From Betaproteobacteria bacterium (lineage in GTDB: Bacteria > Pseudomonadota > Gammaproteobacteria > Burkholderiales > Methylophilaceae), in contig VGIC01000001.1 in the NCBI GenBank assembly GCA_016867975.1, forward strand, positions 1-64,000: 64,000 bases of DNA. Direction: 5' to 3'. Within the stretch, counting starts at the first letter, position 1. Each line of letters opens with the position of its first letter. A program made the position numbers and the translations under genes. Positions 1 to 64,000 of this stretch are shown one piece after another. The notes beneath the pieces are model-generated. The model saw only the letters and a program-made list of their open reading frames with translations. It was not told the DNA's origin and ran no database searches.

Positions 1-25
1 TTTGCTGTTTACGTTCGCCTGCCAT
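1..25 (-). CDS. Start of a minus-strand gene, probably slmA (partial)
   Basis: Only eight codons are inside the window, reading MAGERKQQ leftwards off the edge. The start is well supported: an AAGGAG ribosome-binding site sits six bases upstream of the ATG at 23-25. The residues fit the first residues of betaproteobacterial SlmA-type TetR regulators (nucleoid occlusion), and slmA commonly neighbours argB and a HAD nucleotidase in these bacteria, as here. The identity is inferred from context and a very short peptide. Confidence 0.45.
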
Positions 26-365
26 GCCAATCTCCTTGCTGATATTGAAAGATACCTTTGCCAAACCACTTCTTATGGGATGAATCACCGCATTGTGCAG
101 TTTTTTGGTTACGGCATAACCTTAAGGTAGCCTGCCGCAACTACGTTGTGCGAATTCGCAACCCCGCATATATGCCGCATACTATATGCTCCGACTAACC
201 TAAAGGAAGTCTACGCTGAAACTAAAGCTTTCCCGGCACCTGACATTCCGTCACAACCGACTTGATGCGCTTCAGCCTCTAGCGAGGTTGGGGCGCCCCG
301 TTCGGGTGTGCGCATCGTGCTTCATCCACAATAAGACACTTTTGCAAAATGTCTTTGAGAATGCA
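26..365. other. 340-bp non-coding stretch with repeat copy
   Basis: No convincing gene is present. The stretch holds the RBS of the leftward gene, a partial copy of the dispersed repeat near 133-188, a GCATAT...ATATGC inverted repeat inside that copy, and a GC-rich palindrome (GGGGCGCCCC) near 290-299. The segment at about 310-345, read on the minus strand, resembles 62846-62865 (both contain CTTATTGTGGAT), possibly a further short shared element. Confidence 0.5.
133..188 (+). repeat. Dispersed repeat, partial copy A
   Basis: This stretch matches the left half of the repeat found intact at 38963-39093 (reverse complement). Shared blocks include CGTTG.GCG, TCGCAACC and ATGCCGCATACTAT. The right half (the part ending in GAAGTGTCCTTAA in the other copies) is not recognisable here, so this is a decayed or half-length copy. 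Boundaries are approximate. Confidence 0.6.
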
Positions 366-1013
366 TTATACCTGAATGTGAGTAAGTGCTAACACTGATG
401 GAATGCGATATTGCACAAATGGGGGTTTGTATAATCGCTTGCTGACCCAAATTGTCTTCATGCCTAGCCGCTTTGCTGTCATGAGGGCAGGCAGACTATC
501 CTCCAGCATAATGCAGTCACTGGCTTTTTTTCGAATCACTCTAAACAGATGCTGAAAGCCGCGTACCGATGGTTTAGCATGGAACTTGGTGGACTCAACG
601 CTGAATATCAGCGAAAATTGGTCATGGATGCCAAGGATTTCCAGCACTCGCAGGGCGTACTCACGCGGTGCGTTTGTAAACACTAACTTCTTCCCCGGCA
701 GGCTTCGTAAAAGGTTGCGTAATCGCTTGGTTTGAATCACCATAGCAGAAAGGTCATCAAAACGATGGGTTTCTTTCAGGAAGTGATGTGGGCAAAAATA
801 GGTTGGGTGGCCTCCGTGGTGACGCACGAGCCCCTTGAGGGTAGCGCCATATACCTGCCAGTAGTGTTGACGCAACTTGTGTGCCGCACCCTCATCCAAG
901 GAGAGGGATCGCATGATGTACTCGGTCATGGCGCGATTCATGGCCGGAAAGATATGGGCAGAGGCGTTGTGCAGCGTGTCGTCTAAATCAAAGATCCAGA
1001 TTTTTTCAACCAT
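366..1013 (-). CDS. HAD-superfamily pyrimidine 5'-nucleotidase
   Basis: The 215-residue product is a haloacid-dehalogenase-type phosphatase of the pyrimidine 5'-nucleotidase group (SDT1/YjjG-like), expected to dephosphorylate nucleoside monophosphates in the cytoplasm. HAD motif I, DLDDTLHN, lies at about residues 9-16; motif II is FTNAP; the motif III lysine is in FHAKPS; motif IV acidic residues are in LEDSLPAL. ATG at 1011-1013 is preferred over the in-frame TTG at 1026-1028 because AAAGGT precedes it at good spacing and motif I then sits at the usual distance from the N terminus. It lies downstream of argB in the same direction. The exact substrate is inferred from the family. Confidence 0.85.
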   Translation of the reverse strand: MVEKIWIFDLDDTLHNASAHIFPAMNRAMTEYIMRSLSLDEGAAHKLRQHYWQVYGATLKGLVRHHGGHPTYFCPHHFLKETHRFDDLSAMVIQTKRLRNLLRSLPGKKLVFTNAPREYALRVLEILGIHDQFSLIFSVESTKFHAKPSVRGFQHLFRVIRKKASDCIMLEDSLPALMTAKRLGMKTIWVSKRLYKPPFVQYRIPSVLALTHIQV

Positions 1014-1073
1014 TTGTGACCTTTGCAAAGCTGAAGAGGGAAGTGCGATATAGCGTGGAAACGCGGGCTTGAA

Positions 1074-2021
<948 letters not shown>

Positions 2022-2039
2022 TCAGTAATCAGCACTTTC

Positions 2040-3638
2040 TTAAAGTGATTTTCTGAACACTTTGGATCGGCGTTGAAAGTTGTATAGTTCTTGTTTTTTT
2101 GCAGGTAGCTGATCGATACCCTGCTCAACGAATCCGCGCTCAATGAACCAATGTTCTGTACGGGTGGTCAGGCAGAACAAGCTGTTAAAACCCTGTTCTT
2201 TGGCTTGTGCGGCGCAGTAATAGAACAATTTATCCCCGCGCCCGCTGCCGCGGTAAGCTGGGTCAATCGCCAGGCAGGCAAACTCCGCTGTTTTTTCATC
2301 TGCAAAGGGATAAAGTGCGGCGCAACCGATGACGCGGTTGTCGTGTTCTATCACATAGAAATGATCAATCTCGTTTTCAATGCGTTCACGCCCTCTGCGT
2401 ACGAGGATGCCTTCATGCTCAAGCGGCTCAATCAGTTTCAATATGCCGCCCACATCGTCGATATTCGCTTGGCGCATATTTTCTAGACTGAGTTCCGTGA
2501 CCATAGTGCCAATACCATCCAGTGTAAACAGCTCCTGGATAATGGCGCCATCAATGTGACGCGAGATCAGGTGGGTACGAGCGACACCGTGCTCACACGC
2601 ACGCACAGCGGCAGGGAGATAGTAGGTCACATCCTCTGAGATGTTGATCGCCTGTTCACTATCCCGCACATTGCGCAACAGTTTTTTCGCTTTTTCAGCA
2701 GTCATCTCTCGGAGTAATTCTCCACGCAAATTGTGAACACCTTCCGAATCCATCAAAAAAATGAGCTTATCCGCGTCCAGTGCAATGGCAGTGCTAACCG
2801 CCACATCTTCTAGGCTTAAGTTGAATGCTTCGCCAGTGGGGGAATAACCGAGCGGCGAAAGGAGTACCATTTCGTTGTCATCAAGGCGCTTTTGAATGCC
2901 AATAGCATCAACCTTTCGCACCTCTCCTGTATGTTGCAGGTCGACGCCATCGCGCACGCCCAGTGGCTTTGCAGTCACAAAGTTACCACTCGCAACACGG
3001 ATGTCGGCACCGGCCATTGGGGAGTGCGCAATACTCATGGAAAGCAAGGCTTCGATTTCTACGCGTACAGCGCCATTGGCCTCTTTCACTGCCTCCATGC
3101 CCCGGGTGTCTGTTACACGCAGACCATTGTGAAAAATGGGGGTGAGCTTGTCGCGCTTGAGTCTCTGTTCAATCTGTGGACGTGCACCATGCACCAGCAC
3201 CAAACGTACTTCCAGACTGGCCAGTAGGTTGAGGTCATGAGAGAGAGCGGTGAATTGCTGCTCATTGACAACCTCGCCACCAAAAGCAATCACAAAGGTT
3301 CGTCCACCAAAGGCATGAATATAGGGGGTGGCTGAACGGAACCACTGTACAAACTCTCTTGGGTTATTAGCACTGATTTTACCAATGAACGGCTGCTGGC
3401 TGATGCCTGATGTGTTCAGACTGAAATAGGAAGCGCTTGCATCGCTCTCGGCATAGAGCTTGGCCGGCGTCGTCTCAAAAGCGGCGGCGATTTTTCTTAA
3501 CATGACTTCTGAAACGCCCAACTCTCCGCGCTCTATACGGGATAGATTGCCCGCATCTACCCCGATTATGGAAGCGAGTTGTTGCAATGTCAGTTGGGAT
3601 GATTTGCGTTTTAGACGTATCAGATGTCCGATCGACAT
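2040..3638 (-). CDS. argA: N-acetylglutamate synthase with N-terminal Xre-type HTH domain
   Basis: The protein joins three parts. Residues about 1-63 are a Cro/Xre helix-turn-helix (GHLIRLKRKSSQLTLQQLA, then SRIERGELGVSEVMLRKIA). Residues about 95-360 form the amino-acid-kinase-fold domain of ArgA, the arginine-binding regulatory part. Residues about 385-515 form the GNAT acetyltransferase domain (DPAYRGSGRGDKL is the acetyl-CoA loop). The last two parts together are a normal ArgA of about 440 residues, so the HTH is an addition. The ATG at 3636-3638 is preferred: AAAGG lies nine bases upstream, whereas it directly abuts the ATG at 3645-3647. The reaction is acetyl-CoA + glutamate to N-acetylglutamate. 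DNA binding is inferred from the domain only. Confidence 0.9.
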   Translation of the reverse strand: MSIGHLIRLKRKSSQLTLQQLASIIGVDAGNLSRIERGELGVSEVMLRKIAAAFETTPAKLYAESDASASYFSLNTSGISQQPFIGKISANNPREFVQWFRSATPYIHAFGGRTFVIAFGGEVVNEQQFTALSHDLNLLASLEVRLVLVHGARPQIEQRLKRDKLTPIFHNGLRVTDTRGMEAVKEANGAVRVEIEALLSMSIAHSPMAGADIRVASGNFVTAKPLGVRDGVDLQHTGEVRKVDAIGIQKRLDDNEMVLLSPLGYSPTGEAFNLSLEDVAVSTAIALDADKLIFLMDSEGVHNLRGELLREMTAEKAKKLLRNVRDSEQAINISEDVTYYLPAAVRACEHGVARTHLISRHIDGAIIQELFTLDGIGTMVTELSLENMRQANIDDVGGILKLIEPLEHEGILVRRGRERIENEIDHFYVIEHDNRVIGCAALYPFADEKTAEFACLAIDPAYRGSGRGDKLFYYCAAQAKEQGFNSLFCLTTRTEHWFIERGFVEQGIDQLPAKKQELYNFQRRSKVFRKSL

Positions 3639-3725
3639 GTTATCCATCCTTTATTTTGTTATAAACGCATTTATTTTAAGATAAATATGTAAATTTTACA
3701 AAAATAATTAGAGGGGCATGCTGGT

Positions 3726-4460
3726 TCAGTAGTCACCCCAAAGCAACTGCATGGCTGAAATTGCAGTGAGTGCAGCAGTCTCGGTACGTAAGATCCTTGG
3801 GCCCAATAAGATTGATTGGAAGCCATTTTCCCCGGCAAGTTGAATTTCATCCGGACTGAGACCGCCTTCTGCACCGATTAGCAATTGGATGCTACTGGAG
3901 GCTGGCTGCATATCGGATAACCGCACCGCCCCCAGTGGGTTGAGCTGGATGCGCGTAACACCTTCTTGTGAGTTTTTACTCAGCCATTGCGCGAGCGACA
4001 TTGGTTGTGTCACGCTTGGTACATATGCCCGCCCAGATTGTTCGCAGGCTGAAATCGCCACGTTTTGCCAATGCTCGGTACGCTTCTCGGCGCGGTCGGC
4101 TGATAACTTCACCACACTACGTTGGCTGCTGATGGGCTGGATTGCAGTGACGCCAAGTTCAACGGCTTTCTGTATCGTGAAATCCATGCGGTCGCCACTG
4201 GAAATACCCTGCAATAAAGTAATACTCAATGGCGATTCATTATTGATTCGCCTTTTTTCGGAGATGTTTACGGTGGCATGGTTCTTTTTAACTTCGGTCA
4301 AAATGCCGTCATAATCAAACCCATCCCCGTTAAAAACGATGACACTATCACCGACATTGAGGCGCAAAGCTTTTGAGGCGTGAGCAGCGGCACTGTCAGA
4401 TAATTGAACTAATGAATTGATTTCTAAGGATGTTTGTGTGTAAAAACGTAAATTAGCCAT
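3726..4460 (-). CDS. rsmE: 16S rRNA (uracil-1498-N3)-methyltransferase
   Basis: This SPOUT-class methyltransferase makes m3U1498 in 16S rRNA. The 244-residue length is typical. The N-terminal PUA-like part contains HASKALRLNVGDSV (about 27-40). The C-terminal knotted SAM-binding domain has QKAVELGVTAIQPI, IGAEGGLSPDEI and LGPRILRTETA, all highly characteristic of the family. The gene stands alone between argA and a divergent thioredoxin-like gene. Confidence 0.96.
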   Translation of the reverse strand: MANLRFYTQTSLEINSLVQLSDSAAAHASKALRLNVGDSVIVFNGDGFDYDGILTEVKKNHATVNISEKRRINNESPLSITLLQGISSGDRMDFTIQKAVELGVTAIQPISSQRSVVKLSADRAEKRTEHWQNVAISACEQSGRAYVPSVTQPMSLAQWLSKNSQEGVTRIQLNPLGAVRLSDMQPASSSIQLLIGAEGGLSPDEIQLAGENGFQSILLGPRILRTETAALTAISAMQLLWGDY

Positions 4461-4541
4461 AGGGATACTCGCACTTGGTGCCCAAGCAAAAACAATAGTG
4501 ATAATATAAACGCTATTTTGTCACATCGTAAGGGTCATTGA

Positions 4542-5120
4542 ATGGTTAGTCTGAATCCCCCTGTATGTAATTTCGGCGAGCGGGCTCATGATTTTAATTT
4601 GCTTGGTGTGGATGGAAAACATTATTCATTGGCGAATGTGGCAGGAAAAAACGGCTTGCTGGTGATGTTTATCTGCAATCACTGCCCTTATGTCAAATCT
4701 ATCAAGACGCGTCTGGTGCAAGATTGTCGAGAGTTGCTACAGCATGGCATTAACACCATTGCGATTCAGAGTAACGACACCAAAAGCTATCCTGAAGATT
4801 CTTTTGATCGCATGATTGAAGAGTCTAAACAATCTAACTTTTTATTTCCTTATGTGCTAGACGATACGCAAGCTGTTGCTAAAGCTTATGGGGCAGTTTG
4901 CACACCAGATTTCTTCGGCTATAACGCTAATCTTGAACTGCAATATCGCGGCCGCTTTGATGCCACGGGTCGAAATCCGCTGGCACCTGGTCAAAGCAAT
5001 GTACGCGAGTTGTTCAATGCCATGAAGCTGATTGCTGAGACCGGTGAGGGTCCAAGGGAGCAGATTCCCAGTATCGGCTGCAGTATTAAATGGTTTGTAG
5101 AAGACAATCAACCTGCTTGA
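4542..5120 (+). CDS. Thioredoxin-fold protein (AhpC/TSA-like)
   Basis: The 192-residue protein has a peroxiredoxin/TlpA-like thioredoxin fold. It contains APDF-like FGERAHDFNLLGVDGK near the N terminus, a CxxC site in ICNHCPYVK (about residues 45-53), a TPDFFGYN segment holding the usual cis-Pro region, and an RFDATGRN strand. There is no signal peptide, so it is cytosolic. Family members are annotated as thioredoxin-family or redoxin proteins of unclear substrate; a thiol-disulfide or peroxide-reducing role is inferred. The start follows a GTAAGGG ribosome-binding site. Confidence 0.8.
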   Translation: MVSLNPPVCNFGERAHDFNLLGVDGKHYSLANVAGKNGLLVMFICNHCPYVKSIKTRLVQDCRELLQHGINTIAIQSNDTKSYPEDSFDRMIEESKQSNFLFPYVLDDTQAVAKAYGAVCTPDFFGYNANLELQYRGRFDATGRNPLAPGQSNVRELFNAMKLIAETGEGPREQIPSIGCSIKWFVEDNQPA

Positions 5121-5487
5121 GAAAATTTATTTTCTAGTGCAACGTTTAACATTCAAGGCTGGAAACCCATTCAAATATCAAGACAGCTTATTGATAAATA
5201 AGAGTGTTGTGCCATTCCACCACAAAGAAATGAAGGGATTCCCGCGCAAAGGTCTTTTTGAGTGATTAATGCAGGAGAGGACTTGTCCTGAAGCGGTAAA
5301 ACTTGCCTGAAACAGACTGTTTTTTAGATACCCCCAAGTAACGGTTATTTAAGTAGCGGTGACTTCCCTGGCGTCCACCAGTTTCTGCTCGTTCTTTACT
5401 ACTTACATACCATTTTGAGTCCAGTTTGCCATGAATTTTGACTTAGGAAAATCAATCGTGGAATTGGGTCTTTAGCAACCATTGGCT
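5121..5487. other. 367-bp stretch without a recognisable gene
   Basis: Both strands were read. Frames are interrupted and no family resemblance was seen. No strong terminator hairpin with a T run was found between the two convergent genes, and no match to the dispersed repeats. It may be decayed sequence, but nothing identifies its source. Confidence 0.4.
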
Positions 5488-5715
5488 TCATTGATTTTGG
5501 ATATGTGCCTTGCTACAGTAAAAAGCGCCTCTGACCAGAAAGGCTTCTGATCTGGGAATATGTACATGACAGGTGGCACATTGCACCATCTGCTCAACTT
5601 CGCCCTCTTTTGATTGGTCGTCGTCAGGCTGCGATGATTTTGTTTCTTTCGTCAGGCGTTTAAAAAGCAAGACCAGTAGCCAGACTACCAGTCCCACAAA
5701 GATGAACTTCCACAT
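5488..5715 (-). CDS. PP0621-family small membrane-anchored zinc-ribbon-like protein
   Basis: This 75-residue protein has one N-terminal membrane segment (about 4-18), a charged linker, and a C-terminal motif with CxxC-x-H ... YCSKAH (about 47-71), a likely metal-binding knuckle. The arrangement matches the uncharacterised PP0621 family, common in beta- and gammaproteobacteria. The function is unknown. It is divergent from the downstream sigma-factor operon. Confidence 0.75.
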   Translation of the reverse strand: MWKFIFVGLVVWLLVLLFKRLTKETKSSQPDDDQSKEGEVEQMVQCATCHVHIPRSEAFLVRGAFYCSKAHIQNQ

Positions 5716-5779
5716 AGTTACGGCTCTTTCATTTGTGAATGAATATGATTGTAGCCTAAGAATGGCAACAACATAAAAC

Positions 5780-5788
5780 TGCTATACT
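5780..5788 (+). promoter_or_regulatory. Extended -10 element of the sigma-factor operon
   Basis: TGCTATACT fits the extended -10 consensus TGnTATAAT. Transcription would begin near 5795, which removes the TTG at 5794 as a start and supports the ATG at 5839. No good -35 hexamer was seen, as expected for an extended -10 promoter. Confidence 0.45.
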
Positions 5789-5838
5789 CTAACTTGAATA
5801 TTCCTAATATTGAGCACATACATTGCAATATTTTAACA

Positions 5839-6456
5839 ATGGCAACACCTCAAGAGCTTTCTGACTTCCTTGCAGAGGTCGAGCATCGTGCTTTTAGGCA
5901 GACAGTATACGCAGTGCGAGATGATCATACCGCGTTGGATATCATCCAGGATGCCATGTTGAAACTCGCGGAGAAGTATGGAAACAAGCCTGTCGATGAG
6001 TTTCCGATGCTGTTTCAGCGTATCTTGCAGAACACGATGCGGGATTATTGGCGCAGGCAAAAAGTGCGCAATCTATGGACAACTCTGTTTTCTTCATTTG
6101 GCGGTGGAGCTAATGATACGGAAGAGAGGGATCCTTTGGAGACGATTGATGTCGGTGATGACCGAGACGAACCGTCCATGCAGCTGGCGCGTAGCCAATC
6201 AATCAAATTGATAGAGTCTGCGCTAGAAAAATTACCAGCGCGTCAACGAGAGGCTTTTGTGTTGCGTTACTGGGAAGATATGGATGTAGCGGAAACGGCT
6301 AGTATCATGGGTTGCTCTGATGGCAGTGTGAAGACGCATTGCTCGAGAGCGGTTCATGCCTTGGCAAAAGCCTTGAAGAGGCAAGGGCTTGAAAATATTG
6401 GATTGTCGGAAAACCAGCTCAATAGCAACCGCCCAGAAGTAAGGAACGAGCGATGA
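5839..6456 (+). CDS. ECF-type RNA polymerase sigma factor
   Basis: The 205-residue product has sigma region 2 (DIIQDAMLKLAEKY, then FQRILQNTMRDYWRRQK, about 35-80) and sigma region 4.2 with the helix-turn-helix EKLPARQREAFVLRYWEDM...VAETASIMGCSDGSVKTHCSRA (split here, about 145-185). An acidic linker separates them. ATG at 5839 was chosen because an extended -10 sits upstream and homologous proteins begin MATPQELSDF. It overlaps the next gene by four bases, so it heads a four-gene operon whose next product has one membrane segment, a layout typical of sigma/anti-sigma pairs. Confidence 0.9.
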   Translation: MATPQELSDFLAEVEHRAFRQTVYAVRDDHTALDIIQDAMLKLAEKYGNKPVDEFPMLFQRILQNTMRDYWRRQKVRNLWTTLFSSFGGGANDTEERDPLETIDVGDDRDEPSMQLARSQSIKLIESALEKLPARQREAFVLRYWEDMDVAETASIMGCSDGSVKTHCSRAVHALAKALKRQGLENIGLSENQLNSNRPEVRNER

Positions 6457-6908
6457 ATATGCGTGAGAGTAAGATGAAGAGCACAAAAATAGTCAATCCA
6501 GAGATGGTCAATACAGAGGGCGATGCAAGCCTCTATGCAGCTGAGGATCAAATCGCATCCCGCATTGTTGATTTATTGGAAAGTCAATCGCAAGACCTAG
6601 CACCTCAAAATGTGGAATACCTGTCAGCAGCACGTGGCTTGGCAGTGGGGCGTCTGACTGAGTTGCAGGCAGATATGGAGGTCTATAGCGGAACAGGGCG
6701 TCACGGCAATGTTATGCATTGGCTTAGTCATCATCGCATCATTTCGATGGCAATGGTGATAGGAACCTTGCTGATGCTTTTATTTGTAGCACAGAATTCG
6801 TATCATCAGTCAAACATAGAGCATAGTGACGCCTTTTTGCTCGCTTCGGATCTTCCGCCTGAGGCATATGCAGACAAAGGGTTTAATGTATGGATGGATT
6901 CCAATTGA
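6453..6908 (+). CDS. DUF3619-family protein, possible sigma-factor partner
   Basis: The 151-residue protein has an N-terminal cytoplasmic region with the LSAARGLAVGRL motif (about 58-69), one transmembrane helix (about 98-115), and a short C-terminal tail ending in LLASDLPPEAYADKGFNVWM, the conserved DUF3619 signature. The gene overlaps the sigma-factor gene by ATGA. Position and topology suggest an anti-sigma or membrane-tethered regulator, but no anti-sigma zinc motif (HxxxCxxC) is present, so that role is inferred only. Confidence 0.75.
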   Translation: MNMRESKMKSTKIVNPEMVNTEGDASLYAAEDQIASRIVDLLESQSQDLAPQNVEYLSAARGLAVGRLTELQADMEVYSGTGRHGNVMHWLSHHRIISMAMVIGTLLMLLFVAQNSYHQSNIEHSDAFLLASDLPPEAYADKGFNVWMDSN

Positions 6909-7333
6909 AATTAACAAAATGGAGCCTGTTCGTCACTTTATTGTGCTGTGGCTTGGCTTTTGCCGATGAGATCAGCATTTCGTGGGCACAGTTGACGCCA
7001 GAGCAGCGTCAGGTGTTGAGTCCACTTTCCTCTGAATGGGATACATTGCGACCTTGGCAACGTGAGCAGATGCTGGATATCGTACGTGACTACCCCAAAA
7101 TGAACGTACGCAAGCAGGAGTTGGTGCAGAAACGACTGTCCAACTGGAGTCGAATGACGCCGTATGAGCGTGAAAACGCAAGAAAACGGTATCAGCAGTT
7201 CCAGGCATTGTCTGCCGAAAAGAAGCAGGAGTTACGTAAGAGGTGGCTGGAATATCAGCGGCTACCTGAGTCAGAGCGAGCAAAACTTCGTGCTGAGTCA
7301 CCAGACACATACACCGATGCGGATCTGAACTAA
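6890..7333 (+). CDS. DUF3106-domain secreted protein
   Basis: The 147-residue protein begins with a signal peptide (hydrophobic about 10-24, cut after LAFA). It is followed by repeated helical units of the form LTPEQRQVL.PL...W..L.PWQRE and MTPYEREN...RYQQFQALSAEKKQELR, diagnostic of DUF3106. The pattern is rich in Arg, Gln and Glu and resembles periplasmic stress chaperones of the Spy/CpxP or RcnB-like kind only superficially. It overlaps the DUF3619 gene by 19 bases, showing translational coupling. The function is unknown; a periplasmic sensor or effector in the sigma-factor circuit is possible. Confidence 0.8.
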   Translation: MDGFQLKLTKWSLFVTLLCCGLAFADEISISWAQLTPEQRQVLSPLSSEWDTLRPWQREQMLDIVRDYPKMNVRKQELVQKRLSNWSRMTPYERENARKRYQQFQALSAEKKQELRKRWLEYQRLPESERAKLRAESPDTYTDADLN

Positions 7334-7342
7334 CAGAGCATC

Positions 7343-7798
7343 ATGCAGGATGCCATGAATCAACAGGACTTCAGGCGCAAGCGCGCCCCGAGTTATTACA
7401 AACTAGGGGCTTGTCTTATCTATGAAGCATTAACACTGATCGCGCTAGCTTTCTTTTTGTCAGCATTGTTTGTGTGGCTGGTTGGAGATGCAACGCAGCA
7501 GCCTAATCGCTTGTTCCTACAAGTGTTTATTTGGGTGACAGTCGGCGGATATTACGTGCGATGCTGGACAAAAAAAGGACAGACTTTAGCCATGCGGGCG
7601 TGGAAATTAACGCTAGTCAATCAAATTCAGATGAAGCCTATCAGTTTAAAGCAAGCAGTGCTCCGCTATGTATTGTCAACTTTGGGTCTCCTATTGCTGG
7701 GCATGGGGTTTCTGTGGAGCTTTCTTGACTCAGAGCGGCGATTCTTGCATGATCGACTCATCAAGAGCGTGATTCTGGTCGACGATCAGTTTTCTTAG
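7343..7798 (+). CDS. RDD-family membrane protein
   Basis: The 151-residue protein starts with the family's R..A...D-like entry (FRRKRAPSYYKLGACLIYEAL). It has three to four membrane segments (about 22-45, 57-72, 105-125) and the GQTLAMRAWKLTLV loop typical of RDD proteins. Some RDD proteins act in ion or proton exchange; the substrate here is unknown. It is the last gene of the sigma-factor operon and converges on lptG with an eight-base gap. Confidence 0.88.
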   Translation: MQDAMNQQDFRRKRAPSYYKLGACLIYEALTLIALAFFLSALFVWLVGDATQQPNRLFLQVFIWVTVGGYYVRCWTKKGQTLAMRAWKLTLVNQIQMKPISLKQAVLRYVLSTLGLLLLGMGFLWSFLDSERRFLHDRLIKSVILVDDQFS

Positions 7799-7806
7799 AT
7801 GATTTA

Positions 7807-8877
7807 CTATCGGCGACCTGCGTAATACAGCATCGTGAGACCAGCCATCAGGAATAGCATTGTCGGCATGATGGCGCTGAACAATGGCACCCAATCGTTG
7901 AGCACACCTAAATGGATGAAAGTGCGGTTCAGTATCTGATACAAAACGCCAAGCATGATGCCGATAAAAATCTTGGAACTGGCGCCCGCTGACCGCTGTT
8001 GCACGAAGCCAAAAGGTAGAGCCAGTATAATCATGACCAAACAGGCTAGAGGGTAAATGATCTTGCCCCAAAGTGCCATTTGGTAGCGCGTCGTCCTTTG
8101 TTTGTTTGCCGAGAGGTGTTGGATGTAGGAATATAAATTCCATGCAGACATTTTTTCCGGCAGCACCAACAGGACGTTGAGTAACTCGGGGCGAATCACA
8201 GAGCGCCAAGTCGCCCTATCAAGCCTATTAATGTGATTAGTATCCTTGTCGAAATGAATCTGCGTCACCTTTTGCAGACTCCATTGACCTTCTTCAAATT
8301 GACCACTTTCGGCATGACTACTGGTGCGCAATTTAAAATGGTTGTCAAATTCATAAATTTGTACATTCTGTAGAGTGCCATCAGGAAGTACTTCCTTCAC
8401 ATTGACAAAACTATAGGCATCTTTGACCCAGAGCCCGGATACAAAGTCTTGCACAACAACGGAATCAGTTGCTTTGAGCCGCATGCGCTGAGCCACCTTC
8501 TCACTAAGGGGGGTGATGAGTTCACCTATGAGAAAGGTGATCAGAGTGAATATGAGGCCAATCTTTAGGAGTAAAGTCAAAATCTCTAATAGAGAAATGC
8601 CGCTGACTCTTAACACGACGAGTTCAGAATGTCTCGAGAATTGCCCTAAGCTGTACATGCATCCCACCAGAACCGCCACTGGCATGACCTCGTAAATATG
8701 CCCTGGCGCGCTGAGGATCACAAAAAGCGCAACCTTGCTCAGTCCATAGTTCCCTCTACCTAAATCTTCCAACTCCTGGATTAGGTCGAAGAACAAGAAC
8801 ATCGCAATCAGACCTATCATGACGAAGGTCACACTGGCGGTGATTTCTTTAAGCAAATAGCGTGTAATGATATTCAT
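7807..8877 (-). CDS. lptG: LPS export ABC transporter permease LptG
   Basis: LptG is one of two inner-membrane permeases that, with LptB2, extract lipopolysaccharide for transport to the outer membrane. The 356-residue protein has three N-terminal membrane helices (ITRYLLKEITASV start), a periplasmic beta-jellyroll (about 130-265) and three C-terminal helices. The order after lptF, nineteen bases apart, and the divergence from pepA are conserved across beta- and gammaproteobacteria. Confidence 0.95.
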   Translation of the reverse strand: MNIITRYLLKEITASVTFVMIGLIAMFLFFDLIQELEDLGRGNYGLSKVALFVILSAPGHIYEVMPVAVLVGCMYSLGQFSRHSELVVLRVSGISLLEILTLLLKIGLIFTLITFLIGELITPLSEKVAQRMRLKATDSVVVQDFVSGLWVKDAYSFVNVKEVLPDGTLQNVQIYEFDNHFKLRTSSHAESGQFEEGQWSLQKVTQIHFDKDTNHINRLDRATWRSVIRPELLNVLLVLPEKMSAWNLYSYIQHLSANKQRTTRYQMALWGKIIYPLACLVMIILALPFGFVQQRSAGASSKIFIGIMLGVLYQILNRTFIHLGVLNDWVPLFSAIMPTMLFLMAGLTMLYYAGRR

Positions 8878-8895
8878 GGCAGTAATGGCGCTGAC

Positions 8896-10032
8896 TCATC
8901 GCTCCAGACTGGATTTTCGAGACTTGGCTCCCCAAAGTGTGAGCCATGTATCGGGTAAAATCGGACGCTGTTGAGCGCGTCGATAAAACAGATAGAGGGT
9001 AATGGAGAGGAACAGGAGATGCACAGGCCATAACCCCACAAAACCGTTGATCTTGCCTTGGACAATCCAAGCCTGCATGATGCTGAGTAGGTTGTTGTAA
9101 ATAACATAAATGATCAGTGCGATGGCAAAGTTGGCGGAACGACCTGCACGCGGATCAAGTGCGCTTAATGGGATGGCGAGTAACGATAGAATGAGAGCGG
9201 AGATGGGGATGGCAATGCGCCACTGTAGCTCCGCGCTATTGGTGCTATTTTTCTCCAAAAGGAGTTCTCGACTAGATTTTGATTGCGTGCTTGGTGGCTC
9301 ATGTTTGACTTCTTTGGCCTCTACTCGGATAGCATAAGTTCCGAATGCGGTAGTCGAAAACTCTGGTGAGCCAAGCCCCCCCTGGTAGCGCCTGCCGTTC
9401 TTCATGAGTAAAAATTGATCGCCATTTTTTTCTAAGTAACGGCCACCTTGTGCAGCGACAATAATGCCTGTTTTCTGGTGCTGAGAAGATTGGACAAATA
9501 TGTTCTTTACGATGTTGCCAAGCTCATCAAAACTTTCGATGAAGTATACGCGTTCACCGTTGCTGGACTCTTTGAATACGCCTGGGCTGATAGAGGACAG
9601 TTCATCGCGGCTTTTCAATTGATCGCGGTATGTCTCGCCTTGACTCACTGCCCATGGCATTACAAACAGACTCAAGATAAAAATAAAGGTGACCACCGGT
9701 GCGATAAAAATGAAGACGGGGCGAATCCAGCTAGTAATGCCCAGTCCGCTACTAAACCAGATCACCATTTCGGAGTCGCGATACCAGCGTGATAGGGTCA
9801 TCAGGACAGCTAAGAATAAGGTTAACGACAGCGTCATAGGCAAAAACTTAACGATGCTAAACCCAAGTAAGGTAGTCACGGCATCGTGAGGAAGAATGCC
9901 CTTGGCTGCAAGGCGAATGAGATTGCCGGCGCGCTGGGCGATGACAATGCCAATCAAAATGAGAAAGGCGCCAGCAGCAGTGGTGATGAGTTCATGTAAT
10001 AATGAGCGTCTAAAGAGCATGGAGTTGGGCAT
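8896..10032 (-). CDS. lptF: LPS export ABC transporter permease LptF
   Basis: LptF pairs with LptG in the LptB2FG lipopolysaccharide extractor. The 378-residue protein has the typical start LFRRSLLHELITTA, six membrane segments and a central periplasmic domain. ATG at 10030-10032 is used; ATG at 10018-10020, four codons in, gives the start seen in most relatives, and neither has a clear Shine-Dalgarno site. The gene faces away from pepA across a 78-base gap that must hold both promoters. Confidence 0.94.
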   Translation of the reverse strand: MPNSMLFRRSLLHELITTAAGAFLILIGIVIAQRAGNLIRLAAKGILPHDAVTTLLGFSIVKFLPMTLSLTLFLAVLMTLSRWYRDSEMVIWFSSGLGITSWIRPVFIFIAPVVTFIFILSLFVMPWAVSQGETYRDQLKSRDELSSISPGVFKESSNGERVYFIESFDELGNIVKNIFVQSSQHQKTGIIVAAQGGRYLEKNGDQFLLMKNGRRYQGGLGSPEFSTTAFGTYAIRVEAKEVKHEPPSTQSKSSRELLLEKNSTNSAELQWRIAIPISALILSLLAIPLSALDPRAGRSANFAIALIIYVIYNNLLSIMQAWIVQGKINGFVGLWPVHLLFLSITLYLFYRRAQQRPILPDTWLTLWGAKSRKSSLER

Positions 10033-10110
10033 TCAGCGTTTAATTACGGTTGTGTATTACCAGTAAAACACGCGATAATTTCTCAATAGTAACTTCAAGG
10101 ATGTAATTAG

Positions 10111-11631
10111 ATGGAATTTAGCATAAAAACCAGTAGTGCGGAGAAACAGCGTAGTAATTGTGTCATTGTCGGGGTGTATGAATCACGCCAGCTGTCTGCA
10201 GCTGCACAATCGCTAGACCAGGTTTCATCAGGCTATTTATCGAATATTCTCAAGCGCGGTGATTTGGATGGAAAGCTGGAGTCGACTCTGATGCTACATG
10301 ATGTCCCTGGAACAGCGTGTGAGCGTATCTTGCTGGTTGGTCTGGGGAAGAAGAGTGAGTTTGCTGAGAGACAATTCCGCAAAGCGGTACGTGCATCCAC
10401 TAAAGCAGCACGGGCAAGCGGCTCGGCTGATGCGGTAAGCTTTTTGGCTGAGTTGCCAGTAGCAAAACTAAGCCTGCGCCGCAAAATGGCACATCTCGCA
10501 GAAGTGTCATTAGATACCACTTACCATTTTGATGCGATCAAGCGCAAGCAAGAGGCCTCTGATGAGAAGTCAGCGAAGAAAGGGCTTAAAAAACTGGTGA
10601 TTGCCATCTCTGATGCAAAAGAAAAAACTGAGGCAGAGGCAGGCTTAGCCGATGGTAAGGCCTTGGCGAGTGGCGTAAGTTTGACTAAGGACTTGGGTAA
10701 TTTGCCTCCCAATGTGTGTACCCCGAGCTATTTGGCTGAGCAAGCTCAGAAATTGGGCAAGGATTATGGTTTTAAAGTCACCATTCTGGAGCAGGACAAG
10801 CTTGAAAAATTGGGCATGGGGTCATTTCTTGGTGTAACGCAAGGCAGTGATGAGCCCCCCAAGTTCATTGTGATGGAGTATCTCAAAGGTAAAAAATCTC
10901 AAAAACCGGTGGTGCTGGTTGGCAAAGGCATTACTTTCGATACCGGCGGGATCTCTCTAAAACCCGGCGCCGAAATGGATGAGATGAAATATGATATGTG
11001 CGGTGCCGCCAGTGTGTTGGGCACATTTAAGACCATTGCAGAGATGGACCTGCCCTTGAATGTCGTGGGGCTAATTCCCACCTGCGAGAACATGCCAAGC
11101 GGGCGCGCAACACGACCTGGTGACGTGTTAACCAGCATGTCTGGGATGACCATAGAGGTATTGAATACCGATGCAGAAGGTCGTCTGATTCTTTGTGATG
11201 CCTTGACCTATGCAGAGCAATTTGAACCCAGTGTGGTGGTGGACATCGCAACCTTGACCGGGGCTTGTGTGATTGCGTTGGGTGCGCATGCAAGTGGTCT
11301 TTTCAGCAATAATAACGCGTTAGCCAAAGAGTTACTCCGAGCAGGTGAGGTATCGATGGATCGAGCATGGCACATGCCACTTTGGGATGACTATCAGTCA
11401 CAGTTGGACAGCAATTTTGCAGACATGGCTAATATTGGTGGGCGTGCAGCAGGTAGTGTCACAGCGGCTTGTTTTCTGTCTCGCTTTGCTAAAAAATATG
11501 ATTGGGCCCATCTGGACATTGCGGGCACTGCTTGGAAGTCTGGCAAGGAGAAAGGCGGCACTGGACGTCCAGTACCATTGTTGACAGAGTTCTTGGTAGC
11601 GCGTGCGGCAAAAGTGAATCCTACGGTGTAA
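10111..11631 (+). CDS. pepA: Leucyl aminopeptidase (M17)
   Basis: This cytosolic di-zinc/manganese aminopeptidase of the M17 family removes N-terminal Leu and other residues. The 506-residue length is normal. The catalytic domain shows VGKGITFDTGGISLKP (metal-binding Lys and Asp, about 270-285), KYDMCGAA, and the diagnostic NTDAEGRLIL (about 352-361). Some PepA proteins also bind DNA (XerC/D cofactor, carAB repression), unproven here. An AAGGAT site lies upstream of ATG. holC starts two bases after the stop. Confidence 0.97.
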   Translation: MEFSIKTSSAEKQRSNCVIVGVYESRQLSAAAQSLDQVSSGYLSNILKRGDLDGKLESTLMLHDVPGTACERILLVGLGKKSEFAERQFRKAVRASTKAARASGSADAVSFLAELPVAKLSLRRKMAHLAEVSLDTTYHFDAIKRKQEASDEKSAKKGLKKLVIAISDAKEKTEAEAGLADGKALASGVSLTKDLGNLPPNVCTPSYLAEQAQKLGKDYGFKVTILEQDKLEKLGMGSFLGVTQGSDEPPKFIVMEYLKGKKSQKPVVLVGKGITFDTGGISLKPGAEMDEMKYDMCGAASVLGTFKTIAEMDLPLNVVGLIPTCENMPSGRATRPGDVLTSMSGMTIEVLNTDAEGRLILCDALTYAEQFEPSVVVDIATLTGACVIALGAHASGLFSNNNALAKELLRAGEVSMDRAWHMPLWDDYQSQLDSNFADMANIGGRAAGSVTAACFLSRFAKKYDWAHLDIAGTAWKSGKEKGGTGRPVPLLTEFLVARAAKVNPTV

Positions 11632-11633
11632 AC

Positions 11634-12059
11634 ATGACACGAGTCGAATTCTTCTTTAACGTACCGGATAAACTCTTGCTAGTAGCGCAGTTGTGTGAGC
11701 AGGCCATCACCAAAGGTCGAAGGATCACTATATTTTCCAAGGATGTGGCCATGTGTGAACAGGTGAGGCGGCAACTCTGGCAAAGTTCTGCAACGAGCTT
11801 TTTGGCAAATGCGATTCCGGCTGAAGCTGAAAGTCAGCATACGCCTATCATCATTGATTCAGATGGTCAGGTTTCGCTTCAGGATGATGTGTTGATTAAT
11901 CTGCAACAACAACATCCTCCATTTTTTAGTCGTTTTAGATACCTAATCGAGATGGTTGGAATAGATGAGCTGGACAAGTCTGAGGCACGTCAACGCTATA
12001 AGTTCTACCGCGACCGTGGTTATCAGATTCAATCTACGGATACGGCAACAACGCAGTAG
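11634..12059 (+). CDS. holC: DNA polymerase III chi subunit
   Basis: HolC links the clamp loader to SSB. The 141-residue product begins TRVEFFFNVPDKL and contains LCEQAITKGRRITIFS and RYKFYRDRGYQI, as in the family. The ATG at 11634 lies immediately after the pepA stop and gives the normal length; longer in-frame extension into pepA is not needed. The pepA-holC order is conserved in proteobacteria. Confidence 0.93.
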   Translation: MTRVEFFFNVPDKLLLVAQLCEQAITKGRRITIFSKDVAMCEQVRRQLWQSSATSFLANAIPAEAESQHTPIIIDSDGQVSLQDDVLINLQQQHPPFFSRFRYLIEMVGIDELDKSEARQRYKFYRDRGYQIQSTDTATTQ

Positions 12060-12093
12060 AAAATAAGCCATTTTTAACAGGGGCGTTGACAAT

Positions 12094-13149
12094 ATGCAAG
12101 ATGATGATATTCCAGTGTTGACCGAGGTGCTGTATGCCCCAATGGCAGAGGTGACCCCTGAGTTCATGGCGAAAGTGATTGCTCAGATTAAACCTCAACT
12201 TACAGCCGAGATTGAAGAATCTGTTGCACATAAGGTGAAGAGTAGTCTGCAACAAGAGATGATGAATCATTTGATGAGTGAATCAGCCAATATTCAGAAG
12301 TCTGACCAAGCTTATCTTTCCAGTGCGCTGACGCAACAGTCAGACCAACACGCTGAGCATCTAAAACAATTGCAACAAGTGCTTGAATCGTCCATTAGGC
12401 AACGCATTCAAGAAGAAGTGTCGATTGCCAAACAGTCAGTGATGGATCAAACGGCGCAGTTTGTGGATAAAGTCAGAGCTGATCTGGCGACGGACGTGCC
12501 CAAGATGTTGCATGCGAATACAGAGATCATCAAGTCTGAGTTGAATCATCTCTTTAGCCGCATGCAGCAACAGGGTGCGGACGAGGTGCAGGCGAAGTTG
12601 ACGGATGCATTGCCAAAGCTGCAACAGGACTTAACGAATCAGTTGCAGCACACACTCGCCACCTTAGAGAGGGAGACAGTCGAGCATGCTGAGCATAGCT
12701 TGCAAGAAAAAATCTCTGCTTTGCATGAGACCATTTTGACCGAACATAGAGTGGACTTGGCTCAAGCGCTTTCTTCGGTTTATAAGGAGTTGACGCAACA
12801 GACGCAAGGTGAACTCAGTGCTTATCTGGATGCGCTACAGTCACAATCTGAGCAGCATTTGCAACAGAAGCTGGGGGACACCTTCCCCGCACTATATCAG
12901 GGCTTGTCCGACGAATTGACAGCTAAACTCAAGATTGATTTCGATGCGTTGGCGGAAGATGCAAAGGCTGATTATCTACAGGGATTAAATGCTGAGCTTC
13001 CGACCGTAGAGGACGTGCTTGGTAACAAAGTTTTACAGATATTGGATATAGAAGTGCCAAAGATCGAACAAAAAGTTGGCGAGGTTGTCAATGCGGAGGT
13101 CGAGCGCTTGATTGATTCAGTGCGACTGGTGTTTCAGCGCCCCAATTAG
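12094..13149 (+). CDS. Long coiled-coil, Gln/Glu-rich protein of unknown function
   Basis: The 351-residue protein starts with the short motif DDDIPVLTEVL, which resembles the N terminus of small DUF2486-type proteins that follow holC in other betaproteobacteria. Residues about 25-340 are almost wholly predicted helix with heptad-like leucine spacing and many Gln, Glu, His and Lys residues (LQQVL, LQEKI, LQQKL), giving a long coiled coil. No signal peptide or membrane segment is visible. It lies 34 bases after holC, so it is probably co-transcribed. The conserved N-terminal peptide could be a docking site; that is inference. Confidence 0.7.
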   Translation: MQDDDIPVLTEVLYAPMAEVTPEFMAKVIAQIKPQLTAEIEESVAHKVKSSLQQEMMNHLMSESANIQKSDQAYLSSALTQQSDQHAEHLKQLQQVLESSIRQRIQEEVSIAKQSVMDQTAQFVDKVRADLATDVPKMLHANTEIIKSELNHLFSRMQQQGADEVQAKLTDALPKLQQDLTNQLQHTLATLERETVEHAEHSLQEKISALHETILTEHRVDLAQALSSVYKELTQQTQGELSAYLDALQSQSEQHLQQKLGDTFPALYQGLSDELTAKLKIDFDALAEDAKADYLQGLNAELPTVEDVLGNKVLQILDIEVPKIEQKVGEVVNAEVERLIDSVRLVFQRPN

Positions 13150-13163
13150 TCGGGGCCTGAGCG

Positions 13164-13547
13164 TCACAGGTCACTGATAGATTTCTTATAGGCTTCAGCG
13201 CTTAGAAGCTGAAACTCCAGTTGCTCGTCCTCAGGTTTGTACCGGAATATCCACGCTTTATATGGATCATCGTTGATAGACTCTGGAGTGTTGCTAAGTG
13301 ATTGATTAATTTCAACCACAACACCGTTTGCGGGTGCGTAAAGGTCTGACCCTGTTTTGACTGACTCGACTAATCCGCATGATGCACCAGCGTGCAACTG
13401 TTGGCCAATCGCAGGAGTGTCGACAAATACGATGTCTCCCAACAAGTCCTGCGCGTAATCGGTAATACCGGCTTCCCAGATGCCATTAGCTAAAGGCTTT
13501 GTCCAAAGGTGCTCATGGCTATAAAATAATGACTCTGGTGTATGCAT
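13164..13547 (-). CDS. gcvH: Glycine cleavage system H protein (stand-alone)
   Basis: This is a lipoyl-carrier protein of 127 residues, normal for GcvH. It shows the entry pattern H.W.....G....GITDYAQ..LGDIVFV and the lipoylation site at Lys64 in ESVKTGSDLYAP. It shuttles the aminomethyl group between the P, T and L proteins in glycine decarboxylation and can serve as a lipoate relay. No gcvT or gcvP is adjacent, so it is either an orphan copy or the system is split. The gene converges on the coiled-coil gene and diverges from pbpG. Confidence 0.92.
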   Translation of the reverse strand: MHTPESLFYSHEHLWTKPLANGIWEAGITDYAQDLLGDIVFVDTPAIGQQLHAGASCGLVESVKTGSDLYAPANGVVVEINQSLSNTPESINDDPYKAWIFRYKPEDEQLEFQLLSAEAYKKSISDL

Positions 13548-13666
13548 TTTATTGATAAATCTTATTGATTAACGATGTCGGCGATTTTAACGTAAATTAC
13601 AATATACGGTATGTAGTTTATAAGATTTCATTACTTCAATTTCTTTATGCATGAAGGCGCTATTAA

Positions 13667-13696
13667 TTGATGACAAAGTTAAAGTTTTTATATAAT
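13667..13696 (+). promoter_or_regulatory. Sigma-70 promoter for pbpG
   Basis: A TTGATG -35-like hexamer (13667-13672) and a perfect TATAAT -10 (13691-13696) are separated by 18 bases. The predicted start is near 13703, about 27 bases ahead of the GTG start. Confidence 0.55.
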
Positions 13697-13729
13697 ATTT
13701 ACTCATAACTCTATGAGGAAAAAGAAGTT

Positions 13730-14704
13730 GTGATTAATTTCGCTCGAAAACTGATTCTTTGCTACATCGCAGCGACAATGACCATCGCGCCGATGACCCT
13801 CCACGCTGCCAGCAAGAAATCCCATAAACACAGCACGTCAGCGGTCAAATATAAAGTCGTTAAATATAAAACTGGCGGACGTAAGGCGCAGCGCGTCAAT
13901 GCAGTGACCGATTATTACGATGGCACTCGCATTCCTGCACTAGCATCATCCAAGGCTCTAGTCATCAATCAGCTTACCGGCGAAACTGTCTACGCGAAGA
14001 ATACCGGCGTTACAACGCCGATTGCGTCCGTGACCAAGCTGATGACCGCAATGGTGATGCTGGATGCGCATTTTTCGATGGATGAATTGTTGACGATTTC
14101 GGATGAAGATGTGGATTATCTGAAGGGGACACGCTCTAGGTTGGCATTAGGGACGACATTGACACGAGGCGAACTGTTGCAGCTGGCGTTGATGGCTTCG
14201 GAGAATCGCGCTGCCTCGGCTTTGGGGCGTCATTATCCAGGCGGCAACACTGCATTTATTCAAGCAATGAATCATAAAGCGCTAGCCTTGGGGATGAAAT
14301 CAAGCAGATTTGTGGATGCTACGGGTTTGGATCGTAATAATGTATCCACTGCGGAAGATCTGGTTAAAATGGTGAGCGCAGCTTACCAGTACCCCGAAAT
14401 TCGTCAAGTGAGTACAATGCCCTCGCAGGAAATCATCATCTCCAATCGCCATCACCCACTGAATTTTGTGAATACCAATGCATTAGTACGCGGTGGTAAC
14501 TGGACCATAGGATTATCCAAGACAGGCTTTATCAATGAGGCAGGTCGTTGTCTTGTGATGCAAGCTGAGATTTCTGGTCAGCCGCTGATTATCGTTTTGC
14601 TTGATTCTGTGGGCAAGATGTCTCGCATTGGTGATGCAAATCGCATCCGTAAATGGGTGGAATACAATCAGGTTGCTTCATTGGGAGATCATGTAAAGGG
14701 CTAG
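13730..14704 (+). CDS. pbpG: D-alanyl-D-alanine endopeptidase, PBP7-like
   Basis: This serine peptidase of the S11 family acts on peptidoglycan cross-links in the periplasm. All three penicillin-binding motifs are present: SVTK at 100-103, SEN at 157-159 and KTG at 264-266. A hydrophobic signal segment (about 5-26, ending LHAAS) is followed by a basic linker. The 324-residue length and lack of the C-terminal amphipathic anchor of PBP5/6 favour the PBP7/PbpG type. Translation starts at GTG after an AGGAAAAAG stretch. Confidence 0.9.
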   Translation: MINFARKLILCYIAATMTIAPMTLHAASKKSHKHSTSAVKYKVVKYKTGGRKAQRVNAVTDYYDGTRIPALASSKALVINQLTGETVYAKNTGVTTPIASVTKLMTAMVMLDAHFSMDELLTISDEDVDYLKGTRSRLALGTTLTRGELLQLALMASENRAASALGRHYPGGNTAFIQAMNHKALALGMKSSRFVDATGLDRNNVSTAEDLVKMVSAAYQYPEIRQVSTMPSQEIIISNRHHPLNFVNTNALVRGGNWTIGLSKTGFINEAGRCLVMQAEISGQPLIIVLLDSVGKMSRIGDANRIRKWVEYNQVASLGDHVKG

Positions 14705-14715
14705 CACCGTAGCGT

Positions 14716-14741
14716 AAAGAAGCGGTCATGGCCGCTTCTTT
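14716..14741. terminator. Bidirectional terminator between pbpG and topA
   Basis: A ten-base perfect stem, AAAGAAGCGG paired with CCGCTTCTTT around a six-base loop, lies between the convergent pbpG and topA genes and can act for both strands. Confidence 0.75.
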
Positions 14742-14755
14742 ATTTGCAACAACGT

Positions 14756-17329
14756 TCACCCTTTTTTTACAGTGGCCCTGGTAGAAGCTTTCTTCGTTGC
14801 TGCCTTTTTTGTTTCAGCCTTCTTGGCAGTAGTCTTTTCTGTGGTCTTAGTTGCTGATTTTTTTGCAGTAGTCTTTTTGGTTGATGCCTCTTTGGCTGCT
14901 TTGGCGACAAGCAATTCCAAAGACTCTTCCAAAGTAAGTGCTTCAGGCGCTATGTTTTTGGGGATCGTTGCCCTGATCTTACCGTGCTGAACGTAAGGTC
15001 CATATCGACCAGAAAACACTTCGATTTGCCCATCTTCAGTCGGATGATTGCCCAGTGAACACAAAGGAGCTGGCCCTGCGTTGGTTTGCGCCAACAGGTT
15101 GACGGCTTCAGCCAGGTCGATGCTAAAAACACTCATGTGCTTGGGAATAGATTTGAACTTTGCATCGTGATTGACGTAAGGACCAAATCTTCCGATATTG
15201 GCCACGACTTTTTTATTGGTTTCCGGATGCACGCCCAGGTCACGAGGAAGTGATAGCAACATGTTGGCTGTTTCCAGATTAACACTGGTAAGCGGGATTT
15301 CCTTGGGAATGCTCACACGCTTTGGCTTCTTCTTTTCCCCATCAACTGGCAAACCTAGCTGTAGATAAGGGCCATAGGGACCGCTCATGAGGTAGATGCT
15401 CTTGCCGGATGATGGCTCTGTGCCAATGGAAACAGGATCTGCTCCCGCCGTGGTGGCTCCATCAATACTGCGCTTGTAATCGCATTTCGGCGTATCGTTG
15501 TAACCGGTACAGCCAATAAAACTGCCATAGCGGCTTAGCTGTTTCTGTAGCGGTTTTCCACATTTTGGACAGGCCTCATCTATAATTTCATTGCCTGGTC
15601 GATCTACATCGGCTTTCCGGTGGATTTGCTGACTAAAGTCGGTCCAGAATTTATCCATCAATGGAATCCAGTCACGCTCGCCTTCAGCTACACGATCAAG
15701 CGCATCCTCCAGATTGGCCGTGAAGTCATAATCCATATACTTGGTAAAGTGTTCCGTTAGAAACTTATTGACGACACGTCCAACGTCTGTCGGGATAAAG
15801 CGCTTCTTATCCAGTTCGGCATACTCACGATCTTGTAGCGTGCTGATGATGGATGCGTAGGTAGAAGGCCGACCAATCCCATATTCTTCCAAAGCTTTTA
15901 CTAGACTCGCTTCGGAATAACGTGGTGGGGGCTCGGTAAAGTGCTGTTCACCGTAGATCTTTTCTACAGAAAGAATTTCACCAGTCTCCAGATTAGGAAG
16001 CTTGCTTTCACCTTCCTCTTCCTCGTCGTCTGAACCTTCCATATAGACTGCAATGAAGCCAGGAAAAACCAGTGTTTGCCCAGTGGCGCGAAACAGATTG
16101 GCATCGTTGCCTATGTTCAGATCGACACTCACTGCATCAAATTTTGCCGGCGCCATTTGGCAGGCCAAGGCTCGTTTCCAGATTATTTCATACAGTTTAA
16201 ACTGTTCGTCACTCAGAAATTGACACACCTGTGCCGGTGTGCGGAAAATGTCAGTCGGTCGGATGGCCTCGTGCGCTTCCTGGGCGCTTTTGGATTTGGT
16301 TTTATACTGAATCGACGTTTTGGGAAGATAAGCTGCCTCAAAATTCTTTTTCACATAATCTCGAATTTGCATGACAGCTTCAGCGGCCAAGCTGAAAGAA
16401 TCGGTACGCATATAGGTAATCAGACCGACGGTGCCACCGCCAACATCAACGCCTTCATAAAGCTGTTGAGCAATGCGCATGGCGCGAGAAGTTGTGAAAC
16501 CGAGCTTGCGCACTGCTTCTTGTTGTAAGGTGGATGTCGTGAATGGCGCAGCGGGGCTACGGCTACGCTGTTTCTTTTCAACGCGGGATACTGTGGTTTT
16601 TCCAGCGCAGGCTAACAGCAATTTGCCTACGATATCTGCCTGCTGATCATGTTGGGTGACGGTAAATTGCTCGACTTTCTGATTGTTCAACTGTACCAGT
16701 TTGGCTTTGAAGCTATGCTGATGTTTCAACGCGTCCAGATGGACGGTCCAATATTCCTGTGATTTGAAGGCCTCGATCTCAAGTTCACGTTCAACAATCA
16801 GGCGTAATGCCGGGCTTTGTACGCGGCCGGCAGAAAGACCGCGACGGATTTTTTTCCAGAGTAGCGGCGATAGATTAAAACCGACGAGGTAATCCAGTGC
16901 ACGTCGTGCCTGTTGTGCGTTGACCATCGACATGGAGATGTCGCGCGGTTCTGCGATGGCGTGTTCAACGGCACCTTTGGTGATTTCGTGGAAGACAACG
17001 CGTTTCAATACTTTGTTTTTAAGCAGGTGCCTGGATTTAAGAATCTCGGCGAGATGCCATGAAATCGCCTCCCCTTCACGATCAGGGTCGGTTGCAAGGT
17101 AGATGCTTTCTGCATTTTTAACAGCCTTGGCAATCGCGTCCACGTGCCGGCTATTACGTTCAATAATATCGTATTTCATGGCGAAGTGTTGCTCAGGATC
17201 TACTGCACCATTTTTAGGGATCAAATCCCGTACGTGACCATACGAAGCAAGAACTTCATAGTCGCTGCCGAGATATTTCTTCAGCGTTTTCGCTTTGGAT
17301 GGAGATTCAACTATGAGTAATTTGGACAT
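14756..17329 (-). CDS. topA: DNA topoisomerase I
   Basis: This type IA topoisomerase relaxes negative supercoils. In the 857-residue protein the Toprim domain carries ESPSKAK (8-14) and DPDREGEAI (81-89), and the catalytic tyrosine is Tyr306 in TYMRTDS. One C-terminal four-cysteine zinc knuckle is visible (CPKCGKPL...CTGY..TPKC, about 575-605), followed by zinc-less topoisomerase C-terminal repeats (SGPYGPYLQLG, IGRFGPYVNH, SGRYGPYVQHG). The last about 45 residues are a Lys/Ala/Thr-rich histone-like tail, common in betaproteobacterial TopA and likely DNA-binding. Confidence 0.97.
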   Translation of the reverse strand: MSKLLIVESPSKAKTLKKYLGSDYEVLASYGHVRDLIPKNGAVDPEQHFAMKYDIIERNSRHVDAIAKAVKNAESIYLATDPDREGEAISWHLAEILKSRHLLKNKVLKRVVFHEITKGAVEHAIAEPRDISMSMVNAQQARRALDYLVGFNLSPLLWKKIRRGLSAGRVQSPALRLIVERELEIEAFKSQEYWTVHLDALKHQHSFKAKLVQLNNQKVEQFTVTQHDQQADIVGKLLLACAGKTTVSRVEKKQRSRSPAAPFTTSTLQQEAVRKLGFTTSRAMRIAQQLYEGVDVGGGTVGLITYMRTDSFSLAAEAVMQIRDYVKKNFEAAYLPKTSIQYKTKSKSAQEAHEAIRPTDIFRTPAQVCQFLSDEQFKLYEIIWKRALACQMAPAKFDAVSVDLNIGNDANLFRATGQTLVFPGFIAVYMEGSDDEEEEGESKLPNLETGEILSVEKIYGEQHFTEPPPRYSEASLVKALEEYGIGRPSTYASIISTLQDREYAELDKKRFIPTDVGRVVNKFLTEHFTKYMDYDFTANLEDALDRVAEGERDWIPLMDKFWTDFSQQIHRKADVDRPGNEIIDEACPKCGKPLQKQLSRYGSFIGCTGYNDTPKCDYKRSIDGATTAGADPVSIGTEPSSGKSIYLMSGPYGPYLQLGLPVDGEKKKPKRVSIPKEIPLTSVNLETANMLLSLPRDLGVHPETNKKVVANIGRFGPYVNHDAKFKSIPKHMSVFSIDLAEAVNLLAQTNAGPAPLCSLGNHPTEDGQIEVFSGRYGPYVQHGKIRATIPKNIAPEALTLEESLELLVAKAAKEASTKKTTAKKSATKTTEKTTAKKAETKKAATKKASTRATVKKG

Positions 17330-17456
17330 GCCTGCCTAATGAATTAAGGTGAATGCTTAAGTTAACAGTGCAGATGATAACAAGGACAATGACTAAAATA
17401 CAATCAGTTATGTGGCGTGAGTGTTAATTTAATTGTATTAGTCTGTGTTCAATCGA

Positions 17457-18365
17457 CTATTTGTTACGAATGAATTGGATTCTGGTTTCGCTGCGCTCGG
17501 CCAGGCTGAGCGCCATTCCATCGGTATTGATGTCCCCGAATAACGGGTCTTCATCATCGATCTTGGCTTGGCTAAGGTTTTTGAAGTCGTATAAATTAAT
17601 ATCTGCTAAGTGGGAGGGCTCAACGTTCGAGAGGGCACGAAAGATATTGTTGATACGTCCTGGCTGCTCATGCTCCCAGTCTTGTAGCATGGCTTTAACT
17701 TTCTGACGTTGTAGGTTTTCCTGCCCACCACATAGGTCACATGGAATAATCGGAAATGCCATCTGGCGCGCATAACTTGCGATATCTTTTTCACTACAGT
17801 AAGCCAATGGTCGAATAACGATGTTCTGCTTGTCGTTGGTAGAGAGCTTGGGCGGCATGGCTTTCATCTTTGCCCCAAAGAACAGATTCAGAAAGAGTGT
17901 TTGTACAATATCGTCTCGGTGGTGTCCAAGAGCGATTTTATTGGCCCCCAATTCTTTTGCGGTGGTGTAGATAACACCACGCCGCAGACGAGAGCATAGA
18001 GAACATGTGGTTTTGCCCTCAGGAATCTTCTCTTTAACAATGGAGTAAGTGTCGGCTTCTACGATACGGTAGGTGATGCCTAATTTCTCAAAATAGCTAG
18101 GGAGAATATCTGCCGGAAAACCTGGCTGCTTCTGGTCTAGATTCATCGCAATTAGTTTGAAATCGATAGGCGCACGCTCCTGTAGTGCCAGCAGCATCAT
18201 GAGCAAGGCGTGAGAATCCTTTCCACCACTCATGCAAACAAGCACAGTATCTCCATCTTCAATCATGTTGTAGTCGCCGATAGCTTTTCCTGTATTGCTG
18301 ATCAGATTATTTCGCAGCTTGATGAAATTGTTGGAGTGATTGTCGGGCAGATGCTTGATGGTCAT
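17457..18365 (-). CDS. ttcA: tRNA 2-thiocytidine(32) synthetase
   Basis: TtcA thiolates C32 of certain tRNAs using ATP and an Fe-S cluster. The 302-residue protein has the PP-loop [11 protein letters not shown] (about 49-59), the [11 protein letters not shown] cysteine pair and the later CDLCGG cysteine pair. The gene follows the pteridine reductase gene at 23 bases in the same direction, suggesting co-transcription. Confidence 0.95.
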
Positions 18366-18388
18366 GTAAGCGGTAGTCCAGAGAAAAG

Positions 18389-19138
18389 CTATAAGTTTAA
18401 AGAGCGACCTCCATCAACAGCCAGAATATGGCCGGTGGTGTAGGTGGCATCATAAATTAGAAATCTAACGGCCTTGGCGACATCTTCTGGATTTCCTACG
18501 CGTTTCAACAACGTCTGATTCAAGATACGTTGGCGATAGACTTCATCAAATTGCGGATTGTCCTCCGGCCATAACACAGGCCCAGGGGCTACGGCATTCA
18601 CGCGCACTTCAGGACCTAATTCATGCGCCAATGATTTTGTAAGCGTCACCAAGCCCGCTTTTGCGACGCTGTAGACAATGTAACCTTTTTTTGGGCGCTC
18701 GATGTGCATGTCCGTGATATTGACAATGCAACCCCTGTTCTTGCGTAGCTCTGGGGCAGCAGCCTGACATAAGAATACCGGCGCTTTCAGATTGCTGTTC
18801 ATTAGATTGTGCCAGTTGTCTTCATTAATTTGACCAAGTTCCGTCGGAAAGTAGGTAGAGGCGTTGTTGATGAGCGCATCTAGTCTGCCGAAATGCCTCA
18901 CGCTTTCACTGATTAAATTGGGCAAGGTTGCTGTGTTGTTCAAATCGCCCTGAATAATGGCTACGGATTGGCCGCGCAGTAGATTGAGTTCTGCTTGTAA
19001 GGCACGTGCCTCGTTGGCGCTGGTGTTGTAATGAATCATCAAATGCGCACCATGTGCATGGAGTTCACGGCAAATGCTAGCGCCTACGCGTTTGGCGCCA
19101 CCAGTGATTAGGATAATCTTGTTTCTTTCTAAACCCAT
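18389..19138 (-). CDS. Pteridine reductase / dihydromonapterin reductase (SDR)
   Basis: This short-chain dehydrogenase has 249 residues. The NAD(P) loop is [11 protein letters not shown] (12-22) and the catalytic Tyr-x-x-x-Lys is YSVAK. The TxxxR-type loop and pteridine-binding features ([23 protein letters not shown]) match PTR1/FolM-like reductases that reduce dihydrobiopterin, dihydromonapterin or dihydrofolate with NADPH. It is divergent from a MidA-type methyltransferase gene. With nudB and folE2 also in this window, several steps of pterin and folate metabolism are represented. Confidence 0.88.
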
Positions 19139-19190
19139 GGATTATGTAATGAAGCACTTCGTTTCTTGTAGCGGGATATTATAATGGCTT

Positions 19191-20357
19191 ATGTTAACAA
19201 TACCTACTTCAACCCTACCCGCTCCCAGTGAGGAGGCTTTGCTGCATAGTCAACAATTGGCTCTGCTCATCCGGGATGAAATTCGTCAGTGTGGCGGCTG
19301 GCTATCGTTTGCGCAATTTATGCAAATGGCGCTTTACACTCCCAAGCTTGGATATTACAGCGGAGGCGCTAAGAAATTCGGGATGGGCGGAGATTTTATC
19401 ACGGCACCGGAAATTTCCCCTCTGTTTGCTAAAACGCTCGCATATCAGGTCAAGCAAATCTTGCAGGAAACGAAAGGCAACATCCTTGAGCTAGGCGCTG
19501 GCACGGGAAGATTGGCGACTGATATGCTACATGCACTACAAGCAATGCAACAGCTACCAGAGCGCTATTACATCCTAGATGTGAGTGCGCACTTACGGCG
19601 GATTCAACTAGAAACCATGCGCAGTGAGTTGCCCTCTGATTTGGTCGATCGGGTAGTTTGGCTTGATTCACTTCCCGACAAATTCACAGGTTTGGTATTA
19701 GGCAATGAGGTGCTGGATGCAGTCCCTGTTAATTTGGTTTATGCCAGCGATCAGCGACTATATGAGCGAGGCGTAGCATATGAAAAGGATTTTTTCTGGC
19801 AAGATAAGTCTATTTCAGAGGGTGATTTATTTGACGCGGTGAGTATGTATGCGTTTCCTGATCAATATTTGACTGAGGCGAGTCCGCAGTCGGTGGGCTT
19901 GATCCATAGTTTGGCACGAATGTTGGACGCTGGTGTGATTTTAATGCTGGACTACGGGTTTCCTGCACATGAGTACTATCACCCTCAACGCAATCAAGGG
20001 ACGCTCATGTGTCACTACCAGCATTATGCGCACGGCAACCCGTTTATCAACATCGGCTTACAGGATATTACCTCTCATGTGGATTTTACGCGGATTGCAC
20101 AGGCTGGCTTGGAGTGCGGTCTCCAGTTGCAAGGTTTTTGTAGTCAGGCTCAATTTTTGATGAATTGCGGCATTTTGAATGTGATGAGTAAGGTGTCGCC
20201 TCATAACATAGCAGAGTATGCGCCTTTGGCAGCGGCAGCGCAAAAACTGTTATCCCCGGCTGAGATGGGAGATTTGTTCAAGGTGATCGCTTTGGCTAAG
20301 AAATTTGAACCACCACTGCTTGGATTTGTGTCCGGAGATAAATCTCATACCCTATAA
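19191..20357 (+). CDS. MidA/NDUFAF7-family SAM-dependent methyltransferase
   Basis: The 388-residue protein has the family signatures GYYSGGAKKFGMGGDFITAP (about 55-74) and the SAM-binding ILELGAGTGRLATDML (about 97-112), followed by LVLGNEVLDAVPV. The mitochondrial relative methylates an arginine of complex I; bacterial members are widespread but their targets are mostly unknown. The ATG has no clear ribosome-binding site, so the exact start is uncertain by a few codons. Confidence 0.88.
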   Translation: MLTIPTSTLPAPSEEALLHSQQLALLIRDEIRQCGGWLSFAQFMQMALYTPKLGYYSGGAKKFGMGGDFITAPEISPLFAKTLAYQVKQILQETKGNILELGAGTGRLATDMLHALQAMQQLPERYYILDVSAHLRRIQLETMRSELPSDLVDRVVWLDSLPDKFTGLVLGNEVLDAVPVNLVYASDQRLYERGVAYEKDFFWQDKSISEGDLFDAVSMYAFPDQYLTEASPQSVGLIHSLARMLDAGVILMLDYGFPAHEYYHPQRNQGTLMCHYQHYAHGNPFINIGLQDITSHVDFTRIAQAGLECGLQLQGFCSQAQFLMNCGILNVMSKVSPHNIAEYAPLAAAAQKLLSPAEMGDLFKVIALAKKFEPPLLGFVSGDKSHTL

Positions 20358-20384
20358 GCAATAACCCAAAGGGTAGCCCTAAAG

Positions 20385-20390
20385 TATAAT
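20385..20390 (+). promoter_or_regulatory. -10 hexamer abutting trmB
   Basis: A perfect TATAAT lies eight bases before the ATG at 20398. If used, the transcript would start at or next to that ATG and be leaderless. No good -35 element is visible, so the call is tentative. Confidence 0.3.
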
Positions 20391-20397
20391 GTGCGCC

Positions 20398-21111
20398 ATG
20401 AACGAACACACCCAAACAGAAAATAACGAAGAAGCTGATTTAACTCAGCGACGGATTCGCAGTTTTGTGCTACGCCAAGGTCGTTTGACTAAGGGGCAGG
20501 CACGAGCACTGGAAACTGGTTTTCCAAAATTCGGCATCACTTATGCTCCAGAATTATTGGATTTGAACAAAAAATTTGGTCGTTCGGATAGTAAGAAAAT
20601 ACTGGAGATCGGCTTTGGCATGGGTGAGACCACGGCTAAAATTGCGCAAACCTTGCCAGATTGCGACTTTCTGGCTACCGAGGTGCACACCCCGGGAGTT
20701 GGCGCACTCCTTAAATTGATTGAAGAGTCAGCGCTCACCAACATCAGGGCCATCCAGCATGACGTGGTGGATGTGCTACAGAACATGCTACCCGATGCTA
20801 GTCTAGACGGTATTCATATTTTCTTTCCGGATCCATGGCATAAGAAGCGCCATCATAAGCGCCGCTTGATTCAAGCTGGGTTTGTGAAATTACTGTGTGC
20901 TAAGTTGAAGCCGGGCGGCTATATCCATGTGGCAACCGACTGGCAGGAGTATGCTGAATGGGTGCTAGAGGTGCTGTCGACCGAGTGTGAATTGCAGAAT
21001 ACCGCTAAAGACTATGCTAAAAAACCTTCATATCGCCCGTTGACTAAGTTTGAAAATCGCGGGTTGAAACTTGGGCATGGCGTTTGGGATATGGTGTTTA
21101 GGCGAAAATGA
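20398..21111 (+). CDS. trmB: tRNA (guanine-N7-)-methyltransferase
   Basis: TrmB makes m7G46 in tRNA. The protein of about 237 residues contains [16 protein letters not shown], the SAM-binding [13 protein letters not shown], and the family hallmark [16 protein letters not shown]. An in-frame ATG three codons upstream (20389) is inside a TATAAT sequence; 20398 is preferred. It follows the MidA-type gene in the same direction. Confidence 0.95.
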
Positions 21112-21116
21112 TGCCG

Positions 21117-21773
21117 TCAGGGGCTGCTTTCAGTCCCAATATTCATATTCCCTGAAGCATTTTCATCGGTAAAAAGCCACTTTCCTATGACTTCTTCTGC
21201 TTCTTCTACGCCCTGTTTTTTTAGGCTGGAGAATAGCTGTATTGTGCATACTCCCTGGTAGTGACTTCCCCAAGTCTCAATCAATTCTTTGCGCACTTTG
21301 TTAAGCGTGAGTATTGCTTCACTGCGTGAAAGTTTATCGGATTTTGTGAGTAGCACATGCACGGGCTTGCCGCGGGGACAAAACCAGTCGAGCATTTGGC
21401 GGTCAAGCGGCGTAAGCGGATGACGACTGTCCATCACCAATACCAAACCAGCAAGGCTAGAGCGCTCACTTAAATAGCGCGCCAGCACATTCTGCCAGTG
21501 CGCACGCATGGCTTCCGGTACTTTAGCGTAACCGTAGCCAGGCAGGTCAACCAAGTGCCTATCATTGCCCAAAGTAAAAAAATTGATCAGTTGCGTGCGT
21601 CCAGGTTGTTTACTGACAAAGGCTAAACGGTTATGGTTGGCCAGTGTATTCAGGGCGCTAGACTTTCCTGCATTTGAGCGACCAGCAAACGCAACTTCGA
21701 CACCGCTGGCAGGTGGCAAATCTCTTAAGTGATGAGCAGAGATGAAAAATGTGGCATTCTGGAACAAGGGCAT
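21117..21773 (-). CDS. engB: Ribosome biogenesis GTPase YihA/YsxC
   Basis: This TrmE-Era-EngA-like GTPase is needed for large-subunit assembly. G1 is [13 protein letters not shown]3 is DLPGYGYA, and G4 is LTKSDKLS. The start is taken at ATG 21771-21773 because relatives begin a few residues before the LRDLPP segment; a GTG at 21824 would add 17 non-conserved residues. It converges on trmB with a five-base gap and diverges from cytochrome c4. Confidence 0.95.
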
Positions 21774-21888
21774 CTGGGATGAATTCTGAACGTTGCGGGA
21801 AGTTTCAAACAAAAATGCTATCACGAATACTGCTTTTTAGCTAAAATAACACGTTAATTGATTGAATATTTTAGATTTAGGAGCGGTA

Positions 21889-22500
21889 ATGCAATCTCGT
21901 CATATAGCATGGTTAATGTCCAGTCTTATGCTAATGGTTTCTATCGGTACATTTGCCGAGGACTCCGCAAAAAGAACAGCAGATCAAATTGTGAATACCA
22001 TATGCGCAGCGTGTCATGCGCCGGATGGTAATAGTGCTATTACGCTCAATCCCAAGTTGGCTGGTCAACATCCAGAATATTTGACCAAGCAATTAGCTGA
22101 ATTTAAATCAGGTAAGCGTGCTAACGCAGTAATGTCTGGCATCGTGGCGAGCCTGACGGATGAGGAAATAAAAGACTTGGCAACCTATTTTTCAGCTAAG
22201 AAGCTGAATCTAGGCCAAGCAACGACCAACGGCAAGAGCTCTCTGGGTGAGAAAATTTACCGTGCAGGAAATATGGAAAATAATGTACCAGCATGCGCCG
22301 CATGTCATGGACCTAATGGCACAGGGATACCTAAGCAATTTCCGCGTTTGAATGGCCAACACGCCGATTATACGCTGGCGCAGTTAAAAGCGTTCCGCAC
22401 TGGTGAGCGCGCTAATGCGCCGATGATGATGGCAATTGCGGCGAAAATGAGTGATGCAGAGATGTCCGCTGTAGCTGATTACATCCAAGGCTTGCGTTAA
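21889..22500 (+). CDS. Di-heme cytochrome c4
   Basis: This periplasmic electron carrier has 203 residues. A signal peptide (about 1-24, ending GTFAED) is followed by two similar cytochrome c domains with CAACH at 39-43 and CAACH at 136-140, each with a distal Met region (VMSGIVASL and PMMMAIAAKM). ATG at 21889 follows AGGAGCGGTA and is preferred over an upstream TTG. The neighbouring ResB and ResC genes mature c-type cytochromes, a layout common in betaproteobacteria. Confidence 0.94.
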   Translation: MQSRHIAWLMSSLMLMVSIGTFAEDSAKRTADQIVNTICAACHAPDGNSAITLNPKLAGQHPEYLTKQLAEFKSGKRANAVMSGIVASLTDEEIKDLATYFSAKKLNLGQATTNGKSSLGEKIYRAGNMENNVPACAACHGPNGTGIPKQFPRLNGQHADYTLAQLKAFRTGERANAPMMMAIAAKMSDAEMSAVADYIQGLR

Positions 22501-22515
22501 TCTGCACAAGATTGA

Positions 22516-22543
22516 AGAAGGGTGGCGCGAGCTGCCCTTTTTT
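22516..22543 (+). terminator. Terminator after cytochrome c4
   Basis: AGGGTGGC / GCTGCCCT pairing (with G-U wobbles) around GCGA is followed by six Ts, starting 16 bases after the stop codon. Confidence 0.7.
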
Positions 22544-22756
22544 AATTCTCACGAGATCTAGGAAGTACGGAATAGTCTCCATGAACCACGTTGCCATTAA
22601 AAACAGGATAATGACTAGGCGCGCACAACGCCAGTCGTAGTCATGTGAACTTGCTCCGCGCTTCTTTTAGTAGGTGGTTACACCCAATGGATTGGCAGTC
22701 TAGTTACATCTCAGCGATAAAGTTCCTATGATCCTTACTCGACAGAAGACACGATT

Positions 22757-24724
22757 TTGAATCCAAGATTATCTTTTTCCAAGAATTTGTATGATTTGCT
22801 GAGCTCAATGCGTTTTGCGGTCAGCTTATTGAGCATACTGGGAATTGCATCGGTTGTCGGCACCGTGCTTAAACAAAACGAACCTTATGGAAATTACATC
22901 ATTAAATTTGGTCAGTTCTGGTTTACCTTGTTTGAGCATTTGGGTCTATACGATGTTTACCATAGCAGCTGGTTTTTAGGGATTTTATTGTTTTTGGTTG
23001 TCTCTACCAGCCTTTGCATCTATCGTAACAGCCCACATATGATCAAAGAGTGGCGAACTTTTAAGGATCATGCCAGTGAGAAGTCGCTGAATGCGTTTAG
23101 TCATCAGGCTACTTTCAACATGAATTCCGATGTTGATACGGTCAAACAGGCGCTGACCGGTTTTTTGCAAGCTAAAGGATTTCAATATAAATTAAGAGCT
23201 CAGGACAATGGCAATCAATTGATTGCCGCCAAGGCTGGTACGCACCAGCGTTGGGGCTATATCTTTACCCACGTGGCAATGGTGGTCATTTTGTTCGGTG
23301 GATTGCTAGATGGTAACCTGCCGTTCAAAATTCAGGAGCTTCTTGGCTACAAACGCGTAGAGACGCTGGACATTCCCGCCTCGCAAGTGCCTGAGATCAG
23401 CCGTCTCGGAATCAACAATCCATCTTTCCGCGCTAATATGACTTTGTCCGAGGGTACGAGTGGCAATGTGGCGTTCGTCCGTGTGCGTGATGGATACTTG
23501 GTGCAAGATCTACCCTTCGTGATAGCACTGAAGGATTTTCGTATCGAGCACTATGCCACTGGCCAGCCCAAGTCATTTGAAAGTGATGTGGTCATTGTTG
23601 ATCGCGACTTAAAAGAACCAATCACGAAGACCATTAAGGTGAATCATCCTTTAATCTACAAGGGGGTGGCCATCTATCAATCTGACTTTCAAGATGGTGG
23701 AACCAAGCTAAGTTTCAAAGTATGGAATTTGCTCGCACCTAACAACAAGACAATGGATTTGGCGGGCGCCATTTTTGATCAAGGGCTGCTCGGCGAGGGG
23801 GATGACACGCTCAAGGTCGAATACAACGATTTCCGTAAATTCAATATCATCAACCTATCGCCAGATGGCAAAGGTAAACCGCATAACGTAGGTCCAAACG
23901 TCACTTACAAACTGCGAGATAACGAAGGCCAGGCGGTTGAGTATGTCACTTATATGCAACCCTTGCAGGTAGATGGTAAAACTTATTTTGTTTCCGGAAT
24001 GCGCCAAACGGTACAGGATGATTTTCGCTACCTGCGCATACCCGTCGATGATGATTTAAGTATCGATAGTTTTATGCGTTTCAGAGCGATCATGCTGGAT
24101 GAAACCCGCTACGCCGAAATCGCCAAGAGAATCGCGAAGACTTCGCTGGATCAGGGTAAAGAGGCTACTGTGCTCAAACAATTTGAAAATAGCATGATTC
24201 AGTTGATGAAGATATTTGCGCAGGGCGGTTATAGTCAGGTGGCGAAACTGATTGAGAAAAGCGTGCCGGAGCGCGAGCGCGAGGCTGTGGCGCAGACCTA
24301 TATTAAGATGATTACAGTGGCCGCTTATGAAGCTTATAACATGAGCTTGGTGGCTAGTAACAAACCACTATTAGTTAACGATGCTAAAACGGAAACGTTA
24401 TTGCGTGATAGCCTGAATACGTTCAGCGACATGTTCTTTTATGGCTCGCCTTACCTGTTGCAACTTGAAAACTTTGAGCATAAAGAGGCAAGTGGTCTAC
24501 AACTGACGAAGTCCCCCGGGCAGAAGTGGGTATATTTAGGATCTGTTCTATTAGTAATTGGTATTTTTGCCATGATGTACATCCGTGAACGGCGTATCTG
24601 GTTCTTGCTAAAACCAAGTGCCAATCAGGTACTGTTCACCATGGCATCGAACCGGAAGAATCTGGATTTCGAACTGGAGTTTAATGTGTTCCGTGAACAA
24701 TTGAAAATTAGGTTGAGGGAGTAA
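22757..24724 (+). CDS. resB: Cytochrome c biogenesis protein ResB (Ccs1)
   Basis: ResB is the large subunit of the system II heme-export/attachment complex. The 655-residue protein has three N-terminal membrane helices (LLSSMRFAVSLLSILGIASVVGTVL is the first, residues about 14-38), a large periplasmic region, and a last helix at about 590-610. The start codon is TTG: the frame is closed by a TAA at 22718 and no ATG or GTG intervenes. It ends by overlapping the ResC start by one base, showing tight coupling. Confidence 0.93.
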   Translation: MNPRLSFSKNLYDLLSSMRFAVSLLSILGIASVVGTVLKQNEPYGNYIIKFGQFWFTLFEHLGLYDVYHSSWFLGILLFLVVSTSLCIYRNSPHMIKEWRTFKDHASEKSLNAFSHQATFNMNSDVDTVKQALTGFLQAKGFQYKLRAQDNGNQLIAAKAGTHQRWGYIFTHVAMVVILFGGLLDGNLPFKIQELLGYKRVETLDIPASQVPEISRLGINNPSFRANMTLSEGTSGNVAFVRVRDGYLVQDLPFVIALKDFRIEHYATGQPKSFESDVVIVDRDLKEPITKTIKVNHPLIYKGVAIYQSDFQDGGTKLSFKVWNLLAPNNKTMDLAGAIFDQGLLGEGDDTLKVEYNDFRKFNIINLSPDGKGKPHNVGPNVTYKLRDNEGQAVEYVTYMQPLQVDGKTYFVSGMRQTVQDDFRYLRIPVDDDLSIDSFMRFRAIMLDETRYAEIAKRIAKTSLDQGKEATVLKQFENSMIQLMKIFAQGGYSQVAKLIEKSVPEREREAVAQTYIKMITVAAYEAYNMSLVASNKPLLVNDAKTETLLRDSLNTFSDMFFYGSPYLLQLENFEHKEASGLQLTKSPGQKWVYLGSVLLVIGIFAMMYIRERRIWFLLKPSANQVLFTMASNRKNLDFELEFNVFREQLKIRLRE

Positions 24725-25869
24725 TGATGGAGAACTTAATGGAGTTTCAGCAGAAAACATTGTTACAGCGCTTGGATTGGCTGGATTGGCTGTATGCACT
24801 GATCATTGCTGCATGTTCGCTGTATGCCTATGGGCAGTATGCTCATCACATGGATGCATATGAAGTCGGTTTTCTGTTCGGCGCAGCAGCGTTAACGAGC
24901 TATCTGGGCTGGCAGTGGAGGTCGCTAGCTAAGCTGGTGCTGGTAGTGGGCGCAATCAGCCTGTTCGCAATCAGTCTGTATGACCACGACCAGACACGGG
25001 CAACACAAGTATTGATGTTGAAATATTTGCTTTCCAGTCAGTCATCCATCATGTGGATGAACGTGCTATTCGTGCTGGCAATGGCTACTTACTGGTTTGC
25101 CATGTTCAGGCGTAATGCTTTTACTGGCAAGGTGGCCACTGCGCTTACCTGGTCGGCAGTATTGTTTGGCTTTGTGGGGTTGATGGTACGTTGGTATGAG
25201 TCCTACTTAATTGCACCAGATGTGGGGCATATCCCTGTCAGCAATCTATACGAAGTGTTTGTGCTATTTTGCCTGATAACGGCTTTGCTATATCTGCACT
25301 ATGAGCAAAAGCTTAATACAAAACAACTTGGCGGCTTTGTGCTGCTGGTGATCAATGCGGCGGTTGGTTTTATTTTGTGGTACACCTTTGACCGTCAGGC
25401 GCATTTGATTCAACCACTTGTGCCCGCGCTACAAAGCTACTGGATGAAAATTCATGTGCCGGCTAACTTCATTGGCTACGGTGCTTTCTCGCTGGCAGCC
25501 ATGGTGGCGAGTGCTTATTTGCTCGCACAAAAAGGTGTGTTTACATCCCGTCTGCCAAGCCTCGAGATAATGGATGATCTTATGTACAAATCCATCGCTG
25601 TTGGCTTTGCGTTCTTTACCATAGCGACTATTCTGGGCGCCATGTGGGCGGCAGAGGCTTGGGGCGGCTATTGGAGCTGGGACCCTAAAGAAACTTGGGC
25701 GTTGATCGTTTGGTTGAATTATGCCGCGTGGTTGCATTTGAGATTGGTCAAGGGTTTGCGCGGAGGTACTTTGGCCTGGTGGGCGTTAATTGGCCTACTA
25801 GTGACTACTTTTGCATTCTTAGGTGTGAATATGTTTCTAAGTGGCTTACACTCCTATGGAACGCTGTAA
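24724..25869 (+). CDS. resC: Cytochrome c biogenesis protein ResC (CcsA)
   Basis: This system II heme handling subunit has 381 residues and about eight membrane helices. It carries the WWD-type heme-binding motif in WAAEAWGGYWSWDPKETWAL (about 302-321) and conserved histidines (KIHVPANFIGYG; LHLRLVKG). Two consecutive ATGs occur (24724 and 24727). ResB and ResC together ligate heme to CxxCH sites such as those of the adjacent cytochrome c4. Confidence 0.95.
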   Translation: MMENLMEFQQKTLLQRLDWLDWLYALIIAACSLYAYGQYAHHMDAYEVGFLFGAAALTSYLGWQWRSLAKLVLVVGAISLFAISLYDHDQTRATQVLMLKYLLSSQSSIMWMNVLFVLAMATYWFAMFRRNAFTGKVATALTWSAVLFGFVGLMVRWYESYLIAPDVGHIPVSNLYEVFVLFCLITALLYLHYEQKLNTKQLGGFVLLVINAAVGFILWYTFDRQAHLIQPLVPALQSYWMKIHVPANFIGYGAFSLAAMVASAYLLAQKGVFTSRLPSLEIMDDLMYKSIAVGFAFFTIATILGAMWAAEAWGGYWSWDPKETWALIVWLNYAAWLHLRLVKGLRGGTLAWWALIGLLVTTFAFLGVNMFLSGLHSYGTL

Positions 25870-25941
25870 GCATTCGGCACCCGGTTAATTCTGTTCATCA
25901 TAACAAACAAGTAAGGGAGCTACACTCCTTCTTTTCCTACC

Positions 25942-25990
25942 CTAGAAACCGCAGTTAAACACGTTAAGTGTGCGGTTTTCTGGTGTTTGG
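25942..25990. repeat. Hairpin repeat, copy 1
   Basis: An AAACCGCA / TGCGGTTT hairpin follows CCTAG. The first 25 bases differ by one base from those at 43438-43462, and the pattern TGCGG...TTT..GG continues for the full about 50 bases. Here it lies downstream of ResC and may act as a terminator. Confidence 0.75.
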
Positions 25991-26150
25991 AAAGCACGAT
26001 GAGGCAGCGTGTGCCCCTGCTGCAACGAAGAGAATGCAACCAGACATCTCAAAACCGTGTCATCGATGTGAAAGCGTTTTCACTTGTTAGGTGAGTTGAG
26101 TTTAAACAAAAATGTTAAATGTTCACCAGTGGTTACAAGTCATTGCGTAT

Positions 26151-26345
26151 TTAACTGCGGTCTTTAGAGTTAATGATTGCCGTAATGTCCCACTCGCAAC
26201 CTCCACACCCGGAGACTGCACCAGTCCACCTTGAAATGGCCTCTAAATCCATCCCTTGCGATGACAATTCTTGAATGCAGGCGCGCGTAGTACCTGTGCA
26301 AACACATATGACATCCTCGGCAGGATTTTGGTTGCCCTCTGTCAC
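26151..26345 (-). CDS. BFD-type [2Fe-2S] ferredoxin
   Basis: The 64-residue protein has the bacterioferritin-associated ferredoxin layout: C-x-C (ICVCTGTT, about 14-21) and a distal C-x-x-C (GCGGCEW, about 47-53), the four ligands of one [2Fe-2S] cluster. BFD proteins release iron from bacterioferritin or serve as redox domains. It starts at GTG nine bases beyond the ftsX stop and may be read through from the ftsYEX operon. No bacterioferritin gene is in the window. Confidence 0.85.
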   Translation of the reverse strand: MTEGNQNPAEDVICVCTGTTRACIQELSSQGMDLEAISRWTGAVSGCGGCEWDITAIINSKDRS

Positions 26346-26354
26346 AACTTACTC

Positions 26355-27287
26355 TTAACTATTGTGCTGATCTTGCGCAATGGAGGAGATGGCGCGGTTG
26401 ACTGCGACATAAGACCCAATCCAGCCAATCAAAACAGCACTTATGATGACAGTCAGATAGAGTTTTCCATTGAACAGCTTAAGGCTGAAGTCACTGCTGT
26501 AGAGCTCAGAGAGCTCATGGATCGTGAGGTTGAATGTTTGAATAATGCCGCCCATCAGCAGAATGGCAATCATGGCTCCAAAAAGTCCATAGAAGACACC
26601 CGCATAGAGAAATGGTGTTCTGATGAAATTTTTGGTTGCACCAATCAGATAGCTGACTTCGATTTCCTCTTTCTGAGTCAATATCTGCATGCGTACGGTA
26701 TTGCCAATGATGACCAGTAGCACAACAGCCAAAAGCATGGCTGTGAATAGAATGATTTTCTTGCCCAAATCCAGCAATGTAGAGAGTCGCTTTGCCCATT
26801 CTGAATTCAAGATGGCCTGCTCAACCCCTGGAATGTCGCTTAGTTTGTTCTTGAGTTGCTCCAAAGCTGTGGGTTCTGTGCTACCTGCCTGAATGAAGAA
26901 TGCGTCAGGCAGTGGGTTCTTGTCTAGTTGGCCGATGATATTACCGACTTCTCCATCGCCTTCGGATCTTGCTTGAAGCTGCTGCCAGGCGAAGTCTTTG
27001 CTGACAAAATGATATTGTTTGATAGCTGGGTCTTTGGCCAGCAGCTGATCGATTTCAGCAATGGTGCTTTTGTTCGTGTCCTGCTTGAGGAATAAACTGA
27101 TTTCAGTTTCACTCTGCATATGATCAGTGAATTTGTTTAAGCTGTCTACACCCAGATAAAACAAACTGGGGAGACACATGGCGACCCCTATCACCAGGCC
27201 AATCATAAAAGTCGACAACAGGTTGTCGCGCATCCGTGATAGCGTAAGTATGCTGGCTTGGAGTTGATGGTTTAGCCAGTTCCTCAT
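26355..27287 (-). CDS. ftsX: Cell division protein FtsX
   Basis: FtsX is the membrane part of the FtsEX complex, which relays ATP hydrolysis to periplasmic amidase activators at the septum. In the 310-residue protein one membrane helix (about 24-45) is followed by a periplasmic loop and three C-terminal helices (about 175-195, 225-250, 280-300). The start overlaps the ftsE stop by four bases. Confidence 0.95.
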   Translation of the reverse strand: MRNWLNHQLQASILTLSRMRDNLLSTFMIGLVIGVAMCLPSLFYLGVDSLNKFTDHMQSETEISLFLKQDTNKSTIAEIDQLLAKDPAIKQYHFVSKDFAWQQLQARSEGDGEVGNIIGQLDKNPLPDAFFIQAGSTEPTALEQLKNKLSDIPGVEQAILNSEWAKRLSTLLDLGKKIILFTAMLLAVVLLVIIGNTVRMQILTQKEEIEVSYLIGATKNFIRTPFLYAGVFYGLFGAMIAILLMGGIIQTFNLTIHELSELYSSDFSLKLFNGKLYLTVIISAVLIGWIGSYVAVNRAISSIAQDQHNS

Positions 27288-27973
27288 GACGCATGTCCTT
27301 GTGTGGATGATGGACTCTCGGACAGTCTGCCTTGGTTGAGTCTTAAAACTCGACTTTGTTGGGCGCTTAGTCCCAACGCATCGTGGGTGGCCATGATGAC
27401 GGTAACACCGACTTGGTTGAATGCATCAAAAATTGCCATAATTTCAGCCGCATAGTTTGAATCCAGATTTCCTGTCGGCTCATCGGCAATCAATATGGAC
27501 GGACGACTGACCACTGCACGGGCAATCGCCAGGCGCTGTTGTTCACCACCAGACAAGGTAATAGGCATGGCCTTCTCTTTATGTAACAACCCTACTTTGT
27601 CGAGTGCGGCACGAACACGTTTAGCGGCTTCCTGACCAAATATTCCGTTGATGTGTAAAGGCAGGATGACATTTTCAAAGCAATTCCGGTCATACAGTAA
27701 TTTATGGTCCTGAAAGATGAGCCCAAACCTGCGACGTAAGAAAGGAATAGCAGACACTTTGATCTGACTTGCATTTTGATTTGCAATCAGAACGGTGCCG
27801 CTGGTGGATAGTTCTGTTGCAGCAATCAGCTTCAGCAGCGTACTTTTTCCTGCGCCGGAATGTCCAGTGACAAATACGAATTCTCCGGCTTCAATACTGA
27901 AACTGATCTTCTTGAGTACCTCATCGCTTCCTGGATAGCGTTTGGTAACCTGGTCAAATTGAATCAGGCTCAT
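27284..27973 (-). CDS. ftsE: Cell division ATP-binding protein FtsE
   Basis: This ABC-type ATPase has 229 residues. Walker A is GHSGAGKSTLLK, the signature is LSGGEQQRLAIARA and Walker B is ILIADEPTGNLD. The N terminus IQFDQVTKRYPG is typical. It is part of ftsY-ftsE-ftsX with ten bases between ftsY and ftsE. Confidence 0.96.
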   Translation of the reverse strand: MSLIQFDQVTKRYPGSDEVLKKISFSIEAGEFVFVTGHSGAGKSTLLKLIAATELSTSGTVLIANQNASQIKVSAIPFLRRRFGLIFQDHKLLYDRNCFENVILPLHINGIFGQEAAKRVRAALDKVGLLHKEKAMPITLSGGEQQRLAIARAVVSRPSILIADEPTGNLDSNYAAEIMAIFDAFNQVGVTVIMATHDALGLSAQQSRVLRLNQGRLSESPSSTQGHAS

Positions 27974-27983
27974 AATCTATGCT

Positions 27984-28952
27984 TCAATCATCCAGTAAAG
28001 CATCAATAAAGTCGTGGGCATCAAATGGTCGTAAATCATCGATACCTTCTCCAATGCCGATATATCTGATAGGAATCGGGCGCGCCTGAGCAATAGCGGC
28101 AATGACACCACCTTTCGCAGTGCCATCCAGCTTGCTGAGTACTAGACCGGTGACATTGAGCGCATCGTCGAATGTTTTGACCTGAGACACCGCATTTTGA
28201 CCAGTATTGGCATCCAGCACCAACAATACTTCATGTGGCGCACCGGGCAAGGCTTTGTCCATGACGCGTTTAACCTTGGCAATTTCCTCCATCAAATGCA
28301 TCTGTGTGGGCAAGCGCCCTGCGGTGTCTGCTAATACAATGTCAATGCTCTTTGCTTTTGCTGAGTTGATAGCATCAAACATAACGGCAGCTGGGTCACC
28401 ACTAGATTGTGCAACGACGTGGACATTATTGCGATCGCCCCATACTTGTAGTTGTTCACGTGCAGCAGCCCTGAAAGTGTCGCCTGCTGCAATGAGCACA
28501 CTTTTTCTCTGGGATTGAAAATGCTTGGCTAGCTTACCGATAGTGGTGGTTTTTCCTGCGCCGTTCACACCCGCAAGCATGATAATAAAAGGCTGGTGGG
28601 CACTGATCTCTAGAGGTTTCTGTAGCGGAGTGAGCAAGTCTGACAATGCGGCTTTCAATGCAGCTTTCAGTTGCTGGGTGTCATCTAGATTTTGACGTTT
28701 GACACGGCTCTTGATGTCGTCGAGCAGGTGCTCTGTGGCACTAATGCCAACATCGGAGGTAAGTAGGATGGTTTCTAGCGCTTCGTAGACTTCAGCATCT
28801 ATTTTGCCTCCACCAAAGATGCCGGAGAGTTGTTTGCCGAGCTGTTGGCGGGTTTTGCTAAGTCCTTGTTTCAGACGATCAGTCCAGCTTGAGCTGGGCG
28901 CTGTTGTGGATGATTCTGGTTTATCTTTTCTGAAAAAATCGAACATGGTCAT
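27984..28952 (-). CDS. ftsY: Signal recognition particle receptor FtsY
   Basis: FtsY is the SRP receptor GTPase for co-translational membrane targeting. Its 322 residues include a short acidic-poor N-terminal region (about 1-25), the NG domain with GVNGAGKTTTIGKLA, DTAGRLPTQ, and SKLDGTAKGG. The A domain is very short compared with the E. coli protein, which is common outside enterobacteria. Confidence 0.96.
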   Translation of the reverse strand: MTMFDFFRKDKPESSTTAPSSSWTDRLKQGLSKTRQQLGKQLSGIFGGGKIDAEVYEALETILLTSDVGISATEHLLDDIKSRVKRQNLDDTQQLKAALKAALSDLLTPLQKPLEISAHQPFIIMLAGVNGAGKTTTIGKLAKHFQSQRKSVLIAAGDTFRAAAREQLQVWGDRNNVHVVAQSSGDPAAVMFDAINSAKAKSIDIVLADTAGRLPTQMHLMEEIAKVKRVMDKALPGAPHEVLLVLDANTGQNAVSQVKTFDDALNVTGLVLSKLDGTAKGGVIAAIAQARPIPIRYIGIGEGIDDLRPFDAHDFIDALLDD

Positions 28953-29015
28953 TTTGCTGATGAATTTGCGCTATTTTAGCTCAATTCTGCACGTGCTATC
29001 AGCGGCTTGTAAAGT

Positions 29016-29468
29016 TCAATGTTTAGTGGATTTCTTGTAGCGCTCGAGCAGCTCATAAATCCCCATGCCAATGATCATGGTGATGACGAAGATAGCGCCC
29101 TTCATGCTACCGATGCCCAGCAACACGAAAGCCGGTGCGGGGCAAATTCCTACAAGCCCCCAACCAATGCCAAATACCAACCCACCCAAAATCAGGCGCT
29201 TATCAACGACGCGGCTGGTGGGCAGTTGGATAGCTAGTCCCAGATAGCTCAGGTGGCGTTTTTTTGCAATACTGAATGCTATTAAGCCGATTACGATAGC
29301 GCCACCCATGACAAGTGCCAAAGAGGGATCCCATGCACCAGCTAGGTCAAGAAATGCAAGCACTTTGGCTGGGTTTGCCATGCCTGCCAAAATCAGGCCG
29401 ACACCAAAAATCAAGCCTGATGCAAGTGAGAATGCGAGTGCAACGAGAGTGTTCAAATGTCTTTTCAT
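29016..29468 (-). CDS. YeeE/YedE-family half transporter (DUF6691-type)
   Basis: The 150-residue membrane protein has four helices and the family motifs GLILAGMANPAKVLAFLD (about 25-42) and GIGWGLVGICPAPAF (about 108-122, with the conserved cysteine). It pairs with the gene immediately upstream (four-base gap) to make a two-gene YeeE/YedE unit. The family imports thiosulfate or other sulfur compounds; the conserved cysteines are thought to bind sulfur. The substrate here is inferred. Confidence 0.85.
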   Translation of the reverse strand: MKRHLNTLVALAFSLASGLIFGVGLILAGMANPAKVLAFLDLAGAWDPSLALVMGGAIVIGLIAFSIAKKRHLSYLGLAIQLPTSRVVDKRLILGGLVFGIGWGLVGICPAPAFVLLGIGSMKGAIFVITMIIGMGIYELLERYKKSTKH

Positions 29469-29472
29469 TTTC

Positions 29473-29907
29473 TTATGCTCCCAAAATATGGCGCATCACA
29501 TACACGGTGATAAATCCCGTTGCCATAAATGCCAGTGTTGCGAAAATGGAACGTGGTGATAAACGTGAAATGCCGCAAACGCCATGTCCACTGGTGCAGC
29601 CGGAACCATAACGGGTACTGATACCTACAATCAGTCCGGACACAGCAAGCAATGTATCGCTTGCCTCGACCTGTAAGGCGGGCAGTGGTGAGTGTAACTG
29701 CCAGATGAACGGCGCAGCAATCAGCCCGATGACAAATGCAAGTCGCCAGCCGATATCGCGGCGTTTGGGGGTGAGTAATCCGCCTAAAATGCCGGTAATG
29801 CCTGCAATGCGCCCATTAAAGAGTACGAATAGTGCCGAAGCTAAGCCTATGAGCGCACCGCCAGCGAGTGCTGTCCAAGGTGTAAAGTTGTTCCAGTCAA
29901 TTAACAT
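29473..29907 (-). CDS. YeeE/YedE-family half transporter
   Basis: This 144-residue membrane protein shows GGALIGLASALFVLFNGRIAG near the N terminus and RYGSGCTSGHGVCGISRLS (about 101-119), which holds the conserved cysteines of the sulfur-transport family. It is the first gene of the pair. Both halves correspond to one full-length YeeE split in two. Confidence 0.87.
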   Translation of the reverse strand: MLIDWNNFTPWTALAGGALIGLASALFVLFNGRIAGITGILGGLLTPKRRDIGWRLAFVIGLIAAPFIWQLHSPLPALQVEASDTLLAVSGLIVGISTRYGSGCTSGHGVCGISRLSPRSIFATLAFMATGFITVYVMRHILGA

Positions 29908-29923
29908 AATGATTCTGCTATAA

Positions 29924-29958
29924 ATGAAAAGAGGTCGCGCACCTGACGTACGCGACCT
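29924..29958 (-). terminator. Terminator of the FadL-type gene
   Basis: On the minus strand an AGGTCGCG / CGCGACCT stem is followed by CTTTTCATTT. It lies between the FadL-type gene and the YeeE pair. Confidence 0.65.
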
Positions 29959-29996
29959 ATGATGAGGAATTATAACTTAAATTACAATTTTCAGAA

Positions 29997-31259
29997 TTAC
30001 AGTTTCCAGCCGTAAGCAATACCTAGTGAATCTTCGTACATTTTGAGGTTGGCATTGCCGCCGCCAAAGCTTGATGGAATCGATCCCGAGCCGCGTACCT
30101 TTTCTTCAAACGCATGCATGTAGGTAAATGACAATTCTGATTTGTTAGGTAGAACATAAGTTGCCCCCAAGGTGATGTGGTCTTGCACTACGCCTGGCGC
30201 CAAAATGTTGAACAAGGTTTCGCTTTTGCGGATTGGCTGCGTTGAATGGTTGTAACCGGCGCGAACAGTCAGATTCTCATTCCAAGCATAATTTGCGCCG
30301 AGCTTAACTGCTGTGACATCTTTCCAGGCAAAGCCTGCCCCTTTATCTGCACCCAGTGGCTGACCATTTAACAATAGATTGTTGATTGAGTTGCCAACTG
30401 AATCTACTTTGCTATAGTTGATGCGCTGAACATCAGCAGCAACGGTCAGGGCTGGCGTTGCTTTTACCGCAATACCAACTCCATAGCTTTCAGGAATATC
30501 AAAGTCACCATCTTCTGCAAATAAGCCTTTGTATTTATCAAACTTACTCATGTAGGTTTTGCTCTGGTAAGTAGCGCCTAGTGTTACAGCGTCATTTACT
30601 TGTCCAATCCAGCCAATATGTACACCGGCACCATAGGATGAATCGTAATCGTTGTTGGTGACTTTGCCGACATGTTTTGTATACCCTTGCCGGTCAAAAC
30701 CTTGTAGCCCCTTGATCTCGAAGCGTTGATATGCCAGATTGACTGCAACACCAACGGTATTTGATTCGTTGACTTTCCAGGTTACGGTCGGTGCAATAAA
30801 TAACTGTGCCAGATCCATGCGTGGTGCGGTGCTGCCAAAGAGCGGAATGGATTTTTTGTAATCGGTGTTCATGCCACCGTTACCATAAACGCTCACGCCT
30901 AAGGTGACTTCAGGGTTGATTTGGCGGTTATAGCCAAATTCAGGGATAACGAAGTTTTCAGTATCGTTTGCATCGTATTTGCCATCGGCACTAAATCCCC
31001 CGCCCATGTTGTTGCCAACAATTTCAGCTTCGCGTTGTGGTCTGAACCAGGTTACGCCAAAATCTACACGATCCCCAATTAAGCCCATGCCGGCCGGGTT
31101 GGTCGCTGTGGCAATCGCATCCTGTGGCAGTGCGATGCCTACGCCGCCCATGCCTTGCGATTTCACACCATATCCATGTGCAAAATAGCCATCAGTAGCA
31201 TATGCGTTAGAGGTCACCAGAACGGTCAGTAATGGCAGTAATTTATGCGTTAATTTCAC
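29997..31259 (-). CDS. OmpP1/FadL-family outer-membrane transporter
   Basis: This beta-barrel porin imports hydrophobic compounds. The signal peptide (about 1-21, ending SNAYA) is followed by TDGYFAHGYGVKSQGMGGVGIAL and an ATNPAGM segment, the FadL N-terminal hatch signature. The last strand ends in aromatic/hydrophobic residues (GIAYGWKL). GTG at 31257-31259 is used because AAAGGGA lies six bases upstream and the signal peptide then begins at once. The substrate is not deducible; aromatic or fatty compounds are typical. Confidence 0.9.
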   Translation of the reverse strand: MKLTHKLLPLLTVLVTSNAYATDGYFAHGYGVKSQGMGGVGIALPQDAIATATNPAGMGLIGDRVDFGVTWFRPQREAEIVGNNMGGGFSADGKYDANDTENFVIPEFGYNRQINPEVTLGVSVYGNGGMNTDYKKSIPLFGSTAPRMDLAQLFIAPTVTWKVNESNTVGVAVNLAYQRFEIKGLQGFDRQGYTKHVGKVTNNDYDSSYGAGVHIGWIGQVNDAVTLGATYQSKTYMSKFDKYKGLFAEDGDFDIPESYGVGIAVKATPALTVAADVQRINYSKVDSVGNSINNLLLNGQPLGADKGAGFAWKDVTAVKLGANYAWNENLTVRAGYNHSTQPIRKSETLFNILAPGVVQDHITLGATYVLPNKSELSFTYMHAFEEKVRGSGSIPSSFGGGNANLKMYEDSLGIAYGWKL

Positions 31260-31481
31260 TGGAATCCCTTTATTTGAAGTGCTTATTTTTAAAATTTGTA
31301 GCACTTTAACAAAGAGTTGTCATAATTTAAAATAATTAATCAATATATCTATATAATTGAATCGAATAAAATTGAGTTAAATCCTGCTGTTCTGATTTGG
31401 TTGTCAGATTAAACTTAAGTCTGATGAACTTACAAAACGCTAGACTTGTCACAAACTCAAAAATAACAGGAGTCCACAATA

Positions 31482-32858
31482 GTGCGTACAAAAAGATTTT
31501 TTATATTATTGCTGACAGCCCCTTTATCCGTGTTTGCTAGCCTTACGCTGGCGAATCCAACAATACATGAATTCAAGCTGGATAATGGATTGAAGCTGAT
31601 TGTTCAGGAAGACCGCAGGGCACCGGTGGTGGTGTCTCAGGTTTGGTACCGTGCTGGCAGTCTCGATGAAGTGAATGGCAAGACCGGTGTGGCGCACGTG
31701 CTTGAGCATATGATGTTCAAAGGCACAAAAGAGGTCAAGGCTGGGCAGTTCTCACGTCTGATTGCGGCGGCAGGCGGTAAGGAGAACGCCTTTACCAGCA
31801 CCGACTACACTTGTTACTTTCAGCAACTTGAGAAATCCAATTTACCGTTGTCTTTCAGGCTTGAAGCTGACCGCATGGCAAATCTTCAGTTAACGGAGGA
31901 GGAGTTTGCCAAAGAGATCAAGGTGGTGATGGAAGAGCGGCGCTGGCGTACCGAAGATAAGCCTCAATCCAAAGTAAATGAAGCTTTTCAGGGCACTGTT
32001 TATCGTGCACACCCTTATTCAAGACCCGTGATCGGGTTTATGAATGATCTGGAAAACATGACGGTTGAAGATGCGCGGGAGTGGTACAACAATTGGTACG
32101 CACCGAATAATGCGACAGTGGTCGTGGTGGGAGATGTGAATGCCCCTGATGTATATAAGTTGGCTAAGCAGCATTTTGGTAAACTCAAACCTAAGGTGTT
32201 GCCAGCTCGTAAACCGCAAGTTGAACCAGCACAGATTGGTGAACGCCGCGTAGTGGTGAAAGCACCGGCCAAGCTGCCTTACTTGTTGATGGGCTACCAT
32301 GTGCCACCTTTAGTCAACCCTGATTCTGATTGGGAGCCCTATGCACTAGAAGTGTTGGCAGGGGTGCTGAGTGGCAACTCTGCCGCGCGACTTAATCAGC
32401 AACTCGTGCGCGAGACTCAATTGGCGATTGATGTGAGTGCCGGATATGACCTGATGTCTAGAGGTCGGCAAAGCATATTCGCTTTGGATGGCACGCCCAG
32501 CGAAGGTAAATCAGTGACGGAGCTTGAGACTGCCTTGCTGGAGCAAATCGAGAAAATAAAACAATCCGGGGTGACGGAAGAAGAGCTTAACCGTGTCAAG
32601 GCAGGTGTCATCGCGGCTGATGTATATCAGCGAGACTCGATGTTCTATCAAGGCATGCAGTTAGGTACGACAGAAACGATCGGTTTCCCCTGGAAGGTTG
32701 TGCAGGACTACCCCGCTCAATTGCGCGCGGTAACCGCTGAGCAGGTGCAGGTCGTCGCAAAAAAATATCTGCTTAAGGACAATCTGACGGTTGCAACGCT
32801 CGATCCGCAGCCCATAGACCCCAATGCAAAACCGCAGGGCAAACCGCATGTTCATTAG
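31482..32858 (+). CDS. M16-family zinc peptidase, active subunit
   Basis: The 458-residue pitrilysin-family protein has a signal peptide (about 1-24). It shows the inverted zinc motif HVLEH at 72-76 and the third ligand region MEERRW near 150-155, so catalysis is expected. The C-terminal half has the R/Y-type substrate site segment. It starts at GTG after an AGGAG. The next gene encodes a paralogue without the zinc motif; such pairs form heterodimers in the periplasm. Confidence 0.92.
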   Translation: MRTKRFFILLLTAPLSVFASLTLANPTIHEFKLDNGLKLIVQEDRRAPVVVSQVWYRAGSLDEVNGKTGVAHVLEHMMFKGTKEVKAGQFSRLIAAAGGKENAFTSTDYTCYFQQLEKSNLPLSFRLEADRMANLQLTEEEFAKEIKVVMEERRWRTEDKPQSKVNEAFQGTVYRAHPYSRPVIGFMNDLENMTVEDAREWYNNWYAPNNATVVVVGDVNAPDVYKLAKQHFGKLKPKVLPARKPQVEPAQIGERRVVVKAPAKLPYLLMGYHVPPLVNPDSDWEPYALEVLAGVLSGNSAARLNQQLVRETQLAIDVSAGYDLMSRGRQSIFALDGTPSEGKSVTELETALLEQIEKIKQSGVTEEELNRVKAGVIAADVYQRDSMFYQGMQLGTTETIGFPWKVVQDYPAQLRAVTAEQVQVVAKKYLLKDNLTVATLDPQPIDPNAKPQGKPHVH

Positions 32859-32898
32859 TTGAATGCTATTACGTTTGATCTATCAGGAATAAATAACA

Positions 32899-34239
32899 AT
32901 GAATTTGCAAAAAATAAGAAAAATATCCGAGCATCCATTGATGATTATCAGTGTTGCGTTATTAGCGTTAAGTGGCAATGTTCAGGCAGGTGTGAAGATT
33001 CAGCAATGGCAAACTTCTACCGGTGCAGAAGTCTATTTTGTAGAAAATCATCATTTACCAATCATTGATGTCAGTGTTAACTTTTCTGCGGGCAGTGCGC
33101 GGGATGATGCCGAGACATCTGGCTTGGCAAGCGTGACGAAGTATTTGATGACATTAGGCGCGGCAGGCATGAGCGATGAGTTGATTGCCAACAAAATGGC
33201 GGATGTGGGTGCAATTTTAGGGGGAGATTTTGATGCTGACCGCGCCTCATTCAAGTTGCGTACCCTAAGTAGTGAGCAAGAGAAGTCTCAGGCGATGGAT
33301 GTGTTTGCCAAAATATTGCAGCAACCAGACTTCCCCGTGGCTGTGCTGGAGCGGGAAAAAGCAAGAATCGTGGCTGGACTGCAGGAATCTTCGACACAAC
33401 CAGAGAGTATCTCCAATAGGGCTTTTATGATGGCACTGTACCCTGACCACCCTTACCGTTTGGATGAGAGTGGAGATGTGGATACGGTCGCCAAAATTAG
33501 ACGTGAAGATCTGAAAAATTTTTACAGTCGATATTATGGAGCGAAGGAGGCTGTTGTCGCCATGATTGGTGATATGACGCGTGAGCAGGCCATGGCTTTG
33601 GCAGAAAAACTAACGGTCGGATTACCCAAAGGAGGCAGTGCACCCAACATCCCGCCCGTGGCTTTGCCTGTAAAAGCCAAGGAACAGCGCATTTCGCATC
33701 CCGCATCTCAATCACACATCCTGTTGGGGTACCCTGGTATCAAACGGGGAGATCCGGATTTATTTCCGCTGCATGTGGGTAATTATATTTTGGGAGGTGG
33801 CGGATTCGTTTCCCGTTTAACTGAAGAGGTGCGTGAGAAGCGCGGCTTGGTTTACAGCGTCTACAGTTATTTTATGCCAATGGCCGAGTTTGGACCGTTT
33901 CAGATTGGCCTGCAAACCAAGAAAGAGCAGGCAGAGTCTGCATTGCAGTTGGTACGGGATACGCTGGACAAGTTCATTCAACACGGCGTGACTGAAGTTG
34001 AGTTAAAGGCGGCAAAATCCAACATCATCGGTGGCTTTCCGATGCGAATCGACAGTAACAACAAGATTTTAGACTATTTGAATGTGATCGGCTTTTACAA
34101 GCTACCATTGAATTACCTTGATACCTACAATAGCAATATCGAAAAGGTGACAGCTGCACAAATAAAGAATGCTTTTGCCAGAAGGATTAAGCCGGAGCAG
34201 TTTGTTACCGTGATCGTAGGGGATCCGGCAACACAGTAA
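32899..34239 (+). CDS. M16-family peptidase-like protein, zinc motif lost
   Basis: The 446-residue protein has a signal segment (about 12-30) and clear M16 fold similarity to its neighbour. Aligning AETSGLASVTKYLMTLGA with the active gene puts Ser78, Lys81 and Tyr82 where His, Glu and His should be, so this subunit cannot bind the zinc. The C-terminal GGGGFVSRLTEEVREKRGLVYSVYS substrate-site segment is strongly conserved. It likely partners the upstream active subunit, as in bacterial alpha/beta M16B pairs. Confidence 0.9.
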   Translation: MNLQKIRKISEHPLMIISVALLALSGNVQAGVKIQQWQTSTGAEVYFVENHHLPIIDVSVNFSAGSARDDAETSGLASVTKYLMTLGAAGMSDELIANKMADVGAILGGDFDADRASFKLRTLSSEQEKSQAMDVFAKILQQPDFPVAVLEREKARIVAGLQESSTQPESISNRAFMMALYPDHPYRLDESGDVDTVAKIRREDLKNFYSRYYGAKEAVVAMIGDMTREQAMALAEKLTVGLPKGGSAPNIPPVALPVKAKEQRISHPASQSHILLGYPGIKRGDPDLFPLHVGNYILGGGGFVSRLTEEVREKRGLVYSVYSYFMPMAEFGPFQIGLQTKKEQAESALQLVRDTLDKFIQHGVTEVELKAAKSNIIGGFPMRIDSNNKILDYLNVIGFYKLPLNYLDTYNSNIEKVTAAQIKNAFARRIKPEQFVTVIVGDPATQ

Positions 34240-34307
34240 TCTAGGATAATTTAATCGGCATTGGTAGTAGAATGCAACGCCGTGCGATTGGATGATTGGG
34301 TTAGGGG

Positions 34308-34862
34308 ATGGCAGTAAAAAAGCTTAATAGTGTGCGTATCAGTGCGGGCGAATGGCGTAGCCGACTCCTTAAATTTCCCGATTCAGACGGTTTGCGACCA
34401 ACGCCAGACCGAGTGCGCCAGACCATTTTTAATTGGCTAGGGCAGGACCTGACAGGGTTGACTTGTCTGGACCTGTTTGCTGGCACAGGTGTGCTGGGGC
34501 TGGAGGCGCTGTCTAGGAATGCCAAGCCATCCGTTCTGGTAGAGAAAAATCCTGCGGTTTACAAGGCATTATTGGAAAATAAGGCTGCGCTTCAGGCGAA
34601 TGCAGCTCAAGTAATCAATATGGACGCGTTGAATTTCTTGGCTGGCAATCGACAAGTATTTGATGTAATTTTTTTGGACCCACCATATCACCAAGGCTGG
34701 ATAGACAAGCTGTTGCCTCTGATCAAGCAACATTTGAGTCAGCAGGGCGTGGTTTATGTGGAGGCTGAATATGCACTGGCTGATCTTGACCCATGGCAAG
34801 TGATCAAACGCAGTAAGGCGGGTAATGTCCATTATCATCTGCTAAAATTGCACTATGAATAA
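34308..34862 (+). CDS. rsmD: 16S rRNA (guanine-966-N2)-methyltransferase
   Basis: RsmD makes m2G966. The 184-residue protein contains [31 protein letters not shown], the SAM loop [18 protein letters not shown], and the catalytic FLDPPYHQG. It overlaps coaD by eight bases. Confidence 0.96.
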
Positions 34863-35346
34863 CACCAAGAAACGCATCGCTGTTTATCCAGGCACTTTTG
34901 ATCCAATCACGCTCGGGCATGAAGACCTCGTGCATCGAGCTGCCCATCTTTTCGATAACGTGATTGTGGCAGTGGCAGGCAGCACAAACAAGACCACGCT
35001 ATTCAGCCTGCAAGAGCGGGTGCAACTGGCACGGAGTGTGTTTACTGATTATCCGAACGTGAGTGTGGCTGGATTTGATGGCTTGCTGATGCAGTTCGTG
35101 CAGGAGCAAGGCGCTCAGGTGGTAGTGCGCGGATTACGTGCCGCTTCAGACTTTGAGTATGAGTTCCAATTAGCTGGCATGAACCGCAAGTTATATCCCA
35201 AGCTTGAAACGTTGTTTCTCACACCCTCAGAGCAATATATGTTCGTGTCCTCCAGCTTGGTGAGAGAGGTTGCCAAGTTGGGTGGCTGTGTGAATCAGTT
35301 TGTGTCCGCCACGGTGGAAAACACGATTAAGAGCAAGCTGAGATAA
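34855..35346 (+). CDS. coaD: Phosphopantetheine adenylyltransferase
   Basis: CoaD catalyses the fourth step of CoA synthesis, ATP + 4'-phosphopantetheine to dephospho-CoA. The 163-residue product shows [18 protein letters not shown] (nucleotidyltransferase HxGH-like TLGH), [14 protein letters not shown] and the SSSLVREVA segment. It is in the conserved rsmD-coaD-ferredoxin order. Confidence 0.97.
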
Positions 35347-35409
35347 CCTGTACTCAAGCAGCCATTGCCAGCGGATGAGAATCTAATGAGAATGTACAGT
35401 GCTGAACTA

Positions 35410-35523
35410 TCATTGTGAAGGCGTGAGCCCATGGCAATCCAGCAAAAATAGAAAATTAGCAAAACTGCAACTCTTTTAGACTGCCTGGATTGCCGCATCG
35501 CACTACGTTCTTCTCGCAATGAC
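35410..35523. repeat. Imperfect long inverted repeat
   Basis: The left arm ends in GGCAATCCAG (35433-35442) and the right arm starts with CTGGATTGCC (35485-35494). Beyond this core the outer parts (TCATTGTGAAGGCG and CTTCTCGCAATGAC) also pair imperfectly. This GCAATCCAG / CATTGCGAG pattern is a widespread intergenic repeat type. It separates coaD from the ferredoxin gene. Confidence 0.7.
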
Positions 35524-35546
35524 AGTGCAAAATGAATGGATTTTGA

Positions 35547-35801
<255 letters not shown>

Positions 35802-35820
35802 CCCGTAAAGAACACTAAAA

Positions 35821-36185
35821 ATGCGTATGTTGCACACCATGCTCCGTGTTGGCAATCTGGAGCGTCCCATTAATTTTATACCGAAGTGCTGGGCAAAAAG
35901 TACTGCGCCAACTGACTCCCTAGTGGAAAATTTATTTGGGTGTTCGTGTGGTATGGCGATGAAGGCAATCATACCGTACTGGAATTGACTTACAATTACG
36001 GCGTTGATAGTTGCGACATAGACAAAGCCTATGGACACGTCGCGCATCGCGATTGCACTGGAAACGCTTATAAGGCGCATGAACAAGTGTGGCAAGGTGA
36101 TTCGCGAAACGGGTCCTGTGCGCATGGCACTACGATGATTGCGTTTATCGAAGATCCAGATAGGTATTTAATTCGATCAACTTAA
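35821..36185 (+). pseudogene. gloA: Decayed lactoylglutathione lyase (glyoxalase I)
   Basis: The reading frame opens with RMLHTMLRVGNLERP, the GloA N terminus. Then one base is missing at about 35875: restoring it gives YTEVLGKKYC, which soon meets a TGA. A further shifted frame resumes with GKF..VFVWYGDEGNHTVLELTYNYGVDS, AYGHVA, HGTTMIAFIEDPD. Together these cover the whole GloA length, but in at least two frames with in-frame stops, so the enzyme cannot be made. The nickel/zinc-site residues (His5, Glu of LEL, His of YGHVA, Glu of EDPD) can still be recognised. Confidence 0.9.
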
Positions 36186-36308
36186 CACCAATTTCAGCCA
36201 TGTTTCAGCCAAAGTTAAATCGCCAAAAAGCGTGGTAGAATAAGCCACGCGCACTAGTTTTAGTGACTAAGCGTTACAACACTTAACGTCTTGATTTCAA
36301 AGAATCCA

Positions 36309-36422
36309 ATGAAAAAGATACTTTTCACACTTTGCGTCGCATGTTTTTTACTAAGCGCATGTGGCACCAAAGGACCTTTATACATCCCTGAGCAGCAATA
36401 CCCGCAAACAAACAATAAATAA
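36309..36422 (+). CDS. lptM: LPS-translocon maturation lipoprotein LptM (YifL-type)
   Basis: The 37-residue lipoprotein has a signal segment KKILFTLCVACF and lipobox LLSAC (Cys18), followed by GTKGPLYIPEQ, the conserved core of LptM/YifL. LptM assists LptD-LptE assembly at the outer membrane. It lies 24 bases ahead of lysA, the usual position. It is too short for routine gene finders. Confidence 0.92.
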   Translation: MKKILFTLCVACFLLSACGTKGPLYIPEQQYPQTNNK

Positions 36423-36446
36423 GCTTAACCTCATTGTAAAACCATC

Positions 36447-37703
36447 ATGACGACTAAAGAATTCACGCTTAAGCACAACTCACTCCATGCCGAGAATGTA
36501 GCCCTTACCACTATTGCCGAGAGCTTTGGCACGCCATGTTATGTGTATTCAAAATCTGCCTTAACTCATGCGTTCGAGCATTTCAGCAAAGGCTTTAAAG
36601 CTGCCGACCATTTGGTTTGCTTTGCCGTGAAATCTAACCCGAATATTGCTATCCTGAACTTGTTTGCAAAACTAGGGGCTGGTTTTGACATTGTCTCAGG
36701 TGGAGAGTTGGCTAGAGTGCAGGCGGCGGGAGGCGACCCTTCAAAGGTGGTTTTCTCTGGAGTAGGCAAAACTGAGGATGAGATGCGCGCAGCACTTGAA
36801 GCAGGCATTTTCTGCTTTAACGTAGAATCAGCAGGGGAATTGTTGCGCCTAAATGACGTGGCGGGCTATATAGGAAAAGTGGCACCTGTTTCGCTACGCG
36901 TCAATCCGAATGTGGACGCTAAGACGCACCCTTATATTTCTACCGGACTAAAGAACAATAAATTCGGCGTAGCTTATGAGGATGCATTGGATATTTATCT
37001 GCAAGCTGCCGCCATGCCCAACATCGCCGTGCATGGCATCGATTGCCATATCGGTTCACAAATCACGGAGTTGTCCCCATTTCTAGATGCATTCGACCGT
37101 ATTCTTGCGCTGGTGGATGCACTGGAGGCGAACGGTATCCATATTCAGCATATCGACGCCGGTGGAGGCATTGGCATCTGCTACAGCGATGAGTCTCCGC
37201 CGGAATTTTCGACTTACGCCAATGCAATGCTTAAGAAACTAGGTGACCGCAACATCAAGCTGATATTCGAGCCTGGGCGCGCGCTGGTAGGCAATGCAGG
37301 GGTATTGCTCACTCAAGTTGAATATTTGAAGCATACCAAGAACAAGAATTTTGCGATTGTGGATGCGGCAATGAATGATCTGATGCGCCCCGCGCTATAT
37401 GACGCTTACCATGCAATCGAGCCCGTGACCCCGCGTGATGGGGCAACGCTTAATTATGAGGTCGTTGGTCCGGTATGTGAAAGCGGTGATTTTTTGGGGC
37501 ATGACAGGGAGCTGGCGCTACAAGAGGGAGATTTGTTAGCCATCATGTCTGCAGGGGCCTATGGCATGAGTATGGCCAGCAATTACAACACCCGCCCGCG
37601 CGCGGCGGAAATCATGGTAGATGGCGCTCAATGCCACTTGATTAGAAAGCGTGAGCAAATCGTAGATTTATTTGCTACGGAAACCATACTGCCAACTGCT
37701 TAA
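36447..37703 (+). CDS. lysA: Diaminopimelate decarboxylase
   Basis: LysA is the last step of lysine synthesis, a PLP enzyme with an alanine-racemase-like barrel. The 418-residue product shows the PLP lysine in CFAVKSNPN (about 62-70), HIGSQITE (about 201-208), GGGIGICY, EPGRALVGNAG, and the active-site CESGDF. lptM precedes it; the dapF gene that often follows is absent here. Confidence 0.96.
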   Translation: MTTKEFTLKHNSLHAENVALTTIAESFGTPCYVYSKSALTHAFEHFSKGFKAADHLVCFAVKSNPNIAILNLFAKLGAGFDIVSGGELARVQAAGGDPSKVVFSGVGKTEDEMRAALEAGIFCFNVESAGELLRLNDVAGYIGKVAPVSLRVNPNVDAKTHPYISTGLKNNKFGVAYEDALDIYLQAAAMPNIAVHGIDCHIGSQITELSPFLDAFDRILALVDALEANGIHIQHIDAGGGIGICYSDESPPEFSTYANAMLKKLGDRNIKLIFEPGRALVGNAGVLLTQVEYLKHTKNKNFAIVDAAMNDLMRPALYDAYHAIEPVTPRDGATLNYEVVGPVCESGDFLGHDRELALQEGDLLAIMSAGAYGMSMASNYNTRPRAAEIMVDGAQCHLIRKREQIVDLFATETILPTA

Positions 37704-37838
37704 GCCTTTACCACCTGCAAACAGCCCTTTAAAAGAATGATTGCATAGTCCGGAAACTGGGAGTAGATTATCTAGCCCCAAGTAAGAGTCAATACTTACA
37801 GGATTCAATGTCAATAACTTTACAGAAGAGGGAAAAAG

Positions 37839-37988
37839 ATGAAGAAGCTTTTATTAGGTTTGCTAGTTGCTTTTGCTTTTAACGCTGTGCCTGTTGTTGT
37901 GTATGCTGATGAACCATTACCAGAAATTGCTCCTGTAGATGAGCCTACGGTCCCGCCTTTGACTGTAGATACTTCTGTTAACGAATAG
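37839..37988 (+). CDS. Small secreted acidic, proline-rich peptide
   Basis: The 49-residue product has a clear signal peptide (KKLLLGLLVAFAFNAVPVVVYA, cut after about residue 23). The mature part of about 26 residues is acidic and Pro-rich (DEPLPEIAPVDEPTVPPL). It has an AGAGGG ribosome-binding site and is followed 14 bases later by a strong terminator, so it appears to be a genuine gene. No family is recognised; no cysteine or lipobox is present. Confidence 0.65.
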   Translation: MKKLLLGLLVAFAFNAVPVVVYADEPLPEIAPVDEPTVPPLTVDTSVNE

Positions 37989-38002
37989 AGCTAGAGACAA
38001 AT

Positions 38003-38032
38003 AAAAAAGCGAAGATTAATCTTCGCTTTTTT
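38003..38032. terminator. Bidirectional terminator
   Basis: A perfect AAAAAAGCGAAG / CTTCGCTTTTTT stem around ATTAAT lies between the convergent small peptide gene and purU. Confidence 0.88.
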
Positions 38033-38051
38033 ACGCATGCTTAAGATCGAC

Positions 38052-38921
38052 TTAATCGAAAATTACGGTTTTGTTCGCATACAGCAAGATGCGATTCTCA
38101 ATATGCCAGTTGACCGCTTTCGATAAAACGACACGCTCAAGATCGCGACCTTTCTGAATCAGGTCTTCTACTTGGTCGCGGTGTGAGATACGATCAATTC
38201 CCTGTTCGATAATCGGACCTTCATCCAATACTTCGGTCACATAATGGCTGGTGGCGCCAATCAGTTTCACCCCTCGTTCGAAGGCGCGATGATAAGGGCG
38301 TGCACCAATAAATGCTGGCAAGAAAGAGTGGTGAATGTTGATAATGCGTTGCGGATATCGTGCAACAAAATCTGGTGACAAAATCTGCATATAGCGTGCC
38401 AATACAATCAAGTCGATCTTGTGGTCGTCAAATAGCTTAAACTGCGCGGCTTCTGCCTGAGGTTTATTGTCCTTGCTCACCTCTATGTATTGAAAATCGA
38501 TGCCATAGAATTTCACCAGATCTTCGGTATCACGGTGGTTACTGATGACCAACGGAATCTCGCATGCGAGTTCACCGCTTTTATGTCGATGCAACAAGTC
38601 GGCCAAACAGTGGTCGTATTGCGACACCATGATGGCGACGCGTGTTTTATGCTGAGAGAGCTTGAGTTGCCACTGCATATTGAACTTGGTTGCAATCGGA
38701 GAGAAAGCTTGGTCAAAATGGGCCGCATCCACATTGAAGCCAGCCAGATCCCATTCTACGCGCATCAAAAATAGATTATTTTCTGCATCCTGATGTTGGT
38801 CTGCGTGTAAAATATTGGCGTTATGCTGAAGCAAGAAGTCAGCAATGGCCGCCACGATGCCCCTGCTATCCGGACAGGTAATCAATAAGGTTGCTGTGTT
38901 TTTCATAACGTTAACGGTCAA
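38052..38921 (-). CDS. purU: Formyltetrahydrofolate deformylase
   Basis: PurU hydrolyses 10-formyl-THF to formate and THF, balancing one-carbon units; this matters in a methylotroph where formate and C1-folate flux is central. Of 289 residues, the first about 80 form an ACT domain (LLITCPDSRGIVAAI), followed by the formyltransferase-fold domain with ARYMQILSPDF, the catalytic HHSFLPAF, and IGATSHYVTEVLDEGPIIEQ. Confidence 0.95.
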   Translation of the reverse strand: MTVNVMKNTATLLITCPDSRGIVAAIADFLLQHNANILHADQHQDAENNLFLMRVEWDLAGFNVDAAHFDQAFSPIATKFNMQWQLKLSQHKTRVAIMVSQYDHCLADLLHRHKSGELACEIPLVISNHRDTEDLVKFYGIDFQYIEVSKDNKPQAEAAQFKLFDDHKIDLIVLARYMQILSPDFVARYPQRIINIHHSFLPAFIGARPYHRAFERGVKLIGATSHYVTEVLDEGPIIEQGIDRISHRDQVEDLIQKGRDLERVVLSKAVNWHIENRILLYANKTVIFD

Positions 38922-38962
38922 GCGGTTGATTTACAATCGTGCAATTATACCTGATGCATCTG

Positions 38963-39093
38963 CCACCTGAATTAAGGACACTTCTATAAATACAGAGTTT
39001 GAGATGCAACACAAGGCGCACGGAACGCAGGAACCTAGATAGTATGCGGCATGCAGCGAGGTTGCGAGTACCGCGCAACGCGGTAATGCGCTC
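38963..39093 (-). repeat. Dispersed repeat, full copy B
   Basis: This is the most complete copy. On the minus strand it runs from GCGCATTACC through CGTTGCGCGG, CTCGCAACCTCGCTG, CCGCATACTATCT and GCGCCTTGTG to GAAGTGTCCTTAAT. A seven-base hairpin (TACCGCG CAA CGCGGTA, 39069-39085) sits at one end. It occupies most of the gap between divergent purU and ispH, so ispH expression must start in or beside it. Confidence 0.75.
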
Positions 39094-39136
39094 AAAAAAT
39101 ATTTATTGAAATACCCCTAAATTGAGATTTTGATGA

Positions 39137-40126
39137 ATGACAAACTCTGAATCCCCCTCCCTAGGCAAGATGAGTGTGCTACTTGCGAACCCGCGCGGCT
39201 TCTGTGCTGGCGTTGATCGTGCCATCATCATCGTAGAGCAGGCACTGGAGAAGTTCGGCGCTCCCATCTACGTGCGACATGAGGTGGTGCATAATAAATT
39301 CGTGGTCGATGCACTACGTGAAAAAGGCGCGGTTTTTGTAGAAGAGCTGGATGAAGTACCTGCTGGCAGTACAGTGATTTTCAGTGCTCATGGCGTTTCT
39401 AAAGCCATCCGTGCAGAGGCCGAAGCGCGCGGCTTAACAGCCTATGATGCCACCTGCCCGCTGGTCACCAAAGTACACATCGAAGTTGAGAAAATGCGTA
39501 AAGCGGGCATGGAGATTATCATGATCGGTCACAAAGGTCATCCCGAGGTTGAGGGCACCATGGGCCAGGTGGCGTCTGGCATTTACCTTGTTGAGACCCC
39601 AGAAGACGTGAACCGATTGCAAGTAACAGACCCTAACAAGCTGGCCTATGTCACACAGACCACCTTGTCGATGGATGATGCTGCTTTGGTGATCAATGCG
39701 CTGAAAACAAGATTCCCGTTGATCAGCGCTCCTAAAAGTGACGATATTTGCTATGCCACACAAAATCGTCAGGATGCCATCAAAATCATGGCAAAAGACT
39801 GCGATTTGGTGATTGTTGTCGGCTCACCCAATAGTTCGAACTCGAATCGTTTGCGCGAAGTGGCGCAAAATCAGGGGGCAGAGGCCTACATGGTGGACAG
39901 TGCCAGCTATATCAAGCCTGAATGGCTGAAAGACAAACAAAGGGTCGGCGTATCTGCCGGTGCTTCAGCCCCTGAGGTACTGGTAAAGGAAGTGATCGCA
40001 AAACTTCAGGCATTAGGTGCTACTCAGATAGAAGAATTACAAGGCGTGGTCGAGAGTGTGGTGTTTCAACTGCCCAAGAATCTGACCAGTGCACCCAGAA
40101 GAACTGAGGGTGTGGGCAGAAGTTGA
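39137..40126 (+). CDS. ispH: 4-hydroxy-3-methylbut-2-enyl diphosphate reductase
   Basis: IspH is the final MEP-pathway enzyme, making IPP and DMAPP with a [4Fe-4S] cluster. The three cluster cysteines are in [21 protein letters not shown] and [11 protein letters not shown]; the EGTMGQ and [13 protein letters not shown] loops are conserved. The 329-residue length is a little longer than in E. coli. The start is the second of two overlapping ATGs. The stop overlaps the nudB start. Confidence 0.96.
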
Positions 40127-40575
40127 AAGCTTATAAGACACCTGTTTCTACGCTGGTACTGATTCATACGCCTGACTTGCAGGTCTTGGTGATGGAGCGG
40201 GCGGATAAAGCCGGGTTCTGGCAGTCTGTGACAGGAAGCGTGGAAGGCGATGAAGCACCGCAGCAAGCCGCCATCCGTGAGGTGCTGGAAGAAACCGGGT
40301 TGAATGCTTTGGCGTATGATTTTCAAGACTGGCATGTCTCAAATGTCTATGAGATTTATCCACATTGGCAATACCGCTACGCCCCAGGGGTCACCCAGAA
40401 CCGCGAGCATCTCTTTGGTCTCACTTTACCTAGCCCGATGCCGGTTCGACTTGCTCCCAACGAGCATGTGCGCTATGCCTGGCTGGATTGGCGCGAGGCA
40501 GCGAGCCGGGTTTTTTCCTGGACCAATGTCGATGCATTAAAAAGATTAGGTGAGCGTCATCACTTAACGTTATAA
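40123..40575 (+). CDS. nudB: Dihydroneopterin triphosphate diphosphatase
   Basis: This Nudix hydrolase of folate synthesis has 150 residues. The Nudix box [11 protein letters not shown]...REVLEETG (about 38-60) has the needed glutamates, and GFWQSVTGS precedes it as in NudB. It starts at TTG, sharing TTGA with the ispH stop, so it is translationally coupled. With FolE2 and pteridine reductase in the window it fits the pterin/folate theme. Confidence 0.9.
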
Positions 40576-40617
40576 AATAGGCATTTTAAAATTAACGCAT
40601 TTACGAAACATCAATCT

Positions 40618-41715
40618 ATGCAAACAGCTCCAATTAAATTTGAACGCTATCAGGTTGCAGATGATGCAGACTGTCAACGTCGCATTATTGCAGCGAAAGA
40701 AAAACTCGGTAACCGATTGGTGATTTTAGGACATCACTATCAGCATGAAAGTGTTTATCGACATGCTGACTACACTGGGGATTCACTCAAGCTTTCTCGT
40801 TACGCAGTGGATGTCGATGCGGAATACATCGTGTTCCTCGGGGTGCACTTTATGGCGGAGGTTGCCGATATTTTAAGTCGACCCGAACAGGTTGCGATTC
40901 TGCCAGATTTGGCAGCAGGCTGTTCAATGGCGGATATGGCGAACTTAGCAAAAGTGGAGCGCAGTTATCGAGAGTTGAATAAGGTGCTGACCTTTGATGA
41001 GCACATCACCCCAGTCACCTATATTAACTCCGCCGCAGATTTGAAAGCGTTTTGTGGGGAGCATGGCGGCATTGTTTGCACCAGCACCAATGCCCCTAAG
41101 ATTTTAGAGTGGGCGTTTAAGCAACGCGAGAAAGTGCTGTTTTTCCCAGATCAGAATCTCGGGCGCTGGAGTGGTCACAAAATGGGGATTCCACTTGAGA
41201 AAATGCCAGTCTGGGACCCTGATCAGCCGCTGGGTGGTTTGACGGTTGAGCAAATCAAGAATGCCAAAATCCTGTTGTGGAAGGGCCACTGTGCCGTGCA
41301 CCAAATGTTCCGCTTGCAGAACATTGAACGATTTAGGGCTGAACATCCGGATGGATTTGTCATCTCGCACCCTGAGTCACCATTTGAAGTGTGTCAGCAC
41401 TCAGATTACGTGGGTTCGACCGAGTATATCTTAAAAACAGTCAGTGATGCACCAGCCGGCACCAAGTGGCTGGTGGGTACAGAGTTGAATTTGGTAAACC
41501 GTTTGGCCGAACAGATGAAATCGCAGGAAAAATGGGTGCAGTTCATGAGTCATGTCATCTGCGAATGCTCGACCATGGCGCGCATTGATCCTCAGCATTT
41601 GGCCTGGGTGCTGGAGAACTTGGCTGAAGGGAGTGTCGTTAACCAGATTAAGGTACCGGAGCATGAGGCAAAACTTGCGAAACTGACTTTAGACAGAATG
41701 CTGCAAGCGTCATGA
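40618..41715 (+). CDS. nadA: Quinolinate synthase A
   Basis: NadA condenses iminoaspartate and DHAP to quinolinate for NAD synthesis using a [4Fe-4S] cluster. The 365-residue protein has the cluster cysteines in AGCSMADM (Cys102), IVCTSTNAPK and ICECSTMARI, plus GHHYQHESVYRHADYTGDS near the N terminus. It shares an ATGA overlap with the following HIT gene. Confidence 0.95.
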   Translation: MQTAPIKFERYQVADDADCQRRIIAAKEKLGNRLVILGHHYQHESVYRHADYTGDSLKLSRYAVDVDAEYIVFLGVHFMAEVADILSRPEQVAILPDLAAGCSMADMANLAKVERSYRELNKVLTFDEHITPVTYINSAADLKAFCGEHGGIVCTSTNAPKILEWAFKQREKVLFFPDQNLGRWSGHKMGIPLEKMPVWDPDQPLGGLTVEQIKNAKILLWKGHCAVHQMFRLQNIERFRAEHPDGFVISHPESPFEVCQHSDYVGSTEYILKTVSDAPAGTKWLVGTELNLVNRLAEQMKSQEKWVQFMSHVICECSTMARIDPQHLAWVLENLAEGSVVNQIKVPEHEAKLAKLTLDRMLQAS

Positions 41716-42146
41716 TCAAGAACTGTGCACTGTGTGCAGAAAGCCCGCATCGCATCTTATGGCAAGATGATTTTTGTCGTGTGGTTCTACTGGAAGATGC
41801 GGATTATCCTGCATATTGCCGCGTGGAGTTGATTGCGCACATCAAGGAAATGACAGACTTGCCCCCCACTGAACGCGCTCGTATGATGAAAGTGGCGTTT
41901 GTGGTAGAGTCGGCAATTCGCGAATTATTCAACCCTGATAAGATCAATCTGGCTAGCTTGGGTAACAAAACACCGCATATTCACTGGCACGTGATTCCGC
42001 GCTTTGAGCATGACAAGCACTTTCCCAACTCACACTGGGGCGAAGCGCTACGTGCGGGAAACACAGCCTCGCTGAAAGAAGAAGAAAAGACTGCGCTTGC
42101 CGAAAAAATTAGCGCACTCCTACAAGTAAATGATCTAGACAATTAG
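41712..42146 (+). CDS. HIT-family hydrolase
   Basis: The 144-residue histidine-triad protein has the active site TPHIHWHVIPR (about 89-99). N-terminal CALCAES resembles metal-knuckle variants in this family. Likely substrates are dinucleoside polyphosphates or nucleoside phosphoramidates. Its 3' end overlaps the convergent ferredoxin gene by 12 bases. Confidence 0.9.
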   Translation: MIKNCALCAESPHRILWQDDFCRVVLLEDADYPAYCRVELIAHIKEMTDLPPTERARMMKVAFVVESAIRELFNPDKINLASLGNKTPHIHWHVIPRFEHDKHFPNSHWGEALRAGNTASLKEEEKTALAEKISALLQVNDLDN

Positions 42147-42446
42147 CCGATCAACAACCTTGCCATTGACTAAATGGCTTTCAATAATTTCATCGATATC
42201 TTCGTTATCAACAAAGGTATACCAGACTGCCTGCGGGTAAATCACTAACAACGGACCCTCACCGCAACGGTCAAAACAACCAGCACGATTGACACGCACT
42301 TTGCCTCTTCCATTCAACCCTATTTTTTTCACTTGCGTCTTCATGTGGTCGAACGCGGTTTCTGCACATTTATCCATGCAGCATGTGGTGCCATCATCAC
42401 GCTGATTTAGGCAGAAAAATACGTGGTATTGAAAGTGATTGGCCAT
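42135..42446 (-). CDS. Thioredoxin-like [2Fe-2S] ferredoxin
   Basis: The 103-residue protein begins FQYHVFFCLNQRDDG and carries four cysteine ligand positions (FFC, TTCC, GCFDRC). The RVNRAGCFDRCGEGPLLVIYPQ segment is typical of the thioredoxin-like ferredoxin family. The redox partner is unknown. It converges on and overlaps the HIT gene. Confidence 0.9.
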   Translation of the reverse strand: MANHFQYHVFFCLNQRDDGTTCCMDKCAETAFDHMKTQVKKIGLNGRGKVRVNRAGCFDRCGEGPLLVIYPQAVWYTFVDNEDIDEIIESHLVNGKVVDRLIV

Positions 42447-42466
42447 ACTATGTTGAACCTCAGTGT

Positions 42467-43432
42467 TTATTCGGTGGCTAGACTATCTTCTTTAGTAAAC
42501 GTCCAAGTCCTAGTGATACTTAAAATATCAACCTCGTTACGTATATCTTCAGGAAAGCGTGCATAGGGGGCACCCAACTCTACAATGTGTTTGGCTGCTT
42601 CGTCTAGCACCTTATGTCCTGAACTACGGTTGACCTCGATTCCTTCGATACTACCATCTTCCCTGATTGAGACCGTTAACTGCAGTTGGCCGTAGAGCTT
42701 AAGGCTTTTTGCTGCTTCCGGATAGTTTAAATTGCCGATTCTTTCCACTTTCTGCCGCCATGCTTCTACATACATGGCGTAGCGGTATTCTTTGGTGCGT
42801 CCTCCTACAAATTTACGTTTAGGGCGCTTTTGATATTCTTCTTGTTGTTTAGAAATTTGCGCTTCTAATCGCTCCATCTGTAAGGCCATGGAGGTCAGAT
42901 TATCCAAATCAAGTTTCTTAGGCGTGGCTTGATGATTCAGTTCAGCAGCTTGTGAGGCGATCTTTTTTGTAGGTTCGGACTCTAGCTTCCTGTCAGCGTT
43001 GACCTGCGTCATCAGCGCCTGCACTTGTTGCTCCAGTTCCACAACGTGCTTTTCTTCTTTAGTTTGATCAGTTGCTTTGGCAGTCTCTCGAGTCTTAACT
43101 TCCTGTTTTAGTGTGAGTTCAGATTTTTGTTCTTTTAATGCGGGCAATGCGGTCTTCATCTTGAGGTCTTTATCCGTATTGCCACCACGGTCCAGATTGG
43201 ACTGCGCATGCAAATCGGCATTCTCAGGTTTGGCAAGCGTTTTTGAATTTACCAGCACGACCTCCAATACTGGCAAGTAGTCGCGTAATTTTCTCAGTTC
43301 AGGTTGGAATTGAATGCTCAAGATAATGGCGTGAAAGAAAATCGAGCACAAAATCGCTATGGTCATCACGCTCAATGTTTTTAATTGAGCATTTAACCTC
43401 ATCACACACTGGGATAGCTTCAATGGCATCAA
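42467..43432 (-). CDS. TonB-like energy transducer
   Basis: The 321-residue protein has one N-terminal membrane helix (about 22-40), a long charged linker rich in Lys, Glu and Gln with a coiled-coil section (about 130-205), and a C-terminal TonB domain (YPEAAKSLKLYGQLQLTVSI...G.IEGIEVNRSSGHKVLDEAA). The linker is coiled-coil rather than the usual Pro-rich type. It would energise outer-membrane receptors with ExbBD, which are not in the window. It ends 20 bases before the ferredoxin gene. Confidence 0.85.
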   Translation of the reverse strand: MMPLKLSQCVMRLNAQLKTLSVMTIAILCSIFFHAIILSIQFQPELRKLRDYLPVLEVVLVNSKTLAKPENADLHAQSNLDRGGNTDKDLKMKTALPALKEQKSELTLKQEVKTRETAKATDQTKEEKHVVELEQQVQALMTQVNADRKLESEPTKKIASQAAELNHQATPKKLDLDNLTSMALQMERLEAQISKQQEEYQKRPKRKFVGGRTKEYRYAMYVEAWRQKVERIGNLNYPEAAKSLKLYGQLQLTVSIREDGSIEGIEVNRSSGHKVLDEAAKHIVELGAPYARFPEDIRNEVDILSITRTWTFTKEDSLATE

Positions 43433-43437
43433 TTTAA

Positions 43438-43490
43438 CCTAGGAACCGCAGTTAAACACGTTGGGTATGCGGGGTTTTTGGGTGAGTTGG
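43438..43490. repeat. Hairpin repeat, copy 2, overlapping the mpl 3' end
   Basis: CCTAGGAACCGCAGTTAAACACGTT matches 25942-25966 with one difference. The right part is slightly longer and changed. The mpl stop codon (TTA at 43452-43454) and the codons for its last about 12 residues fall inside it. Confidence 0.75.
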
Positions 43491-44981
43491 ATTTAATGCA
43501 TCCAGTAGTTTCTGATGAATCCCGCCAAACCCGCCGTTGCTCATCACCAATACGTGGTCACCAGCCTGTGCAATATCTCGAATAGCTACCACCAGTTGAT
43601 TCAAGTCATCATGTACCTGAGCTTTTTCTTGCAATGGTGCTAACGCCTCTGCGGCATCCCATCCCAGATTAGGCTGATAACAAAATACTAGATCGGCTAC
43701 TTTTAGACTCGTGGGTAATGCGCTTTTCATGACGCCTAGTTTCATGGTATTAGAGCGCGGTTCCAATACGGCCAGAATACGAGCGTCGCCCACTTTAGCA
43801 CGCAAGCCAGCAATTGTGGTTTCAATCGCGGTAGGGTGGTGCGCGAAATCATCGTAAACTGTCACACCATTGACCACGCCACGTACTTCCATACGGCGTT
43901 TCACATTTTTGAACTCCGTCAGGGCTGCAATGCTCACGTCAACCGCAACACCCGCATGCCGTGCAGCAGCAATACTGGCCAGCGCATTCATTCGGTTATG
44001 CTCACCAAGCAAACCCCATGCTACACGCCCTTGAGTTTTCCCCTGATACACGACATCGAAGCCACCATCCCCTAAAGCATAGGCGGCCTGCCAGTCATCA
44101 TCCGTTCCGAACTTTTCCACTGGAGTCCAACATCCCTGATTAATCACCCGTTGCAGACTATGCTCTTTACCGTTCGTGACCACCAAACCTTGTTGTGGAA
44201 CGGTACGCACCAAATGATGGAACTGCTTTTCAATGGTCCCAAGGTTTTCAAAAATATCAGCGTGGTCGAATTCCAGATTATTCAGCACTGCAGTACGCGG
44301 ACGGTAATGCACGAACTTGGAGCGCTTATCGAAGAAGGCAGTGTCATATTCGTCTGCCTCAATCACAAAAAAAGGCGAGCAAAAATCATCTTCTGGTGCG
44401 CTACTGCGTTGCGCGGTGCGCGTAACCTCGCTGTACTCATTTGTACTATCTCGGCTACTGTGCTCCGTACGCCTTGTATCGCATGCAGAATCTGGATTTT
44501 TGTTGAAGTGACTATCTTTAGGTGAGATTTGCGGCAAACGTGCTGAAACCGAAAAATTCTCGGGCACGCCACCAATTAAAAACCCAGGAGCTAGCCCAGC
44601 ATATTCCAAAATCCACGCCAGCATGGAGCTGGTCGTTGTCTTGCCATGCGTACCAGCTACAGCGAGCACCCACTTACCTTGCAACACATTCTCTGCCAAC
44701 CATTGCGGACCAGAAATATACGGTAGCCCACGGTTCAGGATTTCTTCCATCAGCGGATTACCACGAGATACCACATTGCCAATGACGTAAATATCTGGGT
44801 TGAGCTGAGTTTGTTCGGGTGAAAAACCTTCGATTAGCGCTATGCCTTGCGCTTCTAACTGCGTACTCATGGGCGGATAAACATTGGCATCACAACCTGT
44901 GACTTTATGCCCCGCCTGTTTCGCCAGCACGGCAATGCCACCCATAAACGTGCCGCAAATACCTAAAATGTGAATGTGCAT
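43452..44981 (-). CDS. mpl: Mpl, UDP-MurNAc:tripeptide ligase, with in-frame repeat insertion
   Basis: Mpl reattaches recycled L-Ala-gamma-D-Glu-mDAP to UDP-MurNAc. Mur-ligase features are intact: HILGICGTFMGG at the N terminus, ATP loop GTHGKTTTSS (111-120), NNLEFDHADIF, HHPTAIETTI, and the end GGFGGIHQKLLDAL. At 509 residues it is about 50 longer than usual. The excess is residues about 150-200, between NFSVSARL and SPFFVIEADEYD, which are contiguous in relatives. This segment (44382-44534) is low in hydrophobics and coincides with repeat copy C. The last residues (PTHPKTPHTQRV) come from a second repeat. Reading frame and catalytic motifs are kept, so activity is plausible. Confidence 0.93.
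   Translation of the reverse strand: MHIHILGICGTFMGGIAVLAKQAGHKVTGCDANVYPPMSTQLEAQGIALIEGFSPEQTQLNPDIYVIGNVVSRGNPLMEEILNRGLPYISGPQWLAENVLQGKWVLAVAGTHGKTTTSSMLAWILEYAGLAPGFLIGGVPENFSVSARLPQISPKDSHFNKNPDSACDTRRTEHSSRDSTNEYSEVTRTAQRSSAPEDDFCSPFFVIEADEYDTAFFDKRSKFVHYRPRTAVLNNLEFDHADIFENLGTIEKQFHHLVRTVPQQGLVVTNGKEHSLQRVINQGCWTPVEKFGTDDDWQAAYALGDGGFDVVYQGKTQGRVAWGLLGEHNRMNALASIAAARHAGVAVDVSIAALTEFKNVKRRMEVRGVVNGVTVYDDFAHHPTAIETTIAGLRAKVGDARILAVLEPRSNTMKLGVMKSALPTSLKVADLVFCYQPNLGWDAAEALAPLQEKAQVHDDLNQLVVAIRDIAQAGDHVLVMSNGGFGGIHQKLLDALNPTHPKTPHTQRV
44395..44525 (+). repeat. Dispersed repeat, copy C, inside mpl
   Basis: Aligned with copy B (reverse complement) it shares GCGTTGCGCGGT, AACCTCGCTG, TACTATCT, GCCTTGT and GAAGTG in the same order and spacing. 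It lies within the in-frame insertion of mpl and has no stop codon in the mpl frame. Confidence 0.75.
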
Positions 44982-45021
44982 AAGTTTTTTTATTGGGTTC
45001 TAAACAATCAAGATTCTAAAT

Positions 45022-48000
45022 TTAAGCTAAATTCGGCGCCAGCCAGCGTTCGAGATAGTCTTTTGGCACGGCTCTACGCTTTGCCATCTCTATCACCTGG
45101 TCTTCACCAATCTTATCCACGCTGAAATATTTACTTTCAGGATGTGCAAAATAAAAGCCTGAAACAGATGCGCCAGGAGACATGGCAAAAGACTCAGTCA
45201 GTTGCATGCCAATTACTTCAGCTTGCAACACCTTGAACATATCCAGCTTTACCGTGTGGTCTGGACAGGCTGGGTAGCCAGGCGCTGGGCGTATGCCTTG
45301 GTAATGCTCTTTAATCAGTGCTTCTTTGCTTAAATTCTCATCCGCGGCATAGCCCCAGAAATCAAGACGTACTCGTTCATGTAGGTATTCAGCAAAGGCT
45401 TCAGCCAACCTGTCAGCCAAGGCCTTGAGCATAATGCTACTGTAATCATCGTGCGCATCTTCGAATCGTTGCACATGTTTTTCGATGCCAAGCCCAGCAG
45501 TCACGGCAAATAGTCCGATGTAGTCCTGATGCCCCTTAGGTGCAATGAAATCTGCCAGGCACTGATTGGGACGCGCCAAACCGTCAATAATCGGTTTCTC
45601 GGTTTGCTGTCTCAGACCATACCAAGTGAAGACTGGGTTGCTACGTGATTCGTCCCAATAGATTTCAATGTCGTCATCATGTACTGAATTGGCCGGAAGT
45701 AAGGCCATCATACCATTGGCCGTGAGCCATCGCCCCTCGATGATTTTTTTCAGCATGGCTTGGGCATCATTAAACAACTTGGTGGCAGGTTCTCCCACTA
45801 CCTTGTCAGTTAAGATGGCTGGATAACTACCCGCTAGATCCCAGGTCTGGAAGAAAGGTGCCCAGTCGATGTATTGGGCGATGAGGCTCAAGTCAGCATT
45901 CTTAATCTCGCGTCGTCCGATGAATTTTGGTCTTACGGGAGTGTTCCTCCCTTCAAAAGAGAGTTGTGATTTGTTCTCCCTCGCCTGCTCGATCGTCAGC
46001 ATCGGCACACCTTTTTTATTGGCATGCTGATGACGCGCCTTTTCATAATCGGTCTGAATTCCGGCAATATAAGTGTCCTTGGTTTCAGGGGTCAGCAAGT
46101 TTTGCATAACCGTCACGGAGCGTGAAGCATCTGGAACATAGACGATAGGTCCGTCATAATGCGGTGCAATCTTCACTGCAGTATGTGCACGTGACGTGGT
46201 GGCGCCCCCGATCAGCAACGGCATTTTCAAGTTATGGAAGTAAGGGTCGCGCTGCATTTCTTTGGCGATGTGTGTCATTTCTTCCAGTGATGGCGTAATC
46301 AGGCCAGACAAGCCGATGATGTCCGCTTGCTCGGCTTTGGCCATGGCGAGAATCTCGCTGGCTGGGACCATGACTCCCATGTTCACCACTTCAAAGTTAT
46401 TACACTGAAGTACCACAGAGACGATGTTCTTGCCGATGTCGTGTACGTCTCCCTTGACAGTAGCGATGACCATTTTCCCTTTTGGTTTGGCGATGATACC
46501 GGTGCGTTTTTCTTCTTCAGCCTTTTCCGCTTCGATGTACGGAATCAGGTGGGCAACCGCTTGTTTCATCACGCGTGCGGATTTCACCACTTGCGGCAGG
46601 AACATCTTGCCTTGACCAAACAGGTCGCCCACTACATTCATGCCATCCATGAGCGGGCCTTCAATCACATGAATCGGGCGACCGCCACTGTCGGCGACTT
46701 TTTGACGAGCCTCTTCAGTGTCTTCAACGATAAATTCCGTAATGCCATGGACCATGGCATAACTCAAACGTTTTTCTACAGGCACCGGGGCATCTGGCGT
46801 ACCGCGCCATTCCAGTGTAACGGCTTCTTTCTTGCCGCCAGCCGTGAGTGTGCCGGCGATTTCAATCATGCGCTCGGTCGCGTCTTCCCTACGGTTCAGC
46901 ACCACATCTTCCACGCGCTCGCGTAGTTTTGCGGGAATATCATCATACACCCCCATCATGCCGGCATTGACGATACCCATAGTCATGCCGGCTTGGATAG
47001 CATGGTAGAGGAATACCGTGTGGATTGCCTCACGGGCAGGATCATTGCCCCTGAAACTGAAACTTACATTCGATACACCGCCAGAGATTTTGGCGTAGGG
47101 TAAATGTTCTTTGATCCAGCGAGTGGCATTGATAAAGTCCACCGCATAATTGTTGTGCTCTTCAATGCCGGTGGCAATGGCAAAAATATTGGGGTCGAAA
47201 ATAATATCTTCCGGTGGAAAACCAATTTTCCCCACCAACAAGTCATACGCCCGCTCACAAATCTCGATTTTTCGCTCATAAGTGTCGGCCTGGCCTCTTT
47301 CATCAAACGCCATTACGATGACAGCTGCGCCATAGCGCTTGCACAATCTAGCCTGACGCAGAAACTCAGCCTCACCCTCTTTCATGGAGATCGAGTTGAC
47401 GATAGCTTTTCCCTGCACGCATTTCAATCCAGCTTCAATCACGCTCCATTTTGACGAGTCAATCATGATGGGGACGCGAGCGATTTCCGGCTCAGAGGCC
47501 ACCAAGTTCAAAAAGTGCGTCATGGCTTTAATGGCATCCAGCATGCCTTCATCCATGTTGATATCGATCACCTGAGCGCCGTTTTCCACTTGCTGGCGCG
47601 CAACAGATAGCGCCTCATCATATTGTTCATTGATGATCATGCGGGCAAAGGCCTTAGACCCTGTCACATTGGTACGTTCGCCCACGTTGACAAACAAAGA
47701 GTCATCATCCACCACAAATGGCTCTAAACCAGAAAGTTTGAGCGTGCGTGCTTGGCTGGGTACGACGCGTGGCGGGATATCTTTAATTTGATTGTAAATG
47801 GCTTGAATGTGCGGAGGAGTAGTGCCGCAACAACCACCGGCCATATTCAGAAAACCACTTTGGGCAAATTCTTTGACCAGGCTGGAAGTCACTTCTGGGG
47901 TTTCATCAAACCCGGTATCACTCATCGGATTAGGCAAACCTGCATTTGGGTAGATGCAGATGAAAGTGTCCGCGATAGATGAAATCTCTTCAACGTAAGG

Positions 48001-48795
48001 ACGCATCAGGGTTGCGCCCAGTGCACAATTTAGTCCGATGGTAAGCGGTTGGGCGTGACGTACGGAGTGCCAAAATGCAGTGACTGTTTGACCGGACAGG
48101 ATACGCCCAGAAGCATCCGTGACGGTGCCTGAGATCATGATGGGGTAAGTTCGACCCAGCTCATCAAATAGGCTGTCAATCGCAAATAACGCGGCTTTAC
48201 AATTGAGTGTATCGAAGATGGTTTCCACCATCAGGATGTCAGACCCTCCTTTGACCAATGCACGGGCTTGCTCTAAGTAAGCGATCACTAACTGATCAAA
48301 ATCCACATTGCGCGCAGCCGGGTTGTTTACGTCTGGAGAGATCGAAGCGGTCTTAGGGGTGGGGCCTAGGGTGCCTGCCACAAAGCGCGGTTTGTCGGGT
48401 GTGCTGAATTTCGCACAGGCTGCTTTAGCGAGTTTGGCAGACTCAACGTTCATCTCAACCACTAGATGCGCCATGTGATAATCTTCTTGGGCTACACTGG
48501 TTGCACCAAAAGTGTTGGTTTCAATAATGTCAGCGCCAGCGGCGAGATATTGCTCGTGAATCTCCTGAATAATGTGAGGTTGCGTTAAGGTTAACAACTC
48601 GTTATTGCCCTTGACGAACAGCTCGCGCTCCCCTGCGGGAGCTTTGAAATCGGCAAAACGTTCACCACGGTATTCAGCCTCTGTCAGCTTGTACTGTTGG
48701 ATCATGGTTCCCATGGCGCCATCTAAGATCATGATGCGCTTAGCAAGCAACTCCCTCAGAAGTTTTTCGGTGGTTGAGATGTTTTTCTTTCTCAT
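45022..48795 (-). CDS. metH: Cobalamin-dependent methionine synthase
   Basis: MetH transfers the methyl of 5-methyl-THF to homocysteine through methylcobalamin. The full-length protein of 1257 residues has the homocysteine-binding domain with zinc ligands (GLNCALG and [10 protein letters not shown]), the folate domain ([14 protein letters not shown]), the cobalamin cap and binding domain ([10 protein letters not shown] with the axial His), and the AdoMet reactivation domain ([12 protein letters not shown]). No cobalamin or SAM riboswitch was seen in the short leader. Confidence 0.97.
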
Positions 48796-48857
48796 GGGTA
48801 ATGTGGCAAAAGGAAATTAAGTTTAGGGTGAGATTATATCACTTGCAGCAACGACGC

Positions 48858-50195
48858 TTAGAGAGCTGAAATCAGCATGCCCAGCAAGCCGCAACTGAAG
48901 ATGACGCCTACCACGTTGACTTTAAAGTGTAGTAAGGCAATCATGGCGGCAAAGCTTAATCCCATCGCTACTACATCCCATGTGCCGGAAAAGCCCTGTG
49001 CCCAGAATACGTGGCAAGCAAAGAACAAAGCCAGATTAAGAATCACACCAACCACCGCAGCGGTAATGGCACTTAAAGGCGCCGTCAGCTTGAGGTTGCC
49101 ATGTGTGGTTTCAACGATGGGTCCGCCTAGCAGGATGAAGATAAAGCTGGGCAAAAACGTGAAAAAAGTCACAATGGCAGCTGCAGTGGTAGCTGAAGCT
49201 AATTGTGCGTCAGCACCCAGCATTTCATGCGCCCAGCCGCCAACAAAACCAACAAACGTCACGACCATAATCAAAGGGCCCGGCGTGGTTTCGCCTAGGG
49301 CTAGTCCATCCATCATTTGTATGGAAGTCAGCCAGTGGTAATGTTCTACAGCTCCCTGATAAACATAGGGTAGCACCGCATAAGCACCGCCAAAGGTCAG
49401 CAATGCCGACTTGGTAAAGAACCAGCCCATTTGCGTGAAGCCGCCGCTCCAGCCGTATTGCATCATGAGTAGCAACATGGCGCCTAACCATATCAATAGA
49501 CCTGATAATCCAACCAAAGCGAGTTTGCGCCAACTAAAAAGCGCGTGTGCCGGCGTTGGTGTGTCATCATCAATGAGCGCAGCGCCATAGTCTTGATGGG
49601 AGCTAGCGTGCCTGCCATTGACTTTAAAGTATTTCGGTGCGAAGCGGCTACCTAAATAACCTGAGATGCCTGCCCCGATAATAATGAATGGAAACGGTAG
49701 CTTAAAGAAGAAGATTGAAACGAATGCCAAGGCGGCAATCGACCACATCACGCCATTTTTTAAAGCTTTGGTTCCGATGCGATACGCGGCAAATAATACG
49801 ATGGCAACAACGGCAGGCTTAATACCATATAACGCGCCAGCAACTACAGGTATGGTGCCATACACCATATAGGCCCAAGCGAGGCCAGTAATGATGAGAA
49901 ATGCCGGCAACATAAACAGCACCCCCGCCATTATGCCACCCCAAGTGTGATGCATAAGCCAGCCAATGTAAGTGGCAAGCTGTTGCGCTTCGGGTCCAGG
50001 TAATACCATGCAATAATTCAGCGCATGTAAGAAGCGATTTTCAGAAATCCAACGTTTCTTTTCTACCAGATCGTGATGCATGATGGCAATTTGTCCCGTA
50101 GGTCCACCAAAGCTGATAAAGCCGAGTTTGAGCCAATATCTAAATGCTTGGCCCAATGTTACAGGTGCTGGAATGAGGCTTTTATCCAGCGACAT
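48858..50195 (-). CDS. chrA: Chromate transporter, long-chain ChrA
   Basis: This 445-residue membrane protein has two homologous CHR halves: RYWLKLGFISFGGPTGQIAIMH (about 15-36) and FTKSALLTFGGAYAVLPYV (about 268-286), with about ten to twelve helices. It exports chromate (and may carry sulfate-like anions). The start overlaps the comM stop by one base, so it is co-transcribed with an unrelated gene. Confidence 0.92.
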   Translation of the reverse strand: MSLDKSLIPAPVTLGQAFRYWLKLGFISFGGPTGQIAIMHHDLVEKKRWISENRFLHALNYCMVLPGPEAQQLATYIGWLMHHTWGGIMAGVLFMLPAFLIITGLAWAYMVYGTIPVVAGALYGIKPAVVAIVLFAAYRIGTKALKNGVMWSIAALAFVSIFFFKLPFPFIIIGAGISGYLGSRFAPKYFKVNGRHASSHQDYGAALIDDDTPTPAHALFSWRKLALVGLSGLLIWLGAMLLLMMQYGWSGGFTQMGWFFTKSALLTFGGAYAVLPYVYQGAVEHYHWLTSIQMMDGLALGETTPGPLIMVVTFVGFVGGWAHEMLGADAQLASATTAAAIVTFFTFLPSFIFILLGGPIVETTHGNLKLTAPLSAITAAVVGVILNLALFFACHVFWAQGFSGTWDVVAMGLSFAAMIALLHFKVNVVGVIFSCGLLGMLISAL

Positions 50196-51718
50196 TAAGC
50201 CTCATGCCTTCTAAATTGAATCGCTTCAGCGATATGTGCCGGCTGTACGTCTCTGGATCCTGCTAAATCTGCAATCGTGCGGGCTACTTTTAAAATACGG
50301 TGATAAGCCCGGGCAGACAAGTTCAACCGTGCAATCGCGGTTTTTAGTAGAGCCAAGCCTGCCTCATCAGGCTGGCAATAAATGTCTATATCTTTGCTAC
50401 CGAGTAGATTGTTCGGCTTGCCCTGACGCGTAAGCTGTAGCTCTCTCGCCTTTTCCACCCTTGCCCTGATAGATTCCGAGCATTCACCTTCGGCCACATT
50501 GGTGAGCTCATCTTCTTTAAGTGCTGGGACTTCAATGTGCAAATCGATGCGGTCTAACAATGGCCCTGAAATCTTGGCGCGATAGCGTGACACCTGATCT
50601 GGTGTGCAACGACACTTATTATTGTGGTGGCCTAAATAACCGCATGGGCATGGGTTCATCGCGGCAATCAGCTGGAATTGCGCTGGAAAATCTGCCTGAC
50701 GCGCTGCGCGAGAAATGGTGATGTGTCCGCTTTCTAGTGGCTCACGCAACACTTCAAGCACCTTGCGGTCAAATTCAGGCAACTCGTCGAGGAACAGCAC
50801 GCCGTGATGTGCCAGAGAAATCTCACCAGGGCGAGGCACACCGCCGCCGCCAACCAGTGCCACGCCCGATGAGGTATGATGCGGTGCGCGATAGGGTCTG
50901 CGTTTCCAGTTTTCTAGCTTGTAGCTACCATTGAGCGATTGAATCGCAGCTGCTTCCAACGCTTCATCATCGGTCATGCTGGGCAAGATACCTGCAAAAC
51001 GGCTTGCCAGCATGCTCTTGCCCGTGCCCGGTGGACCGCTCATCAGGATGCTGTGACCGCCCGCTGCAGCAATTTCTAAAGCGCGTTTTGGCATACTTTG
51101 CGCTTTAACATCACTAAAATCCGGATAAGTAATTTCTGTGATATTTTCGGTTGTTTCCAGCTGAGTTAAGGTCGTGCGACCACTCAAATGCGCGCAAACT
51201 TCAAGTAATGATTTTGCCGGATAGATGATTGCATCTCGCACTAAAGACGCTTCTGATGCACTCATTTGGGGCAGAATAAAAGCCCGTTTTTGTGCATCCG
51301 AGGCTAAGAGCGGGTCATTTTGGTCGTGCACCATGCTGGAAGTCATTGCCAGCGCACCTCGTATTGGGCGTAACTCACCCGTTAACGCCAGCTCACCCGC
51401 AAATTCGTAACGGGATAAAGACTCGGAAGGAATCTGACCGGAAGCGGCTAAAATTCCCAAAGCGATAGGCAGATCGTAGCGTCCACTTTCTTTTGGCAGG
51501 TCTACCGGTGCTAGATTGACCGTAATGCGGCGCGCCGGGAATTCGAATTGAGCAGTGAGTAAGGCGGCACGCACGCGATCCTTACTCTCCTTGACCTCCG
51601 CCTCTGGCAGACCCACGATTTGGAAGCTTGGCAGCCCATTGGCCAAATGCACCTCCACCACTACTTCAGGTGCGTCCATTCCGCTCAAAGCGCGGCTATA
51701 AAGCACTGCCAAACTCAT
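50195..51718 (-). CDS. comM: YifB/ComM magnesium-chelatase-like AAA+ ATPase
   Basis: ComM is a hexameric branch-migration helicase that aids integration during natural transformation. The 507-residue protein has a Lon-like N-terminal domain (LPSFQIVGLPEAEVKESKDRV), Walker A GPPGTGKS at 228-235, HHTSSGVALVGGG, Walker B LFLDELPEF, a zinc-like CPCGYLGHHNNKC cluster, and the Mg-chelatase C-terminal domain. ubiK lies ten bases upstream. Confidence 0.94.
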   Translation of the reverse strand: MSLAVLYSRALSGMDAPEVVVEVHLANGLPSFQIVGLPEAEVKESKDRVRAALLTAQFEFPARRITVNLAPVDLPKESGRYDLPIALGILAASGQIPSESLSRYEFAGELALTGELRPIRGALAMTSSMVHDQNDPLLASDAQKRAFILPQMSASEASLVRDAIIYPAKSLLEVCAHLSGRTTLTQLETTENITEITYPDFSDVKAQSMPKRALEIAAAGGHSILMSGPPGTGKSMLASRFAGILPSMTDDEALEAAAIQSLNGSYKLENWKRRPYRAPHHTSSGVALVGGGGVPRPGEISLAHHGVLFLDELPEFDRKVLEVLREPLESGHITISRAARQADFPAQFQLIAAMNPCPCGYLGHHNNKCRCTPDQVSRYRAKISGPLLDRIDLHIEVPALKEDELTNVAEGECSESIRARVEKARELQLTRQGKPNNLLGSKDIDIYCQPDEAGLALLKTAIARLNLSARAYHRILKVARTIADLAGSRDVQPAHIAEAIQFRRHEA

Positions 51719-51728
51719 ATAAACGGCC

Positions 51729-51968
51729 TTAGGGTTTATGCTGCGCTTCTAGTTCAGCAAGCTTTGCTTCAAGCATTTCAAGCTTTTTACGCGTATTGCG
51801 CAACACTTCTGCCTGCACATCAAATTCTTCGCGTGTAACAAGCTCCATTTTGGTGAATACGCCCTTTAATAGTGCATTGAGGTTTTTTTCCACCTCACCA
51901 AGAGGTGATGAATCAACTATCTCTTTGATTTTAATAGAAATGTCATTTAATTTGGTTGTGCTTAACAT
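51729..51968 (-). CDS. ubiK: UbiK-family ubiquinone biosynthesis accessory factor
   Basis: The 79-residue BMFP-domain protein has an N-terminal amphipathic region and C-terminal coiled coil (TREEFDVQAEVLRNTRKKLEMLEAKLAELE, written here in part: FDVQAEVLRNTRKKLEML). UbiK helps the UbiI-UbiH-UbiF complexes in aerobic ubiquinone synthesis with UbiJ. It precedes comM, an arrangement seen in many proteobacteria. Confidence 0.88.
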   Translation of the reverse strand: MLSTTKLNDISIKIKEIVDSSPLGEVEKNLNALLKGVFTKMELVTREEFDVQAEVLRNTRKKLEMLEAKLAELEAQHKP

Positions 51969-52078
51969 GGGCAGTTCCTTGAAGATTTAGATGAAGTTTA
52001 TCAGATAATGGGCACAGTGATAAAAAGAATGCGTAAACAATTTTTTGCTATCTTATTGATTGTAAACAACTTTAATTC

Positions 52079-52094
52079 TGGCACGATGCTTGCT
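52079..52094 (+). promoter_or_regulatory. Sigma-54 promoter of torF-glnK-amtB
   Basis: TGGCACGATGCTTGCT matches the -24/-12 consensus TGGCAC-N5-TTGCW exactly. It lies 56 bases ahead of the torF start and heads a nitrogen-regulated operon, as expected for NtrC control. No clear pair of NtrC sites was found upstream; an A+T-rich stretch at 52040-52075 could bind IHF. Confidence 0.9.
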
Positions 52095-52149
52095 TAAACA
52101 CTTGTGTGTAATATTTGTTTAATTTTCATCTTTATCAAGGAGTTAAAAC

Positions 52150-53082
52150 ATGCGTAAATCATTATTATCGCTTGCAGTATTAAGTGCACTGGCAATTTCG
52201 TCAGTATCATTCGCTGAAGAGGCAGCGCCAGCTGCTGCACCTGCAGCGGCAGCTGAACCAGCATCACCATGGACCGCAACAGCTAATATTGGTTTTGTTT
52301 CAGATTACTACTTCCGTGGTCTTTCACAAAGCTGGCATAAACCAGCCGTACAAGGCGGTTTTGATATTAGCCACTCTAGCGGCTTTTATGCAGGCGTTTG
52401 GGGCTCTAACGTATCACCAAACACTTATCCTGATGCTAGCGTAGAAATTGACTTGTACGCAGGCTACAACGGCACTACACCGATTGAGGGTTTGGGCTGG
52501 ACAACAGGTATTTATACTTATTGGTATCCAGGTGGTGATTGGGATAAATATAACTATTTAGGTGTACCCAATCAAACGCCGGATGGTGGCAGCTGGAATA
52601 CTCAAGAGTTGAATGCCGGCCTTTCTTACAAATGGTTGAGTGCTAAAGTTTCTTACACCCTAAGTGACTGGTTTGGTGCTGAGAAAAAAACTGGCTGGAG
52701 TGACGATACCAAAGGCTCTACCTACATTGAGTTGAATGCGGCTTATCCATTGCCATGGTGGGGTTTAACTTTGATTGGTCACGTTGGTCGCATGAATGTG
52801 TCTGGCAAGTTAAATACTGCTTTTGTATCTAGCAGCGGTCAACTGCCTTCAGCCACTACCGAAAGCATAAATCCAGACTACACCGATTGGAAAATCGGCT
52901 TAAGTAAGTCTTTCAGCATTGCTAAATCTGAAGGTTGGAACGCTGGTATCTACTGGGTTGATAGCACTAACAACTCTTACTGGAGCGACAAAGGTTACGG
53001 TGGCTCAAGCTTTAACGGCAGCGCCGAAACTAAAAATCTGAACGATGGCCGTGCTGTTATTACCGTCGGTCGCACGTTCTAA
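52150..53082 (+). CDS. TorF-family putative porin
   Basis: The 310-residue outer-membrane protein has a signal peptide (about 1-22, ending SVSFA), a short Ala/Pro/Glu-rich mature N terminus, and then the family signature WTATANIGFVSDYYFRGLSQS (split: about 41-61). Alternating beta-strands follow, ending in a C-terminal Phe (VITVGRTF). The family (TIGR02001) is often found upstream of glnK-amtB, so a role in uptake of a nitrogen compound is inferred. RBS AAGGAG precedes ATG. Confidence 0.9.
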   Translation: MRKSLLSLAVLSALAISSVSFAEEAAPAAAPAAAAEPASPWTATANIGFVSDYYFRGLSQSWHKPAVQGGFDISHSSGFYAGVWGSNVSPNTYPDASVEIDLYAGYNGTTPIEGLGWTTGIYTYWYPGGDWDKYNYLGVPNQTPDGGSWNTQELNAGLSYKWLSAKVSYTLSDWFGAEKKTGWSDDTKGSTYIELNAAYPLPWWGLTLIGHVGRMNVSGKLNTAFVSSSGQLPSATTESINPDYTDWKIGLSKSFSIAKSEGWNAGIYWVDSTNNSYWSDKGYGGSSFNGSAETKNLNDGRAVITVGRTF

Positions 53083-53098
53083 TTACCCACGAATCGAC

Positions 53099-53116
53099 GA
53101 CGGGCTTCAGCCCGTC
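53099..53116 (+). promoter_or_regulatory. Intercistronic hairpin between torF and glnK
   Basis: GACGGGC TTCA GCCCGTC is a perfect seven-base stem without a T run. It may protect or partly terminate the upstream message, setting the ratio of porin to GlnK/AmtB. Confidence 0.6.
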
Positions 53117-53135
53117 ACGATTCACAAATGTCTAG

Positions 53136-53483
<348 letters not shown>

Positions 53484-53493
53484 GGGGATCATC

Positions 53494-54999
53494 ATGAAAA
53501 ATTTACTTTCGATGTTAGCTTTAGTCGCAAGTTTAGGCTTGGGCTTTACTGCAAACACATACGCTGAAGAAGCTGCTCCTGCTGCAGAAGCAGCTGCTGC
53601 AGTAGTAGCACCTGAGGCTACCGCAGTAGAAGCAGCACCTGCTGCGGCTCCGGCTGAAGCAGCCCCCGCTGCTGCAGCTGCACCAACGCCATCAGCCAAT
53701 AAAGGCGATACCGCTTGGATGCTCGTTGCTACCGTGCTAGTCACTTTAATGGTGATACCTGGTTTGGCTCTGTTTTATGGTGGTTTGGTACGCCAAAAAA
53801 ACATGCTTTCCGTACTCATGCAAGTATTTATGATTTTCTCTTTGATGGGAGTCTTGTGGGCAATCTATGGCTACAGCATTGCATTTACTGGCGGCAGTCC
53901 ATTCTTTGGTGGTTTAAGTAAAGCATTTTTGGCTGGCGTGACCCCTGAGTCATTGGGAGCAACTTTCAGCAAGGGTGTTTACATCCCTGAACTGATTTTT
54001 ATTGCCTTCCAACTGACGTTTGCTGCGATTACACCAGCACTGATTGTGGGTGCATTTGCAGAACGTATGAAGTTCTCTGCCATTCTGGTTTTCATGGTGT
54101 TGTGGTTCACATTTGCGTACTTGCCATTGGCACACATGGTTTGGTACTGGGATGGTCCTGATGCCATTACTGATGCCGCTTCACTTGAGACTGTTGTGGC
54201 TAACGCAGGTTGGTTATGGGCGAAAGGTGCTCTAGACTTTGCAGGCGGCACTGTAGTACACATCAACGCAGGTGTGGCAGGTTTAGTTGGTGCAATCATG
54301 GTGGGCAAACGTATTGGTTACGGTAAAGAAGCCATGGCGCCTCATAGCCTGACTTTAACTATGGTTGGTGCAGCTTTACTGTGGGTGGGCTGGTTTGGTT
54401 TCAACGCCGGTTCCAATCTAGAAGCAAATGGCTACGCTGCATTGGCTCTGGTAAACACCATGATTGCAACTGGTGCAGCCACTTTATCATGGGCATTCTC
54501 TGAGTGTATCCTAAAAGGCAAACCCTCTATGTTGGGAGCTGTGTCAGGTGCCGTTGCAGGCTTGGTTGCAATCACTCCAGCTTGTGGTTTTGTAGGCCCA
54601 ATGGGTGCCATTATCATCGGCTTGCTGGTTTCACCAATCTGCTACTTCATGGTGGCAAAAGTGAAATACATGTTTGGTTACGATGATGCCCTGGATGTAT
54701 TCGGCATTCATGCCATCGGCGGGGTGTTCGGTGCTTTAGCTACGGGTGTGTTTGTAAACCCAGCTTTGGGCGGTGCAGGTGTGGTTGATTATGTGGCAAA
54801 CGGTGTTGCTGCATATGACTTTGGCACACAAATGACTGCTCAGGTTTATGCTGTAGGTACTGCAATCGTGTTGTCAGCAGTGGTCTCATTCATTGCCTTC
54901 AAGATTGTAGATGTGTTGATCGGTCTACGTGTCAGCGAAGAATCCGAGCGCGAAGGCTTAGATACGACAGAACACGGTGGGCGCGCATACCACAACTAA
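53494..54999 (+). CDS. amtB: Ammonium transporter
   Basis: This Amt channel has 501 residues from the ATG at 53494 (AAGGGG upstream). It starts with a signal peptide, then an unusually long Ala/Pro/Glu-rich segment (about 24-72) before the first core helix (DTAWMLVATVLVTLMVIPG). Conserved pore features are GGLVRQKNMLSVLMQ, DFAGGTVVHINAG (first twin His), and FGIHAIGGVFGAL (second His). The C-terminal tail VGLRVSEE-like GLRVSEESEREGLD binds GlnK. Confidence 0.96.
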   Translation: MKNLLSMLALVASLGLGFTANTYAEEAAPAAEAAAAVVAPEATAVEAAPAAAPAEAAPAAAAAPTPSANKGDTAWMLVATVLVTLMVIPGLALFYGGLVRQKNMLSVLMQVFMIFSLMGVLWAIYGYSIAFTGGSPFFGGLSKAFLAGVTPESLGATFSKGVYIPELIFIAFQLTFAAITPALIVGAFAERMKFSAILVFMVLWFTFAYLPLAHMVWYWDGPDAITDAASLETVVANAGWLWAKGALDFAGGTVVHINAGVAGLVGAIMVGKRIGYGKEAMAPHSLTLTMVGAALLWVGWFGFNAGSNLEANGYAALALVNTMIATGAATLSWAFSECILKGKPSMLGAVSGAVAGLVAITPACGFVGPMGAIIIGLLVSPICYFMVAKVKYMFGYDDALDVFGIHAIGGVFGALATGVFVNPALGGAGVVDYVANGVAAYDFGTQMTAQVYAVGTAIVLSAVVSFIAFKIVDVLIGLRVSEESEREGLDTTEHGGRAYHN

Positions 55000-55015
55000 G
55001 TGGATGTCGATAGAC

Positions 55016-55040
55016 AAAAGGGCGCTTCGGCGCCCTTTTT
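55016..55040 (+). terminator. Terminator of the glnK-amtB operon
   Basis: GGGCGC TTCG GCGCCC with a UUCG-type loop is followed by five Ts, 16 bases after the amtB stop. Confidence 0.92.
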
Positions 55041-55146
55041 AATTGGCATGACATTTTGATAACATGGGCAAAAATAAGATGTCCTTTATTTGAGACCTTT
55101 GCATGAATCAAAAATCTGGGGGATTTTCGTTAAAACTACCAAAAAC

Positions 55147-55174
55147 CGTCATTCCAGCCTACGCTGGAATGACG
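55147..55174. repeat. Perfect palindromic repeat unit
   Basis: CGTCATTCCAGC and GCTGGAATGACG form a perfect 12-base stem around CTAC. This is of the widespread GTCATTCC-type intergenic palindromes. Just upstream (55092-55105) lies GAGACCTTTGCATG, which resembles ends of some IS5-family elements. Confidence 0.7.
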
Positions 55175-55283
55175 AAATTTGTTACGTTAGCGCACCTGCC
55201 TCACACAAAAGTCTCTTATTTAAGCAAAGTCATAGCAAGCCAAAATAAAGATACAATACGCCTTTACCAATTGAGATGGATAC

Positions 55284-57296
55284 ATGGTCAAACATCGCCC
55301 TAACGCATCAGCACCCACGCTGATTCAAAAATTATGGCTTTTTGCAAATAGGCTTGATCTTTACGCCCCCTTGGTGGTGATGTTGATTATTGGCATGATT
55401 GTACTTTCCGCATCGCGTTTTGGTTTGGTGTTGTGGAAGCTTGACCGAGTGAATGCAACAGGAAAACTTGCAGAAATTTTCATTCAAGGTCTGCGCGCAG
55501 ATATTATCCAGTTGAGCTTGTTAAGCTTGATGCCTATATTGCTATTACCGATTTTTGCAGTTGCAAAATGGCGCAGCGGCTGGCAATGGCTGACTTACTT
55601 TTGGGTCACTTTTTCAATCGTACTGCTGGTGTTTCTTGAAATCTCTACCCCAGGATTTATCGCTGAATATGATGTGCGGCCGAACCGTATTTTCGTAGAG
55701 TATTTAAAATATCCGCATGAGGTTGCCAGCATGTTGTGGGGCGGATTCAAGATCCACATTTTTGCAGCACTGAGCTTTGTTGCGCTGACACACTATGCCA
55801 TGTATGCCGTGATGAGGCCTTGGTTAAGAAAACCTGATAAGCATTTACAGTATTCGAGCCCTCCAAAAAACTGGTCAGTCTCAAAGACACTTATCACTTG
55901 GCCGCTAGTCTTTTTGTTGGTGGCTTTTGGCATCCGCTCTACGCTTGGGCATCGCCCTGCAAACCCAGCCATGTTCGCCATCACTGCCGATAGCATGGTC
56001 AACACACTTGTGCTGAACTCAGCTTACTCCGTGACCTATGCTACCTACAACCTGATCAAAGAAACCAAATCCAGCGAGATTTACGGCAAGATGCCACGTG
56101 AGGCAATATTCAAACATACGGGTGCGATAGAGGCTGACATCCCCACCTTAACCACACTGCAACCCAGCCACCTGCGTGAGAAACCGCTTAATTTGGTCAT
56201 TATCTTACAAGAGAGCCTGGGGGCAACTTTTGTGGAGTCTTTAGGTGGTGTGCCAGTGACGCCTAATCTAGAGAAGCTCAAAGAGCAAGGTATTTGGTTT
56301 GAACAGCTTTACGCCACTGGCACACGCTCAGTACGTGGCATTGAGGCTGTTACGACGGGATTTCAGCCCACGCCAGCAGATAGCACGGTCAAACTGTCAA
56401 AATCACAAAAGAACTTTTTCACCCTGGCATCCTTGCTAGAAAAGCAGGGTTATACCACTGAATTCATCTATGGCGGCGAATCGCATTTTGACAATATGCG
56501 CAGCTTTTTTACTGGCAATGGTTTTCAGCATATTGTCGAACAGAAAGACTACAAAAACCCTGTTTTTGTGGGGAGTTGGGGCGCTTCCGATGAGGATTTG
56601 CTCAATAAAACACATGAACAGTTATTAGCGCATCATCAAACAGGCAAGCCATTCTTTACGCTAGCGTTTTCATCATCTAACCACGCACCGTTTGAATTTC
56701 CGGATGGTCGAATCGATTTATATGAACAGCCCAAAGCGACTGACAATAATGCGGTGAAATACGCAGATTATGCGATTGGCGAGTTTTTCAAAAAAGCGCA
56801 ACAAAGTCCATACTGGCAAGATACCGTCTTTTTAATCGTGGCCGACCACGACATTCGGGTGCGGGGTGACACGCTGGTCCCGATTGAGCGCTTTCACATT
56901 CCAGGGTTGATTTTAGGCGCAGACGTTCAGCCCATACGTTATACTGGCATTGCCAGCCAGGTTGATCTGCCTGTGACCATGCTGTCATTGATGGGAATCA
57001 GCGTGCAACACCCAATGACAGGGCGGGACTTATCTCGCATGCCGCCCAATAGCCATGGTCGCGCCATGATGCAGTACAACGACAATTACGGCTGGATGGA
57101 AGAAAGCGAAGCGGGTAAACAAGTCGTCGTACTACGTTCTGGCAAAGCACCCGCTCATGCCTTGTATGATGCCAAAACCAAGCATCTCATTGAGTCGCCA
57201 GTGCCAGAAAACGCCCTAGCGCTAGAGCAGCGTGCGCTCGCTAACGTTTTGCTGCCTGATTTGCTTTACAACGAACAACGTTATCGCTTGCCCTAA
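55284..57296 (+). CDS. LTA-synthase-like sulfatase-fold transferase
   Basis: The 670-residue inner-membrane protein has about five N-terminal helices (to about residue 235) and a periplasmic alkaline-phosphatase/sulfatase-type domain. The catalytic Thr region is LYATGTRSVRGIEAVTTG, with metal-site motifs GGESHFDNM, SSNHAPFEFP and FLIVADHDIRVRG. Family members move phosphoglycerol or phosphoethanolamine onto lipids or glycans. The next gene begins five bases after its stop, so both probably modify the same envelope polymer. The donor and acceptor are unknown. Confidence 0.88.
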   Translation: MVKHRPNASAPTLIQKLWLFANRLDLYAPLVVMLIIGMIVLSASRFGLVLWKLDRVNATGKLAEIFIQGLRADIIQLSLLSLMPILLLPIFAVAKWRSGWQWLTYFWVTFSIVLLVFLEISTPGFIAEYDVRPNRIFVEYLKYPHEVASMLWGGFKIHIFAALSFVALTHYAMYAVMRPWLRKPDKHLQYSSPPKNWSVSKTLITWPLVFLLVAFGIRSTLGHRPANPAMFAITADSMVNTLVLNSAYSVTYATYNLIKETKSSEIYGKMPREAIFKHTGAIEADIPTLTTLQPSHLREKPLNLVIILQESLGATFVESLGGVPVTPNLEKLKEQGIWFEQLYATGTRSVRGIEAVTTGFQPTPADSTVKLSKSQKNFFTLASLLEKQGYTTEFIYGGESHFDNMRSFFTGNGFQHIVEQKDYKNPVFVGSWGASDEDLLNKTHEQLLAHHQTGKPFFTLAFSSSNHAPFEFPDGRIDLYEQPKATDNNAVKYADYAIGEFFKKAQQSPYWQDTVFLIVADHDIRVRGDTLVPIERFHIPGLILGADVQPIRYTGIASQVDLPVTMLSLMGISVQHPMTGRDLSRMPPNSHGRAMMQYNDNYGWMEESEAGKQVVVLRSGKAPAHALYDAKTKHLIESPVPENALALEQRALANVLLPDLLYNEQRYRLP

Positions 57297-57301
57297 TCAA
57301 T

Positions 57302-59560
57302 ATGCCTCACATAAAAAAACAGCCCAGCATGCTGACTTGGTCTATCATACGCAAAGGGCTGGCTTATATCCTCAGTGGCAAGTTCCGTGTCAAGAATGGC
57401 CATTTACCACCAAGTGATCATGCTGTACCGCCTCACTTTATGGGGGTCTGTGTGGCCAGCGCTGCCGACCCCCAGATGGATGACTATGTCATTGAAAATC
57501 TCAAGTCTCTGAAAATACATGCGGTACGGCTAGATTTTACTTATGGTGATTTGGAAGGGTTCAATGCGCGTTTTCTGAATCGGCTGTTGACAGAGAATTT
57601 CAGTGTCACCTTGCATCTTTTGCAGCCGTTCCTTCATGCCAGAGCGATGGAGGCAATGTCTGAACAGCAGATGTGGCGCGACTTTCTAGAGCAGACGTTG
57701 GAACAATTTGGCGCACGTGTCGCACGCGTCGAAATTGGCTCAACAATCAACCGAAAACGTTGGGCCGGATATACCATGGCTGGTTTTTTACACACGTGGG
57801 ACATTGCTTTTAAGGCGGTAAAACAACGGGGTATCCAACTCGCTGGCCCCAATGTGACTGACTTTGAGCCTATTTATAATATTGGTGTGCTTAGTATTCT
57901 CAAGACCAAGAAGCAGTTGCCCGATGTGCATACCGATAATCTATTCTCAGAGCGCGTGTCTGAACCGGAGCGGTTTGATCATCGCATCTTGAAGTATCGT
58001 TGTGCCACAGCGCTAAAATTTAACCTCGTTAAAAAAGCGCGCCTGTTGAGAAAAGTGACGGATGATTTCTTGATCAGGCATTTCATTTCGCCAGTGGCAT
58101 TTTGGGCAATTTACCGCATCAAGCGGTTATTGCCGGACGGAGAGCAAAAGCAGGCCGACTACGCAACCCGCTATATGGTACTGAATGCGGCCTCTGGTGC
58201 ATTGGATCAGGTTTTTTGGGGGGCATTGATTTGTCAACGAGAGGGGCTGATCAACGATGGTTTGACTGAGACCGATTACCCAGCACTAGAGCGTGTGACG
58301 CATTATGCCAGTGTGAATGGTCAGATTCAGAACTTTAAGCATCATGCCAGCTTCTACGCCATCAAAACCGTGGCGGACATCATACAGGGCGCACACTATC
58401 AATCAGCATTGGTCAGCACCAAGGGACTGGAGCTTCACCATTTTAAGACAGCTCAGCATGAGGTACATATCCTATGGACCATAAACGGCAAAGCGGCATA
58501 TTCTGGTGAGATTTATCCTGAAGAAGCACTGCGACAAGCTGAAGTGATACATCGTGATGGATATCTGCTGAATCATATGCCGGACTTGATCTGTGAAACC
58601 CCGGTTTATTTGCGTTGGCCGTTAGGCTATAAGGTACGTGTTAAGGAGCACTTGGCAATTGATAACAACCTAGCCATTCACGCGCATATTAATGGGCTAA
58701 AACATTATCATTTTCTACAAGATGGCTGGCAAGGCGTCATTCTCGCTAAAGATCGTGAAGAGGCTAATTTGCTAGCGCAGAGCTTACATCCGTCAAAGCT
58801 GATTAGCCCGCAAAAAGACAGAACTTTACGACATGCGCGCAATGCCATCTGGGCGTTGCCTGATCCACGTGACGCTACAAAACAAATCACCGTAAAACAA
58901 CCAGTCAAGATGTACCCACACAAGGCTTTGTTGGACAGATTCAAGCCGAGCAAGGCTAAACGTAGCTGGAATGGGGCTGCTGAGCTGCTCAGGCGAGGAA
59001 TCGACACGGCATACCCAGTGGCTTTCTTTGAGCAGGCAAATGGCACATCACTTAAGCAGAACTTCTATCTATGCGACTATGTACAGGCGGATTGCTCAGT
59101 GGGTGAAATGTTTGTTCACTTTGCCAATGGTAATAAAGAATTTTATTTCGCACAGAAGAATAGGGCGATCAGTGCAGAGAATACCTACGCACAATTAGCG
59201 TACTTCCTACATAGACTGCATGCGTCTGGTACTTTTTTCCGTGATCTTTCTGGCGGCAATATTCTGGTACAACTGCGAGATGATCACACCTTGCGCTTCT
59301 CACTGATCGATACTGCGCGTGCATGGTTCTTTAACCATGCCACTCCTTTTGAGCACCGCATCGCCGATATGACGCGTATCTGCAATAAATTGCATTGGGA
59401 TGGTCGTGAACGTCTGATGGGGCTATATCTGGCCAATACAGGGAAGAAATTCTGCTTTAGAACCAAGCTGTCATTTTACCTCTATGATCTCAAGGTGAAC
59501 TTAAAGCGGAAATACGGTCGCAAAGGTATTAAGAAATTAATCAACAAATTTAAAAAGTAA
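57302..59560 (+). CDS. Glycosidase-like barrel fused to LPS-kinase-like domain
   Basis: The 752-residue cytosolic protein has two recognisable parts. The N-terminal part (about 45-400) looks like a clan-A glycosidase TIM barrel: FMGVCVASAADPQMDDYVI, HAVRLDFTYGD, VARVEIGSTINRKRWAGY (possible acid/base Glu region), GPNVTDFEP. The C-terminal part (about 560-752) resembles the InaA/WaaP lipopolysaccharide kinase family: catalytic loop FRDLSGGNILV (Asp648, Asn653) and metal motif LIDTARAW (Asp670). No signal peptide or membrane helix is seen. It is coupled to the LtaS-like gene. A role in synthesis or phosphorylation of a cell-surface glycan is inferred. Confidence 0.75.
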   Translation: MPHIKKQPSMLTWSIIRKGLAYILSGKFRVKNGHLPPSDHAVPPHFMGVCVASAADPQMDDYVIENLKSLKIHAVRLDFTYGDLEGFNARFLNRLLTENFSVTLHLLQPFLHARAMEAMSEQQMWRDFLEQTLEQFGARVARVEIGSTINRKRWAGYTMAGFLHTWDIAFKAVKQRGIQLAGPNVTDFEPIYNIGVLSILKTKKQLPDVHTDNLFSERVSEPERFDHRILKYRCATALKFNLVKKARLLRKVTDDFLIRHFISPVAFWAIYRIKRLLPDGEQKQADYATRYMVLNAASGALDQVFWGALICQREGLINDGLTETDYPALERVTHYASVNGQIQNFKHHASFYAIKTVADIIQGAHYQSALVSTKGLELHHFKTAQHEVHILWTINGKAAYSGEIYPEEALRQAEVIHRDGYLLNHMPDLICETPVYLRWPLGYKVRVKEHLAIDNNLAIHAHINGLKHYHFLQDGWQGVILAKDREEANLLAQSLHPSKLISPQKDRTLRHARNAIWALPDPRDATKQITVKQPVKMYPHKALLDRFKPSKAKRSWNGAAELLRRGIDTAYPVAFFEQANGTSLKQNFYLCDYVQADCSVGEMFVHFANGNKEFYFAQKNRAISAENTYAQLAYFLHRLHASGTFFRDLSGGNILVQLRDDHTLRFSLIDTARAWFFNHATPFEHRIADMTRICNKLHWDGRERLMGLYLANTGKKFCFRTKLSFYLYDLKVNLKRKYGRKGIKKLINKFKK

Positions 59561-59721
59561 ACCCCAGAAGTCAAACAAAGTCATATCTAATGATTTTCAC
59601 TAGTCCGGTTTAATGAACAGCATCATGTTGCTTGAACAAGGTGTGCGTATGATGTGAATCACGTAATGCAAATGCCGTTTAGGCAAGCGCGGTACGAATT
59701 TATCAAATAAGGAGAATTACT

Positions 59722-59793
59722 ATGTGGACAAAACCAGCTGCTACTGAAATGCGTTTCGGTTTCGAAGTTACAATGTACGTAATGAACAAGTAA
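59722..59793 (+). CDS. pqqA: PQQ precursor peptide PqqA
   Basis: The 23-residue peptide [20 protein letters not shown] is followed by MNK. It contains the Glu15-x-x-x-Tyr19 pair (EVTMY) that PqqE crosslinks on the way to pyrroloquinoline quinone, the cofactor of methanol dehydrogenase. A strong AAGGAG lies eight bases before ATG and a terminator follows 15 bases after the stop, so it is a self-contained transcript. No pqqBCDE genes are adjacent; they must lie elsewhere. Confidence 0.95.
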
Positions 59794-59808
59794 TATCTTA
59801 CGTATGAT

Positions 59809-59836
59809 AAAAAGGGTGCAGTTAGCACCCTTTTTT
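59809..59836 (+). terminator. Terminator of pqqA
   Basis: AAAAAGGGTGC AGTTA GCACCC is followed by six Ts, a strong intrinsic terminator. Confidence 0.92.
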
Positions 59837-59885
59837 ATTTACCTTGGAACCTTTGCAAAGGTCTTCCTTTATCTTCTCAGCGACT

Positions 59886-61250
59886 CTATCTCGCAATCAC
59901 ACCTGTCGCACCGTTTAACACAAACTCTTTCGGTAGCAGCACCCAAATCTTCCCAGATTGCTTCATCGCACCAGCCTTGATGCCTGCAGCATCACCTGCG
60001 CCCCAAAAGAAATCAGCGCGCACGCCGCCTTTGATTGCGCCACCAGTGTCCTGTGCCATCATCAAACGTTTTAACGGTTTTGTACTGTTTGGTTCAGTTG
60101 TTGAGAGGAAGACAGGGGCGCCCAGGGGAATGAATTTAGGATCAACCGCCACCGCCCGCTCGGCAAGAATGGGTACTCCGAGTGCGCCTAGTGGGCCGGG
60201 CAGTCCAGAAGGCAACTCTCTGAAAAACACGTAGCTCGGGTTGCTATTCAATAGCTCGCGCACTTTTCCCAAATTGTTACGCGCCCAATTTTTAATACTT
60301 TGCATCGAAGCTTTCGCCAGCGTCAACTCTCCCCGATCAACTAATACACGGCCAATTGAATTGTAGGTGTGCCCATTTTGGTCTGCGTAGCCCACGTGTA
60401 CCTGCTCACCACTCTCCAGTTGTACGACGCCGGAGCCTTGTACCTGCAAAAAGAATACATCAATCACATCGTCAATATAAATGAATTCGCGTCCTTTGAT
60501 TGGGGATGCTTCTGTTTCGATTTCGGTGCGATTGTAATAGGGCACTAGCTTGTTCCCTACTAGGCGACCGCGTACCCGCTTATATTTCAGCTCAGGGAAC
60601 AGGCTCTCTAACTCTACAGTGATGAGATCGTTAGGAGGTGCATAAAGTGGGTATGGAAATTGCGCTGATTTGCTGCGACTTCCCTTTAAGATGGGTTGGT
60701 AATAGCCGGTGATTAGACCGCTATCGCTACCATCTGTATTGGTGGTCTTGTAAACAGAGAAATGTTGCTTGTAATAGCCCTGAATCGCACTTGATGAGGG
60801 TTTTTCGTTTGTCTGGCTGTTGAGTTGTGTGGCAGCATAACACGCCTTTTTCCAAGCAGCTTTATTGATCAAGGTAGTGCAACTCTGCAACCATGCTGGC
60901 CATGCCTGGCTAAGGTTGTCAGACTGGAGCCCGTCTAGCTCTTCCCAATAAGCAGGCCTTAACAAGCTGTAATCGGCAAGTTTTGCCAACTCCTTAGCAT
61001 CCGATGCTTTAGGTTCTGCTGGTTTGGTAGGTTCAGTAGTCGCCATTGTTGGGATTTGCACCGGCGGCATAGGCGTCGGTGCTTCCTGTGGGGCGCATTC
61101 GCTTTGCGTGTTTTGCGTTTTTTCCTGTTGTGTGACCTCTATCTGTGCCGGCGGTTTCGTTTTTCTGGATAACTTACCAAAATGACCTGAACATGCAGTG
61201 AACGCCAGGATACCGCACGCCAGCATGGCGTTGAATATCATTTTTTTCAT
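59886..61250 (-). CDS. mltA: Membrane-bound lytic murein transglycosylase A
   Basis: MltA cleaves glycan strands to 1,6-anhydro-MurNAc products. From ATG 61248-61250 the 454-residue protein begins with a lipoprotein signal (KKMIFNAMLACGILAFTAC, lipid on Cys20), followed by a Pro/Thr/Glu-rich linker. The MltA domain has GLITGYYQPILKGSRS, a VFFLQVQGSGVVQL strand, and the 3D domain end with AQDTGGAIKGGVRADFFWG, which holds the catalytic Asp. An upstream TTG would break the lipoprotein signal spacing. Confidence 0.94.
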   Translation of the reverse strand: MKKMIFNAMLACGILAFTACSGHFGKLSRKTKPPAQIEVTQQEKTQNTQSECAPQEAPTPMPPVQIPTMATTEPTKPAEPKASDAKELAKLADYSLLRPAYWEELDGLQSDNLSQAWPAWLQSCTTLINKAAWKKACYAATQLNSQTNEKPSSSAIQGYYKQHFSVYKTTNTDGSDSGLITGYYQPILKGSRSKSAQFPYPLYAPPNDLITVELESLFPELKYKRVRGRLVGNKLVPYYNRTEIETEASPIKGREFIYIDDVIDVFFLQVQGSGVVQLESGEQVHVGYADQNGHTYNSIGRVLVDRGELTLAKASMQSIKNWARNNLGKVRELLNSNPSYVFFRELPSGLPGPLGALGVPILAERAVAVDPKFIPLGAPVFLSTTEPNSTKPLKRLMMAQDTGGAIKGGVRADFFWGAGDAAGIKAGAMKQSGKIWVLLPKEFVLNGATGVIAR

Positions 61251-61299
61251 GAATGGAATGTCTTTAGTCAAACTTTGTCTTGATGTTGAGAATGCCTAC

Positions 61300-61686
61300 T
61301 CAGTGTAGCACACGAGGCATAGCAAGCAGGAAAGTGGGAATGATCGCGTCGAACTGAGTGCCATCTTCTGCTATCATTTGATAAGTACCTCGCATTTCTC
61401 CAGAGGGTGAGTTAATGACCGTTCCGCTACTATAAGTATAACGCTCAGATGGCTTAAGTAATGGTTGTGCGCCTACCACTCCCAAGCCTTTTACCTCACG
61501 TACCTCACCTTGAGCCTCACTGATGATCCAGTGTCGACTGATGAGCTGAGCTGCCACATTGCCGGCATTGGTGATTGTGACGTGGTAAGAAAAAGCATAG
61601 CGATCATTTTCAATATCAGACTGCTCTGCAAGATAGGTCACCTGGACCTCTACGGTGCATTGATATCGCCTGTCAGTCGCGCCCAT
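61300..61686 (-). CDS. apaG: ApaG (Co2+/Mg2+ efflux-associated) protein
   Basis: The protein of 128 residues has a fibronectin-III-like fold: VEVQVTYLAEQSD, YHVTITNAGN, QLISRHWIISEAQGEVREVKGLGVVG, SSGTVINSPSGEMRGTYQM. All are ApaG hallmarks. The start is ATG at 61684-61686, 20 bases after the thiG stop; a longer frame into thiG is not supported. The cellular role is unclear. Confidence 0.94.
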   Translation of the reverse strand: MGATDRRYQCTVEVQVTYLAEQSDIENDRYAFSYHVTITNAGNVAAQLISRHWIISEAQGEVREVKGLGVVGAQPLLKPSERYTYSSGTVINSPSGEMRGTYQMIAEDGTQFDAIIPTFLLAMPRVLH

Positions 61687-61705
61687 ACCAGTTGATATTG
61701 GTCGA

Positions 61706-62488
61706 TTAGGCAATGAGCCCGGTGGTAGGAGAGCTCGGGCTAGCCGAATACAATTTGCGAGGCATGCGACCAGCAAGATAAGCCTCTCGCCCCGCCTCAA
61801 CAGCCTTTTTCATTGCACCTGCCATCAAGACAGGATGTTTGGCAGCGGCAATCGCCGTATTCATTAGCACCCCTTGGCAACCTAGCTCCATGGCAATGGC
61901 TGCGTCGGAAGCCGTACCCACGCCCGCGTCTACCAGTACAGGGATTTTTGCATTTTCGATAATGATTTGGAGATTCCATGGGTTTAAGATACCCATACCA
62001 GAGCCAATGAGAGAGGCTAGTGGCATCACCGCACAGCAACCAATCTCTTCCAGCTGTTTAGCAATAATTGGATCGTCTGAGCAATACACCATAACATCAA
62101 AGCCATCTTTGACGAGCGTCTTAGCAGCAGCCAGTGTTTCCGTCATATTCGGGTAAAGGGTGTTTGGATCACCTAACACTTCCAATTTGACCAGTTTATG
62201 CCCATCTAACAATTCTCGCGCTAAACGTAATGTCCGAACGGCATCATCCGCTGAATAACAACCCGCTGTATTCGGCAAATAGGTAAACTCTTCAGGTGGT
62301 AGGTAATCCAGGAGAGAGGGCTCACCAACTGTCTGGCCGATATTGGTGCGGCGGATAGCCACAGTGATAATTTCGGCACCACTTGCATCGATGGCTGCAC
62401 GCGTCTCGGTGAAGTCTTTATATTTACCGGTTCCCACCAGCAAGCGAGAGCGATAGGTTTTATCTGCGATTTTTAATAAGTCTGACAA
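61706..62488 (-). CDS. thiG: Thiazole synthase
   Basis: ThiG forms the thiamin thiazole from DXP, dehydroglycine and ThiS-thiocarboxylate. The 260-residue TIM barrel contains [12 protein letters not shown], the active-site Lys in [15 protein letters not shown], and [21 protein letters not shown]. thiS lies directly upstream. No TPP riboswitch was recognised before thiS. Confidence 0.96.
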
Positions 62489-62523
62489 CTTGAATATCCT
62501 TTATAGACGTTGAACCTGCAATC

Positions 62524-62727
62524 TCAACCGCCACCCACTGCGCCAACAATCTCCAGCTTGTCCCCATCCATCAGTTGTATGGTCTCAAATTGACTGCGTG
62601 GAACGATTTCTCCATTCAATTCAATGGCGATACGTTTACCGGTCAAAGTCAGCACATTCACGAGCTCCGCTACGCTCAAGCTGGACTCTTGGAAATCCCG
62701 AAATTTTCCATTAATGGTAAGTTGCAT
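62524..62727 (-). CDS. thiS: Sulfur carrier protein ThiS
   Basis: The 67-residue ubiquitin-fold protein ends in VGAVGGG, the Gly-Gly end that is adenylated and thiocarboxylated. The N-terminal strand QLTINGKFRDF and the IAIELNGEIVPRSQF segment are typical. It is the first gene of thiS-thiG-apaG(-mltA). Confidence 0.95.
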   Translation of the reverse strand: MQLTINGKFRDFQESSLSVAELVNVLTLTGKRIAIELNGEIVPRSQFETIQLMDGDKLEIVGAVGGG

Positions 62728-62971
62728 GCGAGTTTTTTATGTTTCTTCTACCAAGCACTGACATCACATGTTGGATAGATTGGTTAAAACCGTATTTTAC
62801 GGAAATAACCAGTCGCTTAGCAAACCCTAATATGGTTTGAGCGCTTTGAAGAAGTGCTTATTGTGGATAAGGCAACATCCGCACGGAGTGTCTCCACCCT
62901 AAACGATGGTTAGGATATCCGAATTTTTCGCTAGTAAATGGAGATTTAAAATCAATAGGTTAAGTACGTAA

Positions 62972-63214
62972 ATGGCCAAGCCATATAGACCATGGCAGCG
63001 TTGCATTAATGAAAATATCAATGAATTGCTATGCCAGTACTTGCCAAAAAGGGGAGTCTTGAGCGTATACGGCCAGGAAGATTTAGATGCGATTGCGTGT
63101 AAACTGAATATCAGGCCACGCAAATCGTTAGGTTTCAAATGCCCTGTGGAGTTGTTTACGCCAGACGCGTTTGATTTTAGGCTACATTATGCTATTTTTG
63201 CACTTCAACCTTGA
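62972..63214 (+). pseudogene. IS30-family transposase remnant (C-terminal end)
   Basis: The 80 residues read KPYRPWQRCINENINELL, QEDLDAIACKLNIRPRKSLGF and KCPVELF, matching the last about 80 residues of IS30-family transposases, including the N-E catalytic context (NENINELL, where intact proteins have the catalytic Glu in NENTNGL). A stop codon lies immediately upstream in frame and no N-terminal part or left end was found. It is therefore a decayed fragment, between thiS and folE2. Confidence 0.85.
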
Positions 63215-63287
63215 AACCGCCGCATATATTCCACGGACGTGTGCGGGTAATATTGCACAAACTCTGCATTTATTGAAGTGTCCTTAA
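63207..63287 (+). repeat. Dispersed repeat, copy D
   Basis: The right end is nearly identical to copy B: CAAACTCTGCATTTATTGAAG and GTGTCCTTAA match with two changes. The left part (GCCGCATA.TAT) is weaker and may partly belong to the IS30 remnant. The folE2 stop codon (TTA at 63284-63286) is inside the conserved CCTTAA end. Confidence 0.65.
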
Positions 63288-64000
63288 CCCTTACGCTTAT
63301 CTCTTTGAATGAGTGCGTAGGCAGAGTGGTTGTGGATAGATTCAAAGTTTTCCGATTCAACCGTATAGGCTACGACACGCTCTTCCGCATTCAGTTGTGC
63401 TGCCACATCCCGCACCATATCTTCCACGAATTTTGGATTGTCGTAAGCACGTTCTGTCACAAACTTCTCGTCAGGGCGTTTTAACAGGCCATATAGTTCG
63501 CAAGATGCCTGTTTCTCAACCAGGCCAATGATGTCTTCTATCCAAATAAACTCATTGATGAGCGCAGTAACGGTCACGTGTGAACGCTGATTGTGCGCGC
63601 CGTAGTCTGAGATCTTCTTGCTGCAAGGGCAAAGGCTGGTAACTGGTACCAGCACTTTTACTGTGATGTCGTATCTGCCATGACAAATCTCCCCGATAAA
63701 GGTGACTTCATAATCGAGTAGACTTCTCACGCCAGATATCGGTGCGGCTTTGTTGATGAAGTAGGGGAAAGTCATCTCTACATGCCCTGATTCAGCTTCA
63801 AGACGAGATACCATTTCGCGCAAGATGGTCTCGAATGACTCAACCGAAATGGCGCGCTCATTCATGTTCAGAATTTCAACGAAGCGCGACATGTGCGTGC
63901 CTTTGAAATGCTGAGGTAAGTGAACGTACATATTGAAAACAGCTACAGTGTGTTGTTCGCCACCAGATTTGTCTTTGACGACAATCGGATGACGAATCGC
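63284..64000 (-). CDS. folE2: GTP cyclohydrolase FolE2 (partial)
   Basis: This type IB GTP cyclohydrolase makes 7,8-dihydroneopterin triphosphate for folate. The visible about 238 codons run off the right edge without a start; the first visible residues [21 protein letters not shown] match the conserved N-terminal region (about 30 residues missing). [13 protein letters not shown], the metal Cys in LCPCSKKIS, and [11 protein letters not shown] are diagnostic. FolE2 replaces zinc-dependent FolE and can work with other metals. Confidence 0.95.

Follow-up and report, generated by a model that had tools for sequence, protein, structure and literature searches.

A MITE in frame within mpl of a Methylophilaceae bacterium, in a loop that holds unrelated palindromic repeats in some relatives

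The mpl gene of this Methylophilaceae bacterium raises the question of how a dispersed, mostly intergenic repeat came to lie in frame within the coding sequence of a conserved ligase. The window, that is, the whole stretch of DNA that was analyzed, comprises 64,000 nucleotides, and within it mpl occupies 43452..44981 on the minus strand as an ORF of 509 amino acids that encodes UDP-N-acetylmuramate:L-alanyl-gamma-D-glutamyl-meso-diaminopimelate ligase, which takes part in cell-wall recycling. The ORF matches the NCBIfam mpl profile TIGR01081 above its cut-off (746 bits vs 389). A sequence search identifies 3eag and 3hn7 as PDB relatives of the product, and a fold search with a model of the protein returns the Mpl structures 3hn7 and 3eag as the top solved structures. 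The region of interest is the loop that runs from SARL to FFVIEADEYD (44373..44534, minus strand), which has 54 residues in this protein. A presence/absence comparison among related mpl genes, as proposed in an earlier sequence-only reading of this DNA, finds that most loops (67 of the 84 read in the family) have 13 residues and thus carry no insert, which rules out a naturally long loop common to the family; the loop of the Neisseria Mpl structure 3eag is also of the 13-residue kind. Comparison with insert-free loops places the captured element at 44379..44507 on the minus strand, corresponding to about codons 159-201, or 43 residues encoded by one long hairpin, with a net gain of 41 codons over insert-free relatives. 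The sequence-only reading had set the interruption at Mpl residues ∼150-200, which stands with these refined limits, and the profile score agrees with its statement that the frame and the rest of the ligase are intact despite the insert.

The insert is related to a repeat that lies between genes elsewhere in the window. When 44382-44534 is reverse-complemented and aligned locally with 38955-39125, the score is 76, a value reached by none of 2000 dinucleotide shuffles (mean 17.2, maximum 28). Among eight genomic copies, the one in L007 matches the insert best, with a score of 79 over a core match at 44395..44477 (minus strand), and none of 400 shuffles is as good. Chance similarity is ruled out by both shuffle tests, and the claim that a dispersed, mostly intergenic repeat sits in frame inside mpl is borne out. 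A search of the host genome with the intergenic copy also recovers the mpl piece (E 7e-11).

We infer that the insert is translated as part of Mpl. In an AlphaFold2 model with a mean pLDDT of 79.4, residues 157-199 have values below 50; the other ten-residue blocks lie mostly at 72-96, with three at 66-67 and the last block at 38. On the basis of this model, the insert is read as a disordered loop of the enzyme. The lack of a stop codon in the insert is uninformative, since the neutral chance of this outcome is ∼0.4. A further repeat, around ACCGCAGTTAAACACGTT, is present at 25938-25986, 26146-26181 and 43425-43483, and one of its copies overlaps the 3′ end of mpl.

The host genome (G000; 1.56 Mb in 44 contigs, 92.7% complete) contains many copies of the repeat found in mpl. 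The genome-wide search that the sequence-only reading had suggested returns 66 pieces similar to the intergenic copy (E ≤10), one of which is the mpl piece, where a piece is not equivalent to a whole element; 55 copy clusters were counted in the stretches of this genome that were examined. The copies share a common core of ∼90 bp and have ends of at least three kinds, GAGACCTTTGCAAAA (type A), GGAAACACTGATTAAAT (type B) and GGGCACTTCTATAAATAC (type C). The intergenic copy at 38976..39116 (plus strand, 141 bp) has type-C ends, with the left terminal inverted repeat at 38976..38995 (plus strand) and a degenerate right terminal inverted repeat at 39097..39116 (minus strand). Fifteen copies have paired type-C ends when up to three mismatches per end are allowed, and nine of these are flanked by an exact 4-bp duplication, compared with a chance level of 0.43% (97 of 22500 shifted comparisons); the six copies without an exact duplication include the intergenic copy. 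For types A and B together, an exact duplication of 3-5 bp is found in three of ten copies, and for type A a duplication of 3 bp is found in six of eight copies if the ends are taken one base longer. Type-C copies span 129-343 bp and are too short to encode a transposase. The repeat is therefore a MITE, as defined by its inverted ends, target duplications, short length and dispersal without a transposase. Duplications of 4 bp recall IS5-type transposition.

A pattern search detects 40 end sites in the host genome and none with the backward-pattern control. The mpl copy is not flanked by a visible target duplication. Inspection by eye of the end sites compiled across 52 genomes revealed no parent transposase, in that no inverted end pair was seen at a transposase-sized distance. 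The core is present in at least 45 of 120 family genomes and in 11 of 24 genera, judged from at most seven scored candidates per genome. Two more copies of the family lie in the window, as located from BLAST pieces and sequence: a longer one with A-type pieces at 51..354 on the minus strand (pieces 51-185 and 308-354) and a broken one at 62852..63287, whose pieces 62852-62890 and 63258-63287 enclose foreign sequence. To the eye, the stretch between the broken arms looks like the terminal part of an IS30-type transposase. Among the MITE copies in L002-L017 and at 38976-39116, some carry further hairpins in the middle of the element.

Copies inside genes were sought only as open frames running through a copy. 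Five places in the host genome have at least 40 open codons on both sides of a copy: mpl itself, an antisense ORF at a gene edge in L182, two flagged places in L178 that are one spot where the folP ORF is extended at its N terminus, and an ORF in L172. The last (L172:1572-1955, 127 codons) consists largely of repeat sequence and is close to the folP-ORF extension of L178. At a further 19 type-C end sites, no open frame extends for 60 codons to either side of the site. On the basis of this open-frame scan, mpl is the only conserved gene with an internal copy among the host-genome copies scanned.

We compared the loop across relatives using a genus set of 52 genomes, 47 of them with Mpl, and a family set of 187 genomes, 174 of them with Mpl. 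Loops were read at 84 of 88 loci, and the four that could not be parsed (G123, G086, G064 and G193) have ordinary profile spans. For the remaining 90 of the 174 family genomes, loop length was gauged from no more than the extent of the profile match, among the matches listed and with G208 (two matches) left out, so that long loops may be missed there. The 84 loops range from 13 to 65 residues, with 67 of 13 residues, four of 18 residues and 13 that are longer, a proportion of long loops that overstates the true share because loci were picked with a preference for long spans. Among the first 30 mpl loci, that of the window included, there are 22 loops of 13 residues, three of 18 residues and five longer ones (our own, G007, G009, G001 and G033). 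The long loops fall into three classes with a patchy distribution. Loops termed 'ISP' occur in G000 and G075 (54 residues), G130 (36), G101 and G079 (29) and G195 (23); REP-like loops occur in G007 (36 residues), G009 and G113 (30) and, in decayed form, G001 and G033 (27); and a third kind of palindrome is found in G074 (43 residues) and G172 (65). The latter genome is Methylotenera sp. LF-bin-133, whose DNA is identical to L090; Methylotenera species grow on methanol or methylamine. An 18-residue loop (PQTPALAKSKQD and similar) is found in G031, G132, G003 and G028, patchily over two genera, which again suggests an exchange of loop alleles. In the bin G069 (L183), the mpl gene carries a frameshift downstream of its loop.

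The inserts of the other classes also correspond to dispersed repeats. With the mpl copy included in each case, matching pieces in the respective genomes number eight in G007, 12 in G009, 22 in LF-bin-133, 13 in G074 and 11 in G075. A dispersed repeat is thereby demonstrated in the genome itself for six of the 13 long loops (G000, G075, G007, G009, G074 and G172), and the other seven are classed by resemblance or common flanks; the label 'REP-like' for G007, G009 and G113 denotes a general resemblance. The three kinds of insert are mutually unrelated, with all cross-kind scores within those of shuffled sequences (the lowest count, for G007 against LF-bin-133, is 14 of 300 shuffles), and kinship of the G007, G074 and LF-bin-133 inserts with the MITE was rejected on the same grounds. 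The G074 and LF-bin-133 inserts are weakly alike (score 27, 0/300 shuffles) and were counted as one kind. The G113 insert matches that of G007 (78, 0/300 shuffles), and the decayed G001 loop has a weak likeness to the G007 and G113 inserts (22 and 23, 1/300 each). The Mpl loop is thus a recurrent capture site for repeats of three mutually unrelated kinds. An insert in L081, from a betaproteobacterium of another group, was considered as a fourth kind and rejected, as it matches the G074 palindrome (36, 0/300 shuffles); its repeat is represented by two pieces in its own genome, the mpl copy included.

Repeats of these other kinds were also seen within further genes. L148 (G001) has a REP-like palindrome at ∼1501-1581, in frame within a protein with a ResIII domain, and L265 (G074) has a PTPTLPLNGEG-type palindrome at ∼1501-1538 that is in frame within the leucyl-tRNA synthetase editing domain. 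A second copy of the L081 repeat, at ∼1501-1532 of L167 from the same genome, also lies within a long open frame.

A tree of 83 loop-free Mpl bodies (G069 left out) requires at least 14 changes of loop class when the 18-residue class is counted, with four changes for ISP and four as well for the REP-like class. Sister pairs with different loops are G075/G026, G074/G016, G113/G168 and G033/G073. Judged from sequence, the G000 insert is the product of the same event as the G075 insert. The two loops are identical at 129 of 162 nucleotides, differing by 33 substitutions with no indel and no stop, and they share the same extra middle base and the flank changes PQISPKDS...DDFCSP. A separate gain of the same MITE at the same spot by each lineage is very improbable in view of these common features. 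The loop has been struck by other repeats and core copies exist elsewhere in G075, but neither genome has a near copy among the matches listed (at most 72.5 bits vs 161 bits), and type-C ends are absent from G075 when up to one mismatch is allowed. An assembly chimera or binning artefact might be imagined, given the 44 contigs of the host genome and the origin of LF-bin-133 and other named relatives as metagenome bins, yet it is scarcely credible for an insert that occurs in two genomes with 33 substitutions and neither an indel nor a stop. In its body, the G075 gene shares 91% identity with insert-free G026 and 75.5% with G000 (327 differences in 1335 bases). Because the insert recurs in the congener G075 while its sister G026 lacks it, the loop allele was probably exchanged between species, which we prefer to several clean losses. 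Inheritance of the insert by G000 and G075 from a shared ancestor, with such losses and no exchange, would agree with the placement of both in a well-supported clade of seven rows (support 98/92) and with the fact that no recombination tract is seen beyond the loop in the G075 gene. We nevertheless regard it as improbable, because the other five rows (G066, G014, G063, G068 and the G075 sister G026) have 13-residue loops without a scar and loops with the same flanks occur in other genera too (G130, G195, G101 and G079). As the insert is common to G075 and has apparently been exchanged, it need not have transposed within the lineage of the window. In the loops of G101, G079 and G195 the repeat is unrecognizable, with 272-380 of 400 shuffles matching as well, so that it is the common flanks that link them to the insertion allele; the G130 loop retains a borderline trace (5/400 shuffles). 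These shorter loops of the ISP class may have arisen from the insert by internal deletion or may equally represent the pre-insertion allele.

The mpl insert folds into a hairpin of ∼129 nt with a z score of -4.4, and none of 200 shuffles is as stable. This hairpin has been kept. Of 46 pairs in the G000 loop, 45 are still paired in G075, five of them through changes on both sides, whereas random-substitution controls with the same transition share give averages of 11.1 broken and 0.93 compensatory pairs (P <1e-4 and 0.001, respectively). One explanation is that the insert is maintained for a role of the hairpin in mpl mRNA, such as RNase processing, pausing or stability, and that the protein puts up with it. 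The fold stability and the kept pairing would be expected under this explanation, but we consider it doubtful: 67 of 84 relatives do without the insert, the reverse comparison, which starts from the G075 fold, finds five of 46 pairs disrupted in G000 (P 0.01), and the intergenic copy at 38976-39116 forms a weaker hairpin, only slightly better than shuffled sequences (z -1.54, 13/200 shuffles as good). Moreover, template switching during replication can correct palindromes and may keep them self-complementary without selection. With regard to the protein, the G075-G026 comparison of the mpl body (dN 0.012, dS 0.46) indicates purifying selection on the gene. The 33 substitutions between the G000 and G075 loops change 15 residues, compared with 21 expected from neutral simulation (P 0.005-0.006). 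At third positions the loop has diverged less than the body (15/54 vs 237/445, Fisher 0.0005), a difference compatible with recent exchange, although the constraint on the hairpin confounds it. The residue test and the third-position contrast prove neither protein selection nor recent exchange, because the kept hairpin may explain both.

In-frame repeats within proteins are already established. Rickettsia palindromic elements (RPEs) are described as palindromic repeats of ∼105-150 bp in frame within genes for conserved proteins (PMC2229807, PMC10969869), with 44 integrations in genes of R. conorii (PMC10969869). The sequence-only reading had drawn a parallel with these elements, which holds as an analogy and fails as a statement of membership. 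The mpl insert, also a palindromic repeat in frame in a gene for a conserved protein, appears to work like an RPE but is not one; the hosts differ, and the host genome has one copy in a conserved gene among those scanned. Inverted ends, short duplications, a length without room for a transposase and many copies are features shared with known MITEs (Correia/NEMIS, ERIC, RU elements and QMITE1/2), whereas in the repeat described here a single core is associated with three or more kinds of ends. RU elements form in-frame repeats in proteins (PMC2759123), MITEs overlap genes in Coxiella (PMC5896051), and REPs (GTAG/CGTC) lie within repair genes, with different REPs at about the same recB site in X. 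campestris and X. oryzae (PMC3733652). The recB case is the only precedent for same-site capture that we came across. It resembles the present one in having repeats in conserved genes and different ones at one site, but the Mpl loop holds a MITE and two other palindrome kinds in several genera, with signs of exchange, and its ∼129-nt hairpin is longer than a REP unit of 20-40 bp with a GTAG or CGTC end. Within the open-licence literature, we found no title or abstract on repeats in mpl or on this MITE in Methylophilaceae, and no report of three unrelated kinds in one loop together with signs of exchange and a kept coding hairpin.

We consider it likely that a MITE inserted into a tolerant Mpl loop, that unrelated repeats did likewise, and that allele exchange and wear followed. 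An ancestor from which some Methylophilaceae descend would have acquired an element of ∼125-140 bp in the loop that separates SARL from FFVIEADEYD; a transposase acting in trans and generating 4-bp duplications probably moved it there. Since the loop apparently tolerates very different peptides, an insertion that preserved the ORF would have survived as a disordered stretch of 43 residues in an enzyme that stayed functional. The same tolerance would have let unrelated palindromic repeats settle there in other species. Homologous recombination within the flanks, which are conserved, would later have carried loop alleles from one species to another, and in-frame deletions would have worn them down. 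A bolder reading, which we put forward tentatively and hold to be somewhat less than an even prospect, is that of a family-wide docking loop in which unrelated repeats are captured repeatedly and passed between species, with the palindrome conserved as hairpin and protein at once.

These loops provide a natural set of variants of one enzyme, some insert-free and others with unrelated inserts that add 10 to 52 residues. Several of the variants occur in sister-species pairs, so that the enzymes themselves could be used to ask if peptides derived from repeats bring a cost, a benefit or neither. The pairing that has been kept within coding sequence could also serve to separate selection on mRNA structure from the correction of palindromes during replication.
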